Below, one piece after another: positions 1-64,000 of a stretch of 64,000 nt of DNA (position 1 is the first letter of the stretch; each line of letters opens with the position of its first letter). A program made the translations under genes and the position numbers. A model generated the notes under the pieces. That model had not been told where the DNA came from. It made no database searches and worked only from the letters and a program-made list of their open reading frames with translations. Source of the stretch: Pascua guehoae. Taxonomy: Eukaryota > Basidiomycota > Tremellomycetes > Trichosporonales > Trichosporonaceae. The stretch is taken from NCBI GenBank assembly GCA_001600415.1, contig BCJX01000004.1, positions 1,135,689 through 1,199,688 on the forward strand. Direction: 5' to 3'.

Positions 1-383
1 NNNNNNNNNNNNNNNNNNNNNNNNNNNNNNNNNNNNNNNNNNNNNNNNNNNNNNNNNNNNNNNNNNNNNNNNNNNNNNNNNNNNNNNNNNNNNNNNNNNN
101 NNNNNNNNNNNNNNNNNNNNNNNNNNNNNNNNNNNNNNNNNNNNNNNNNNNNNNNNNNNNNNNNNNNNNNNNNNNNNNNNNNNNNNNNNNNNNNNNNNNN
201 NNNNNNNNNNNNNNNNNNNNNNNNNNNNNNNNNNNNNNNNNNNNNNNNNNNNNNNNNNNNNNNNNNNNNNNNNNNNNNNNNNNNNNNNNNNNNNNNNNNN
301 NNNNNNNNNNNNNNNNNNNNNNNNNNNNNNNNNNNNNNNNNNNNNNNNNNNNNNNNNNNNNNNNNNNNNNNNNNNNNNNNNNN
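1..383. other. Assembly gap (Ns)
   Basis: Unbroken run of N. The left edge of the window is therefore an unresolved gap, and anything 5' of position 384 is unknown. Confidence 0.99.
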
Positions 384-2453
384 AAGAGGCGGAGGGTGAG
401 GGAGAAGGAGGAAGAAAGGGGGCCCGCGGGCGCCGCGGCGGAGAGAGAGGGGAGAGGGGGGGGAGGGGGTTAGGGACAGAGAGGGGGATGGGGAGAGATA
501 GGGAGAGAGGGAGCGAGACGCAGAGAGAGGGAGCGAGACACAGAGCGAGGATAATTCAAGAACGGGCGAGCAAGTCCAGCGGCAACAACGGCCAGATCGA
601 ACCTCTTGCCCATCCTCTCGTTCCCAAGTTATGCCCACTTGCACACACACACACACACACACACACGCGCGCGACTCACAACCGCAATCGGCCGCGACGA
701 AGTATGCACCATCCTAGCGTCCAAGTCGGCTGTATACGCCAGTAATGCAACGATGCCAAAAAAAAGGTGAACAAGTGTAAAAGGACGAGGTGAGGCAGGA
801 TGGGTGCGGATCTCTCCTGCCCACCACGGACTATTATACGACTACTTATACGACCCCAACCTCCCTCACAAGCTGCACGAGCACGGGGGGGGGTGTTATC
901 GGTGTCGCATGACTTGCTCGGTGATCGGTGGGCCCCGTGGGCCCGGGTGGTGACGTCAGATACCCCGGCCGCGGGTCTGGCCGGCGGGGCGGGTGGCAAG
1001 TGCTCTGGCTGCTCTGGCTGCTTGTGGTCTTTGAATGGGTGGCAATTGGTGGCTACTGGTGACTATCCTCCGTGTCGGGATCGTTGCGGACGCGGACGGT
1101 GGACGTGTGTGGACGTGGCCCGTGTCTGTCCGCTACGGGTGTTGGGGGACGGCCGCGGGGGGGCGTGGACTGGTGGCCTGGGGGGGTATCGTTGTTGGTT
1201 TTGAGACGCTGCCGCGCTTTCCTTGTGGCTTTCTGGATGGTATTCGTCGATTTGCATTTGTCTCTTCCCGACATGCTCACTCGACATGGCGGATTCTCGG
1301 CATGCTGAATTCTCGACATGTTGCTCTCGAGATGAATTCTCGACATGTTGCTCTCGAGATCATCGTGCTCTCGAGATGAATTCTCGACATGTTGCTCTCG
1401 AGATCATCGTGCTCTCGAGCTCATCTTGCCCTCCTTGGCCTCTCCAGCTTGTTCTCGATATTGCTGTGCTCTGGATACCCTGCTGATTTCTCCCTATCTG
1501 TACTCTAGACATCTGCTCTGGACATTTGCCCTGGGCATCTTGCTCTCCTCTTGCTCTCCTCTTGCTCTCCTCTTGCTCTCCTCTTGCTCTCATCTTGCTC
1601 TCATCTTGCTCTCCTCTTGCTCTCCTCTTGCTCTCCTCTTGCTCTCATCTTGCTCTCCTCTTGCTCTCCTCTTGCTCTCCTCTTGCTCTCCTCTTGCTCT
1701 CCTCTTGCTCTCCTCTTGCTCTCATCTTGCTCTCATCCCCTCGCCCCCGACCCCTCGCTGTCGGCCCTCGCTCGCAACCCCTCACTCTCGACTACTCTCG
1801 ACCCCTCGCTGTCGGGATCTCAACCCCTCACTCTCAACTACTCTCAAACAACCCTCTCGACCCGCTCGACCCGCTCGAGACGCAAACGTGCTGTGGATAT
1901 GCATTAGATGGCTATGCGGGTCAATGATGGTTGGTGTGGGTGTTCCGAGTCGTGAGCCACGGCGACTACTGTACAGACACTATACGGAGACTGGCTTCTA
2001 GTGGGATCGTTCCGCTCTGGACCGCGTGTGCGTGTGCGTGTGCGTGTGCGTGTGCGTGTGCGTGTGCGTGTGCGTGTGCGTGTGCGTGCGCGTGCGCGAA
2101 CGCGGATACGGGTAGTGTTGGTCCAGAGCATTGGAACGTTTTGATTAGGGTTGGGGGAGGTCGAGACAATGTAATGCAGGTATTCGCGCATGGCGATCGC
2201 AGCCATCAAGTTGAGATGGTCAAGACCGGTGCACACTCGACATCATTAAGCGGGAGGCCCGCAGTATCATCTCAACGTCGGGATGGCGGGGGTGACGGAT
2301 AGTGTACAGTCGACGACGACGAGATTACCCGCGGACACGGTAGAGGACGCGTGCTTGGCGGGATCGCAGCGCTGCTCTCCAACGGCCAACGGGAGCCTCC
2401 AATGCGAGTCCGCAACACGCAACCGACTCGACAGCACTCGATACTTCGACACC
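384..2453. repeat. Gene-free repeat-rich left flank
   Basis: No convincing gene. It starts with a purine-rich GA/GGGA tract (about 384-540), followed by an AC dinucleotide run at about 642-665. A roughly 50-nt minisatellite built on gaattctcgacatgttgctc lies at about 1305-1420. An 11-nt tandem repeat (cttgctctcct and close variants, about 17 copies) fills 1545-1735, and a GTGCGT hexamer run fills about 2024-2098. Open frames here are long only because the repeats lack stop codons; they give low-complexity proteins such as Leu-Ser-Cys strings. Confidence 0.85.
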
Positions 2454-5015
2454 CTACGCGCGCCCAGCGGGCTCTGGCGCTTTGTAGCGCTCCACGTCTT
2501 CGGGTGCGTGGCACTGAGTGTCGTCGCACTCGGTGTCGTTTAACGAATCGTCGGCGGCTGCCGAGTCGCGCCCTCCCAAGTCGCGCCCTCCAGCGTCGCG
2601 GCCTCCAGCATCTCGGCCTGCCGAGTCGCGTCCTCCTGCTTCGCGTCCCTGGGCCATATCCCGGCCCATGAGCGTCCGCAACCGGACCATTTCGTCGCGG
2701 TACCGCGTCATGAGACGGTCAATGTAGCCGCCGGCGGGGAACGGCTTCTTCCACTGGTTGTGCAGGTGGATGGTAAAGACGTTGCCGATGCGCTCCTCGA
2801 GCATCTCCTTGCCCGAGCGTCCGACCTCGCCGCGGCCGTCCCACGCGCGCCCGCCCCAGATGGACGGGTCGGGCTTGAACGGGTCCGGGAACCGAATGTC
2901 GGTGCGGCAGTTGCGGGGGTCGGAAAAGCACCACGGCAAGACACCAAAGGGCTCAATGTGCGCGGCGATCAGGCGGCGGTGGAGCTTGGCGTACAGGTGC
3001 GACCCCCACGTGACGCTGCCGGGTTGGGGGAGCGGGGACGAGGCCATGATGTGGAACGCCTCGCAGAGGTAAGGCGAGTGCTTGAAAAAGTGCATGAGTG
3101 CGCCGTTGAGCGCATAGTATGGTTTGTCTGCGGGGTCAGTCGTGTCCGCGTCGTCTTCGCTCACCATAACAGTCCCACTGTGTGACCCACTCGGACTCTG
3201 CGAGGGGATGGAGGTCACGTGTGAGAATCATGTCCATGTCGACCCACAGGCCGCCGTGGTGCCAGAGGACGAGGAGGCGGAGCGCGTCGCCGTCGACCCA
3301 GCCCCTCTTGTCATAGAGGCCGTTGCGGTCCATTTTGCTCAGCAGGCCGTCCAGGTCGGTACCGCGCGTGAGGCCGCCCATGTCGACCTGGCGCACCTCG
3401 ATGTGGTCCTTCCACTCTGTGATGAATGGCTTGACATACTCGTTGGTCGCGAGCGTGTCTGCGCCATTGGACCAGAGGATGAGCTTGGAGTGGGACAGCG
3501 CCTGGGTCGCGAGGTACGAGATGAGCGTCGCTGCCTGGCGCTCGCCAAAGGGCGTCAGGTCGGAGCGCCAGTACGTGTGGTACAGGAGCGGCTCGAGGGG
3601 TTCGTCGTCGTACTGCCGGATCGTCGACGCATAGTCGTAGCAGCTCATCCCGCGCCGCAGCGACAGCCCCGGCGATAACATGTGTCGCCGTCCCGCGCGG
3701 TGCTTGGTCATGTTGTACTGCGGGGTAATGTGCGGCGGCGCAAAGCAGCCCTTGAGCGGGGCAATCTGGTCAAACTCTTGCCGCACCCAGGTGCGGGAAA
3801 AGATGGAAAACTCGACCTGGACCTCGTACGTCTTGAAGAAGAAGAAGACCACCAACAAGGCCACCGCAGCGACCACGCCCAGGAGCGGGAGTGTCCTCCG
3901 CCGCAAGCCGCGATGTCCCGCACCGCCGGCAACGACGTGCCAGAGCCACTTGCCCCACCCGGCAGACTGTCGCCGCCGCCGGTTGAAGGGGAGGTACGAG
4001 AACGACCCTGCCCGCGTGCGCAGCCGCTTCTTCTTGCCGCCCCCGAGCACGTTCATGACCACTGGCGTCGCCGGCGGGTTGGCATAGTATGTCCCTGCGC
4101 CTTCGTCTTCCTCTTCGTCTTCGTCGATAGTGAGCGGCGACGGCGACGGCGACGCTCGTAGCTTGTTGCGTGTATTCCACTCGGTACCGTCGCTCGCCTT
4201 GGACGGCAGCGGCAGCGACGCGACGCCTCGGCCCTCGGCGGTCGGCGGCGAGTACGGCGGCGCAGCGCCCCCTAGCGACGTCGACGTATAGTACCCAGGT
4301 GCAGGGGCGCCTAGATCCACGGGCGACTGCAGCGAGAGCGACCCCCGTCGTCGGAGGCGGGACGGCGATGCCATGCCTGATGGAGATGACGCAAAGCTAG
4401 ACGAGTACCGTCGGTCGTCGTCGCTCGTCTTGCCAATGTGCCGTGTAGACACTCGGAGGTCGGTGGGCCTACGCGTCGAGGGGCCGGCGTTTGCACTCGA
4501 CGAGTTGGTGTCGTGCGGCGTTGTGGACGACGATCGCGGTCTGGGAGACAAAGTGTCAGCACACAACAGTCGGGGCGGGGCGATAAGGGCGAGGCCAGAG
4601 GGGGGCTGCAAATGTCCTCGCAACGTGTGAACTATTCTCGATCCTGGTCGTTGTGCGCGGTGGTGGCTTGCGTGCATGGACTGTATGCACTGACCAGTGC
4701 ATGTTGACCCATTGGTCAAGCACAGCCAGAGCAGGCCAGCAGAGTGAGCAGAGCATGCAGAGCATGTTTGCGGAGCACATGGCGCGTGGCGCTCACTGCG
4801 CACCGTACCACGTACCACGTACGACCACACCCATGTTTCGAAATGGTCATTGCCACCCATGTGTCCACAGATACACAGCCCACAGCCCACACACGCCAAA
4901 ATTCCACACGCCGCACCACGTACCGCGTACAGCGCACCGCCTCCGGACAAAAGTTGACCCGCACATCTCGCATCGACGCTACTCACCGTGGCCTTTCCAT
5001 TGGCGAGTCGTCCAT
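2454..5015 (-). CDS. DXD glycosyltransferase, GT32 / alpha-1,4-glycosyltransferase type
   Basis: Proposed exons on the minus strand are 5015-4987, 4540-3165 and 3127-2454, giving 692 residues. The 37-nt intron 3128-3164 and the 446-nt intron 4541-4986 keep frame, with CTGAC branch points. A Ser/Pro-rich cytosolic part is followed by one hydrophobic segment near residues 227-245 (LPLLGVVAAVALLVVFFFF), which suggests a type II Golgi membrane protein. The catalytic motif GGLWVDMDMILTRDL near residue 440 is the DXD nucleotide-sugar/Mn site of GT32-like sugar-binding enzymes. FTIHLHNQWKK near the C-terminus resembles the Gb3-synthase-like alpha-1,4-transferase domain. Sugar and acceptor cannot be told; cell-wall or capsule glycans or glycolipids are possible. 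The C-terminus carries a GGRD-type repeat. The first exon codes only nine residues (MDDSPMERP) plus two bases, so the start is less certain; an unspliced in-frame ATG lies at 5040. Confidence 0.8.
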
Positions 5016-6738
5016 GGTGTCGGTCGGCCTCGTGGTGCAACTAGCGGTCCGAGTGGTAACGGTCGAGACGTGAGAACAAGGACATGGATACCAAGAGAGT
5101 CGGCGGCGGTGGGTGGGTAAATGGGCAGTTGGGCAGATGGGCAGTGCAGTGCAATTGCGCAGGCAACGAGGTTTGTCTTGGCCATTACGTTAGTGTCATT
5201 GCTGTTCCATCCGCCGTCTCATGTTGCCATGCCGTCCGTTGCCGCGCCAGAACTTTTATTACCGACTTATCAGGTCCGTACTAGCCCGATGGCCGTTGCC
5301 TGAAACTCGAGCAGCCCCTGGTCACTACTACTACTGTCACTGGGGGACAAACGTGCTCTGGACCGAGCCCAGCGGAGCAACTACCAGCAGCTAGCAGCCT
5401 GCAGCTGGGAGCACCAGAGGGCTCGCATTTTGTTGGCCTGTCGCCCATTGGGGGACTTTTGATAGCATCGGCGTCCTGCAGGCATAGAAGCTCACTCCGA
5501 GACTCGAGCTCGGTTACTATAGGCACCATTTGCCCACAAGCCAGGACCAAGACATGCGCACGATGGCACAACAGCCAGGTCAAGGGTGGGGGAGCCAAGA
5601 TGAACGCTGTGGCGCAGTTGGCGTCGTGGTCAGTCATCAATGGCCAGTGGCGCAGCGACAAAAAGTGGAGGTAGAGCTCGTAGAGTCGAGTCGTCGCTCG
5701 TCACGTGGTTTTGATGCCGTTTGGTAGCACCATGCACCACCCTTTGTCACTGGCCCACTGGCCCACCGTACAGCCACAGCTTGATCCTTGTGGTGGTAGA
5801 CACAGAGTAATGCCATGCAGCGCACCTACCCACTACACTTTGCACAAAGGTTATAGAACAAACAAGGCCCATTCTTGTTCACGTGCGTGCACTGTCACCA
5901 ACGAATGCACCACCGCGCAGAAGACGCCCCACTTCTGAAATCAAGCGCAAGACCAGAAACCCCACAACAGAGGCACCTTTACGCGCGCGTGCCACAAGCG
6001 GGGTTACTGGCCTTTTTGCCGAGTGCGAGGCGCGCGAGGTCCGAGGTCAGGACGGGGGAGGGGGGAGGGAACGAGGCGTAGGGGCCGTGCTTGCCGGGAG
6101 TGGTCTCGGCTGTTTCTCCCTTGTCTGCGCGCTTGCCACGCCTTGCCACAAGACCGCGTCAGCCAATGTTAATGCCGGGTGGAATACGGCAGCGCGGCAC
6201 GCTGGTTGGCCAGCCATGGCCCAGCGGGGGCCCATGCTTTTTGGGTATGGCCGGTGTGGACCGGGTGCGTGCCAGTGACGTGTGTTATTCCAACAAGTTC
6301 CGCCGTTCCGTCACAGGGACCAAACCCCCCCCCCCCCCCAACCAATGATCAAGATCCAACAGGGGTCAACACCCAGCAACCTCGAGCTAACAGCCAGCCA
6401 GCCAGCTGCAGCCAGCCAGCATCCAGCCCAGCCCAGCCCAGCGAACCAACAGCTGACCACAAGAGTACCAGGCCCACCCACCCAGCTAGCTAGCTTCAAG
6501 CCAGTCGACGCACCACCCCCTCCCACCCACCCACCGGTACTAGAACGGCCGTTCTGGGCACTGCCTGCACCCAGCGTGTTGCCCCAACATCTCAACTTCT
6601 TTCTTTATACCAGTCTTTGCCGCCACCGTCACCACACTTCTTCCTGTTTACTTTTGCCTCCCCACCCCACCTGCACATATGTAAGTCACATAGCATTCAC
6701 CCTCGTCGTCTTGTTCTTCTTGCCTCCTTTAGCTCACC
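5016..6738. other. Intergenic, divergent promoter region
   Basis: Lies between the glycosyltransferase (-) and porin (+) genes and presumably holds both promoters. I see no coding signal, RNA gene or long repeat. There is a C homopolymer at about 6326-6339 and a run of CAGC/CCAGC repeats at 6395-6440. A pyrimidine-rich leader precedes the porin ATG. Confidence 0.6.
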
Positions 6739-8097
6739 ATGTCTGCAGCCACCATGCCCCAGCCCGTTCCCCCCTCCTGGAAGGTAAGTGGGCGGCGCGC
6801 AGCTTGCCAGCCGCGCATCTCGCCGCGTTTGTTACATCCTCGGGTGCTAACACGCGCTTTAGGACCTCGGCAAGTCGTCGTCCGACCTCCTCCTCAAGGA
6901 CTACCCCATCCACGGCACCTCGCTCGAGGTCAAGACCCTCACCCCTTCCAACGTCACCTTCAAGGTTGCCGGCACCCGCGACTCCAAGTCGAACGCCATC
7001 AACGGTGACATTGAGGGCAAGTACGTCGACTTCAAGAACGGCCTTACCGTGACCCAGGTATGTATTTTGCACCTGTAGCTGTGGTGGTGGTGGGCGTACA
7101 GTACTCCGTTGGATGGCTTGCATCGCGCGCGTCCGGGAGAGACGCGCAACCCACGTTTGCTCGGTCTGGTTGGGGCGGGGCCGCTAGAAACGCCGGACCC
7201 AACCGAAAGCTCCGTGTGGCCGATCGTCATTCGTCGCCATCGGCCCACCATGGGTACCACTGGCAACCCATGAGGCACTGATGCCTTCGGAGCACCACCA
7301 CCACCACCACCACTACCCACGCTCACTGAAAGAGAGCAGCCCCATACTAACGTGCACAGGCTTGGACCACCACCAACCTTCTCCGCACCCAGGTTGAGCT
7401 CGAGAACCAGATTGCCAAGGGCCTCAAGCTCGACCTCGCGACCACCCTCAACCCCGCCAAGGCCTCCAAGGCTGCCATCCTTACTGCCGTCTACAAGCAG
7501 CCTTCGGTCCACACCCGCGCGACCGCCGACCTCTTCAAGGTGAGTGGGCGAGCGCCACGCCGCAGCGGCGGCTGCTGATTGGTCGACCCGTCCCTGTTTT
7601 CTCCTCCCCATGTGCTGACATCCCAGGGCCCCACCTTCACCGCTGACGCCGTTGTCGGCCACGACGGTTTCCTTGTCGGTGCCGAGGCTTCGTACGACGT
7701 CCAGGCCAGCGAGGTCACCCGCTACGCCGCCGCCCTCGGCTACTCGGCCCCCGAGTACGCCGTCACCCTCCACGCCCTTGGCAAGTTCTCGACCTTTGCC
7801 GCCTCGTACTACCACAAGGTCTCGAAGGACGTCGAGGCCGGCGCCAAGGCCGTCTACGACACCAAGTCGACCACCGGCGGTGTCTCCCTCGAGGTCGGCG
7901 CCAAGGCTTACCTTGACAACGCCGCCTTTGTCAAGGCCAAGATCAACAACGCTGGTGTCCTCGTCCTCGGCTACACCCAGGCCCTCCGCCCCGGCGTCAA
8001 GGCCGCCTTCGGCCTTGCCCTCGACACCACCAAGCTCAACGACACTGCCGGCACCGCCGCCCACAAGGTCGGCGCCTCGTTCACCTTCAACTCGTAA
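6739..8097 (+). CDS. POR1: Mitochondrial outer membrane porin (VDAC)
   Basis: Exons 6739-6783, 6863-7057, 7360-7539 and 7627-8097 encode 296 residues, the normal size for fungal VDAC. It is a 19-strand beta-barrel in the mitochondrial outer membrane passing ATP, ADP and metabolites. The start MSAATMPQPVPPSWKDLGK fits the family pattern of a short N-terminal helix followed by a Pro-Pro-x-[FWY]-x-D-[LI]-GK-like segment. DLLLKDYPIHGTSLEVKT and later KVGASFTFNS match the N- and C-terminal eukaryotic porin signatures. All donors are GTRNGT-type and all introns are phase 0. The 302-nt second intron is longer than most in this window. Codon use is strongly C-ending, as expected for a highly expressed gene. 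No anomaly. Confidence 0.96.
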
Positions 8098-8720
8098 TTG
8101 TAGTGTTGCAGGGAGCTGGAAGCAGATCATGGAAAATGCAGTGGTTGGCACCTACGGTTTGGGCTGGGGGGTGAAGAGCGGGGCATGTGACGAGGAAGAG
8201 GGGCATTGAGGCATAGGACCGCTCAACGGCATGAGCGACAGGAAGAGTGCTGGTAGCTGGGGTAACGAGGTGGACGAGTTCCAGTACGAGGCGTGGTCGA
8301 AACCAGTGCCCTCCGGGTTTGCCCCATTCATTCCAATGCCCACTCCTGCGCCCCAGGGACAACAGACTTGGGTGTGGGTGCATGCGTGTGGAGCACTTCA
8401 GTGTGCGTGAGAGAGATTTGCCTTTTGCTGGAAGCGATCCCGCCAACTTGCGAGCTTGGATGCAGGGTGGGCATGGGTAGCGGATGTTGAATGGCGCGTT
8501 GGGGATGGCCAATGGCGCGCGGCGCGTCCGGGTGCAGGTGACGTGCCGAGTTGCCACGAGGGCCCACATGGCGAGCCGCGAACGGGATCAATTCACCGTT
8601 GCCACCAGCTCCCCGCGAGGCAGGTTAACATGAATGAACTTGTTTTAACAACCTCTGCACAGCAACCACGACCCCATTTCTTCCCCATCTCCCCATCCAT
8701 CCACATCCACATCCACCATC
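8098..8720. other. Intergenic between porin and SR-protein gene
   Basis: Porin 3' region followed by the promoter of the RNPS1-like gene. No coding or RNA feature recognised. A C/CA-rich leader (ccatccacatccacatcc) sits directly before the next ATG. Confidence 0.5.
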
Positions 8721-10085
8721 ATGGCCGAACGCGGTCGCTCCAGGTCACCCAAGCCTCTCACACCTTCCCCGCGCCGCAGCGATGTCTCAATGTCACCAGT
8801 GCGCAACGGCGCAGACGCGCCGGGCTCGGCCTACCGCGTCGTCGTCGTGCAGGGCCTGAGCAAGAATGTGCTCCCAGCGCACCTCGAGGAGATCTTTGGC
8901 GAGTACGGACGCGTCACTGGTCTCGACCTTCCGGTGTTTAAAGTTTGTGAGTGGAATGACGAGGTCGGCCGGGAGTCAGACGCGCCGTGAGGTTGCTTGG
9001 TGGAGGCGGTGCGTGGTCCCTCGTGCTGCGAAGCACGTTGCGTCCGCTCGGCTTCGATGCTTCGGGACTGGGTCGCCTATCCACGGATGCGCTGTGTTAT
9101 TATACCTCCAACCGGATTATACAATGCCCTCGACATGGACACGTACTGACGTTTCCCAGCCGGCCTCAACCGTGGCAAGGCGGCCATCGAGTTCGCGTCC
9201 ACCGCGTCCGCGGATGACGCCGTGCGGTGCATGAACGGCGGCATTCTGGACGGATCTGTTCTCAAGGTGCAGGTGAGTATCCTTACTGCGTGACTGCAAC
9301 GCATGTTGTAGTTTCGACGGGCATCGCTTATGAACGCGACTAACGGACAGATCTCGGAGCACCCTCTCCCTGCACCACGGCCCCCTACGCCTCCTCCTCG
9401 CTCTCCACGTCGCCGGCCGGCGCATTCTCCTTCACCACAAAGGGGTTACTCGTCGTACCGCCCGCGATCACGTTCGCCGCCGCGCCGCCGGTTGCCCTCC
9501 CCCCGTCGTCAAAGGTCGCCGCCGTATGGCGCTCGCCGCCGCTCGCCTTCGCCACGCAACCGCTCACCCCCTCGTCGGCCGCCACCTGCGTACGGCCCGG
9601 GCGCGCGCGGCGGCGACCGTGGCGACCGCTTCCCCGACCGCTACCCTCCCGCCGGAGGTCGGTTTGACCGTGACCGCGCCGACCGTTACCCTCCTCCAGG
9701 TGCGGGCGGCCGGTTCCGTCCCCCCTCCCCGCCATTCCGAGGCGGCCGCCGCACGAGCCCAGACTACAACCGTGGCGCGCGCAGCAGGTCCCCACCGCCC
9801 CGTCGACGCAGCTACTCGCGCAGTCGCAGCCGCAGTCGGGACCCCCGGTCCCGGAGCCGCTCGCCCGTCGGACGCCGCCGCGGACGCTCCCCATCGCACT
9901 CCAGCGGCCGCTCTCGCAGCCCATTCAGTGACCGCAGCGGACGCGGGCCGACCCGCTCCCGATCACGCAGCATTGCGTCTCCCCCACCCCGCCGCACACC
10001 CAGCCCCCGCCAGAGGAGCGTGAGCATGCACTCGCGATCGGCGTCGCCGAGGCCGAGGAGCCCCACCCCGCCGCCCCGCCGCTAG
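8721..10085 (+). CDS. RNPS1-like SR-related RNA-binding protein
   Basis: Exons 8721-8946, 9160-9272 and 9351-10085 give 357 residues. A short RS-containing N-terminus is followed by one RRM (about residues 38-115). RNP2 is YRVVVVQGL, and RNP1 is the degenerate GKAAIEF. The rest is a long Arg/Ser/Pro-rich domain with many SRSRS, RSPPRR and SPSP repeats plus an RGG-like GGRFRPPSPPF region. This order (RRM then Pro-Arg-Ser tail) is that of RNPS1, an exon-junction/ASAP complex component acting in splicing and mRNA surveillance in the nucleus. The conserved double Pro after the RRM (HPLPAPRPPTPPP) also fits RNPS1. A canonical SR splicing factor is the main alternative. Confidence 0.85.
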
Positions 10086-10818
10086 ATAATTTGTACAAGC
10101 AATAAAAAACGGCGTACAGCCGATGATGAGATGCAGACGGTAGAAGCAGACTTTGTGGTGCATGCTGCTTCATCCATAGCCCCAGGCTGGCCATGGTACC
10201 CCCCCCCCCCCCAACTTCATTGCGCAGCATGTCGTATTGTGTGCATGTTGCCGGTGGAGAAGGTCCTGCATACAAGGTAAGACAGGTAATGGATGCATGC
10301 TGAGATCACTACTACGGTACTAAATACTTCATACAGACACCCGAAGCCGAGCGGAGTTCAGCCGCTGTCCGTGTGTTTCTTGTTTGATGATGACCTTCCT
10401 CGACGTCAATCTGTCACCTGCCTGGAAATGTCGCCCATCCATCGTCGGCTGATCTCTACTCTACTCTTTCTCAACTTCCCACTTGTTCATCCACAAATGA
10501 CGGTCCCACAACCTCAACCTCTAAAAATGTGCGTCTTCTACCTTCTCTTGCCGTTTACCGTATGCTTACCGCGCCTTCACCGACCCGGCCTCCTTGTCGA
10601 CCTGCAAACACCATCATTTCACCCGCTTGGCCTACAACATTTGCCATCGCCTTCCTCACTCGGCTCTCGTCCTTCTCTCTTCATCTCTGCATCTCACCTT
10701 AAATACGCCATCCACGTTCTCTAATATCCTTCTCCCCATCTCCCCAACCTCGACCCACCTGGCAACCCATCTTCACATTCACCTACCGTCCTCGATCCTC
10801 GACACGCACGACCTACAG
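10086..10818. other. Intergenic, includes unresolved 5' end of the CWF19L1 gene
   Basis: Contains a C homopolymer at about 10200-10212 and a pyrimidine-rich tract up to about 10800. The first coding exon of the downstream CWF19L1-like gene must lie here (it needs an ATG and a phase-2 donor), but several ATGs are possible and none could be chosen. Confidence 0.45.
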
Positions 10819-13263
10819 CCTCGCGATCGGCGCGCCCCTCTCCGAACTCGCCCTCCTCTCCCAAAAGGTGTCGGCGATCAACGCCAAGCATGGCCCGTTT
10901 GATGCGTGTCTCGTCGTCGGCGATCTCTTCCGCGAGGGAAGCGATGGGAGCGAACTCGAGGGGGTAAGCTGTGAGTCTGGTCTCACAATGTTTTCCTTTG
11001 TCTCCCCGTTCAGAAGCTGGCATGTCGTCTGTACTCTTGCGGGTGCATTCATGGGGGTATGAGGTGGTTCTATCATACCCCTGTCCTTCCTTTCTGCACC
11101 AATCCTTCTTCCTCGTCACCGTTTAGCTATACATTACAAATATGACAGCTAACTCCCAGTGCCGGTTCCCACCTACTTCACCATTGGTCGTTACGCCCTC
11201 CCCAAGAGCGTACAGGAGAAGCTTGCAGAGGGTCCAGAAGTGGTCCCGAACCTAGTGTTCCTCGGTAAGCTTTGTGACCTTGCCCCAGCCTCAGTCTGTA
11301 AGCTTACACTTCAGGCAAGTCAAACATCTTCACCTCCGCCCAAGGTCTCAAGATTGCTGTCGTCGGGGGCGTGTTCGACGCCGCCTCATACGAGACTGAA
11401 GAAACACAGGTAGGGCTGTTGAAACTATAAGCGATCCAGCCTAACCAGCAGGACCCCTACTCTCCCGTGATCACAAAGAGCGACATTACGTCCCTCCTCT
11501 CCAACCACCTCCTGGCGCCAACAGAGGGTGATGCCTCTTCCCTGGAAGCCGCCAAGGACGCGGCTGTTGGCCTTCCGTCGGCGTTCCACGGCGTAGACGT
11601 CCTCATCACGACATCTCCACCTCCTTCCCTCAGCCTTCTCTCGCCTTCATACCCGTCCCTCGGCTTCCCTCTGGCCCCACCGGCCCCTCCCCTGGCGGAT
11701 GTCGTCAAGGCCGCTCGCCCGCGCTATCTCTTTTGGGCCGATGGTGCAGGCTTTTGGGAGCGTGAGCCGTGGGGATGGGCAGGACCTGGTGGCAAGGATG
11801 AGCGCTGGACGCGTGCGGTCAAGCTCGGCGCTCTTGGAGCAGTGGCTGAAGGAAAAGGAAAGGCGGCAAGGGTGAGCTGTGAAGGTCATTGCCAAGCTGA
11901 CATGACAGTGGTTCTACGCAACTACTCTTCCCCCACAGACAGCGTCGACTCCCCTTCCCTCGCGCCCTGGAAATGCGACACCAAACCCGTTTGCCCTCGC
12001 CAGCGTTCCCGGAAAGAAGCGGGCTGCCGATGACGGCGCGGAGGCCGACAGTGCCAAGCGCGGTAAGACGGAGCATGGCCCGCCGCCCGACCACTATGTG
12101 TGCAAGATTTGTCAGGTGCCAGGTGTAAGTCAGCTCTATTTACAATATCGCCTAAGCTGACTCTACACAGCACTGGATCCAGGACTGCCCGCAGAAGGCG
12201 CAGCAGGACAACTCGAAGCCTCCACCGGGGTATACTTGCAACATCTGCCAATCAGTGGGTTCTTGCTGTTCAGTGCGACGGCTAACCCATCAGCCCGACC
12301 ACTTTGTCCGCGAATGTCCCAAACGGGAAGAACGCCAGCGCGGTCCACGTGTCCCACCGCCTAGCTACACCTGCCGCGCATGTGGCAAGTCTGGGGAACA
12401 TTACATCAAGGAATGCCCCGTGGTGAAGGAGCGCGACCAGCAGCGATCGAAGCGCAAGGAGCTTGGCCCCGCAGAGTGTGAGTGTACCAATCGGCTCAAT
12501 TGCTAACCCGCCAGGCTGGTTCTGCTTGAGTAACCCCAAGGTCACGAAACACCTCATTGTCGGCATCGGTTCTGAAACATACATGACTCTTCCCAAGGGC
12601 CAGCTGATCCCTACGCGCGGCGAGAAGCCGTTGGTACCAGGTGGCGGCCACGTTCTCGTACGTAGTACTAGCAGATGATCTGACGGACGCGCTGACATCT
12701 GCCAGATCATCCCGATCGCTCACCACCCCACGCTGCTGTCGATCCCCGCATCCGATGCGATGAACATTATCTCCGAGCTCGAATCGTACAAGTCTGCGCT
12801 CCGTGCCTGCTACGCCCACTACGGCGCTGTACCTGTGACCTTTGAGGTGGGCCGTTTGGCTGGCCGTGGTGGCCATGCGCACGTGCAGGTCGTCCCTGTC
12901 CCGGCCGCGCTCGCCGACAAGGTCTCGGACGCATTCATCAAGGCAGGCGAGGCGACCGGCATCGACTGGGAGGACGAGCCAGAGCGCGCACTGAGCCGTG
13001 TCGGTCCCGCGGGCAACTACTTCAAGGTCGAGTGCCCCGACGGCAAGCGGCTCGTGCACTTGCTCAAGGGCAACTTTGACCTCCAGTTTGGACGGTAAGC
13101 TGTAACAGATTCGGTGCGTAGCTTACAATTCAGTATGGTTCTCAGCGGTCTCCTTGGCCTGCACCACCGCATAAACTGGAAGGACTGCGTGCAGTCGGAC
13201 GCCGAGGACAAGGACGATGCGCAAAAGTTTAAGAAGGCGCTTGCACCGTTCCTCCCGAAATGA
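10819..13263 (+). CDS. DRN1: CWF19L1/Drn1-like protein, lariat-debranching associated (5' end open)
   Basis: Ten exons are visible: 10819-10970, 11160-11264, 11315-11409, 11452-11871, 11909-12124, 12171-12254, 12294-12477, 12515-12657, 12706-13094 and 13134-13263. Phases are consistent and give about 638 residues plus a missing N-terminus. The N-terminal half is calcineurin-phosphoesterase-like ([11 protein letters not shown], then [11 protein letters not shown]), as in Drn1/CWF19L1, which associates with debranching enzyme Dbr1 and late spliceosomes. The middle holds three zinc knuckles ([28 protein letters not shown] and [15 protein letters not shown]; the third has one extra residue). The C-terminus has CwfJ domain 1 ([22 protein letters not shown]-like) and CwfJ domain 2 ([11 protein letters not shown] to [13 protein letters not shown]). 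Knuckles 1 and 2 are interrupted by introns. The acceptor at 10818 needs an upstream exon ending in phase 2. Confidence 0.9.
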
Positions 13264-13778
13264 GGGTGTGAGTGAGAATGTGGTATCAGAGATGAGATCA
13301 GTACTCTACCAATGCATGAGACAAGTGACCAAGACGTGAACACGTACCCAGGATGCTGCTGCTGTTATGTATGCCATGGCCACCTGTGACGACCAAAATG
13401 TCGACTGCGCATCGAGGCAAGAACAACTTGCAAAGCTGGCAACGTTCCTCGAAGGCAGAGTTCTGTCACGGCCGATTCCCAGTACGAGCGGTCCACAGCA
13501 CAACGTACGGCCAGACTTGGAATGGAATCTCGTCACGTTGGCCTTGTCCGCTTCAGCAGCACGTCACCCATGTCACCGGGTCACCCATCACCCAGGTGAC
13601 GCAAGGATACCACTGCCATCAAATGCTCTGCGGTCACAATATCCCTGCGTTCTCTCTCAACCCTGCACAGACCATGGTGACTCACCGCCTGTACGCCTGT
13701 ACCGACCCAGCAGTCCCCAAGCCACACCATCCCATGTCACATGCCACGAACCCATGCATACAAAACCATACCCCCGCT
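13264..13778. other. Convergent intergenic region
   Basis: 3' regions of the CWF19L1-like (+) and riboflavin synthase (-) genes. No further feature seen; frames open in this stretch show no recognisable protein. Confidence 0.5.
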
Positions 13779-14497
13779 CTACTTCTTCAGCCCCAGCTGC
13801 TCGAGGCGGCGATCGACGACGCGCTCAATGAGGCCCGCGAGCCTGCTCTCATGTCCGAGAATGTACTTGCCCACACAGTCGACCTCGATGTTGACAGGCT
13901 CGCCGACCTTTTTAGCCGTGAGCGTCAACTTTGACTGGGAGTGTGCGATGAGCATGATGCCAAACGAGCGCGTCTTGTCGTCGACAAAGGTCAAGGTCAA
14001 GCTGGCGCCGTCGACGGTGACAAAGCCCTTTTCGACGAGGTAGGGCATAAAGTGGGCCTCGGACTCGGCCAGCTGGAACGTGTACCGCAACGACGCGCCG
14101 TCGGGCTTGATCTCGGTAATCGTCGCGACCGCATCGACGTGGCCCTGCACGACGTGGCCCCCAAACCGGCTGTGGGCCGCCATTGCCCGCTCGCAGTTGA
14201 CTTTTCCCCCGGCGGGGAGCGTGCCGAGGTTTGTCCGGCTGAGCGTCTCGGGCGCCAGGCCGACTGTAAACTTGTCCTCGTCAAAGGTCAGCACCGTCAG
14301 GCACGCGCCGTTGATGCAGATCGAGTCGCCAATGTGGCAGTCGCCGAGGATGGGCGACGCGTCCGACAGCGTCAGGATGTGCTCGGTCGTCGCCGTCGCT
14401 GGCTCGACGTGCGAAATGGTCGCGACGTGCTCGACCTGGGCGTGTCAGTGGTGTCTTGAGGATTGGACTGGGTTAGACTCACAAGACCCGTGAACAT
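13779..14497 (-). CDS. RIB5: Riboflavin synthase
   Basis: Exon 1 (14497-14483) encodes only MFTGL; exon 2 (14435-13779) gives the rest, for 223 residues, matching the family length of about 220-240. The enzyme dismutates two 6,7-dimethyl-8-ribityllumazines into riboflavin and the pyrimidinedione, the last step of riboflavin synthesis, as a cytosolic trimer. MFTGLVEHVA is the family N-terminal signature, and the intron falls exactly between Leu and Val of it. Two lumazine-binding beta-barrel repeats are visible, each with the INGACLTV/VDGASLTL motif (about residues 47 and 151) and GHVVQGHVDAVA at the repeat border. No anomaly in key residues. Confidence 0.96.
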
Positions 14498-15099
14498 GGT
14501 GGTAATGGGAGTATCTGGAGGTGAGGTTTGGAAAGATAAGTTGTGCACTTGTCGACTCTGGAAATCACGACTCTCTAGTACGAGTACGTGCTGACGGAGA
14601 CAGCGGTTGCCGACAAGCCGGAAACTCGGACTCGAGCGGGGTACGGACATGGGCCTCATCTCCGTGATCATCTCATCATCGGCCCTTTTTGCATCCCCCC
14701 ACTTTTTTTCGTACGGTACGGTGAGAGGAACACACAAAGGTCGTTCAACAATACCTAGATAGAACTACTGCAACAAACCAACTCGGCTACTCGCTTGCAT
14801 CCACTCAAACAACACCCGCATTCACCCCTCCCTATCCATCCATCCCAGCACACGAACGAGCCTCCGAATCCACATCTGGCCCGTTTGGACGACTCGCAAC
14901 CGGAAGAACGTACCGGCGCGTACCACCAGGACCCCACGCGGGGGACCCAGCCAGAGCCAGCCAGAGCCAGCCCAGCCTCGAAACGCCAACGCCCAAGACG
15001 CGACGCGACCACGGCCGGCCCTGGTCTCCTCATCACCTCCACCCGTGTCCTCCACCTTGTCCCTACCCCGCCCCCCACCCCTAGACTTTGTGGTTTGCC
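14498..15099. promoter_or_regulatory. Bidirectional promoter RIB5 / SNF5-like gene
   Basis: Divergent spacer of about 600 bp. No TATA box recognised close to either start. It holds short A/T-rich patches (ccactttttttcgtacgg near 14700) and a C-rich leader before 15100. I see no riboflavin (FMN) riboswitch. Confidence 0.45.
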
Positions 15100-17475
15100 A
15101 TGTCGTACCCACCCCGCATACGGACAGGAAGCATGAGCACGCCGTCGGCGGGCCACCACATGGCGCCGCCGGGCTACAAGCGTGAGTGTGTGTGCCTCTG
15201 TTACCGCTTACGAGCTCCGAGTCCTGTGTGGCATCCATGGACGGTGCTGACGCCCAGCGGCGACAAGCTACTACTCGACACCGACGCGCCCCAGCGCGCA
15301 GCAGATGGCGCAGGCTCAGGCGCATGCGCAAGCGCAGGCGCAGGCGCAGGCATACCGGTCTGCACCGCAGCACCCGATGCCCGTCGTGCACAAGCACGCG
15401 AGCACCTACCCCGCAGGCCCGCTGGGTTTCTTCCTCCCCCCGCCGGGCCAGCGGACGATGGACCCGACCCTCTCCACGCCGCCCGTCACCCAGGCCATGT
15501 TGACGACCTACCCCTCGCGCCTGCGGACGGGCGTCACGTCCCTCGTCCAGCCCGAGACGGTCACGGGGAGTGCGCGGGAACGCGAGGCGTTCCTCGCCGA
15601 GCTCGACCGCGAGCTCGCCCAGCCCCCAGGCACGTACCGCGCGCGCTCTTCGGGCGCGTCGACGCCGCGGGTCGAGAGCCCCGCCCCCCGCGCGGGCCGC
15701 ACGACCACAACGACCCTCAGCGGCCGCCGTGCAGGCAGGGTCAACTATGCCGAAAACGACAGCGAGGAAGAGGAAGAGAGCTCGGAGGACGATATTGAAG
15801 AGGCCCCCAGCGATCCAGAGGACGATACGTATGGCGAACGCCGCAGACGCCGCGATCGCATCGCCGGCGAGCACGAGGCAAACCGCATCGCAAAGGTCAG
15901 ACGCCGCCAGACGGAAATGGAACGCGGGTGGACGTGGCTCGGCGAGCGCGTGCCTGCCGAGCGCGTCACGTCGAATAATGCAAAGAGGACGGGGCATACG
16001 TATATGTGAGTCGAGTCGGGGGGTGGGGGGGCGGGGGAGGCGGGGACGGCTAGGGGCACCCGCGGGGTAGTTGAGACGGTGGGGGAGGGAGTTCAATGGC
16101 TGGGTAGAAGAAACGAGCGTGACAAGGGCCGCGGGAGGGCTGCAGGGAGAATCCGAGACTAGGAGAAGAGGACGAGAAGGGAGCCGGTGAAGGGACATAT
16201 GAGGGAGCTGTACGGACCAAAGGGACACGAAAAGGTCCCAAGTGGACGGTGCTGGCGTCATGAGCCCCTCAGTCCATGGTCATGCCGAGAGCAGAGCTGC
16301 CCAACTTTGGATCGTAGGTCCTCTTGTGTTTGGCGTGCAGGACAGTATGGGGCGGGAAACACGGTACAAAGACTGCTCGGGACGTAGGCAGCTGAAGTGG
16401 GAGAGGCGGCACGAGGGGGTAGAGGCGCAGGAGATGACAAGGTAAAGGTGGTCGGCGGGGCCGGCCGCGGACGCAGGCTCTACAGGACCTCTGAGGGCGA
16501 CGCAGGGAGGAATGTTGGCAAGACGAGGAGAGGACGACCAGGATACGACCCACGCAGACCCTAACCACCAGTGACCAAGAGAGGCTCGCACACGAGGCGG
16601 ACCGCCCGGAAATGCTCGTGCCCATCACGGTCGACTACGACGTGCCATCACCACAAGACGACGGGACGGGTATCAAGATCAAGGACCGGTTCATGTGGAA
16701 CGCCAACGAGCCGTTTCTCACGCCCATCGACTTTGCGACCATTTTTTGCGAAGATCTCGGCATTCCCCCCCAGCCGCATGCGACGACGCTCGCCGAGCTC
16801 ATCACTGCGCAGGTGGAAGAGGCCCAGAACACGGTCGCAATCGACCTCGAGACGCGCGACGCGACGCCAGACGACGTAGTCTTTTCCGACGACGAGGTCG
16901 ACAATGCCATCGAGATCGACGACGATGCCGACAAGGAGAAGGCGTGGGCCGAGCCAGACTGCCGGATTATTATTAATGTGAGCAAGGTTGGGCGGCAGCT
17001 TCTGCGCCTGATTACCGGCTAACACCCCCAGCTCGACGTGCAAATCTTCACTTCAGTCCTGCGCGACCGCATCGAATGGGACCTCTCGTCGCCCCTTCCC
17101 CCATCCGAATTTGCACGACACTACTGCGCCGAACTAGGCCTCACGGGCGAGGCAATCCCCCTCATCACACACGCCATCCACGAAGAGCTCATCAAGCACA
17201 AGCGCGACGCCCTCGAGCTCGACCTGTTTGCCCACACCCACCCCTTAGAACAGGCAAAGTGGGAAAAGGGCGGCCCGAGCAATATCCCCCGGACGACCAA
17301 CCGCACCGGGGCGCGCCCGCTTGTGGGCGTCTGGCGCGATTGGTGGGAACGCGACGAGTTTGGGCCTGTATTCATCGAGCTCAGCACAGAGGACATGGAG
17401 AGGCGAGAGGTCGAGCGCAACCGCGAGGCGCGGCGCATGATGCGCACACTGGCGACGTCGAAGCGCCGGCGATAG
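15100..17475 (+). CDS. SFH1: SNF5-family subunit of SWI/SNF-type chromatin remodeller (Sfh1/Snf5)
   Basis: Exons 15100-15181, 15258-16005, 16572-16977 and 17032-17475 join in frame to 559 residues. The N-terminal half is low complexity with a QAQA repeat, then an acidic stretch (NDSEEEEESSEDDIEE) and a basic RRRRRDR patch. The SNF5 domain starts at LVPITVDYDV and shows the two imperfect repeats of the family: KIKDRFMWNANEPFLTP with FCEDLGIP, and LRDRIEWDLSSPLPPSEFA with YCAELGL. It ends in a conserved Trp-rich GVWRDWWERDEFGP segment. These proteins are core subunits of RSC or SWI/SNF (SMARCB1). The moderate length favours Sfh1 over the much longer fungal Snf5, so the symbol is a best guess. 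The 566-nt third-position intron (16006-16571) is unusually long, but the junction codon (AT|T) and following IDQERLAHEADRPE fit the family. Confidence 0.88.
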
Positions 17476-18325
17476 CGAGAGGCGCGAGAAGAGGCGCGAG
17501 GCGAGAGCATGCATTGGTGTTGTGTATGGTGGGGCAAGAGTGGTGTCGGTGTCAAAGTGGGACTGGCATTGGGGTGCTGACCTTTGCGGGGATCGACCTT
17601 TGCGGGGGTACTGGGCGCCACAGGGCGGCGGCATGCAGCGTGCCGCCCGTAGCCCGTGCCGAGGATGACCACTGACATGACTGCCCCTCGGCGCTACATG
17701 TCGTCCCGTACACTCATTCCGGCACGCCCGCGCAGTCTGCGGCCCACAACATACCGCTCTCGGTACCGCCACAATCGCCAACCACCACGGTCCCGAGCCC
17801 CAGACAACGTGGGCGTGGATGCCGAGATGACTGACACCAACGCCCCAACATGTCGCGGGAAGCAAAGCAACGACGCCGTCGAGAGCGTCCCAGTGTATCT
17901 GTGACCCCGACTCGGAAATGGGGGCTTGACATACTGCAGTTTTTTTCGATCGAGAGTCACACAACTGACATCACTCACCGCGCAACAGCAAACGAGGCAT
18001 GTGGCATACACCTGACATGACTGAAGCGAGACGACGACGAGGCGAGGAGGTATAAAGACGCGACTGGAACGGTCGACTGGGACTGGGACTCTGCCGACCA
18101 CCTACCGGGGTGCCACATCCACATCCACCACTTGCATACCACCCATTGTCCTGACCCCTAGTCACGACCCCCCACCCGCACCGTCACGACCACTACCCGA
18201 CCCAAACTCAGCCCAAACCCCCGGCCACCACCACACCCACCACTACACGCACCCCTACTCGACCCACTCTCCGCGTTCTCCCCCGCGCTCAACCGACCCC
18301 ACCCAACCCAACCCAACCCCCCACC
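17476..18325. other. Intergenic, 3' of SNF5-like gene and promoter of array member A
   Basis: No gene recognised. A clear TATA box (tataaag, 18051-18057) lies 275 bp upstream of the member A ATG. A C/A-rich leader with repeated acccaacccaaccc precedes the ATG. Confidence 0.5.
18051..18057 (+). promoter_or_regulatory. TATA box, array member A
   Basis: tataaag in a GC-rich setting, 275 bp before the member A ATG; the distance implies a 5' leader of roughly 240 nt. Confidence 0.5.
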
Positions 18326-18939
18326 ATGCCCCGCACCCAGCCCACCCCCGACCCCCGCCGCCCCGCACCAGGCACGCTCGTGGACCGCACGCGCGTAAAG
18401 GTCAAGCGCGTGTGTCGCCAACCGCGGATCCGGGGCAGGCACGTCGGTGAGTCTGTCACAGGAGTATCCTGGGGGCGGTGGCTGTGGCCTTGGGGCTGGG
18501 GGGTGGTGGTTTCTCCTCGATATTCTCGAGTCTCGGGCTGCCTCGCCCTCCAATATCTCGAGCTGCGTCCAGCTGCGTCCAATCGAGGCCGTCTCCAACT
18601 GCCTCATGCCCCGTCCAATATTTCCCACATCTCCAGCTGCGCCCAGCTGCCTCGAGCTGCCTCGAAATGCGTCCAACCTCAACCGCTCCCAACTAGGTCC
18701 AGCTGCTCAACTGCTTCCAATCCCCCTGCTTTCCCCCCCCCCCCCCCCCCCCCCCCCCCCCTGCCCAGCTGCCAAACACCAAACTGCTACAATCTACTTT
18801 TCTACTTGCCCATGCCTCCTCGTTGCTGACGGCAGTATCCGTGTGCGTGCCCGCGTACGACTCGGGGTGGCGATGCGCGTGGTGTGGTGTGGACATGGAC
18901 GATCTGAATTGCGTGTTTGTAGAGTCGGATGGGGAGTAG
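18326..18939 (+). CDS. Small CxxC protein, array member A
   Basis: Exon 1 is 18326-18446 and exon 2 is 18836-18939, joined by a phase-1 intron (gtgagt donor; gctgac then ggcag acceptor), for 74 residues. Exon 2 begins VSVCVPAYDSGWRCAWCG, followed by VDMDDLNC and a mildly acidic end. The four-cysteine pattern is C-x13-C-x9-C-x2-C, related to the five genes downstream. The first exon is longer and basic (KVKRVCRQPRIRGRH), unlike the others, and the first spacer is longer, so this is the most divergent and least certain member. The 389-nt intron contains a C homopolymer (about 18730-18762) and repeats of ctcgagctgcgtcc. Function unknown; a small zinc-binding fold is inferred from the cysteines only. 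Confidence 0.6.
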
Positions 18940-20065
18940 GTGGGGAGGTGTGTGTTTTTGGTGGATGCGTTGGGGGATGGCGTTGGGTATTGGTGTGGGA
19001 TGGGATAAGGTGGGATGCACATAGGAAGGCAAGGATGGGATGGGATGGGATGCACGTGGGGAGGGTTAGATGGGATGGCAAGCACATAAGGAGGGCTAGA
19101 TGATGGCAAGCCAAAGGAGATGGATGGAAATGGGCAGTGACGTGACTGGAATGGGATGGATTGAAATGCAATGGCGTTGGTTGCCACAGTGCTGCGGTGG
19201 GGGGGGGGGGGGTGACTTCGCCTCGCCTCTGGCAACACGACCCGCCTGGCGCCCTGGGGTCCTTCTAGCACATGTGCTGTGCTGTACTGTAGCTAGATTC
19301 GCCACAAGTGCCATGGTGGTACTGTACAGTACGTTGCGCGCCACCGCTTCAGTCGAAAGGTTATCCCACAAATGCCACGGCGCTCGATTCTCCATCCCAC
19401 TCCATCCGCTCAACAACAAAGAGGACAAGAGCGGCCCGGCCGCGCTGTGCGTCCCCATCCAAAGCTCGGACGTTTGCCCGCCCCACCATGCCTCACCATG
19501 CCCGTCATGCCCGTCCGTGCCCCCAGCCCACGTTCCAGGACCAAGTCACCCCTCCCTCGCAGCCGTCACGATTCGCCACCACACACTGTCCCACACCGCA
19601 CCGCACCACCACATTTGCTTGGGCCACTCCGTGTGCGCGTTCACTGGCTCCGATCCACTCCGACTCGCCCATTCCCCCCCGTCCGCACGCGTCCTCGTGC
19701 GTCGACGCGTCGGCGTCACATGACTGTGTGCGAGTGAATACTGTACCAACAACTTAAGAAGCCACCGTGTGTGTTACAGTGTTGTGTTTGCCCTCCCCGT
19801 ATTGTTCTAGTTCTAGCTCTTGGCATGTTGAGGTGCATGATGCCATGGGCAGCACGTTGTCGTCAACATGCGACTCGTAACGTATATGTACATGTCCCAG
19901 ACGACTGGCTTGTCCTCTGCCACTCATCATATCCCACATCCCACACTTGTACGCTTTCGGTGGTGTTTGCAATCCAAACGAACAATCACAGCAACGATAA
20001 TCGCTACTACAACCAACCACGACCACGACCACAACCACACCCACGTCGAGATCGAAAGTGACGCA
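18940..20065. other. Intergenic between array members A and B
   Basis: No coding signal or RNA gene found. It contains GGGATGG-type repeats (18990-19170) and a G run at 19198-19212. I saw no additional array member in any frame here. Confidence 0.5.
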
Positions 20066-20194
20066 ATGCCGCCCTTCCCACCGACCACCTCCCGCTACTG
20101 CCCAGACAACCAAGGATGTGAGAATCACAGCTGCCCGGTGGACAGGTGGACAGGCAAGCTGGCAAGCTTGCCAGCGGCATGGCAGCAACCCGCG

Positions 20195-20236
<42 letters not shown>

Positions 20237-20855
20237 AGAGAAGGGGAGAGGAGGAGCTGGGGAGAGGGGGAGCTGGGGGGGGGGGGGGGGGGGTCAGGGG
20301 GGGCAGGCTTTGCCTCGGCACCCAGCGCCTTGTTTCCCAGCCACACGAGCTTGCCAGCTCGACCAGTCCCAACCTCCCCAACGACGTTGGGGCGTTGCGT
20401 CGTTCCGAGTGCCTGATGGCCAGATGGCCAGATAGCCTCATGTACTCGTGTACTCGTGTACTCGTGTACTCGTGCCCAGTGCCCGGTGACTAGCTCGTGA
20501 CCACTGACGCGCAGATCCGTGTATCCCGATCTACACGCTGTGGTGGCACTGCGCCGTGTGCGAGGCCGTGCTCGACCCGGACGATATATGCTTTGAGGAC
20601 TCGGAGCCCGAGGACGAGGATGAGGACAAGGAAGAGGAAGAGGACGGGGACGGGGACAGGGACGAGACGGACGTTCCTATGACTCTGGAGAGTTCTGATG
20701 AGGACGGAGACGAGGGCGGGCAAGACGATGGGGGAGACAATGACGAGGAGGAAGAGGAAGACGAGGAGGGGGAGAAAGACGCAGACGCAGTGCCTCGAGA
20801 CGGAGAGCCCCCGGCAACCAACGCGTCCGACCAGCCCGGGTGCACGACTGCGTAG
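20066..20855 (+). CDS. Small CxxC protein with long acidic tail, array member B
   Basis: Exon 1 is 20066-20117 and exon 2 is 20515-20855, phase-1 intron of 397 nt, 130 residues. The N-terminus is MPPFPPTTSRYCPDNQG; exon 2 continues YPCIPIYTLWWHCAVCEAV. The pattern C-x7-C-x9-C-x2-C matches the neighbours, and the split codon (Tyr) lies two residues before the second cysteine. The last roughly 90 residues are almost all Asp/Glu with a few Gly, Arg and Thr, the longest tail of the family. The intron carries G homopolymers at about 20196-20235 and 20275-20292, where the assembly may be inexact. No known family recognised; an acidic microprotein with a putative zinc-binding head is the plain description. 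Confidence 0.72.
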
Positions 20856-21096
20856 AGGGCCCTTGTATTATACCGTATGCGGGCGCGCGCACGCCATTTG
20901 TATGTGAAGCGTCGTCGCATGGTATGCTCGCTACAGGGCGACTGTGTGGCACTTTACACTTTGCCACACTGCCACATCGCCGTCACTACTAATCACCTCC
21001 TGGCCACACCATTCAACCCCAAGGCCCGGCTGCAAGAACAAACCAAAGCGCGTCTGAAGATCTAGATATCTAAAAAGGATTGAACCCAGGGGCACG
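20856..21096. other. Short intergenic stretch
   Basis: 3' region of array member B up to the tRNA-His gene. Nothing else recognised. Confidence 0.5.
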
Positions 21097-21178
21097 TGTC
21101 CATACGCTGAATCGAACAGCGGTCTCAACAGAGGCTGTCAGCCACAATGTTGCGTACTCACCACTATACTATATGAAC
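21097..21178 (-). tRNA. tRNA-His (GTG) with 10-nt intron
   Basis: Reads on the minus strand. The acceptor stem is GTTCATA/TATGGAC with discriminator A. The D arm has GTAT/GTAC stems with the AGTGGT loop typical of fungal tRNA-His. The anticodon stem is CAACA/TGTTG, and the T arm is CGCTG-TTCGATT-CAGCG. The anticodon loop begins TTGTGG, giving anticodon GTG. The loop region is 17 nt instead of 7, so a 10-nt intron follows position 37. All stems pair fully apart from G-T pairs. It lies between array members B and C. Confidence 0.93.
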
Positions 21179-22321
21179 CTCGATGTTTGCTTTTATTTCG
21201 TGGCGATGGTGCCCAGGGCCTCGAGCTACAAGCTATGGGGACGAGGGAGACGTTGGCTGTGTTGGTTTTTTGCACACGGGTGGGGAGCAGCGTCATGAGC
21301 GTGTGCGTGCCCGCGTGAGATAGCACGCCCCAAGCTGGCTCGTCTGGCACCTAACAAGCACAGTGGCTGTAAAAGGTTGCGACTCCCACTATGTTGCACC
21401 AGGCCCATACCGTGGGACTTGTGCCATCTCACAAGGCCGCAGATCCGAGGCTTTGGGTCAAGCATACTTGAGCCCACCCTGGCAGTCCCAACCTTTCTGG
21501 TGGCCACTGTATAGCTAATCTTAATCACAAGTATGAGACCATTCCCTACAGTATCATTACCGGGTGGTGGCTGACGGTACTATAACGTTTCGTGTCTCGT
21601 TTGGTGTGTCAAAGAAGGATGTCGGCGAGCACAGAGGTGGGCGAAGGCAATGATGGGATCAAGGCAGGTGTGCAAGGAGAGGTTTTTGCGAGACAGTTTA
21701 ATTCAAAATGTATTGGCACTCGAGTCTCGTTGGATGCCTAGAACCTCGAGTCATTCCCTTCTTGTCCAAATGGCATCCTTCTCCAAACGGCATCCTTCTC
21801 CAAACGGTATTCTTCTCCAAACAGTATGGCGGGTACGACTGGACTCTGCGGTGCAAAGGGTTTGTAGACGGCAAAATATTAGCCTGAGAGAGCTCTGGAC
21901 CAGGCCACGACAGCCTTGTCGGAGACGCCAGAGCAGTCAGAAGCACCCACCATGTGGGCATTGCAGCACAAGCAACATGCAACAACGCCACGGTGACAAC
22001 GCATGCGCTAGTGGGATATTGACAACTACAACCCTTGATAAAGGGGCCACCGTGTCGACGCCCACGATGGACACGCCTTTGCTCTTTGGATGAGACAATG
22101 CACGGTCCTCTCGACGAGTAACCCCCCTTTGTGGGCGATATGTCCGACGGGCGCGCATCGTCATTGTCTGCATCTCTGGCCGGATCTGGCCGTCACTCTC
22201 ACTGCATCCCATTATTGTCGATGGAGATAAACACGTTGGCATTGTCACTTTGCCACCTTTACCTTCAGCCCGCAACCCCAACCCATCACCCACCACCCGC
22301 CGCCTCTTCCCGGCTCCAATC
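21179..22321. other. Intergenic between tRNA-His and array member C
   Basis: No gene recognised. A direct tandem repeat of about 20 nt (ccttctccaaacggcat with drift, four copies) lies at about 21776-21826. No clear TATA box before member C. Confidence 0.5.
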
Positions 22322-22703
22322 ATGGGATTCTACTGCTACCAGTTCTGCCCACAAGCCGCCGACCACGGTACGCCCCAACGTGTGACACAGCCACCCCCAC
22401 TGACACTTAGCCTTCTGCGAGCCGGACAAGTATGGCGACCGGTGCGTCGCGTGCGACGCGGTGATTTGCTGGGAGGAAGGGAGCGATCCCGAGGACGACG
22501 ACTGGGTCGAGCCCAACGAGCACGCACAGGTGCAGGTGCAGGCGACGACGCAGGCGACAACGCAGACTGGGCCGCGGGTGGTGGACGGTAGCGAGGGCGG
22601 GGCGAGCGGGGCCAGTGGGGCCAGTGGGAAGAGCACACAGGGCGGGGGCAAGGTTGGGACGAGTGGCAAGGGCGGCGCCAACGCGGACGCCAAGAGCTCA
22701 TAG
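22322..22703 (+). CDS. Small CxxC protein, array member C
   Basis: Exon 1 is 22322-22367 and exon 2 is 22411-22703, a 43-nt phase-1 intron, 112 residues. The head is MGFYCYQFCPQAADH then AFCEPDKYGDRCVACDAVI, giving C-x8-C-x8-C-x2-C plus an extra N-terminal Cys and a Cys after the CxxC pair. An acidic linker (WEEGSDPEDDDWVEPNEH) is followed by a Gln/Thr/Gly/Ser-rich low-complexity end rather than a pure acidic tail. The split codon (Ala) is two residues before the second family cysteine, as in the other members. Function unknown. Confidence 0.72.
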
Positions 22704-23393
22704 GGCGGAAAGGAGGATAGGAGCAAAGGGAGGTATCTGTAAAGGACGATGCACGAGCCCTGGGGACATGTAGGGGACCACATTCACTATTGTCACTACG
22801 GTATGGTTTGGGGATGAGATTCAAGGGGGGCGAGTCACAAGACGCACGGTGCTCGAACCGTACAGTGGTCGCAATCGTGACAGTAGCATTAAACTGACAC
22901 ATGACACAGAAAGGAATACAGCATAGGCAACAGCTGACACCTGACCGCCCCAACCCCAGGATTCCCTGAGCGACACGAACCCCACACGCTAGCACAAGCA
23001 GCTTGAAGGATGCAGCTCGTGTCCCCACCGCCGACCCCCATCGTCGCCGACGCACCGTCCCAGCCTTTGCGGTGGGGCCAGCACGGCCCACTCGCCGTCG
23101 CTGGGCTACCGTCTGTCACTGGCAGAGGGGAACCTGTAGCTCAAAGCCCAATGTCACCAGGTACTTATGCAGGGCGGACTCATCCTTATTCTCACCTCGA
23201 GACCACCACACCTCACACCCCACACCCACTACCCTTACTCACACCCACATCCACCGCTCGCACCACCCACCCTTTGGGTGCCTTTGAATATTCCCCCGAG
23301 CTCCCAGCCCACGTCCCTCGAACGGCACCACGGCACGCAACCCAGCACGCAGCACCCAACCATCCTCCAGTTTCCCTCCGAGTTCACACAAAG
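22704..23393. other. Intergenic between array members C and D
   Basis: Nothing recognised apart from a C/A-rich leader before member D. No clear TATA box. Confidence 0.45.
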
Positions 23394-23600
23394 ATGCCAG
23401 AAACGCGCGAGCTCATTGTGCGCATCTGGACCGACATCTGCCTCCTCTCCCCCAACGATGGTGTGTCCCTCAGCCCCTGTTCTTCCCACCGTGCTCACGC
23501 CCAAGAGGAGTGCATCCCCGTGACGACTGCGGACGGGTACGTGTGCCAGCGGTGCGGCGAGGAGCTCGACTGGGACGAGGTGTACGACGACCAAGTCTAG
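23394..23600 (+). CDS. Small CxxC protein, array member D
   Basis: Exon 1 is 23394-23460 and exon 2 is 23506-23600, with a 45-nt phase-1 intron (gtgtgt donor, gcccaag acceptor), 53 residues. MPETRELIVRIWTDICLLSP precedes the junction, and exon 2 reads EECIPVTTADGYVCQRCGEE, then an acidic LDWDEVYDD end. The pattern is C-x8-C-x10-C-x2-C with the split Glu codon two residues before the second cysteine. The intron is a multiple of three without a stop, so unspliced RNA would give a 68-residue form with 15 extra residues. The donor and acceptor are weaker than in the other members, so splicing is inferred mainly from the family pattern. Confidence 0.68.
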   Translation: MPETRELIVRIWTDICLLSPNDGVSLSPCSSHRAHAQEECIPVTTADGYVCQRCGEELDWDEVYDDQV

Positions 23601-25020
23601 TCCAAGTCATAGTCTCAGAGTATCATAGTCTCAGAGGTCATGGGCGGGGGATTATGCACAACCATATTTTTTTTCCCCAGAAGGGGGGGTGTAATTCATC
23701 CCAGTCCCAGCCGCAAGCAAGGACCGAGGCTGCGGTAAACCCAGCTCTGGTGCACATGACTATGGTGCACACCCGAAACGTGCCGATCCCGCCAGAACGT
23801 CGACGCCCCGCATGGGCCCCGTTGTCGTGGGGAGGACGTCCAAGAGGTCATATGATGCATGTGATGCATCCCATGCAGCTAGGGGACATGTGGCGGCCGT
23901 GTGGGTGTGGGGTCGCTTTCTGGGTGCACAACAACACGAACAATGTTGACTAACATTCACTTTGTGTATCTGTACACCACCCTACCTTTGCCTCCCAGGT
24001 GCACCCTCCCCCCTCGCACCTGCACCTGCGTCTCGGGTCCCCCTTTCCCGGCTGCTTACCAACCAGTATTTGAGCATGCCTGTGCGCAGTCGGGGGGTGC
24101 TGTGTGTTTCTGGCATGGTGCGAAAATTCTTGGGTAAACATGAGGCACGGTGGGTTGTTGCAGTCTAAGTGTTGTACCAGCTGCCTGCAGTCACTCGTCG
24201 ACCATGTGACCTGGCATTGGGGAACGGCGCCGTGAGGCGAACTGAGGCCAAGAAGAGCCCTCGCTCCAACCCAGTGCCGAACTGCGCATTCCACACTCCG
24301 AGCCAGATGGACGTCCACCAACCGTACGGGCCGCATGTGTGTCTGTGTGTGTCGAAGTTAGGAGCATCAGCGTGTAGACATCCACGCAGAGGGATCTGAT
24401 GGGGAAGAATCATAACCGAATGGAGGAGAACCAAAAAACAAGCACCGAGCTTGACACCACCGTGTCCGTCGCACGGCGCACAAAGTCTTTTGTCTCGAGC
24501 TCTCGACACACAGCGAGCATTGCCGGTGGGGAGAAACGCCACACACACACACCACTCATTCGCAAAACAGCACGCGCACATTCGCAAAACAAGACACAAA
24601 AGATCCTCGCTGCTTGTTTGTCAGTATTCGTAACAGAGAAGCTGCTCTGTCGAGATTATTTGGCAGAGTTGGGAGAACAAAGCCGCTTCTCAACGCCTCC
24701 GGGGCCGGCGAGAACACTTGGGGCGATCAATGATCCCCACGACGAGCTCGGTCTCGGAGGGCCGAGTGGCGAGCATGCCATGGACGATGGGTATAAAATG
24801 CAGTAGAGGCTGGTGCTCATGACCGTTTTCGTAAATCTCCACGGCTACCATACTACTTTGAGCGCAGCTAGCACGCCTCACCAACTGCACGCCACGCCAC
24901 ATCAGCACCACGCAACGGCACAACACGCCACGCCAACACCACACCTCACCTCGCCGCCACACCACACCGAGCCCACGCATCACGCACCAACACGCGCCAC
25001 GCACCACGCACCCATCCACC
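23601..25020. other. Intergenic between array members D and E
   Basis: No convincing gene. A TATA box (tataaaa, 24792-24798) precedes member E. A long C/A/CCACGCCACG-rich leader (about 24880-25020) holds repeated caccacgcacc units. Confidence 0.5.
24792..24798 (+). promoter_or_regulatory. TATA box, array member E
   Basis: tataaaa in gatgggtataaaatgcag, 229 bp upstream of the member E ATG; a strong match in GC-rich DNA. Confidence 0.6.
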
Positions 25021-25275
25021 ATGAACCCCGAAATGCCCGCGTGCCCCGAGGGAAATGGCTACCGTGAGCGTACGCGTGGCGCAGTGTTGGGTACACACTG
25101 CCCCAGAGTCGTGAAACCCAAACTCAAGCATGCATGGACCCGAGACTGTGAGCCTGCTGACTTCGTAGAGCGCTGCAACGGGCGCCAGTCCCGGAACGGA
25201 GAGTGGACGTGCACCGTGTGCGGGCAGGACCTCACCGAGTACTGGGACGACTCTGACTCGGAGGACGAAGAGTAG
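25021..25275 (+). CDS. Small CxxC protein, array member E
   Basis: Exon 1 is 25021-25063 and exon 2 is 25169-25275, a 105-nt phase-1 intron (gtgagc donor, gctgac branch, cgtag acceptor), 49 residues. The head is MNPEMPACPEGNGY and exon 2 reads QRCNGRQSRNGEWTCTVCGQ, then LTEYWDDSDSEDEE. The spacing is C-x8-C-x11-C-x2-C. The split Gln codon is two residues before the second cysteine. With member F it forms the most similar pair: both have CP at the first cysteine, Gly-x-Trp-x-Cys before CxxCG, and a short acidic tail. A G-rich run follows the stop at 25299-25320. Confidence 0.78.
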   Translation: MNPEMPACPEGNGYRERTRGAVLGTHCPRVVKPKLKHAWTRDCEPADFVERCNGRQSRNGEWTCTVCGQDLTEYWDDSDSEDEE

Positions 25276-26090
25276 TCCAGGGTTGCTTCTGGCCAGCTGG
25301 GGGGGGGGAGGGGGGGGGGGGAGGTGAAGACGGGACGACAGACCAGAGCTGCCAGGTGCAGGGGATGACGAATGGGTGGCGAATCACACGAGGCTGCCAA
25401 AAGGGGCCGGTATGAGTGTTGCAGGGTTTCCGAGACACGGCGTGTATGTACAAACTAGTAGCAAAAGGGTGTTCGAGTAGAGTAGCTGGGCAAACATGCA
25501 CATTCACCTCTCATGCACATGTGCACACATCTGCAAGCTGCAGGCTTAGCATGAGGGCAATAGGCAGAGCGGATCATGGCTGCTGGGCGCGTGCACGGTC
25601 CAGTGGCTGCGGTACGATGGATCTCTGACATGGGTGCACAGGCAGCACGGGCAGCACGGATCATGTGCGCGTGAATGTCAAAGGAGGAGGCACAGGCGCC
25701 ACTTTGGAATGCCTGTCTGGCCGTCTGTCTGTACTGCACGTCGGCCTCTGCACACGGCGTACGCAGCCTCCATCCTCGCATACACACGCATACACACACA
25801 CACACAGTGTACTCTCTCTCTCTCGACAGTCACACCCATTGATCCCGACACCGTGCACATGCTCGGATCCTCGGATGCCCCGGAGCTCGCCGGCGGTGAC
25901 AGCGACAGTACCCAAAGAGCATATAAGGGGAGCCTCTCTCCTCGGCCACTCGTTTCACTTACTCATCAACCCCTCCTCGCCCTCTCTCTCTCGATACCTC
26001 ACACTCTCTACCTCGCAAGCGCCAAGCCACACTCCACACCCTTGACACTACCCCTCCCCCTCGACCTACCTACCACTCTTATCAGCAATC
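25276..26090. other. Intergenic between array members E and F
   Basis: Contains an AC run (about 25785-25806) followed by a TC run (about 25813-25823), and a TATA box at 25922-25928. No gene seen. Confidence 0.5.
25922..25928 (+). promoter_or_regulatory. TATA box, array member F
   Basis: tataagg (in gagcatataagggg), 169 bp upstream of the member F ATG. Confidence 0.55.
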
Positions 26091-26305
26091 ATGGACGAGC
26101 GCTGCCCCGCAGGCGACGGCGACCGTACGTGCTTGCACACGGTGCTCTGACGCCTTTTTTTTTTTTCTCCACGCCGTTTCAACTGACACGTATCCCAGAG
26201 TACTGCTATGCGCGCTACTACATTGGCCAGGGCTGGCAGTGCACCATGTGCGGCCGTGACATGAGCGGCTCGGACGACGAGGACTCGTCGGACGACGAGG
26301 AGTAA
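26091..26305 (+). CDS. Small CxxC protein, array member F
   Basis: Exon 1 is 26091-26124 and exon 2 is 26199-26305, a 74-nt phase-1 intron (gtacgt donor, aactgac branch, cccag acceptor), 46 residues, the shortest member. The head is MDERCPAGDGD; exon 2 reads QYCYARYYIGQGWQCTMCGR, then DMSGSDDEDSSDDEE. The spacing is C-x8-C-x11-C-x2-C, identical to member E, and the split Gln codon is again two residues before the second cysteine. The strong splice signals and upstream TATA box make this and member E the best-supported members. Confidence 0.78.
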
Positions 26306-27794
26306 GGGCATCGCGCGCGAGTGTCCCCGTCCGCGTCATCGATCGGGCATTCGGCTTTGGCCCATGGCCCACGGGCCACGAACGAGCTTCTGGAAAGCAA
26401 GGCGAACAAGTCGGCGACTTCTGGAAAGTCCACGCGAGGAGGAGGCAAGGCAGGCAGAGGCAGAGGCATCGAGGCATAGCTACAAGCAATCAAAATTCAC
26501 GTTCCATAGTTGATCAGGTATCTCCGGGGTTGATGGATGCAGCTGGTCTGTGTCGTGCATGGTTGCAATTTGAGCCTTGTTCCTCATAACGTGCCACAGA
26601 CCACCCACTTCTCGGTTAAACTAGAGCCGCGGGCCGTGATCCTCGTCCATCCGTCGCATCTGCCCGACTGCACTCGCGTCGTCGCTACCGTCCACCACCT
26701 TCTCACGACCACAGCTGCCAAGCTGCCTGCCCTCCGTTGTCGAAACGAGGTGAATGTGTTTTACGTTTTACAGTCAAAAGTAGAGTCGGGTTTCAGGGTC
26801 GATTCGAGGTCACGACTGACGCCACAAACGCACGAGTCACCACCACCCCGACACCCTCGCCGTGGCTGCGGTCATGGGGTCTTTTTTATTCAGTCGTTGC
26901 AATGCACCCACATATCCTACTCGTTATATTGGTCATTTTCGCCCAGACACGCTCTCGCCACAGCTTCTCCTCTTCAGCGTACGCCTGGGACTCTTGCCCG
27001 CACGGCTTTCTCATGGCCCCTTTCCGCCCCTCGCCTTTGGCCTGGCTTTGTTCCTCTTCCTGGGCTCATGTACATAAAGTACGACGTTGCGATATTTTGC
27101 ATTCAACCTCCTCCAGTGGCTCTTGTCCCCTGACGTTGCGCGTTTTTGCTATCAGAGCATTATCGCGTTCCTTGGCTTCCTTCAGACGCCCGATGAGTGC
27201 ACTTCGGGGTTCCAAACCACCGTCAATCGATCTCAGGCGATTTAGAAGCAGAGCGGGGAGGACCTGTGCACCTGAGCCACTGGTGCGACACCGTCACACA
27301 TTTCGTTCTTTCCGGTTTAAGTGCTGCCTGGGGTAGTTTGATCGCGCTGAGGCGGTTACAAGGGGTAACGCCGGCGGAGGCGCGGGGGCATACCTAGCTC
27401 CCCCCAAAACAGACCCAGTGAGGCGTGGTAGTCTCCGACTGCGAGGCTAGATATTACGCACGGACGCGTCTTGCCCTGTGCATGACCTGGTGAAAAAGCA
27501 GTCGCGTAGAACGGCCACGGCAACATGCCACGAGTGCCACAACGGTGGAGGAATCTCGGGTAAATCCCGGCGCATTTCGGGACGCGGGCCGGCGGCATCT
27601 GGCGGCTTGTGGTGCAATGGTGACAGCCCCGCACTGCACCTCCGCAATCGCATCATGACCCGCCAGTCCGGACAAGACGCCGACTGATGTACAGTATGCA
27701 TCCCCAACGAACACTTTGTTCATCGCTTGATCGCTTCGCCATTGTCTACCAACTCACTCGACTTTCCGGTACCCCCGTTCCTCACCCACACACA
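26306..27794. other. Intergenic, about 1.5 kb
   Basis: No gene, RNA or repeat recognised. A tRNA-like stretch near 27595-27660 was examined and dismissed. It contains the promoter of the lactonase gene. Confidence 0.5.
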
Positions 27795-29565
27795 ATGTCC
27801 TATCGCCTTCTCGCCGGGAGCTACAGCGACGCCATCGCCCTCTTGTCCTTCACGCCCGCCCAGGGGGACGCCAAGGCCAAGCTCGAGCAAGTGACGGCGT
27901 CGCCGACGCCGACGGGACCGTCGTGGGTCACGCAGGGCAAGGGCATGGCGTTCTACACTGTCTCCGAGGTGATTGGGCGCGACACGGGCGATGTGCTCAG
28001 TCTCACACTCGACGGCGACAAGCTGTCCGTCACGGCCAAGCAGGACGCGCAGGGCGGGCCGTGTCATATTCATTTGCTCAAGGATGGGTCGGCGATCCTA
28101 GTGTCCAACGTGAGTCCTTGTTGTGGGTGTGGATGAAGCGGGGGTGGGATTGATAGTCATCATGTGCCCACTGGTGACGCAGCGAGTGGTCACTGGTGCT
28201 CAGAGAGAGGGGGAGATCATGGTACCACTGACGAGGTCGAGAGTGGGAAGAGGAAGTGGCACAACCATTCAGATCAGCCACAGGAGCTGTTTATGAACCG
28301 CTACCTTAGCTGCAGGAGCGACGGTCGGCTTTCTCAGTCCCCTTAGCATATCCGGCTAGAGTTACACCACTGCAACCAACCACCCCACGGCACCACCCCA
28401 CGGCACCCTTCGTCGTATCCCTTCGCAATACCCCCCTAACACGCAGTACGTCGGCGGCTCCGTCCTTCTCGTCCCCCTCCAGTCCGACGGCAGCCTCGCG
28501 CCGGCATCCGAGTCGACCCTCGTGCACCTCCCCTTTACATACAAGGACACACAGGCGCCCAACCCAGGCCGCCAGGACGGCGCGCACGCGCACCACGCCA
28601 TCGAGGCCGCGGACGGGACAATCTACGTCGCCGACCTCGGCAGCGACCGCGTCTACGCGCTGACGCGCGACGGGCCCAAGCTCGAGGTCAAGGACTGGTT
28701 CCAGTGCGCGCCTGGGTTTGGGCCGCGGCATGTTGTGCTGAGCCCTGATGGTGAGTGTCGGCATGACATTGGAAAGGGTTCCGGGTGGGGTGGGGTGGTT
28801 GGACTCGGCCTGGTCTATGGTTGGATGCCAGCTGAAACAGAGGGACCTGGTGGGGATTTGACGTTCCCAAGGGTGGCATGAATAGCACGGCGGACCTCGG
28901 AGCTGGATGGAAGCCAGCGCTAGAGGGGACAGCACGTAGCCGGCCGGGGTGGAAGAAAGTCGTGACATCTAGTCCCTCTTGGGAACTTTGGCGGGACTGT
29001 CGGACCAGAGTCGGCCGCGGGTGGTGCCAACTGCCAACCTCCCCTCGACATCCACTTACGCCCAGAGAAACTCATCTACGTCCTCGGCGAGCTCAGCCAC
29101 GACATCACCGCCTTCCCGACGTCGGGCACGCGCGACACGCCCTCCCTCTTCAGCGCCCACCTCCTCCCCGACACGGTGCCCGACAAGTACCAGGAGGGCG
29201 TGGACGGCGCCGAGATCCAGCTGCACCCGACCGACGCGCGGACGCTCTACTGCTCCAACCGGCTCGAGCTGCACACCAAAGACCTCCACCCGTCCCTCCC
29301 CGCCCTCCCCAGCCAGCGCGGGGACACGGTCGCCGTCGTCCGCCTCTCGCCCGACGCGCGCAGTGTCGAGCGCGTCTCGTTTGTCCGCACCGGGTGTGAC
29401 TGTATCCGCGGGATGCAGGTGAGCCCCGACGGTAAATACGTCGCCGTCGCGGGCATGTGCTCGAACAATGTCGAGGTGTACGCCATTGGCGGCGAGGATA
29501 AGACTGAGTGGACCCTCGCGGCCGAGATTGAGAGCACAAAGGTGACGGATTTCTGCTGGCTGTAG
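27795..29565 (+). CDS. Lactonase, 7-bladed beta-propeller (6-phosphogluconolactonase-like)
   Basis: Exons 27795-28109, 28447-28750 and 29066-29565 give 372 residues, the usual length of this family. The start MSYRLLAGSYS and blade motifs (GPCHIHLLKDGSAILVSNYV, HAHHAIEAADGTIYVADLGS, GFGPRHVVLSPDG) fit the lactonase fold typified by YbhE/Pgl. They also fit the fungal muconate-cycloisomerase-like (CMLE) branch. The HxH-type His pairs at blade ends (HIHL, HAHHA, RHV) are family hallmarks. A cytosolic lactone hydrolase is likely; whether it acts on 6-phosphogluconolactone, carboxymuconolactone or another lactone cannot be told. No signal peptide. Both introns are over 300 nt. Confidence 0.87.
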
Positions 29566-29988
29566 AAGGCGTGATGGATACTGTTAATGTGCTCGGGCAA
29601 GAGGTCTGTTTGCAGTCCCACAACCCCCCACAAGTTTGCAAGTTATTTTGGTACTCTATCGTGGGGATAAAGAAGCGCAACGACGCCAATCACATTAACA
29701 TCTCTTTCTCCTCCCCCGCACCGCCTCCACCACGCAACCCCCACCACATCTAGGTACCTACCATTTCCGTCACATTTCTGCTTCCTCTTCCTCTTCCTCT
29801 TCCTCTTCCTCTTCCTCTTCCTCTTCCTCTTCCTCTTCCTCTTCCTCTTCCTCTTCCTCTTCCTCTTCCTCTTCCTCTTCCTCTTCCTGATCAAGATGGG
29901 CATCTGCCACGTTACTCGGCGGCCACGACAGAGTTTGATACGTACGTCAGGACATACATCAAGCTACAAGCAGTGTCTTCTTTACATT
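29566..29988. repeat. Convergent spacer with TTCCTC hexamer array
   Basis: Between the 3' ends of the lactonase (+) and orphan (-) genes. Positions about 29781-29888 are 18 perfect copies of ttcctc. On the minus strand this reads GAGGAA, which would code Lys-Arg/Glu-Glu-type strings, but no gene runs through it. Confidence 0.9.
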
Positions 29989-32123
29989 TTACGGCCCATA
30001 TCCTTGATACTGCCCCTGTCCATAGACCCTGGCACCGTGGTGGCCGTAGTCCCCCGGGGGCGCTTGGTGGTATCCCCGCTGCGGCTGGTGTCCCCGATAT
30101 CCGCGTTCTGCGTACGGCCCGTGTGTCGGATACTGCCCGTGCATTGGTTGGCCGTAGGCATGGTCGTACTGGGGATACCGCGCGGACGGCGCCTGGTTGT
30201 GCTGCGCGTAGCTTTGCGAATGCGATTGTTGATTGTACGGGAGAATGACCATCGGTGGCTGGGGGCCATAACCATAGGCGGGACGCATTTGCTGGCTGTT
30301 CGACTCGTCCTTGGCACCGCAGTAACAGCACCTGCAACACCCGCAACTGCACCCGCAGCACAGGCACCCGCAGCAGCTCTTAACGCAGACAGGGATACCG
30401 CACCAGCTCCACTTCCATGGAAGCCAGGAGCACGAGGTCGATTCACGCGACGAAGAGAGGCACAGTGCCGACGATAGCGAGCAGAGTGTCGGTCGACAGC
30501 AAGTCGAGGAGCTGTCGTCGATTCCACGGGTGTCGAGGCGGCGATTAGTGCTGGGAGCGCCAAGGCTGCGGGTCGTTGGCTGCGAGGCGGAATGCTTGGC
30601 GCATACGGAGGCCGCGTTCTTGAATAGTTTGCCCATATCGTCCTTGTTCTCTGGACGACGAAACTTGATCAAGCTCTCTACCTCCTCGGTGACCTGGATC
30701 ACTGGGTGGCCATAGTGCCATACCGCCGACGTCATCCCTCCGTCGCCAGTGGCGAGCAGGACAGGGTCTGTAAGAGTACCACTGTACAGGTCGAGCCGGA
30801 TAAGGTTATCTCCCACTAGTTGCTTCCTCTTCCTCTTCCAAGCTTCCTTGCACCCTTTCTTGAATTTGGGCAACGTAGCCGGGGGAACGATGATAGATTG
30901 GGGGCACCACCCCTGTGGGACATCGAGGTTGGCGTTACCGGAGACCTTTATGACCTCGTCTTTGACAGTGTTCGTTATGCCGATGGTGATGTACTGACTG
31001 CCAGTGTCGCTGGCGTAAGCCAGAACCTCCCCAGCAATGGATTCGTTTGGATTATCTTGGTTGTTGTGGCTGAACATGAAGTTGGTGTCGACTGCGAGGA
31101 TGAAGCCAGATTGTAGGGATGAAGGGGCCACTTCGGCAAGGCGGTCGTCCCATGTCATCTTGTTGGCGGGCCACCCATCCCTCGCTTTACACCACGTATT
31201 TCCCGGGAAGGCGGTGGCCCAATTGCCATCCACCGGCGGGTGCTTGATTGGGATCTCTGTCGCCTGAAGGTGGTTCTTGAGGTAGTGCTCTACCCGTTCA
31301 TCCCGAGAGTTGGTGTTGTCGAGGAGAAGCGCAACACCGTGCGCAGGATAGCTTTTCTTCACGGCCTGGTAGAGTCTGCGGTATGACACCGCACGTGCGT
31401 ATGCCATTTCGTCTTCGTCCCAGTTGGTGAAGTCCATGCGCTCGAGGATCTGAGAGTTAGTGCCAGTCAATAAGGGATGGGGGAAGGGGAGCTCAAAGAA
31501 GCATACGTATTAATTTTAGAGACAATACAGCCTTAGGAATGAAAACGTACCGTCTGCTCCGTGGCATCCTCCATGATGAACCTCGGGCGTAAACCGTGCA
31601 CTGCAGGTCGCTTCTGGCCTTCCGATTTTATACCGCCGTCACCATTCTCGTAAACCTTTCCACGGCCGAGAGCGACGAGTAGACGCAGAAATTGCATGGC
31701 ACGAGTGCGAGTTTCACCTGGCCCTTTGCTCTCGTCATTTATAATTCGATTGTCGATCCAAGAGAGAGCGAATGCGGGGTCATGACGACAAGGTCCCCTG
31801 TCGGCGTATTGACTTATGCCAACGTTTGCGCCGGGATGGAGAGCCATCTCAGGGCTGAGGATGTATATCTTGCGGCGCCATTGCATCTTGTCACGTATAA
31901 ATGCCGGTGATTCGACTGGAGTGGTCAAGTCGGGTGGGGTGGATCCAAGAAGCTTTTCGATATCGGCTGCAGTCGCAGGCGGTACGATAGGCCTTTGGGC
32001 CGGGGCCGTCGATGACCCTTGGTGCTGTCCACCAGACATGAAGGGAATGGGGAGGTCGAGATGAGGAAGGTGTTGAACGCCGTACGGGGCTAAACCAATA
32101 TGTCGGGCGGCACACTGGTGCAT
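29989..32123 (-). CDS. Orphan protein with Cys-rich segment and Q/G/Y-rich tail
   Basis: Exon 1 (ending at 31551) joins exon 2 (31449-29989) by a phase-0 101-nt intron (gtacgt donor, ctctcag acceptor). The start is uncertain: ATG at 32123, or at 32040 (MSGGQHQGSS), or an upstream exon, because a plausible intron crosses the first ATG. The protein has about 650-680 residues. The first two thirds look globular, with FILAVDTNFMFSH and later LLATGDGGMTSAVWHYGHPV, faintly like acidic PIN/NYN nuclease motifs; that is a weak guess. Then come a Ser/Cys-rich part with about 14 Cys in 30 residues (SCCGCLCCGCSCGCC) and a final roughly 100 residues rich in Gln, Gly, Tyr, His and Pro, prion-like. No family recognised. 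Confidence 0.65.
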
Positions 32124-32901
32124 CAGTCAATCAATGTACAAAACAGACTGAGAGCACTCACAATCCCCGAGGTTCAAGGTGGCGAAGGAAAATGGGACAG
32201 AGTGCCGAGGCAAGGAAGACGGTGGCGCAAATGTTGGCGACTGGGCCTGTGCAGTGTAGGAAGGACTACTGGGATGTGCCGGCCGATGTCAAAGTGCTCA
32301 CTCCATATATATATCCCGCCATCCTGCCTACCGAGCTCAACTCCATGCCCAGGGCTGTGCCGATAGTGCACACCCTCAAACAGGACAGAAACACACCAAC
32401 GGCCCAAAACACAAGGAAAACTACTCCTCTCTCCCCTTCCCCCCGACTTGTGCATCACCGCAGGGGAAAGATGCTGCATTCTGTGCTGGATCTCCATCGT
32501 TCTCGTTATTGCACTGCTTTGAAACCATTATTTGGTCTGCGAGTTCAGAGGAAGCGGTGTGACTTGAAACGGTATGGGGCAGGGGAAGGCCTTGTGTTTG
32601 GCCACCCCCACGAGATTGGCTTCCCCTGGCCCTGGATTCTGAGACATGGTGGCAAATTGCCCAAACCCACCCAAAACAAGGGGTCGGCCCCCCTGTTCCG
32701 TACCATTATTGTGCCCTGGCCACTTTTATTGGACGAATCCGAGCCGCCACATGGCCAAACTCCGAAACAACCCCGGTCAATGGCCCTGATTCTGGTTTGA
32801 TCGTCCAGCCACCCCAACCCTCACCGCATTCTCCACATTGTTCCCACCCATCTTCTTCTTGTTCGCCCCCTCACGACTCACCAGCCCAATATTCATCATC
32901 C
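32124..32901. promoter_or_regulatory. Divergent promoter region of two orphan genes
   Basis: Contains an alternating AT tract (atatatatat, about 32304-32314). This can serve as a TATA element for the minus-strand orphan starting at 32123. No other gene recognised; part of the minus-strand orphan's 5' exon could lie here. Confidence 0.5.
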
Positions 32902-33799
32902 ATGGCCTCCTCCTCACCCCCACTGTGAGCACCATCAGGCCTACCTCGCTGACCAGCCAACAGCACCGGCGATTCCGACTCGTGCTCGTACTTTCTGGGT
33001 TCGGAGCGGCCAGAAGACTACATTATCGATCTCGATCTTGCGCCTGAAGCGTGTGTATCTGCCCAGTCGCACATGTACTCACGACAGTCAACCATTAGAC
33101 GTGCAAGCCTACCTCCAATGCGTCGCCACACCTTCTGCTTTTGACGAGTACTGGCGATTACCATCTCTGCCATATGAGCCACTCATGGACAAGATTGCCG
33201 AGGGAACACAAATGCTCCGCGACGCATACCGCGCCAATGGGCCCGGGGTATGGCTCACCGCATCCGACATGACCCCCGAAGACATGGCGGCGTGTCCTCG
33301 AAACCCCTGGATCAGTGTCCTTTTGCGCACAAATAGGCTCTCGTCCATGCCCAGTGTCTGGGAGCATTTCAAGGACTCGGAAGGGGAAGAGGAAGAGGAG
33401 GCCATTATTCATGTGTGTCCTTTGTCCCTTGTCCTCTGTCTTTTGTCTGCTACTGCACCTAACACCAACCAGGGCAACGTTCGCATCGCCATGCCCCCGG
33501 GCTTTGACGGTCCTGACAAATCAAACAATTGGCTCTCTGCCATGTTTATTCTGTACGGGGAAAGCCACCCTGCTCTCGAGGCGTCCAAAACGATGAGTGT
33601 CGTGACCGACGTCGAGTTGTATCAGATCGGCAAGCGCGGAGGAATCTACTACGACTTAAGACCGGTACTTCCAATGACACCAGAACTTCAAGAGTGGTTT
33701 GACAAGGACCCCAAAGATTACCGCGATTGGGCTTGGCAGCGTGCGATTCACAATGAGCTCATGTACTTTAAGCCCGTCGGTGCCACATGGACTTGGTAG
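32902..33799 (+). CDS. Orphan compact cytosolic protein
   Basis: Exons 32902-32924, 32964-33050, 33088-33412 and 33473-33799 give 253 residues. The junctions restore MASSSPPLTGDSDSCSYFLG, APEAQPLDVQAYLQCV and AIIHGNVRIAMPP in one frame. Introns are 37-60 nt; the last is in-frame without stops and could be retained. No signal peptide or membrane segment. Features are a DxD-rich IIDLDLAPE, an acidic EGEEEEEA loop, and conserved-looking aromatic stretches (YWRLPSLPYEPLMDK, RDWAWQRAIHNELMYF). I do not recognise the family. Uniform codon bias and clean splicing support a real gene. Confidence 0.72.
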
Positions 33800-33917
33800 G
33801 GAGCGGATACATCTTTGTATCTCCGCAAATGCACACGTTCCTCTTCGTCCACATTACGCACACCTCCCCAGTAACGTCTGGCGGACACACGCCGCCCACA
33901 GCACGAATTAACAACGG

Positions 33918-33996
33918 GGTCTGATCGTATAACGGTTAGTACACAAGATTCTGACGCCACGTTCTTGTAATCTGGGTTCGATTCCCAGTCGGACCT
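33918..33996 (+). tRNA. tRNA-Gln (CTG) with 7-nt intron
   Basis: The acceptor stem is GGTCTGA/TCGGACC with one G-T pair. The D arm is GTAT/GTAC, the anticodon stem CAAGA/TCTTG, and the T arm CTGGG-TTCGATT-CCCAG. The anticodon loop starts TTCTGA, giving anticodon CTG. The loop region is 14 nt, so 7 nt are intron. A T-rich stretch (tttgctttttag) follows as terminator. A shifted stem (ACAAG/CTTGT) would read TCT (Arg), but the 5-bp stem with correct spacing favours CTG. Confidence 0.85.
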
Positions 33997-35355
33997 TTGC
34001 TTTTTAGACCCCTGTGGCGTGCACGCGCGTGGGCCCTGGGTAGCATGGCCAGCGACCATGGCGAGATGGGCACGGAGAGGCAGAGAGGGAGCGAACGAAC
34101 GCGGATGGTGGATGGGTGGTCGACAGGGTTGGCTCGATGACAAGGTCGGCCTCCACGTCGTCCGGTGGCTACATGGCCTGGAATAAGATGTTCGGCTACG
34201 CTTTGGGTGACGGTCTGGACGTGCAGCGAGTCAGGATACGAGACTAGGGACATTGTAATGGGAAGGGTAGAAGAGGACCCAACACGTTGCAACTCCAGGT
34301 ACATGCAAACTGCCACATAGGGACGACGAGCGTGGCGTGAGTGGGGGAACGAAGGGTATCCGGAAGTAACCGGTCCAGGATGTCATTGTGTTTGCTCACC
34401 TGTGGCGGGTGCTGGGTGTGTCGCGGCGTTCACGACACTCATTGTCCTCTTGGCACTTGCTCGCCTCCCACTCGCAACACCACAAAAACCAAAAGATGTC
34501 AAAGTCTGCGAGCTCGCTGCTCCTGCCTTCTACCGAATTGAACGGGTGACCCTTATATAGTGATCACTTGTTCAAAATGAGGAGGAGGCAACTACCAATC
34601 CTGGGCTCTTCTTGGGTGCCAGAGATCCACGCCATGGACACATCATCTGATATCGTTTATACTGCACGTCACGACTAGAGAAAAATTACAACCACTGAAC
34701 TAAGAAGGCATCAGTGGAATGGGTGTTGGAATTTTTACAGTATAGCAAAAGGGTTTCGATGTTGTTGAGCGGCCCGAGTGGTACAGGTGTGTCCGGAAAG
34801 TTGTGAGACTGCTACGCGCTGGAGTCTCACTGTGGCAGTCTCACGACTTTTCGGACACACCTGTATTCCAACGATGGGCGACATGCGCGGGCCTTCGGGC
34901 TCGGCCTGTCGGTCGAAAGCCACGAGTACCTATGGGCAAACCGCCTCGTCAGCCAGAAGTTGAACCTGAGTTTGTCGTTTGTCGTAGGCTTGTTCGTCTG
35001 TTTGGAAGAACAAACAAAAACGCATTCGGACCCTGCTCACTTCGAGCTCAGCCCCTTGCTGCCTTCTACCCGAATTGACGGGTGACTCTGGCGAAACAAA
35101 GAGTTAGTACCGCAGCAGACACAGTATTCAGGTGCTCGTACGACCCAGTACGACCCAGCACGACCCATCTCTGGCAGAACAAGTGTTGTCTTACGGCACG
35201 CGTGGCGCAAGTATCACACTTGTCATTCGTGGCTCGGTCGTGACCAAATGCAACAGATGGCATAACAAAGGCCATGGAAAATGGCATGTATAAATTTCCG
35301 CCAACGATACCGTGTGCTCTCTTTAGATTTCTAGGCACCCGACTCGCTCCACGCT
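33997..35355. other. Intergenic with inverted and direct repeats
   Basis: Besides the hairpin at 34783-34864, a degenerate direct repeat of about 42 nt (ctgccttctaccgaattg core) occurs at 34511-34552 and 35043-35086. A short run of acgacccag/tacgaccca units lies at about 35135-35167. No coding signal. Confidence 0.6.
34783..34864. repeat. 30-bp inverted repeat with 22-nt loop
   Basis: Left arm 34783-34812, right arm 34835-34864, 28 of 30 positions complementary. The two exceptions are G-T pairs, so a + strand RNA would form an unbroken 30-bp stem. Could be a folded RNA, a tiny terminal-inverted-repeat element or a remnant of one. No target-site duplication was recognised. Confidence 0.85.
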
Positions 35356-38300
35356 CTACTTCTTGAAGGTGCCCTCGGTGGGGGTCATGGTGCCTGGCCC
35401 CGGGGTGGCCGCTCGGCTGGGTGCGCGGCTGCCGGACGCGCCGAGGCCCGACTCGTTGACGAGGCTGGTAAACACGCTCTCGGGGCGGGTGAGGAGCGTC
35501 TCGGGCGAGTCGTACTCTGCGACCTGGCCGTTGTCCATGACGAGGACCATGTCCGAGTCGAGAATGGTGTTGATGCGGTGCGCAATCGTGAGCGTCGTCA
35601 CGCCCTTGAAGTCGGGCCCGCGGAGAATAGCCTGGACGGCCTCGTCGGTCTCGAGGTCAATGCTCGACGTCGCCTCGTCGAGGACGAGGATCTTTGTGCG
35701 GCGCAGGAGCGCGCGGGCAAAGCAGACGAGCTGGCGCTGGCCAGAGCTGAGGTCTGGGGATGTTAGCAACATTATGTCTTACACTGTTGGGGCAAAACTC
35801 ACTGCTGCCACCCTCGGAAATCTCGGCATCGAGCGTGCCGCCCATGTTCTTCATGACGTGCTCCTTGAGATGCGCCTGCTCGAGCGCAGTCCAGATCGCG
35901 GCGTCCGATGCCTTGTCGGTGGGGTCAACATTGCTGCGCAGCGAGCCCTCGAACAACTGGGGGTCCTGGGGGATAATGCTGATGACGTTGCGGAGGTCGC
36001 GCAGACCAATCGTCGCAATGTCGACGCCGTCAATCCAGATGCGTCCACCGGCAGCCTCGAGGATGCGGAACAGGGCCAGTGTCAGAGACGACTTGCCCGC
36101 ACCGGTGCGTCCGACAACACCGACACGGTCGCCGCCCTTGATCTTAACGCACACCTTCTTGAGGACCTCGGGCAGTTCGGGGCGGTACCGCATGCAGTAC
36201 TCGCTGATCGACGTCAGTTTTATCCACCATCCTCCGTCACAGTTCATAAGACGTACTCAAACTCGATCGAGCCCGTGGCGGGCCACCCCGCGGGCGGCTT
36301 GGTCTCGGGGATCTCTTCGGCGGCCTCAGACTCAAGCGCGGCGTAACCGAGCACGCGCTCAACAGAGACAATGTTCTGCTCGACCTCGGAGGCGGAGCGC
36401 ACCAGCCAGTTCTGGAGCGTGAGTAAACCGCTACACTAGCGTGGTAGACGACTACTCACAAGAGAACCAGTGACGGAGATGGTGTAAGACATCAGGAGAC
36501 CGACTGCACCCGGCGTCACGATGCCAGTGTACAGCAGGGCGACGACAGAGGCCAATGCGGCGGTGAAGATGAGGCACGAGCCGAGGAACTCGAGGCGCAC
36601 AGCGAGCCAGCGGTTGATCGTCATGGCGGGCTGGTAGCACGACTGGTTGCGGTCGACACGGGCCTCGTTGTTGGCAATGAAGCGTCCCACCTGGTTGTAC
36701 GCCTGGGCTGTCAGCACGGGGTTCACTGACTCGCAACCTTTCTCCACGTACGCGAATGACTGCCAGGCCCGCGAGCGTTTCGCCAAAGAAGGAGAAGATG
36801 GGCGAGCGCGAGACGGCATCGAGACGTTTGAGCTCGCGAGACGTGGCAAGGTAGTACCTGGGCGAAGAGTTAGTAAATGGCCCAGGGCTCGCTGTCATTA
36901 CAACACACCTCATGACCGCGCGGTAAATGTAGCCGAGGGGAATGAAGACAAAGAGAACCATCGGTTGGAGGCTGGCAATGACGGCCACAACACCAAGGAC
37001 GGCCACGACCTATTAGATTAGCATTGGTGTTCACTCCTCTGGTGTCGGCACCTACCGTTCGGGTAAACTGTCCGAGAACCATGCTGAGAATCTCATCGGT
37101 GACGAAAATGTCGCGCGAGAAGAGGTTGAGGATACGGCCGGTGGGGGTAATCTCAAAGAAGCTTAGGGGCGCACGCATGAGAGCGCTGAACGCGAGATCG
37201 TGCATGGTACGCGCTGCGCGGAGACCACTGTAGACCTTGAGGACAAAGATGGCCATGACGTTGAGCAAGCCAGACGAAACGCCGAGGACGCCGTACATGC
37301 CAAGGTAGTAGGGGACATCGACGTTGCGGCCGGCCTTGAGGTTGATGTCACCCCATTTACGCAGGACGTTGTTGGACAGAATGCCAGACGCCTGGCCGGC
37401 GGCCATGCAGAAGACAAAAGTGGCGGCGCCCCAGTACGAGGCGGCGCGAAGGTACGAGCGGTAGACATCACGCTTGACACTGCCCTTTTCAATGTGTTCC
37501 TTTGGCTTTGCAGATTCGCGCAGGTCGCGGAGTGCGTTGCGCTTTGCCTGGCGGAGCGACAGGATCGAGGCGCGACGCGTCGCAGTGCTCTCGCGGCGAG
37601 ATTTCTGGCGCTTTTGTGCCTCCTCTGAGTCGTCGACGGACATGGACTCGTCGTCTGATTCAGACGCCACAATGGTCAGCGTCGGTGTCTCAGAGCCCGA
37701 CGAGTCGCCTTCGCGGGCCGATTGCTTTCCAAGTCCGGTGATGAGCTTGTACAGCTCTGTAGAGGGGTCGGCCATCGCGGCAGGGTACGTGCCCCGCTCG
37801 ACAATGATGCCCTTGCGGAGCATGATGATTTGGTCCGTGTACGGGAGAACGTTGACGGCGTTTGTGCACAGGATACGCGCCTTGCTCTTGAGAAGACCGT
37901 GCGGGCCAATGACATTATCAAAGATGTGACGACCAACGTGCGCATCCACAGCAGACAGAGGGTCGTCGAGGAGGTAGATGTCGGCGCGGGCGTAACATGC
38001 GCGAGCGAGACAAATACGAGCCTTTTGACCGCCAGAGAGCGAGACGCCCTTTTCGCCCACCTCGGTCATGTGGCCATCGGGCAGGACGGCAAGGTCGGCG
38101 CGGAGAGCACAGGCGTCAAGGACCTTGTCGTAAAAGACGGGGTCAAAGCGGTGGCCAAAGACAATGTTCTCCTTGACGGTTGCCGACAGGATCCACGAGT
38201 TTTGCGAAAAGTAGGCAATCTCCCCGCGTACCTTGACCTTGCCTTCGGAACGGTTCATCTCGCCGAGAATGGCAGCAAGGAGCGACGACTTGCCATCACC

Positions 38301-40604
38301 GACACGGCCAATCACGGCGAGCAGTTCGCCCTTGGTAACCGAAATGTTGATGTCGTCGAGCGTGGGTTCAACCGAGTCGCGAACCCAGCGGAACTCGCCG
38401 TTCTCAATGGACACGACCACGTCGCCGGCCTTGGGCTCGCCCTCGGGGTCTTCGGACGGAAGGATGCACTCGCGGGCCGTGGGGTCGAGCTCGTCGGCGG
38501 CAAGGAACTTTTCCAGACGGTCGACCGAGACGAGGGCCTCGATGATGCTGTTGATAATGTTGGAGAAGACACTCATGGGGAAGGCCAAAAGCTGGAACAG
38601 CGAGATGGCTGGGAAGATCATGACGCTGGTGAGCGGGTCCGGCGATGTGAGGACATAGGTGGAAAATGTGGCAAAGGCGACCAGGATGGGAACCGTGGTC
38701 CAGATAAAGTTGCTGCACGACATGACGATACCAATGCGCTTGAGCATCTTGAGCTCCATGTTGTTGCGGGCGTTGTAAACCTTGTCGGCAAACGCCGTCT
38801 CCCAGCCGTAGAGCTTGATCGACTTGATGTTGTTGAGAATCTCGCTCATGAGACGGGTACGAACGTCCTTGGTACGCATGAGCTGGCGCTGGAGACGCTT
38901 TTGAAGGCGGCTGATGAGTGTGTTGATGGGGAGGGAAATGACCATGACGGCAACACCCATAAACGCCTGCCAGCCGATCAAGTTGTAGAGCGACACAAAC
39001 GCAAGGATAATCTGGAATGGTCCCGACCATGCAATGTGGCCGTACTGGGCAATGTCACCGATGCGCACCGAGTCGACACTCTGGAGATTGACAATGTCGC
39101 CCGAAGTACGTCCGGCACGCTCGCCTTGGTTGAGCTTGAGCGACTTGCGGTAGATGAGAGTGACAAGACCGGTCCTGACGCGCATCGTCGTCAGGAAGCA
39201 ACGGTCAAAGTACTGGTGGAGGAGAGCCGTTGCAGTGTTGGCCAGCAAAAACATGAGAATGGCAATGCCAACACCAGCTTCAGCGCCCATGGGGTGGTCG
39301 GTGCTGTAGCTCGACACCCAGAGGAGGAGAAGGCGGAGGAGCTGGGGCTGGGAAAAGTTTAAGATGTCGTAGCACGACTTCATCACACCGGCGATAAAGT
39401 ATGGCCACCCGTACGCCTTGGCCAGGGCCGCCTTGAGGGATGGCTGCTTCTTCTTGCCCTGCCTGACAAGGTCCAGCTGGTGCTGCCACGCAGCATCGAG
39501 CTTGTCTGCCAACGCGTCGGCCGAGTCGTCTGGGGGAAGCCGCCACATGTCCTCTTCGCCAAGGTACTTTTGGGTACCAAGCTGAAGAAGTGGGGTAAGC
39601 CACGAAAAGGTAAGTCTTTGACGTCAGCCACAACAACAACTCTGGCAACACTCGGCCCATGCAGCCTTCTCTATACTCACCGCTCATAGATGTTTGCGGT
39701 AGCGACGGGACTCTCCTTGTCATAGTCGTCCTTGAGGTCGTTGTCGCCCTCAAACGTGTCGCCTGCCTCTTCCTCCTCGTCCTCGAGACGAATCTTGCCG
39801 TTGGACCACGGCAACGAGAAGCGGAACCTGGACCACTGCTTTTCGGGCGAGTAGAGCTCGAGGACAAAGGCAATCAAGCCGACACCCAGGCTCGCAAACC
39901 ACATGGCCTCACGGGCGATGAGGAGCCGGCCGTTCAGCGAGTGCTTGAGCTGGGGGTCAAACTGGCCAGTAGCAATGGCGGTTCGCACAGTCACGGCGCC
40001 AATGAGAAGGTAGAGCGGGAAGAAGAGGAGGACAAGGGAGGACGACGTGCGCGACGTGTGGTGGTTGAGCCACACGAGGTAGGCGAACAGGAACATTGTG
40101 ACGGTGAGGAGGACATATTGGATGAATGCGTAGGGCGACTTTGCGAGCTGCGGGGCGGCGAGGCCGGCGGCAGCGACGGCAAGAATGGACGCGAAGGCGA
40201 GCAGACCCTGTGTGTTAGCAAAGCAGCAACAAAAACACCACAACGGGTGACAATGGACGTCATAGGAAAGGTCTAGCGTCTCTTCTGGCGGAATGGACCT
40301 CGGTGATCAATCGACATACCGTCTTTGCGCGCGCAATGCGCTCGCTCTTGGCCGAGCGCTGAATCCAGTCCACACCGTCGGGACCGGTACGCTTGAGTCG
40401 GTGTTGGATGGAGATGATTTGCAGAGTGGCAACAAGAATGGCCAGCACGAGCGGCACGGGGAGGAGGAGGACCTGCTCGAAACACTGGGTCAGGTCGAGC
40501 TCGCGTCGGCGCGAGATGGGCGACGGTGGCCATTTGCAGACTGGGGCGCCGACACGGCGGCTGCCGTGCGCGACGAGCGCCTGCGCAAACCACTGCGTGG
40601 CCAT
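35356..40604 (-). CDS. ABCC (MRP-type) transporter with TMD0, YCF1/BPT1-like
   Basis: Nine exons on the minus strand: 40604-40320, 40207-39681, 39615-37056, 37009-36909, 36857-36752, 36702-36460, 36411-36257, 36203-35803 and 35753-35356, all in phase, 1591 residues. It has an extra N-terminal TMD0, then TMD1, NBD1, TMD2 and NBD2. NBD1 has Walker [12 protein letters not shown], signature [14 protein letters not shown] and Walker [18 protein letters not shown]2 has Walker [11 protein letters not shown], signature NLSSGQRQL (Asn from a codon split by the last intron) and Walker [13 protein letters not shown]. The degenerate Asp after NBD1 Walker B instead of Glu is normal for ABCC. TMD0 plus length point to a vacuolar exporter of glutathione conjugates, heavy metals or bile-acid-like anions. 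The linker has RRES and RRAS sites for basophilic kinases. Introns cluster in the 3' half. Confidence 0.94.
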
Positions 40605-40933
40605 GGTCGGTGGTCTAGAAAGACGACTGTCGACGGTGGCGGCGGGTTGCGAGTAGTGGGTGGGTCGTTTGTCGTGTGCCGACTAACGGTCAAGAAGCAA
40701 AGTCGAGGACAAGCACCGAGAAACAGGTGAAAGGGGGGCCCACTTTTGCAGGTCTGCAGCAGCGCAGCAGCAGGCAGCTGCCAGAGGACGTCACCCAGCA
40801 CGCTTGCCTGCCAGTCAGCCAAATGGGGTGCGCTCCCGGGCCGGCCGAACCCGCAGGCACGCCACCCCCTACGATGACAAAGACTCGTCGCTGCACAGAT
40901 CGGGTCGAGGCCGCGTTATTTACAAACTGGTTT
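40605..40933. other. Promoter region of the ABCC gene
   Basis: Upstream of the minus-strand transporter start. It contains CAGCAG repeats around 40757-40780. No TATA box noticed. Confidence 0.45.
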
Positions 40934-41792
40934 CTAATTCCACATTGTCCGCTCCAGTTTAGAAAACGTGATCAGAGCCCTACTGTATGAAACATGAATT
41001 ACGTAACATTTGGATCCGAGCGTCAACGGGTCCGATATCGGGAGATCGACGTGCCAAGAACATGGCGGAACGGTCTGCCGACCGATGTTGCGACGACAAA
41101 CTGCATGAGTGTAGTGCTCGTAGTGCCCGTAGCGCGAAGCATCTTTGGGAATGTAGCACGCCTTGCATGTCTCTCCCCTGGTGTGTGCTCGTGCGAGGTC
41201 GTGACCGGAACACTCCGACACGTCGTCTTCGTCAACGTCGGCTGTGAATGACAGGTAAGAGCATGGGTTAGCAGAGCCATTTGTCAGCAAAGGTACCAAA
41301 CTGGACAGTGCGAGACACCCGTCGCCTTGCACACAGGTCAACCTTTGCAGCGCTCGTCCGCGGGAGACGGGCAGTTGGGGGTGAAACAGGTGTAGCGATG
41401 GGTTGTGACGAGCAGGTGCACTCAACGGAAGGCTTTGTCGATTGCACCCTCAGTGAACGTCGACACCGTCTGACTATTTTTAGTTGACCGTTGTTCAGAG
41501 ACCGATACCCAGGCCAGAACATCCATATGTGGTGATCTCGAGCGTGGCCGCCAGCACGTACACATTTGGAAGCGAGATGTGTTGTGGGGCAAGCTGCAAT
41601 GGCACCGATTCCCAACGATCTGTATACTGTCTCAGCCGTCAGCTTGGCAGACGTGTTTTCTGCACACTTTGCTACACTGTAGACCCAGACACCAAAGGTC
41701 AGGCCCAAGATGACAAGATGGAAACCACCCAGTTGCAAGTTGTTGTTGCTCGAGATACTGTACAGGGGTGACATCATGAGGCACGTGACCAT
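40934..41792 (-). CDS. Doubtful multi-exon Cys-rich protein gene
   Basis: The last part (41241-40934) is a coherent frame with ADVDEDDVSECSGHD, ETCKACYIPKDASRYGHYEH and later Cys-Tyr-rich sequence, about 101 residues. A preceding short exon ending at 41343 would add CFTPNCPSPADERCK in phase 1. Its donor (gttgac) is weak. Further upstream a hydrophobic FHLVILGLTFGVWVYS stretch and AKCAENTSAKLTAETVYRS could be a signal and another exon. A secreted Cys-rich protein is one reading, but exon links upstream of 41343 are not resolved. It may not be a gene at all. Confidence 0.3.
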
Positions 41793-41939
41793 CTATTTAC
41801 GTAACACCTTCCCCTCGCCACTCCGTTTACAGAAGTTCTGCCCAAAAGTTGAACTGCAGGCATTCAACCCTGCCCGGTGCCAGTCTGACCCAACAACGTT
41901 TCCCACCACCACCACCACCTCCAGACCAACCCACCCAAA

Positions 41940-44017
41940 ATGGTCAAGCGCGCCGCACCCTCGACAGCCCCCGTGCCGACCGCAAAGAAGGCCAAGGCAG
42001 CCAAGGCGTCGCCCAAGGTGGCCAAGGCGGCCAAGGTGACCAAGGCGACCAAGGCATCGCCATCCAAGCTGGCGGCTGCTGGTGCCGCGCTCAAGAGCGT
42101 GGGCAAGAAGGCGGCCGCCGAGCTGACCGAGGCGGTCGACATGGCGGGCGAGGTGCTGCTTGACGACGTTGCGGACAAGCCGGCCAAGAAGGCCAAGGCG
42201 ACCAAGGCGGGCAAGAAGGTCGCGGCCGAGGTCGAGGTCGAGGACAAGACGGTGGTCGGCGCGATTAAAAAGGCCGGCACCCGCGCGGCGGCCAAGATTA
42301 CCGCTGCGGTCGACGCGGCCGGCGACGTCCTCCTCGACGACGTGGCGGCGATGCCCGAGCAGGACAAGCCGCGCGGCAAGAAGCGCAAGACGGCCGAGGA
42401 GTTTATGGAGCCTGCCGAGCCAAAGGCGGCGGCCAAGGGCGACAAGGCCGCAAAGGCCGAGACGGTGGAGAAGAAGCCTGTCAAGGCCGCAAAGCCCGTA
42501 GCTGAGAAGAAGGCGGCGACCAAGACCAAGACCAAGGAGGTCAAGGAGGCCAAGGAGACCAAGGAGACCAAGACCAAGGCGACAAAGACCAAGGCGACCA
42601 AGGCAAAGGCGGCCAAGCAGCCTTCGCCCGAACCCGAGGCCGAGTCCGACTCCGAGTCGTTCATCGGCGCCTTTGAGACGGACTCGGAGGGCGGAGCCGA
42701 CTCGTCCGACGACGAGAGCGATGCCGAGGACGCGGCGATTGCGCGCGCAGGCCAGCAGGTCCAGGCGTCCACGCTCCCGCGGCCCAAGGACGACAAGAGC
42801 GTCGCGGCCGCCCTCAAGCGTGCCGCCAAGAAGAAGGTGAGCGCGGCGAGGGTGGGGGTGATTCTTGAGGAGTTGGGTGATTCTTGAAGAGTTGGGTGAT
42901 TCTTGAAGAGTTGGGTGATTCTTGAGGAGTTGCAGGTGATTCTTGAAGAGTTGAGAGTGGGATGAGCAATGGTGTTCTTTATCGTTTTGGCGCACATGGT
43001 GCAGATGGTGGTGGACGGTATCGTTGACCGGTCTTGGGTAGCCAAGCTGAGACATGCGATGCGGCAGCCATCCTGCGACAGCCTCCCATGACCACTGGGA
43101 TGGCGCGGGCAGCCCCGCGAGGTCACAGCAGTCAACCTGTCTCCCTCACGATCTTGTATCCACCTCTACAGACACCATCCTCATAACAATAACCTCTATC
43201 TCATGCACCCCCCAACCCTCGAAACACGCCACTAACACTCCAGGACACATCCCGCGGCACAATCTTCGTCTCGCGCATCCCGCACGGCTTCTACGAAGAG
43301 CAGATGCGCGAGTACTTTGGCCAGTTTGGCGAGGTGACGCGCCTCCGCCTCGCGCGCAACCCCAAGACGGGCGCGAGCAGGCACTATGCCTATGTCGAGT
43401 TTGCGAGCGCGCCCGTGGCCGAAATCGTCGCCGACACGATGCACAATTACCTCCTCATGGGCCACTTGCTCCAGTGTGGTGTGAGTAGACCGGGGGNNNN
43501 NNNNNNNNNGGGTTGGGGGAGGGAGGGGAAGTGAGAGGGGCCAGTCGAGTTGGGTGAGAGGGGCCAGTCGAGTTGGGTGAGAGTGGAGACGTGATTGGGT
43601 TCGCGGTGTTGGCTCACGGGGCCATGGCACACGATCCAGATCCTGGTTCTGTCGAGCTCCCATCGCTGTCGAGCCCAACCCACAAGTTGCTCGTCGCGTC
43701 CTCGAGGCCGTCCACGTCCACTCGCACACTTGTACACCTGCCACATCCCTCCCGCCCACCCCCTGCCCCCCCACAACATGGTGGACTCGGCTGACAGCAG
43801 ATCATCGCCCCGGACGACATCCACCCCGAGCTGTGGGTCGGCGCAAACAAAAAGTTCCGCAAGGTGCCGCGTGCGCGTGTCGAAAAGGTCCGGCAGGACA
43901 AGGTGAGCCACCCGACGTGATGCGATGTATGGGGATTGGGGAAAGCGGTGGGAAACGGGCGTCGGGCGTGAAAGTGTGGTATGGGTGGTATGGGCTGGGC
44001 CGAGCCCGCGAGAGCCG

Positions 44018-44077
<60 letters not shown>

Positions 44078-44428
44078 GGGGGCTGGGTGCACGAGGGAGA
44101 GGAAGGAAGGATGGGCCCTATTTCTGTCCACCCCTCCCCAGTCTTGCTGGCCTGCGTCTCCTCGCCGTCCTTGCTGTTCCCCACCTCTGCGTCCCCCATC
44201 TCTGCGTCTCCCATTTACGTCCCCCAACGTCTGCCAAGTCCTGCATACCACAACCGCCTCAAACCTCTGCCTTTATCAACCACAAACACCCCGGCAACCA
44301 CTAACACGCAGCCCCGCACAGCAGACCAGCAAGCACGCGCCAACGCCAACGTGCTCGCGCGCCAGGAGGCGCGCCGCCAAAAGATCAAGGCGGCCGGCAT
44401 CGACTATGAGTTTGACGGACACCAGTAG
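41940..44428 (+). CDS. NOP15: NOP15/NIFK-like nucleolar RRM protein
   Basis: Exons 41940-42836, 43244-43480, 43801-43902 and 44312-44428 give 450 residues. A long Lys/Ala-rich N-terminus, with an internal duplication and an acidic patch ([11 protein letters not shown]), precedes one RRM. RNP2 is TIFVSRIP and RNP1 is HYAYVEFAS, with the diagnostic [20 protein letters not shown] and [11 protein letters not shown] of NIFK/Nop15. [11 protein letters not shown] is the conserved C-terminal helix. The family acts in 60S ribosomal subunit maturation in the nucleolus, needed for 27S pre-rRNA processing. The lysine-rich arm is longer than in yeast Nop15 (220 residues). Intron 1 has a minisatellite; intron 2 has a 13-base N gap (43497-43509); intron 3 has a 58-base G run. 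The exon 3 acceptor may be three bases earlier. Confidence 0.9.
42855..42955 (+). repeat. Intronic minisatellite gtgattcttgaagagttgg
   Basis: About five copies of a 19-20 nt unit inside intron 1 of the NOP15-like gene, starting about 20 bases after the donor. Confidence 0.85.
44018..44076. repeat. G homopolymer of about 58 bases in NOP15 intron 3
   Basis: Uninterrupted G run. Its true length is likely uncertain because sequencing and assembly are unreliable in such runs. Would form strong G-quadruplexes in single-stranded form. Confidence 0.85.
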
Positions 44429-45390
44429 GCTAGCTGCGAGGACCCGTAGGCTACGACCCGTAGGCTAGGACCCGTAGGCTAGAACCCGTAGGCTAGGACC
44501 CAGGCTAGGACCCAGGCGGCTGTGTGCGGCACGAGGCACGTCTTGGCCTGGTGCCGTGGAGTTTTGGATACCCATCATGTATAGATTGCGTCGTGCGTCG
44601 ACTCGCTGGGGTTGCAGCTTGTTGCTCGTTGCTTTGCTCTTGCCTCGCTGGCCATCGTTACTCGGTAATGTTCTGTTTATTTCACCCCGCCTTGGGGTTC
44701 AGGGGATTGGAAGGGCTGGGGTTTGGTCACTGCGGAACAGTCTCACAGCGGTATAGGTTGAGTGGGTGAGAGGTCGGGCGAACGGGTGACACGCTTGGCA
44801 TGCAAACTTGCCCAACTGCTCGCTCACTGTACTCACTGTGCTGCTCTTGTCGATGAGACCGAGCTCAGGTCGGCTGCCAACCATAACATCTGGCACTAGG
44901 AGCCGTGAAACCCCCGTTCTGGCCACGCTGCCATCTCATTAGACACATGCTACCTCAACAAGGGCCCTGGGGTGCCGTCAGTCCACAGAGTGCCTCCGCC
45001 CTGGTACTTGCCCTCCGCCTCCACACTCTTCGCAAGACTTGCATTCGCATCGCATTATGCCTCTGGCGAAGCGTCTATGGGGTATGGCTCGGGTATCGGT
45101 GGCAGATATTACGGATTAGAGGGGACGATGACAACGATCAACGTTCGACAGGTGGGGAGGGAGGTAGGACTTCAGACTTGGAATATCGCACACGTACGCT
45201 GGCGGGCGGGGCACGTGGCATGGCGCGGCGAGGGCGCTGGGTGTGCGCCCTCAACCCGCAGTGGTCACGGTGCTCGCGTCGTGTGGACCACACTCACGCT
45301 GCGCTTACGGTACTCACACTCGCCACGCTCACGTTCACACTCACGCTCACGCTCACACTCACGCGTGCTCGCGCTTACGCTACAGTCACA
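44429..45390. other. Convergent spacer with tandem repeats
   Basis: Immediately after the NOP15-like stop, a repeat of gtaggctaggaccc-type units runs about 44427-44515. Near 45300-45370 the DNA is a run of cactcacgctcac units. No gene recognised between. Confidence 0.65.
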
Positions 45391-48300
45391 CTAGTGCGTC
45401 TCGTCCTTGTGCTTGCCGGTGAAAACGGCCTTGAGCCTTGAAAAGAAGCCAGACTTGCGCTTCTTGATCGACCCGTCGTCCTTGGCACGCTGCGTACCGG
45501 GGGACACGGCCGATCCAGAGGGTTCGGGGGGCGCGGGCGTCTCGGGCGCCTTGGACGGCGTCACAAGCGCTCCCGCAGCAGGCGTGGGCGTGACTGCTGC
45601 TTGGGATACCGCCGTCTTCTTGGGCGTGACCGGGGCGCCGGTGGTGCCGGTGGTCGCCTCCTTGGTGCCCGAGGTAGTGTCCGTGGGGGCGGTGGTCGCG
45701 TCCGTGGGCGCGGCCGTGGCGTCCGCAGTGCCAGTGGCTCCAGAGACACCAGTCGTGTTGTCCGCGGCCGTGGCGCCGCTGCCGTTGATACCGCGTGCCG
45801 CGGCCTCGGCCTTTGCAGCCTCGACCTTCTCTGCGTCGGCCTTGGCGCGCTCAGCCTCGGCCTCCTGCGCCGCGTGCGTGCCGGCCGCCTGGACGTCGTC
45901 GGCAAACGTGCTCGGCGCAGCGGTGCTGTCCGCAACCACTGCGGGGATGGTGCCCGTAGACGTGAACAGTGCCGCGGGGGTCTCGCCTCCAGGCGCACCG
46001 AGGGATGAGTCACGCGGGGGACGGACCGCCGACGCGGCGGCTTCGGCAACATCAGCAACCTCAGAGGTCACAACGACCTCGGCCTTGGGGCCCGAAGCAA
46101 GTGCACTGTCGATCGGCGATGTGCCCGCAGCGGCGGCGGTGACGCTCGACGACGCAGCCTTCTGCGTAACACCGACAATGTTGCCGGCAGCGTCGCGCAC
46201 GTGGCCGGCCGCGTCGGCGGTCAGGCCTGGAACAGACGCGGTAACCGAGCCAGCCTGCGCGGCGGCCTTGTCGGCCACGCTGCTGAGGGCAGACGCACCG
46301 GTGCTGGTGGCGGCAGTGGTAGCGTCACCAACCTTGCCAACGACCGAGCCAGCAGCGTCGCGGATGTTGCCCGCAGCGTCAGTCGAGACGCCAGCGACGG
46401 TCGACTTTGCGCCCTCGGTCGTCTTTGCGAGCACGTTGCCGGCTGCGTCCTTGACGTTGCCAGCAACGTCCGTGGTCACGCCGCCGGCCTTGGACGCGGC
46501 GCCGTTGGCACCAGCGGCCACACCGGCAGCAACACCAGCAGCAGCTCCAGTGGCTGCACCCGTGGCGGCCGCAGCGGAGCCCTTGCCGCTAACGCTGAGC
46601 GAACGGAAGGTCTGCGAGAGACGCTTGGCAAAGCCAGGCTTCTTGCCGAGGTCTTCGGCGTCAGTGGCGGGAGCAGTGCGCTCGGTGGTTGGCGACGCGG
46701 TCGAGGCCGAGGCGCCAGGGAACTTGCTCGTCAGACCCGAGACGGCACCCGTGGCAGCGCCGGTGGCCTTGCCGACAGCGCCCGTAGCCGTGTCGAGACC
46801 CTTGTTGGCAGTGCCGGTGACGCCAGAGACGGCACCAGTGGCTGTGTCGGTGCCCTTGCCGATGGTGCTAGTGGCAAAGTCGGAACCCTTGCCAACAGCG
46901 CCAGTGGCGGTCTCGCCTGCCTGGCCGAGAGCACTGGTAGCAGTGCCCCCGGCGTCGGTGGCCGACTTCGAAATCGTGCCAATGACGTTGCCAGAGGCGT
47001 CCGTGGTGGAGCCGACAATGTTGCCCGCGGCGTCGCGGACGTTGCCAGCCGAATCGGTCGTGGCCTTGTGAGCCAGGGCGGCACCACCAGCAGCCAGCGC
47101 GGCAACACCGCCGAGGGCCGCACCGCCAATGGCGGCACCAGGGAGGTGCGAGCCTTCGGTCTTGGCCGTCTCGGGCGAGGCAGTCACCGAGGTCGTGTCT
47201 GTCTGCAGCTCACGAGAGGGAGGGACGCCAGATGTGTCATGGGGAGGAAGGGCCTTGGTGCTCGCGGCGTCGTCGGCCACCTGGGCAGCGGGCGTCGCGG
47301 CGGTGTCGAGGGGAGACGCTGCCTCATCGGTGGCAGCACTGGTGGGCGAGTTGACGTCGTCGGCCGTGAAGCTGGTGGCGAGGTTGTGCTGAGCACCAGG
47401 GGCGCGCGACGTGGGGGCCGTGTCCGCCGTCTCGGCACCGGCACGGTCAGAAGTAGCGCGCTGGGCAAGTGTGGCAGTGCCAACACCAGCGCCAGCAGCG
47501 CCAGCGGCCGCAGCAGCATCAGGGGTGTTTTTAGCAGCCTGGGCCTGAATGTTGGAGAGCTCGTCGGTGGTAGTGTAGTGCTCGCCATCGTACTCGGGGT
47601 TGACAGGTGTGCTGGTTCCCGGCACCTTGACGTTCTCCTCGTGCTTGTCGAGCACGGGCGCATTGGGGTAGACGGCATCGTACTCGGGGTTGACGGGCGT
47701 GAAGCGGACAGGAGGCACACCGTGGGGTGCGTCCTCGTCGACGGCGGCAGCACCAATAGGCGAGGTAGGGGCGTTGGGGTCAACGGTGGCAGTGGCAGCC
47801 TTGTTGGCGTCAATCGCCAGGTCCTTGGCATCCTTGTGGTCCTTGTCATCGGGGTTGATGTCCTTGGACTTGGAGATTGCGCCAGCGGTAGCAAGAGCGC
47901 CGCCGGTGGCACGAAGCTCTGGGCTGTCGGCAAAGTTCTCAATACGCCGGATGGGCGAGATCCTGGTACCAGGCACCTGCTGGTTGTAGAGTTCGGCCGC
48001 CTCGGCTGTCGCGGGGACGTCGGGTTCGTGGGCCTGCTCCTCGGCAGGGACTTCAGAGCGGACATCACGCTGACCGTGCTCGCCTGTCGCGGTCTGCTGC
48101 GCGGCACCGGGGCCGTCGACAGTGCGGGGTGCTGACGGGTGAGCAGCAGTAGCAACCTCCTGCAGGTCGCGGTTAAAGGTCTGCTGGGTAATGTCCTCGT
48201 CGGCGTTCGAGGTCACCTTGAGGTGGTCCTCGCCGGGAGCGTACTGTTCGCCAGAGGACGAAACTTCGGCACCAGGAATGGCGGGGGCGTCACGGTCGGA

Positions 48301-50496
48301 CTGCGAGCGGCCCGAAGTGGCGGCGTAGGCACCAGCAGCGCCGAGAGCGGCAACACCAGCAGCGCCAGCGGCCAGAGCGCCAGATCCGTGGTGGGGGGAT
48401 GTGCCTTCGGATGTCGCGTCAACGGGAGCGTTGAGCGGCACCACGGGCGCGGCGTCAGTGGTAGCGACTTGTCCGTTAATATTGTTCAAACAAACGAAAA
48501 CCGTTGCAAGTGCTCACCATTGGAGTCATTCACAGTGGCCGCACCAGCAGCGGGGTCGGGCAGGGTGGCAACGCCGCCGGCACCGACCGGTGCGGGGACA
48601 TCCTCCTTCTTGAGGCCGTCGACCATCTCCTGAAGCTGCGAGACGGCACTGACGGGGGGCTCAGAGCCAACGGGCGAGACGGCGTCGTCGTCGGCGTCAA
48701 CCTTGGGAAGGGACGCGACGTCGATTCCGCGCTCCTCGGCATCTTTGACCGAGATCTGCCCGTCAGCGTCGCTTCACTCTCCGTGCCGGAAGCACGTCTT
48801 GGACTGGAAGACTTACGGGCTCGGGCTGTCCGACGTCCAGGCCTGTCGCCTTGTTGAAGGCAGCGCCAGCTGCAACTGCAAGGCCTGCAGCCGCGCCAGC
48901 GGCAGCACCGCCAGCTGCAAGGGCCTTGCCGCTGATGTCGGCGATAGGCGACTTGTTCTCCACAGGCTCGACAGCGTCGGTCTTGGTGTCGAGTTCACGG
49001 CTCGCAGGGATAACTGTCGACTCGACAGTGGTGGTTTCGATAGTTGCGGCCTCGCCGGTTGGCGCGACGACGGTCGTCGACTCGGTGGTAGCCGTGGTCG
49101 TGACCGCCTCGGGAAGAGGGGCCAGGTCCATAGTTGGCGTGGTGAGCGCCGTCACAGCGGCATCAGTGGCCGGCGTGTCGGGCCCAGCCGAGCCGGTGCT
49201 GGGGTAGGCTGGCTGATCCGTGTCAATCACACCGGGCGTGGTGGCTGGTGTCGTGTCTGCCGAGGTGGCGCCCAGCGCCTTCTTGGCCTTCTTGCGCTGG
49301 TTCTTCTTCTGGCCCTTGGTGAGCTTCTTGGTGGTGCCGTCTGCCTCAAGGTCGCCCTCGGTGTCACCTGGCGCCGATGCAGACGTAGCAGCGACACCCG
49401 CCGCGCCAGCAGCAAGAGCGGCACCGGCAGCACCCGCACCAATGGCCGCGGGGCTGACTCCAGAGGTTGTGGTGGCAGTCGGCGCAGAAGTCGCAGACGA
49501 CGGCGTGATGGCCGTCGGAGACGTCGCCGTAGTTGGGGACGAGGGCGCAGCAGAGCCGGCCGCACCCTTAGCGGGGGCCTCGTAGAGCTGTCATTGTTAG
49601 CAAAAAAGTGCTCCAAACAGCAGACTGGATCACCCGTCGTGCCAGCATCGTGGAGCATTTCGTTTCAACGCCCAAGATCTCAAGAGGCACGACGCGGTGC
49701 GTCACTCTGCTGGTTCGGGCCGGAAAAAAACAATGCACGTACGTTGTTCACGTTGCCAGCGGCATCTGTGACACGCGTCAGCACGGTCCGCGCAAGCTGG
49801 GATCTCTTCAAGCAGGGAACACTAGAACTACCGTGCTTCCCCAGCCGTGTGCGGTCTGGGCAAACACACTGGAACAGGTGCCCGGCCTGGTGTTGCATGG
49901 TGCAACGAAGGGGGGTTACGACGCTCCAACCACTCAGCTTCGTGGCGACTACCACACCCATGGTGGCCCCGCATTTTGTGCACTGTCGCAGCGACTCACC
50001 CCATTCCTTGGCCTCGTCCTCGCGCACGCGCCACTCGCCGTCGACAACATACTTGAACGCCTGCTTCTCGCCCCACGGCAGCGGGACCTCGCCAGAGAAG
50101 CTGCCGTCGGTACGCTTGGTGAGTGGGGTGACGGTGGGGCTCCAGTCGTTGAAGGCGCCGGCGATGAAGACCTGTTGGTCGGAAAACGTTATCGAGAGCG
50201 AGCGTAGTCCAGGAGGCGGACGGGGTCGAGGAGGGTCAGGACCGCAGACGAGGGACAGGGGCGGTAAGGCAAAGGATGGATGCAGCGTGGGGGGCCGCCA
50301 GGCAAGCACGAGGCAACAGAAGGCATCATGTAGCATGTGGTCCACGAGGTTATCAGAGGCAAAGTGTCAGCGACCAGGTCGATTGCACCACCACACGACC
50401 GCATGGCCCATAAAAAGGGCCCATGCTCTGGTCTGGGCGACTCACCGTGTCTGGGCCCGGGCCCCAGGTAAATGTTGCAATGTGCTGGTCGCTCAT
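45391..50496 (-). CDS. CBM48/AMPK1-CBM protein with very long repetitive tail (Mdg1/Crp1-like)
   Basis: Six exons: 50496-50446, 50171-50000, 49765-49743, 49587-48817, 48755-48518 and 48467-45391; all phases agree, 1443 residues. The N-terminus has a glycogen-binding-type CBM48 domain: ATFTWGPGPDTVFIAGAFND, then LPWGEKQAFKYVVDGEWRV. It ends in DAAGNVNN, coded by a 23-nt microexon. This is the arrangement of fungal Mdg1/Crp1, linked to pheromone signalling and cruciform DNA binding. The other roughly 1350 residues are Ala/Thr/Gly/Ser-rich and probably disordered. They contain recurring DAAGN[VI][RK]DAAG[NS] units and GAVGK/ATGAVSG helical repeats like those of LEA proteins. The C-terminus is basic amphipathic (KSGFFSRLKAVFTGKHKD), perhaps membrane-binding. 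Function of the tail unknown. Confidence 0.85.
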
Positions 50497-51659
50497 GTGT
50501 CCGGATGAGTGGAGCAACGAGAGCGAGTAGCGCAAAAGAGGTGGATGGTAATGAAGAAAGGGGAAAAGAGTAATGCAAAGGTGGATGGGGGAATAATTGT
50601 TGGTAGGTGGGGTGGGTGGGGATGGTGTGGCGGCAGGCGGAGGCGGTAGGCGGTAGGCGAGCGAGCGTGAGTGAGTGAGTGGCTGGCAAGTCTGGCATGG
50701 CATTTACCAAGCTTGGGTGGAGGGGGGGGGGGGGGGGACATGTGACTGGCGTACAGTATTGGGCGTACTGGGCGTGGTGCATCATCCAACAAACTGGGCT
50801 AATGACTGGCATGACTGGCCTACATTATTGCGTAGCTGTGGGCGCTAAACGTGGTGCCTGCAGTGGATATCCAGAGGGAAAAAGGCTTGGGCGGTGGGCA
50901 GTGCCGCACATTAGCCAAGGCACAGGGTGGCGAGCACCAACAGCGGAGCTTCAGGAGCGACGACTGACCGACGACGTCGACTGCGCCATGACGGCCACAG
51001 GCCCATAGGCCACAGCGCCCACAGGCTGCAGGCCAGAGAAGGCGCTCCGCCAGAGGGCAGAGACTACACTAGTTTAAAGGTCCGAGCTCGGATTATTGCC
51101 TGATTGGGTAATGGGCGTTTGTAATTTACTCCTTTTCCCCACGTGCCTCTTGCGTCATTGCTCTTTCCATAGCTCCCAAAAGCTCAAATTCCTCAAGAGA
51201 AGAAACAAACCCCACTGACGACACGACAACAGCCACCTGCGGCCAACACTACTACAGGACAGGACAGCACCTACAGTACAGTAGAGTGGGTGGCGCTTAG
51301 GCGCTTGCTGTGGGCGAGCTAGAGGCTAGAGAGCTAGAGATTAGCTGCGCAGCCCCTACTCTACTCTACGCTCTTCGAGGTCGATCACCGGGCCTGAGGA
51401 AGCCACATCAAGCCCCTCTCTGATCAATCTGATTCGACATCCCTGGTCTTGTGAACAGCACAGAGTGACACGAGACTTCTTCCTTCTGTTCCACAGTTAC
51501 TCACCAGCGGCAACTGTCTATGCCATTGCCGCACGTTGCTGCACCTGTCACCAACGTCGTCTCGAATGGGAGAATCCAATGCATGCATACAGTCGCCAAT
51601 GAGTCCTAAATGCCTTCGACCAGCCCTCGCCCACCCCATCGTGAAATCTAAATGGTTGC
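50497..51659. other. Intergenic upstream of the CBM48 gene
   Basis: Holds the CBM48 gene promoter and the MRD1 3' region (both minus). A G run lies at 50719-50736. CTAGAGGCTAGAG repeats lie near 51320. No gene seen. Confidence 0.5.
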
Positions 51660-54134
51660 CTAGCCCTCGAGTCCATCGTCCTCGTCCACATCGCCCTTGC
51701 CACTGAGGTCGAGTTTCCTCTTCCTGCCACCAATCTCTCCAAGCTTGGCATCCCGCCCCACCTTTTCGCGGAGGGCATCGACATCGACCGTGTCCGTGTC
51801 GTTTGCCCACTCGGTAACGAGATGACGACCGAGCAAATGGGTGTGCTTGAGCGCGTCCATGGCGCGCTGGGCCTCGGCGTGTGTTGTAAACTCGAGGAAG
51901 GCGAAACCGCGTGTAGCCTGGGCACCAGTCGACGACAGCGTCGACTTGCGGGGCAGACGGAGCGACTTGAGCGTGCCGTACGCCGCAAAGAGGGCACGCA
52001 CGTCCTTCTTTGTCGCCTCGAATGGCAAGTTTTTGACCAAGAGCTTGGTGCCCTTGGTCTTGGCGGCCATCTCGTCCTTGTCCTTCTTGCTCGCACCGGC
52101 CTTGGCCTCGCGATCGACATCTTCGACGCCGCGCTGCGCAAATTTGACGTCGAGCGCGTGGCCATCGACCTCGAAGCCCTGCAGGCCGCCCAGCGCCTTG
52201 TTCGCCTCCTTCTTCGTCTTGAAGCCGACAAAGCCGTAGCCCATCGACAGGCGCGCACCAGGCTTCTTTGGGTCAGGCTTGGTCTGCACTCGTGCAAACG
52301 AAAAGCCGGGAAGGGCAGAGAGGACAGACACGAGGCGCTCCGTGGTCGTCGCCCACGCCAGGTTCTTGACGAACAGCGTCGAGCCAGCCTCGTCGCTCGG
52401 GTCGGGCTGGTCCCGCACGCTCTCCATCTTTTCGGCCAGAGCAACACGCTCCTCGACCACCTTGCTCGCCGGCGTCGACACAATCTCCTTGTCCTTGAAC
52501 ATTCCCACAGGGCCCTTTTCGAGGTAGAGCACTGCGTTCCCCAGTCGGCGGTACGCCAGAGCGCGGAAGGCGCGGCCCGCGTCCATCGCGTTCACAAACT
52601 CGACAACACCAAGCGTGCCAGACGGAGGCATCAGGACGCGCTTGAGATCGCCGTGGGGTGCGAACAGATCCTGCAGCTGGGTAATGGTAGTGCCGTAGGG
52701 AATGTTCTTGACGAGGATGGTCGTCTGGGAGCGCGGGACCTTGGGCTGGAGCGCTTCGAGAACGATACCCTCGTTCTCAAAGTACGCCTTGGTCTCGGCA
52801 ATGACGTGGGTCTCGGCGAGTGCGAGCTTGACTGCTGGGCTAATGTCGTCGGCGTCAGAGCTACTCAAGAGTTCGGCCTTGGACACGCCCATACGGTCCG
52901 CGACTGAAGCAGCAACGGCATCCGACTGGTGATGTCAGTATGGGTGGCATTTGAGAGAGTGTAGTACCCACGTTCATGTACATTGTGGCCCAGTTGACAC
53001 CACGCGCACTCTCAGTCTTGCGCTTCTGGTCAATCTTGTTCTTGACCTCTCCGCGTGCCTCGGCAGCCTTGCCGAGAACCTTGCCGTCGGTCGTGCCCGC
53101 CCCCGCTGCGGCCGCTGCACCTTCCTGTCCCGGCCGTGCCCGTCCGGGAAGAACGTGAAGCAAACGACCCTGGAACGTCGTCTTGTCAAGCGACTTGCGT
53201 GCCGATAATGCGTCCTCGGGATTGCGGAACAGAATAAATGCGGTGCCGAGCGGCTCGCCAGTCTGTGACGACACGGGCATGTGGAGTTCGACGGTAGGTC
53301 CGAACTGCTCAAAGTGCTCCTTCAGGTCGTCGGCTGTTGCGATAAACGCGAGGTTTCGGACAAAGAGACGTCCAGTCGAGAGGATGAGCGAGTCCTCTGG
53401 GTCGACCTTGGGTGTGGCCTAGATGTTAGAACTGGCCGCTACTCAATGCCTGCACTCACCACTTCGCCCTCGAGCGCGCCCTTTCGCCGTGCGAGCCAGG
53501 CTGCGTCGTCGTCTGCGTCGTCGTCCATACCATCCTGCTCAGGTTCGGGTGTAGCCCTCTCCTTGCCCTTCTTGCTCTGCTTTGCTCCGTCTGCTACCCA
53601 GCCCTTGTCGCCCGGTACGATCGTCTCCTCTGTAGGCGCCGTGGGGTCGACACCCTTCATGACGTCCATAAACTCCTTGAGGTTCTTGGACGAACCGGCC
53701 TTTGGCCTAGCGTCCGTCTCATCCCTCTTCTGTTTCCTGTCGTCGTCGAGCTTGGCCCGCTTGGCAGGCTTGGGTGCGAGTGGCTAAGTGTCAGCATGAA
53801 CCCCAGGCGAACGACCATGGCGACGACCATGGCTAACGAGCGAGTGACCCACCTCATCGCGCACAATGTCGACCTTGACCTTGCCGCCGCCAAATACAAA
53901 GCTGCCATCAAACCACTCCTTGGCCTTGGTCGCCTCTTCGGCAGTGCGGTAGCCCACAAACGCGAAGCGACGCTTCGGCACCACCTTTGTGTCGGTTACA
54001 ACGGCAGACTTGAGGGTGGCGGGCTCCGAGAGCTTTGACTTGAAGCTGTCAGGCGTAATGGAGGGTGGGAGGTTGAGGAAGATGAGACGCGACCTAGAGT
54101 CAGTACTGCGTGCAGGGTGTATCTGTACGCACAT
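51660..54134 (-). CDS. MRD1: MRD1, multi-RRM pre-rRNA processing factor
   Basis: Exons 54134-54133 (just AT of the start codon), 54093-53853, 53783-53460, 53418-52972 and 51660-52925. Five RRMs are visible: SRLIFLNLPPSITPDSFKSK; RLFVRNLAFIATADDLKEHF; TTILVKNIPYGTTITQLQD; STLFVKNLAWATTTERLVSV; and TKLLVKNLPFEATKKDVRAL. This is the full MRD1/RBM19 layout with conserved linkers (GVNWATMYMN before RRM3). MRD1 binds U3 snoRNA-containing pre-ribosomes and is needed for 18S rRNA cleavages in the nucleolus. The spliced start reads MSRLIFLNLP, as in orthologues; the unspliced 39-nt intron is also open and would give MCVQIHPARS at the front. The C-terminus ends in a basic-acidic GGRKRKLDLSGKGDVDEDDG. 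About 759 residues. Confidence 0.93.
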
Positions 54135-54565
54135 GTTGGGACTTGGCGCAGAGCGCGATGGAGATGGATGGCAACTAAGTTGTGGGTCCCAACGTCACAA
54201 CATTCAAAGTTGCCACAGGAAAGAACTGCAATGTTCCCACGGTGGACAAAGGGGGAAAGGGTGATTTGTCCACGTGGGTTGGAATATGTTTCATCCTCCC
54301 CTTTTAATGAAAAATTGAAAAATCGAAAGCGTCGGACGAGAACACCTGGCGGGAGTGTTCTTAACGCCGAGGCTTAGGTGGGGGGATGCACTGACTAAAT
54401 GGCACTAGTATTGGACAGATTCCGTCCAGGGAGACCACCTGCCAGGCCAGGCAGTGCCCCTGCCCGCTCGGTTGGTCGCTGGCTGCTGCTGCTGGGCACC
54501 ACCTCTCGACAAGGTGCTTGCAACTTTGCTTTGCCATCCAGCAAAACCCGAACTCATCTCCCAAA
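54135..54565. promoter_or_regulatory. Divergent promoter MRD1 / RPS19
   Basis: About 430 bp shared by two ribosome-production genes in opposite directions, which suggests co-regulation. No TATA box. It contains an A-rich patch (aatgaaaaattgaaaaatcgaaag, 54306-54329) and short pyrimidine tracts near the RPS19 start. Confidence 0.6.
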
Positions 54566-55692
54566 ATGCCCGGTGTTCGCGACATCAGGTAAATCTTACA
54601 GCGACGACGACGACAATGGCGATGACAACGGCGGACCGACGATTTCGCGCGCGAGAAAACGGTCCATTTCGGGCCAGTTGGGCGCGAGAACTCGGTCGGA
54701 GTGGGCGAGAAACAGGGGGGAGACAGGCGGACTTGTTGGGGAGGAGAGGCGTGTGGATGGCGCAGGTGCGCGCTGGAATGGTGGTGGAGAGAGAGTCGCC
54801 GTTATTGTCGTCGTTGTCGTCGTGTTGAAAGAGAGAGAGAACGTACGCTGACCACGCGCCTTGCTGCTACTCGATGCCCGAAACTCGAACTCGCGCTCTG
54901 AACGACCCACGAACTCTCCTGTCCCACGCCGAACACGATCCACGCTCCCGCCTTGCTCTGGTGTCGCTCCTTGTTTCCCGATTCGCGTTACTTCCCCAGC
55001 GCTGAGGACTTCATCAAGGCCTACTCGGCCCACCTTAAGCGGTCGGGCAAGCTCGAGATCCCTACCTGGGTTGACATTGTCAAGACTGGTCCCCAGAAGG
55101 AGCTCGCCCCCTACGACCCGGACTGGTTCTACGTCCGCGCCGGTGAGTAGCTCGGCCAGGAGTGCTGGGATGGGATGTCTACAGAAATTGGGCCTGGGTA
55201 TTGGAATGGCATGGGGGTATTGAGCCGAGTGTCCTGTGGTTGTGTCAGAACTTGGACATGACGTCTCGTTCAACTCTCCCATCCATCGTCCGCCCCTGTC
55301 TATCCCACCGGAACGCCCCAAGCCTTTTGAACAAGCACACTAACCCCGCAGCCGCGGTCGCCCGCCACATCTACCTCCGCAAGCACGTCGGTGTCGGTGC
55401 CCTTGCCAAGCTCCACGGCTCCAAGCACCGCCGCGGCGTCCGCCCCCAGCACCACCGCGACTCTGCGACTGGTGTTGAGCGCAACGTCGTCCAGGCCCTC
55501 GAGAAGATTGGTGTCCTCGAGGCCCACCCCGACGGCGGCCGCAAGATCTCGCAGGACGGCATGCGTGACCTCGACCGTATCGCCACCGCCGTTCTCGAGT
55601 CGCAGCGCGACGAGGAGGAGGACGAGTCTGAGGAGGAGGACTCTGAGGAGGAGGACGACGACGAGGACGAGGAGGACTCTGACGACGAGTAG
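54566..55692 (+). CDS. RPS19: 40S ribosomal protein S19 with acidic C-terminal extension
   Basis: Exons 54566-54588, 55000-55142 and 55352-55692 give 168 residues. The sequence follows eS19 throughout: [68 protein letters not shown] and [17 protein letters not shown]. It is a structural protein of the small ribosomal subunit head, needed for 18S maturation. Usual eS19 length is about 145; here the core helix end ([15 protein letters not shown]) is followed by about 27 residues almost entirely Asp, Glu and Ser. The reading frame is intact and the stop is clean. The 411-nt first intron is long, typical of ribosomal protein genes; I found no clear snoRNA boxes in it. Confidence 0.95.
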
Positions 55693-56199
55693 ATGCCATC
55701 ACTATCACTCGTAGCGGGTCCTGGGTCATGAGATTCATCCACATTCCACGGTTACTAAACGTTTTGCAGTCGTCGGGGAGCACAGAGTGGACGAGGCTGG
55801 TGGCAAGTGTGGAGTTGAGCAGATTGTGCAGACTGGTGGCGTCGGCAGGCGAAGCCCTTCTTAGGGGGTGTCAGATCGAGGTGGCGGTGGAGTGCAGAGA
55901 CTTGTTGATGGGCACGGCGCCGTGGGCCCCATGGGTCTTATGTCGTCGTGAGATTGTGCCTGTGGGTGGATCAGGCGATCCTGGATGATCAAGAGAGCAG
56001 CAACATGCACAGCTAGCTGTTGGCTGGTGCTTGATGGATGACTGACTGAAGGGCCCGTCGAGGACATGCTTGTCACACACTCCGGCTCAGGAACCCGCTC
56101 CGTTCCAACCTTGTGAACTCTTTTTCTCGATTGATCGTGCAAGACACAAACGCCGCTCGACTACAGTACTTATCACTTTCTACTCCCCGGTTTTTAGAA

Positions 56200-56499
56200 A
56201 TGCCGTTGTCAGTGTATTGTCAGTACGCACTGCGAGCGCGGCCCGAGCGAACGCTGTGTTTGAACTGCAGTGGCTGTGATCCCTCTTGCGCGTCCACTGA
56301 TGGGGACACAAACAGAATGATCAATGAGGCAGAAGGCACTCCCTCGTTGGGACCAGTGTGTGTGCACTGCGCTGCCTTTCTGCTAGACTGCACGCTACCC
56401 GTTACACGCCTACTCAACAGATGCGACTTGAGGAATAGGTCCTCTCTCACTCCATGTGCAGAATGTACTACTGAGTGTGGTAGTTGCCCAGATGCTTGA
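56200..56499 (+). CDS. Doubtful Cys-rich open frame
   Basis: An ATG-initiated frame of 99 residues with about 13 cysteines, many in CxxC pairs (CLNCSGCDPSC, CVHC, CAECTTECGSC). No signal peptide, splice sites or family match seen. The first Cys pairs occur in GC-rich codons and could arise by chance. Listed because the Cys density is high and the surrounding 2 kb is otherwise empty. Confidence 0.22.
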   Translation: MPLSVYCQYALRARPERTLCLNCSGCDPSCASTDGDTNRMINEAEGTPSLGPVCVHCAAFLLDCTLPVTRLLNRCDLRNRSSLTPCAECTTECGSCPDA

Positions 56500-57941
56500 C
56501 TAGCCTCATCACCAAACACATTCCTTCTCGCCCAAAGCGGTCGCTTCCAGAAAGAGTCAGGGTGGTTCACCTCTTCCCTTTCCACTTCCCCTGCCGGCCT
56601 GTCTCTCCTCTTCCCATAGCAGGCAGTGGGACACTCTACTTAGTGCCCAAGAGTCCTAGTCCTGCTCTTTGGGCCTTTTGTACCAACGGATTCTGTGCTC
56701 GAGCCAAGAATCAGGCGTCGTTCCAACTGGAGCTCCTTTGTGAATCCAATTGGCTTTGCGGCGATCATCACGAGCAGGGGGATAAATGCCAGAAAGTGTG
56801 CAGCCGTGGCTTGCGTGGCTGGATGGCATCGTCCTTGGTGCAGAGTCGGCTGTTGGGCTCGGGGCATTATAATTGGTGCCCCCTGGGCAACTTGGCTTCT
56901 GTTCTCGATATGCAGGGCCTGGGGTGTGGGCGGTAGCGGTGCGCGGTATTGTGGTCGAGAAATGGGAAAACATGTCCAGAGGGCAGAAATGGTCGAGGTC
57001 CTACATTGCTCTTCGCCCCGTGGCGACCGGGCTCGCACAATTCCGACCACCCGGCTCATTTGGGTTTGCCCTACTCATTGCCGCGTCCAATCTCGTATGT
57101 GTTTTCCAAGGCAGATGAGAATCACAGGTTGCAACATCATAAGAGCCACAAGCTGTCGTGTGACATTACAGTACGAGGCTCAATCAAAGAGGCTGGCCCG
57201 TTAGAGGTGAACCGGACAGCAGACCCACTCCAGGAGGTCGGTGCAACCTCTGTCAGTACGTGGTTAACCTGGGAGTAGGGTGCCATCGCATCCACAATCC
57301 AGTCGGTCGCAGCTTTGTGAACTGCAACGAAAGCGAGTCTGTTGAGGACGCGTTAGAGCGTGCCTACTCACTTGGTCAAGGCGTCGAGCTACGAGACGGA
57401 AGCAAGTTGTAGGGGGGATGACGTCGGCGGCTGTGGCACTTTTGGGTTGTGCCCCCCCCGCCCCCCATGCAAACAAGGTTTGCATCCAACCCCCGATCGA
57501 TCACCCCCTTCACTCCGCTTACCGGTATGTTACTGGTACGCACATCTGTGTCTGCACTTGCTTGGCACCTTGTCCAGTGGTCATCGTTTGACGCGTTCGG
57601 GATCATCAGAACAGAGATCTCATGTTGGCCCGCGAGCCAGTAGCAAGTGGCCAGCAGCAGGTATGGGCGCGGGGGGTCCAGAACTGGTGAGGGAGGGTAC
57701 TGCTAAGCACGGACCCTGTGGAAAGAACACCTGACCTGACCCGCGCGACCGGGTTCCGATGCTATGGAACAAAGTAGAGACCCGTGTTTATTTACCCGCC
57801 TCGCAAGCTCGCACCGTACGCCGTGTCCAGCGCTGTGCTCGCCGTCGGCTGCGCTCGGCACCCCTGATGGGTACTCGGTGCCCAGTGCCCAGTACCCAGG
57901 CGTAGATCGGTCCGTTCGCGCCACCCCCCTCTGCATCGTCC

Positions 57942-57948
57942 TATATAT
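57942..57948 (+). promoter_or_regulatory. TATA box, secreted beta-trefoil gene
   Basis: tatatat in cctatatatcactctc, 69 bp before the ATG at 58017. Confidence 0.65.
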
Positions 57949-58016
57949 CACTCTCTCCTCACACTCTCAACTTTACACCCCCGACTCTCTCTTCTCCTCA
58001 TCCCCCTCCAACCACC

Positions 58017-59204
58017 ATGCTCTCGCTCGCCCCCCTCCTCGCCCTCGCGATCACCGCCCTCGCGGCGCCGACGGAGCGCGACGGCGTCCCCACCGTCCAG
58101 GTGCACCCGGGCGACAACAAGGAGTGGTGCCTTGCGACCATTGACAACTCGACCATTGGGCTGTGAGTGCGCGTGGGCACTGTTGGTGCTGTAATATCTC
58201 TGGAGGGGCCATTCCCTTTGTTCCTCAATCCCCCGAATGCCTCGGGTCCCCACTCAGACTCTGCCCGGCGCATCTTTCGCCGACCCCCCCACTCAACCCC
58301 GCAGACGCCGCTGCAACACGTGCGACGAGGCCGTCAACGTCCGCTGGAGCGTGCAGAACTGGACCACGCGCATGCAGTCGTTTGGCACCGGCCTCTGTGC
58401 AGAGGGCGGCGTTAGTGAGTGCCGGTATACTGTACTGACTGTCTTACACCCGGCCGTGCCAGTTGGCGGACCGTGCGCTCTCGGGCTTGGCGCGGGTGTG
58501 AGACACGGTTGCTAGGTCGAACCAGGCTGCTATAGCGTCTGTTGTGCCGGCTGAGTGGGCTATTGACGTGCTCTGTCGATCATGGTCAGAGATTGCGCGG
58601 CAGCCGTTATACTCTGACAAGGGCCCGGACGATGACAAGGGAGCGGGGACGGGGGCCCGTCATCGGCCATCTACATTCCCCCCACTTTGCGACGCAGCTG
58701 ACACGCAGCTCCCCGCCGCGGGCCGTACCTCTACTTTCCGTCCAACGGCCGCTGGGTCGGCCTCCTCCAGTGTTACGACGGGTACCAGGCCGGCATGGAG
58801 TGGCAGTGGGACCAGGGACGCTTTGTTGTCGCCGACAAGGGCGAGAATGGTCGTAAGTTGGGGCGAGGGGCAGTGCCTCGGGGCGGGAGGGGGGGGGGGG
58901 GGAAGAGGGTTCTTTGGTGGGAATGGGGATACTCCACTCGCCGTTCTGGTCCTTTCTGAAAGCCCGTGACTGGAGCTGGCCCATCGCCCAGGACACGATC
59001 GAACGCCGCGGGTCTCAACAGACCCACCCTCCCCACTCTCCCCGCCCACAACCCTCACAGCATCTGACATGCCCAGAACAGTACTGCCTCGACCTCGCCG
59101 ACGGAGACGTGAGCGAGGATGCCTACCTCCAGCTCTGGGACTGCGCGAGCACCCCCGACGGCAACCCCAACCAGATCTGGAGCACCACCTCGGCCTACTA
59201 CTAG
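58017..59204 (+). CDS. Secreted ricin-B-like beta-trefoil protein
   Basis: Exons 58017-58162, 58305-58414, 58709-58852 and 59077-59204 give 175 residues. The N-terminus is a signal peptide (MLSLAPLLALAITALAAPT, cut probably after the second-last Ala). The mature part shows three beta-trefoil lobes. These include WCLATIDNSTIGLRRCNTC, RGPYLYFPSNGRWVGLLQCY and the strongest, YCLDLADGDVSEDAYLQLWD ending in NPNQIWSTTS. The QxW motif and paired Cys are typical of the R-type (ricin B, CBM13) fold, so carbohydrate binding at or outside the cell surface is likely. The first two lobes are degenerate. It is a lectin-like domain only, with no catalytic chain. A C-rich and a G-rich run interrupt two introns. 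Confidence 0.83.
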
Positions 59205-60449
59205 TGGGTCACAGCGGTAGCCCCCGCAGCCGTCACTCGAACCAGACGGCGTGTGGACACACACTAAGATGACATGGACATTGGAGATGGACAATGGGAC
59301 TGGGAAATGTTACGTATCGTGAACGTGGGGCCGGTGAATAAGAGTAGAATATTCTACAGATAGGACGAGATGTGGACTATGCGTTTGAGGGGTCGGGCCG
59401 CTTCGGCTGCGACATGGGCATGTTTTGCGGAGACGTGGCCTTGGAGTGATCGTTGCCTCGGTCCACGATCGCACGTCTGAGGCCAGTCCAGAACGGTAGT
59501 AATGCACACCTTTGACGTCGACATTGCCCTCCGTGACGGGATCAGCCAGCAACACCACTTTGGACTTTTGTCCCGATGGGTTGACCTGACCACCCCACCA
59601 CGGCCATTCAAGGACATCCCACACCCTCCCTGTGATATACGGGATTTGTGGGCGGATACCGGCAACTACCCAGCTGAGCAATTAAACACATACTGGCGTC
59701 AGGTGCACTGCGGTGTACCGCAATAAAACACTCGATGTTGGTTGGCGTCAGGTCTGGTGCACGGTGATGTGCCGGGTCGGTTTCAAAGGGGCGCTCATTT
59801 GTATATTACTTTGCCCAGGGAGTTCGTGAACCCCCGACCATACCAGGTGGCATAGGACAAGTTAACAAGGTCATAATCTTGGGGACGGGGGACGGCTGAG
59901 CAACTGATGCACTGCCATGCTTCACGGATGGACGACACGGGTGTCATAATAAAATACCGGCTCTCCGCCGCCCTGCAAAATATTGGTGAAGAGAATGCCC
60001 TAGTTGCCTTCTGGATGGTATTTGGTATTCCTTTGGTGTACACAGCACCACTTTGTTGGTCTATTCCACCAGACCACCGCACAAGTGATCTCTGATGTTT
60101 GGGGTCGAGTAATGGCACTCGAGATGCAGCCGAACAGCACATTAGCTGCTGTATTGGTGTCGCTACCATCGTTAGCTAGCAAGTATCTTCTGATATTTAG
60201 AGTCGAGTCACGACACTCGACGGACAGCCAAACAAGCACATTCCAAAGGCGACTCTGCTGCTGAGAATAACAAGACATGAGTCTGACTTCCGCCACACTT
60301 GTCACAGCCCTACCCCCCGCCAACAACCTTGCCATCCATCACCAAGAATCCCCTAAATCCCACGAATCCCATGAATCCCATGAATCCCATGAATCCCATG
60401 CCCTCCCCATCTATGAACGCGGGCACCAGACCCCTCGACAACTTGCACA
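59205..60449. other. Intergenic with duplicated block
   Basis: No gene recognised. Two degenerate copies of a roughly 55-nt block containing gtcgagtaatggcactcga lie at 60089-60145 and 60185-60243. An aatcccatg tandem repeat lies at about 60362-60400. Confidence 0.55.
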
Positions 60450-61153
60450 CTACACCGCCACAACCCTGTCGGGGAACGCGGCGACCCATGCCTTCCACCC
60501 GCCCGCAAGCACGAGCGCCTTGCTGGTCGTGACGCTGCGCGCGTCGAGGGTGTCCTGGTACCATGCGGCTGTGCGGCGGCCACGTCCGCCGGGCGAGCAC
60601 GAGTTGCAGTGGAAGACGACGAGGGGGATGCTGTTTGTGAGCGCTGAGTGGGGCACTGGGGCGAGTAGAGTAACGGCCACTGAGCCAGTGGGCAGGTTAT
60701 CCGTTATTTTATTTGTGCTGTTGAGGAGCTGAGAATACTCTCAAAAGAAATGGCAGATTCTCTATGCACATCTCCCCAGAAACGGAATGATCAGATTTAC
60801 AGCTCGATCCACAGCTCGATCCACAGCTCTATCACAGCTCTATCACAGCTCGATCCACAGCCAAAACTGACAAAACACTCCAACTTACTTTCCAAAAACC
60901 CGCCCCAAAACACCAACCCCCGCATAAAACGTCTGCGCAGGCAAATTGACCGCCCCCGGAATCATCCCCCTCGCCGCCCCCTCATCCTGCCCCCGTCAGC
61001 CCTAGCAACAAGACAACGTACCCCAACAATATCCGTGCGGCGGACGTCGACGACAATGTAGTCCTCCCCCGGCGTGCCCGGCAGGCCTGCGAGGTCGTGG
61101 ACCGAGATTTCCCCGGGGGTCGACTGCGGCTTGGGGAGCGTTGCGTGCCACAT
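60450..61153 (-). CDS. Rhodanese-like domain protein
   Basis: Exons 61153-61022, 60986-60889 and 60630-60450 join in frame to 136 residues, a single rhodanese domain. DYIVVDVRRTDI is the first rhodanese motif. GMIPGAVNLPAQTFY is the CDC25/Acr2-type second motif. VFHCNSCSPGGRGRRTAAWY holds the catalytic loop, and LAGGWKAWVAA is the C-terminal signature. Small single-domain fungal members include the Acr2 arsenate reductases and Ych1/Ibp1-like phosphatases. The loop here (HCNSCSPGGRGRR) is close to the HCxxSxxRGxR type of that branch but has two cysteines. A cytosolic phosphatase, arsenate reductase or sulfurtransferase is possible. The 258-nt second intron has a 15-nt tandem repeat (cacagctcgatccac). 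Confidence 0.85.
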
Positions 61154-63020
61154 GTTTGTCGGGGTGTGAAGTGCGGGGTGTGAAGTGTTGTGAGAGGTTG
61201 GGCTGGGGAGGGGAACAGGATCAGGACGTGGTCGGCGGCGGAGACGGCATCGAGAGGTAGTTGGTGGGCTGATCGTGGTCATCAAATTCAGGGCGGAATT
61301 TGATTTTTTTTGGGCGAAATCTTATCGCGACTGAACCGGATTTCCTTCGCTTTGTCGTCGCCTTGGGCGCGTGTCGATGGCCGCGTCGATGTCGGTGTCG
61401 ATGTCGGCGTCCATGTCCCCTTCCTATCTCACGATGGAGCTGCGAGCTGCCTTGCCAGCTTCGTCTTGAGGATATTTCATTTCGTCCCCTACTCATGGAG
61501 CGGCTCTGAAGGCGAGGCATCCAACGCACCTCTGCAGCTCTGCCATGACTTACGGCCTGCAAGCTGCCAAGCGTCTGGGACCTCGAGTTGCCAAGGGTGG
61601 GTGAGCAGCCGAGGTGCATACCCCCCCCCCAGTTTGCCATGCACAACATCTACCGCAGCCAAGGCCCTCCGCCATCCCATGTAACTCGTACATAGAGTGG
61701 TATTTCAGAACTCGGACCGCCGTCTACGTTGGTGCACGACGGGCAAGAGATGGGAGCTCGGCGCTGCAGAGTTAGGCCTGCAGCCTCTACCAACGAGCTT
61801 GGGACGCGAAGCCCAGCCGTCAACGAATAAGGCATACCCAATGCCAACGGCTGTTTTACCGACCATACTGTACAGTGTGCTCAGCAGCGCCTGAACGTGA
61901 CAGGCCGTACAGTACGCCGCAGGGCGCCGGCACCTTAACCATCCCACCTGTGGCGTACGGTTGTCACGTCCGCTACTTGCGGCTCGCACTTGGCAGACAG
62001 CCACAGCCACTAGCCACTAGCCACTAGCCACTGGCCAATGGCCACTGCACATCCCGCATCCCACGTCCCACATCCCAATACCATGCCCACATGTCCGCCT
62101 GTCCCGCCTGTCCAGTCGGCGCCCGGGGTGCCAATCCCTCGGGCCAACTGTCGGCCCGACGCCACCTTTCCGCCACTGCACGGTGACCACCAACCACCAN
62201 CCACACGCCACACGCCACACGCCACACGCCACATGCCCCAGGCCACAGGCTACAGTAGGCTACGGTACAGGGGACGAGGGACACGTGCGAGTGCGAAAAC
62301 AATAATATAACAATAACACGCGCACACATACCCTACACGGCTACACGATGGAGAGGAGAAAAAGGCAACACTCTCTGTCACAGTGCTCTCCTTGGTGCCA
62401 TGGCGTTGGGTGTGCACGGGTCTCGCGCGCCAAGAATACGTATGCTCGCCGGCGGCGGCCTCGGCATCCGGCATGGGGAGGTGCAGGTGCAGGTGCAGGT
62501 GCAGGTGCAGGTGCGGGTGCGGGTGCACAGGTGGCAAGCCTGGGAGAGAATCAGAGACAAAAAAAAAAACATGCAAGTGTAAGCCTCGTGCACGGCTGTG
62601 CCTGGTGCCTAGACTGCTTTCGATTGGCGTCCGGGCCCATGCTTGTATCAGTGTAGCTCGGCTCGGCAGTGTGGTGTGCTTCTCAACCACCTACCTACCC
62701 ACCTCCCCACCACCGACCCGCTGCCTCTCTCTGTCCATTTCCAACACATCATCACTCACGTCCACGTCCACGTCACGTTCACTTTCGTTTTACTCTCTTG
62801 CTCATCCAGCCCGTTCCCGATCCCTCGACCCCGCTCTCTCCACTGGCCCTTGTCCTTGTCCCGTTTGTCAACCTCGTCTTCGTCCCCGTTGTCGCCTTCG
62901 CCTTCGCCTTCGACTTGGACTTGGACTTTGACTTTGCAACTTGAACGACCACCACATCGCTACTCTGAACACCGCACTCACCCACGCCCAAAGCCCGCCG
63001 TCGACCCCGCATATGGCCCC
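61154..63020. other. Gene-poor, repeat-containing spacer
   Basis: No gene recognised. Contains ccactagccactagcc repeats (about 62004-62035), cacacgccacacgcc repeats around a single N at 62200 (62200-62233), and ggtgcag hexamer repeats at 62477-62525. It includes the promoter of the HIT-domain gene. Confidence 0.55.
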
Positions 63021-63137
63021 ATGACGCTCCTCGACGCGCTCCGCTCCTGCCTCCCCTGCATCCCCGCCAAGGCCGACGACGGCGAGTGTATCTTCTGCGA
63101 CGTCTCGGTCGAGAGCGGCTTTGATATCGTGTACGAG
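63021..63137 (+). CDS. HIT-domain protein, first exon only (partial)
   Basis: ATG at 63021 opens a 39-codon exon that ends in phase 0 at a gtgggt donor. MTLLDALRSCLPCIP is followed by GECIFCDVSVESGFDIVYE, the start of a HINT/HINT3-like histidine-triad domain. CIFC is the family's zinc-associated motif; the next exon should begin with an acidic pair and lead to the HxHxH active site. I found no matching second exon in the remaining 860 bases. The intron may therefore be long, or the rest lies beyond the window. Such proteins hydrolyse nucleoside phosphoramidates or other adenylated substrates. A preceding ATG at 63014 is out of frame and stops after three codons. Confidence 0.6.
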
Positions 63138-64000
63138 GTGGGTAGCGCGGTAGCGCAGCGAGGGGTGTGGTGTTGGTTGTTGTTGGTAGTGGCGAGCAGC
63201 GCCGAGCGAGCACGAGCGAGCACGAGCGAGCACGAATGAGCACGAGGGAGCGGGCGCCGACAGCGAACGTTGCCCAGCCGTGATGGCCAACCGCGGACTC
63301 CGCGGACATGACTATCGTCCACCAACGCGCTGTTCACGCCGAGCCCACATGGACCCGAAGACTGCACGGGCCGCATCTCGCCAAGACGACGTCATTCCAC
63401 GCCAGGATCGGATAGGGCCCGCGCCGAGCCCGTGCACTGTCGAGGTGTTTTGTCACGGGCGTGCCGGCACCCCGGTGTGGGTATCGGCCGGCCACGGTGC
63501 GAGGCCACAATGTCGGCCCACTGAGTGACGGGTGGAGGGTGGGATATGAGATACGGGCGCGAGGTGTCGACGTGCGCGCCGAGTAGTCGCTGGTACCGAC
63601 GGCGACTCGCGACCAGTCTCGCACTCGCACCCAAACGCTCTGTTATCTGCACATGCCAGCCCCCGCCACGGGGTCTTGGCGGCGGCCCTCCCGGTGGCGT
63701 CCGTCTTGGCCCGCTTGGGCTGCCCGCTCACTGCCCGTCGGCCGCCGGAGCCCGTTCGCCGCGGCACGTAGTGTGGTCTGGTCTGCCGGGCGTAGGCGGT
63801 CGATATTGGCTGGAGCGTGTGCTGCGGATCCGTGCTGTCGCCCACCAACACGTTGCTTGGCAGGCCGCTTCCTGGGTCGGACGGGGAGTTGGGTTTGGCA
63901 CTGGCACTGGGTGCTTCTCGTCTGGTTCTGGATCTGGTCGCCTTGGATCTGGTTCTGATCTGGTTCTTGTACGCGGCCCGGGCTTGCTTCTCCTCCCGTC
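63138..64000. other. Right edge, presumed intron or 3' sequence
   Basis: Follows the HIT exon. agcgagcacgagcgagcac repeats occupy about 63195-63245. No coding exon could be recognised with the expected HIT motifs. Confidence 0.45.

What the first reader, a model, noticed from the sequence alone, without database searches (positions are those of the whole stretch)
18326..26305. Tandem array of six small CxxC-acidic protein genes
Six + strand genes within 8 kb encode proteins of 46-130 residues with C-x(7-8, 13 in A)-C-x(8-11)-C-x2-C followed, in most, by an Asp/Glu-rich tail. Members E and F are spaced identically (8, 11, 2); B, C and D differ by 1-3 residues, A more. I recognise no known family. 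Tandem birth with strong divergence suggests diversifying use: metal buffering, chaperone-like or regulatory microproteins binding basic partners. The four-Cys head could bind one zinc. The sequence and exon pattern are seen directly; zinc binding and family status are inferred.
Basis: partly seen in the sequence, partly recalled or inferred. Interest (0 to 1): 0.9.

Follow-up and report, generated by a model that had tools for sequence, protein, structure and literature searches.

The report
Fungal four-cysteine acidic microprotein gene family
A fungus carries six small spliced genes in a row, plus one elsewhere in its genome, that look like one undescribed family of tiny proteins with a four-cysteine head (probably holding one zinc ion) and, in most, an acidic tail; what they do is not yet known.

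Summary
Six two-exon genes of 74, 130, 112, 53, 49 and 46 residues lie on the + strand at 18326-26305. A search of the window's own genome (33.6 Mb) found a seventh, unlinked gene G with the same 8/11/2 Cys spacing, intron place and acidic tail. In all seven the intron is phase 1 between Cys1 and Cys2; in six of seven exactly one codon separates the split codon from Cys2. All have a CTNAC branch-like site near the acceptor. Held-out profiles rank A, B, E, F and G first among 7649 ORF pieces; C and D fail, so their membership rests on gene structure and position. No Pfam or NCBIfam family passes its cut-off, and two searches of a 5.8-billion-protein set that holds Tremellomycete proteins found no relative. 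AlphaFold2 of exon 2 gives a beta hairpin ending at the CxxC. Best reading: a lineage-restricted family of intracellular one-zinc microproteins, most with acidic tails, that bind a basic partner. Zinc, expression and partner are inferred, not shown.

The parts
18326..18939 (+). Gene A, 74 aa: exon 1 18326-18446, intron 18447-18835, exon 2 18836-18939; Cys spacing 13/9/2, basic N-terminal part, short acidic tail
   Evidence: held-out profile rank 1 but by a thin margin (E 0.0062, best other piece 0.012)
20066..20855 (+). Gene B, 130 aa: exon 1 20066-20117, intron 20118-20514, exon 2 20515-20855; 7/9/2, tail of 97 residues, net charge -43
   Evidence: only one in-frame splice choice; held-out profile rank 1, E 0.00034
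22322..22703 (+). Gene C, 112 aa: exon 1 22322-22367, intron 22368-22410, exon 2 22411-22703; 8/8/2, CxxCD, two extra Cys in front and one after the head
   Evidence: only one in-frame splice choice; held-out profile fails (rank 212)
23394..23600 (+). Gene D, 53 aa: exon 1 23394-23460, intron 23461-23505 (in frame, stop-free), exon 2 23506-23600; 8/10/2
   Evidence: held-out profile fails (rank 88)
25021..25275 (+). Gene E, 49 aa: exon 1 25021-25063, intron 25064-25168 (in frame, stop-free; donor 25070 equally good), exon 2 25169-25275; 8/11/2
   Evidence: held-out profile rank 1, E 2.4e-5; matches F in the genome search, E 0.044
26091..26305 (+). Gene F, 46 aa: exon 1 26091-26124, intron 26125-26198, exon 2 26199-26305; 8/11/2, tail SDDEDSSDDEE
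   Evidence: held-out profile rank 1, E 0.00057; finds gene G elsewhere, E 0.0037
18051..18056 (+). TATA-box-like site TATAAA, 275 bases before the ATG of A
   Evidence: consensus match only
19883..19888 (+). TATA-like site TATATG, 183 bases before the ATG of B (weak consensus)
24792..24797 (+). TATA-box-like site TATAAA, 229 bases before the ATG of E
25922..25927 (+). TATA-box-like site TATAAG, 169 bases before the ATG of F

Best explanation
Genes A-F and the unlinked gene G are one lineage-restricted family of small intracellular proteins. The head folds round one metal ion, most likely zinc: Cys1 lies in an N-terminal loop, Cys2 at the start and Cys3-x2-Cys4 at the end of a beta hairpin, so the hairpin base closes a four-Cys site. 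The acidic, in places casein-kinase-2-like and disordered tail then docks on a basic partner such as a histone, ribosomal protein or regulator, and the fast-changing head and tail lengths tune which partner or how strongly. Several members have a TATA-like box, as inducible genes often do. Shown here: gene structure, common descent of most members, the extra member, no detectable known relative. Inferred: expression, zinc, the four-Cys site, the acidic-tail partner.
For: Seven two-exon genes with the intron in phase 1 between Cys1 and Cys2 in 7 of 7, one codon before Cys2 in 6 of 7 (two codons in A) and largely forced splice choices. CTNAC starting 10-16 bases before the intron end in 7 of 7 (CTGAC in 5) against 5.5% (2.1%) of all AGs in the window. 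GC3 0.75-0.89 in the six window genes against 0.73 in an ABC-transporter frame of the window. F finds G at E 0.0037 and G finds F at E 0.010 against the whole genome. Held-out profiles put A, B, E, F, G first of 7649 pieces; a profile of A-D alone puts G and F first and second of the rest, and one of E-G puts A first. Tails of net charge -5 to -43. AF2 on exon 2 of F with five window relatives: strands 4-7 and 11-14 at pLDDT about 90, tail about 65. PDB profile search touches the rubredoxin knuckle first, E 0.0022. TATA[AT] in 5 of 7 upstream regions against 87 of 897 random ATGs (post hoc).
Confidence: 0.4

Rival explanations
1. Metal buffers or chaperones: the proteins hold or hand over zinc (or copper), and tandem copies raise the dose, as in fungal metallothionein arrays.
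For: Four conserved Cys; tandem copies; TATA-like boxes in 5 of 7. A gene resembling the metal-resistance ABC transporter YCF1 lies 10-13 kb downstream, which may be coincidence. PMC5812535 (passages) reports tandem metallothionein copies in Candida glabrata.
Against: Only four Cys per head in the shortest members, one hairpin and one CxxC: room for one ion. Copies are highly diverged (pairwise identity to G 26-45%), unlike amplified dose arrays. The head is a predicted fold rather than a Cys-rich coil.
Confidence: 0.2
2. Nuclear transcription co-regulators: the small zinc head docks on DNA or a protein and the acidic, aromatic-dotted tail (for example EYWDDSDSEDEE in E) works as an activation segment.
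For: Acidic tails with W, Y or F in B, C, D, E (8 sequences); zinc head plausible.
Against: The heads carry little positive charge (net 0 to -4 except A at +10), which speaks against DNA binding; F and G tails have no aromatic residue; no nuclear localisation signal was looked for.
Confidence: 0.15
3. A young gene family with no settled function: duplicated small genes drifting, some of them decaying.
For: Strong divergence, C and D hardly recognisable, no orthologues found.
Against: All seven keep an open frame, four Cys, CxxC, intron place and phase despite divergence, which drift would not keep.
Confidence: 0.15
4. The gene models are chance or partly chance: real members E, F, G (and perhaps A, B) with C and D misassigned.
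For: C and D are not recovered by profile and find only themselves in the genome; D's splice choice is not unique.
Against: Motif scan: 5 of 6 in the array, none in 214,719 other bases; C's splice is the only in-frame choice and falls at the same phase and place; an acceptor-plus-motif scan of 356,555 bases found C with A, B, E, F, G and two others only (D was missed because its acceptor ends AAG).
Confidence: 0.1

Closest known systems
Rubredoxin and rubredoxin-like zinc knuckles (PDB 1rb9 and others)
   Same: The W/Y-x-C-x2-C-G turn after a beta strand, followed by an acidic stretch; best profile match, E 0.0022.
   Different: Only 19 of 51 profile positions align; rubredoxin's second C-x2-C is missing and the other Cys pair here is C-x8-C and comes first.
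One-domain zinc-finger micro-proteins, C(P)XCG, of Haloferax volcanii (PMC11241148, PMC10716476, PMC6562870; search listing and start of abstracts only)
   Same: Single-domain proteins of under 70 residues with four Cys, many members per genome.
   Different: Archaeal, with two C(P)XCG motifs; here one CxxC and one C-x8-C, an intron, and an acidic tail. No sequence comparison was run.
Zn_ribbon_RanBP (PF00641)
   Same: W-x-C-x2-C start; weak match of E, E-value 0.013.
   Different: 15.1 bits against a cut-off of 27, only 11 of 30 profile positions, second C-x2-C absent.
Fungal metallothioneins (PMC5812535, passages)
   Same: Small Cys proteins that may occur in tandem.
   Different: Recalled: metallothioneins are rich in Cys clusters and bind several ions; here four Cys and a predicted hairpin fold.

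Membership tests
Rubredoxin | two C-x2-C(-G) knuckles around one iron | tested here: not met
   Profile match covers positions 28-46 only; each head has one CxxC.
Rubredoxin | iron-sulphur-type metal site | not testable with these tools
   Needs purified protein.
RanBP2-type zinc finger (PF00641) | curated score cut-off, C-x2-C ... C-x2-C | tested here: not met
   one member of seven matches, 15.1 bits against 27.
Any Pfam family | score at or above the curated cut-off | tested here: not met
   none of seven members; six families matched below cut-off, one member each. For B and C the tails were cut before scanning.
Any NCBIfam family | E up to 1 | tested here: not met
   0 families for 7 members (a library for prokaryotes).
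Metallothionein | many Cys in C-x-C / C-C clusters, several ions | tested here: not met
   4 to 6 Cys in 46-130 residues, no C-C or C-x-C (Cys positions).
C(P)XCG zinc-finger micro-proteins | two C(P)XCG motifs | tested here: not met
   One CxxC per protein.
This family (A-G) | four Cys, phase-1 intron between Cys1 and Cys2 | tested here: met
   7 of 7.
This family (A-G) | recognised by a profile of the other six | tested here: inconclusive
   5 of 7 rank first; C rank 212, D rank 88.
This family (A-G) | zinc binding | not testable with these tools
   Head spans an intron, so only exon 2 could be folded.

The most novel reading that the evidence does not exclude
A protein family invented in one Tremellomycete lineage: a new minimal one-zinc fold (loop Cys, hairpin, CxxC) joined to an acidic tail and multiplied into a diverging set of inducible microproteins, each tuned to a different basic partner such as a histone or ribosomal protein.
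Probability: 0.15. Interest if true: 0.65.

Novelty: new variant of a known kind. Interest (0 to 1): 0.42.

Why it matters
Genes this short and spliced are easily missed by annotation; no relative of this family turned up in the protein collection searched. If the zinc head and acidic tail are real, it gives a compact, testable case of how a minimal metal-bound fold arises, multiplies in tandem and diverges while its gene structure stays fixed.

Tried and rejected
Other members in the genome. (a) Protein searches with exon 2 of each member: F found G, G found F, E found F; A, B, C, D only themselves. The first look needs shared words, so divergent members can be missed. (b) Patterns: TGGNNNTGYNNNNNNTGYGG, 359 places, only part listed, 30 cut out and read; exon-1 pattern, 71 places, 69 fetched; CxxCGx[DE][LM], 49 places, 4 in the window, 41 of the other 45 fetched, the rest left out as carrying an in-frame stop (3) or the same letters as another place (1); GW-x-CxxCG, 48 places, all read: A, F, G, 7 already held, 38 fetched. 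Counts were near those of the reversed control pattern for three of the four (71 against 40). G was the only convincing member outside the window.

Near misses. L180 (C15:650 kb): CYVPLIFMGKDEETKGWECVRCGRLRE after a fitting acceptor, but C-x17-C, no acidic tail and no convincing exon 1: not counted. L072: CVVCGTEMSDEEDL with a stop three codons before CxxC: not counted. L086: probably an FCP1-type motif (recalled). Window 63057: looks like a HIT-type CIFC (recalled), not a member. No second member within about 8 kb either side of G.

Homologues: two searches with alignments (1720 and 142 candidates) gave none at E up to 10. The control shows that the collection holds Tremella, Naganishia and other basidiomycete proteins; very short unannotated genes could still be absent. 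Candidate length limits may have excluded long-tailed relatives.

Structure: Foldseek and its second look gave nothing; the second prediction job was not used. Shared promoter words: only CACACC-type words and one 32-base A-D stretch, not followed.

Papers: searches gave no paper on such a family in the rows listed (0 held all terms in 36 and 76; one listed in 37; 10 of 74, 10 of 105 and 10 of 122 listed in 51, 52, 53). Searches were for comparators.
Full report
What was checked. The window lies in a held genome of 33.6 Mb in 28 contigs, at contig C4 1135689-1199688.

The six genes are real open, spliceable reading frames at the stated coordinates. Each has one intron between Cys1 and Cys2. 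Listing every in-frame GT-AG choice near each gene shows that the models are mostly forced: one choice for B and C, two for A, F and G, three for D, fifteen for E. Against this, E has a second donor of equal score, and for D a pair that drops Cys1 scores one point higher. In the chosen models the phase is 1 in all seven genes including G, with exactly one codon between the split codon and Cys2 in six of seven (two in A). A CTNAC word starts 10-16 bases before the intron end in seven of seven; in the window as a whole 5.5% of AGs have one within 25 bases. The third codon position is G or C in 75-89% of codons, against 73% in the ABC-transporter frame.

Chance. A scan for the exon-2 motif with an acidic tail and a stop found A, B, D, E and F, nothing else in the 64 kb, and nothing in 214,719 bases of other loci, most of which were fetched because they match similar Cys patterns; Markov sequences gave at most one hit in 300 runs. 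A second scan, for a branch word, acceptor, phase and Cys pattern, over 356,555 bases (overlaps included) found A, B, C, E, F, G and two others, L180 and L086. D was missed there because its acceptor ends in AAG.

A seventh member. Exon 2 of F matched a place on contig C1 (about 2737.3 kb, minus strand) with 45% identity and E 0.0037. Read by eye and checked, it is a two-exon gene of 49 residues, MAEGGKEYPICPNGDGKGFCNPRWYLAYGWLCSECGGKVMDESDDESDN, with spacing 8/11/2, the same intron place, and a TATA-like word 99 bases before the ATG. G finds F in return. No other convincing member appeared in the pattern searches, and none near G. These searches see close members only.

How strong is the family? 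Leaving each member out in turn and searching 7649 ORF pieces with a profile of the other six, A, B, E, F and G come first, with E 0.0062, 0.00034, 2.4e-5, 0.00057 and 2.4e-7; the best other piece lies between 0.012 and 0.073. A's margin is therefore thin. C ranks 212 and D 88. A profile of A-D puts G and F first and second among the rest, E fourth; one of E-G puts A first but not B, C or D in the rows shown; one of B-D puts A and G first. So E, F, G, B and probably A are tied by sequence, while C and D are tied by gene structure, Cys and position.

Known relatives. Pfam matches all lie below the cut-offs, NCBIfam gives none, and two searches of the large protein set gave none. The PDB profile search touches rubredoxins first (E 0.0022), then isolated CxxC turns of other zinc proteins and the adenylate-kinase lid; with F alone the first hits were Egr1-type fingers at E about 0.04. 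These cover one CxxC turn and do not make the proteins rubredoxins.

Mechanism. I favour intracellular one-zinc microproteins whose acidic tail binds a basic partner. Tails are acidic in all seven (net -5 to -43) though C's is mostly Gly/Ser/Thr-rich, and A's long N-terminal part is basic. TATA-like words stand before five of seven ATGs against 87 of 897 random ATGs; this test was chosen after seeing the sequence. Metal buffering, co-regulation of transcription, and drift of a young family are the rivals. Nothing here measures expression, metal or partner.

Verdict. Small one-zinc proteins are a known kind; the C-x8-C / CxxC arrangement with an intron between and an acidic tail is a variant I could not place.

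Noticed in passing
window 21097-21178, - strand: tRNA gene between B and C (Rfam 52.8 bits; ARAGORN gives an incomplete anticodon). By my reading an intron-bearing tRNA-His (GTG).
   Followed up: partly
window 33918-33996, + strand: A second tRNA gene (Rfam 51.8 bits), not seen by ARAGORN; by my reading tRNA-Gln (CTG) with an intron.
   Followed up: partly
window 18733-18761, 20196-20235, 20275-20293, 44019-44076: Long C or G runs (29 C, 40 G, 19 G, 58 G). The first three lie inside the long introns of A and B, which are 389 and 397 bases against 43-105 in the others.
   Followed up: no
window 36870-39623, - strand: Gene resembling the metal-resistance ABC transporter YCF1, 10-13 kb downstream of the array.
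   Followed up: partly
window 51663-52934, - strand: Protein with three RNA recognition motifs (PF00076).
   Followed up: no
window 63021-63140, + strand: Frame with CLPCIPAKADDGECIFCDVSV, probably the start of a HIT-type protein (recalled), caught by the motif scan but not a member.
   Followed up: no
L072:117-260: CVVCGTEMSDEEDL, very like the family's CxxCG and tail, but with a stop three codons before the CxxC; a chance match or a remnant.
   Followed up: partly
L180:94-177 (also L192): CYVPLIFMGKDEETKGWECVRCGRLRE after an acceptor in the family's phase, but no convincing first exon.
   Followed up: partly
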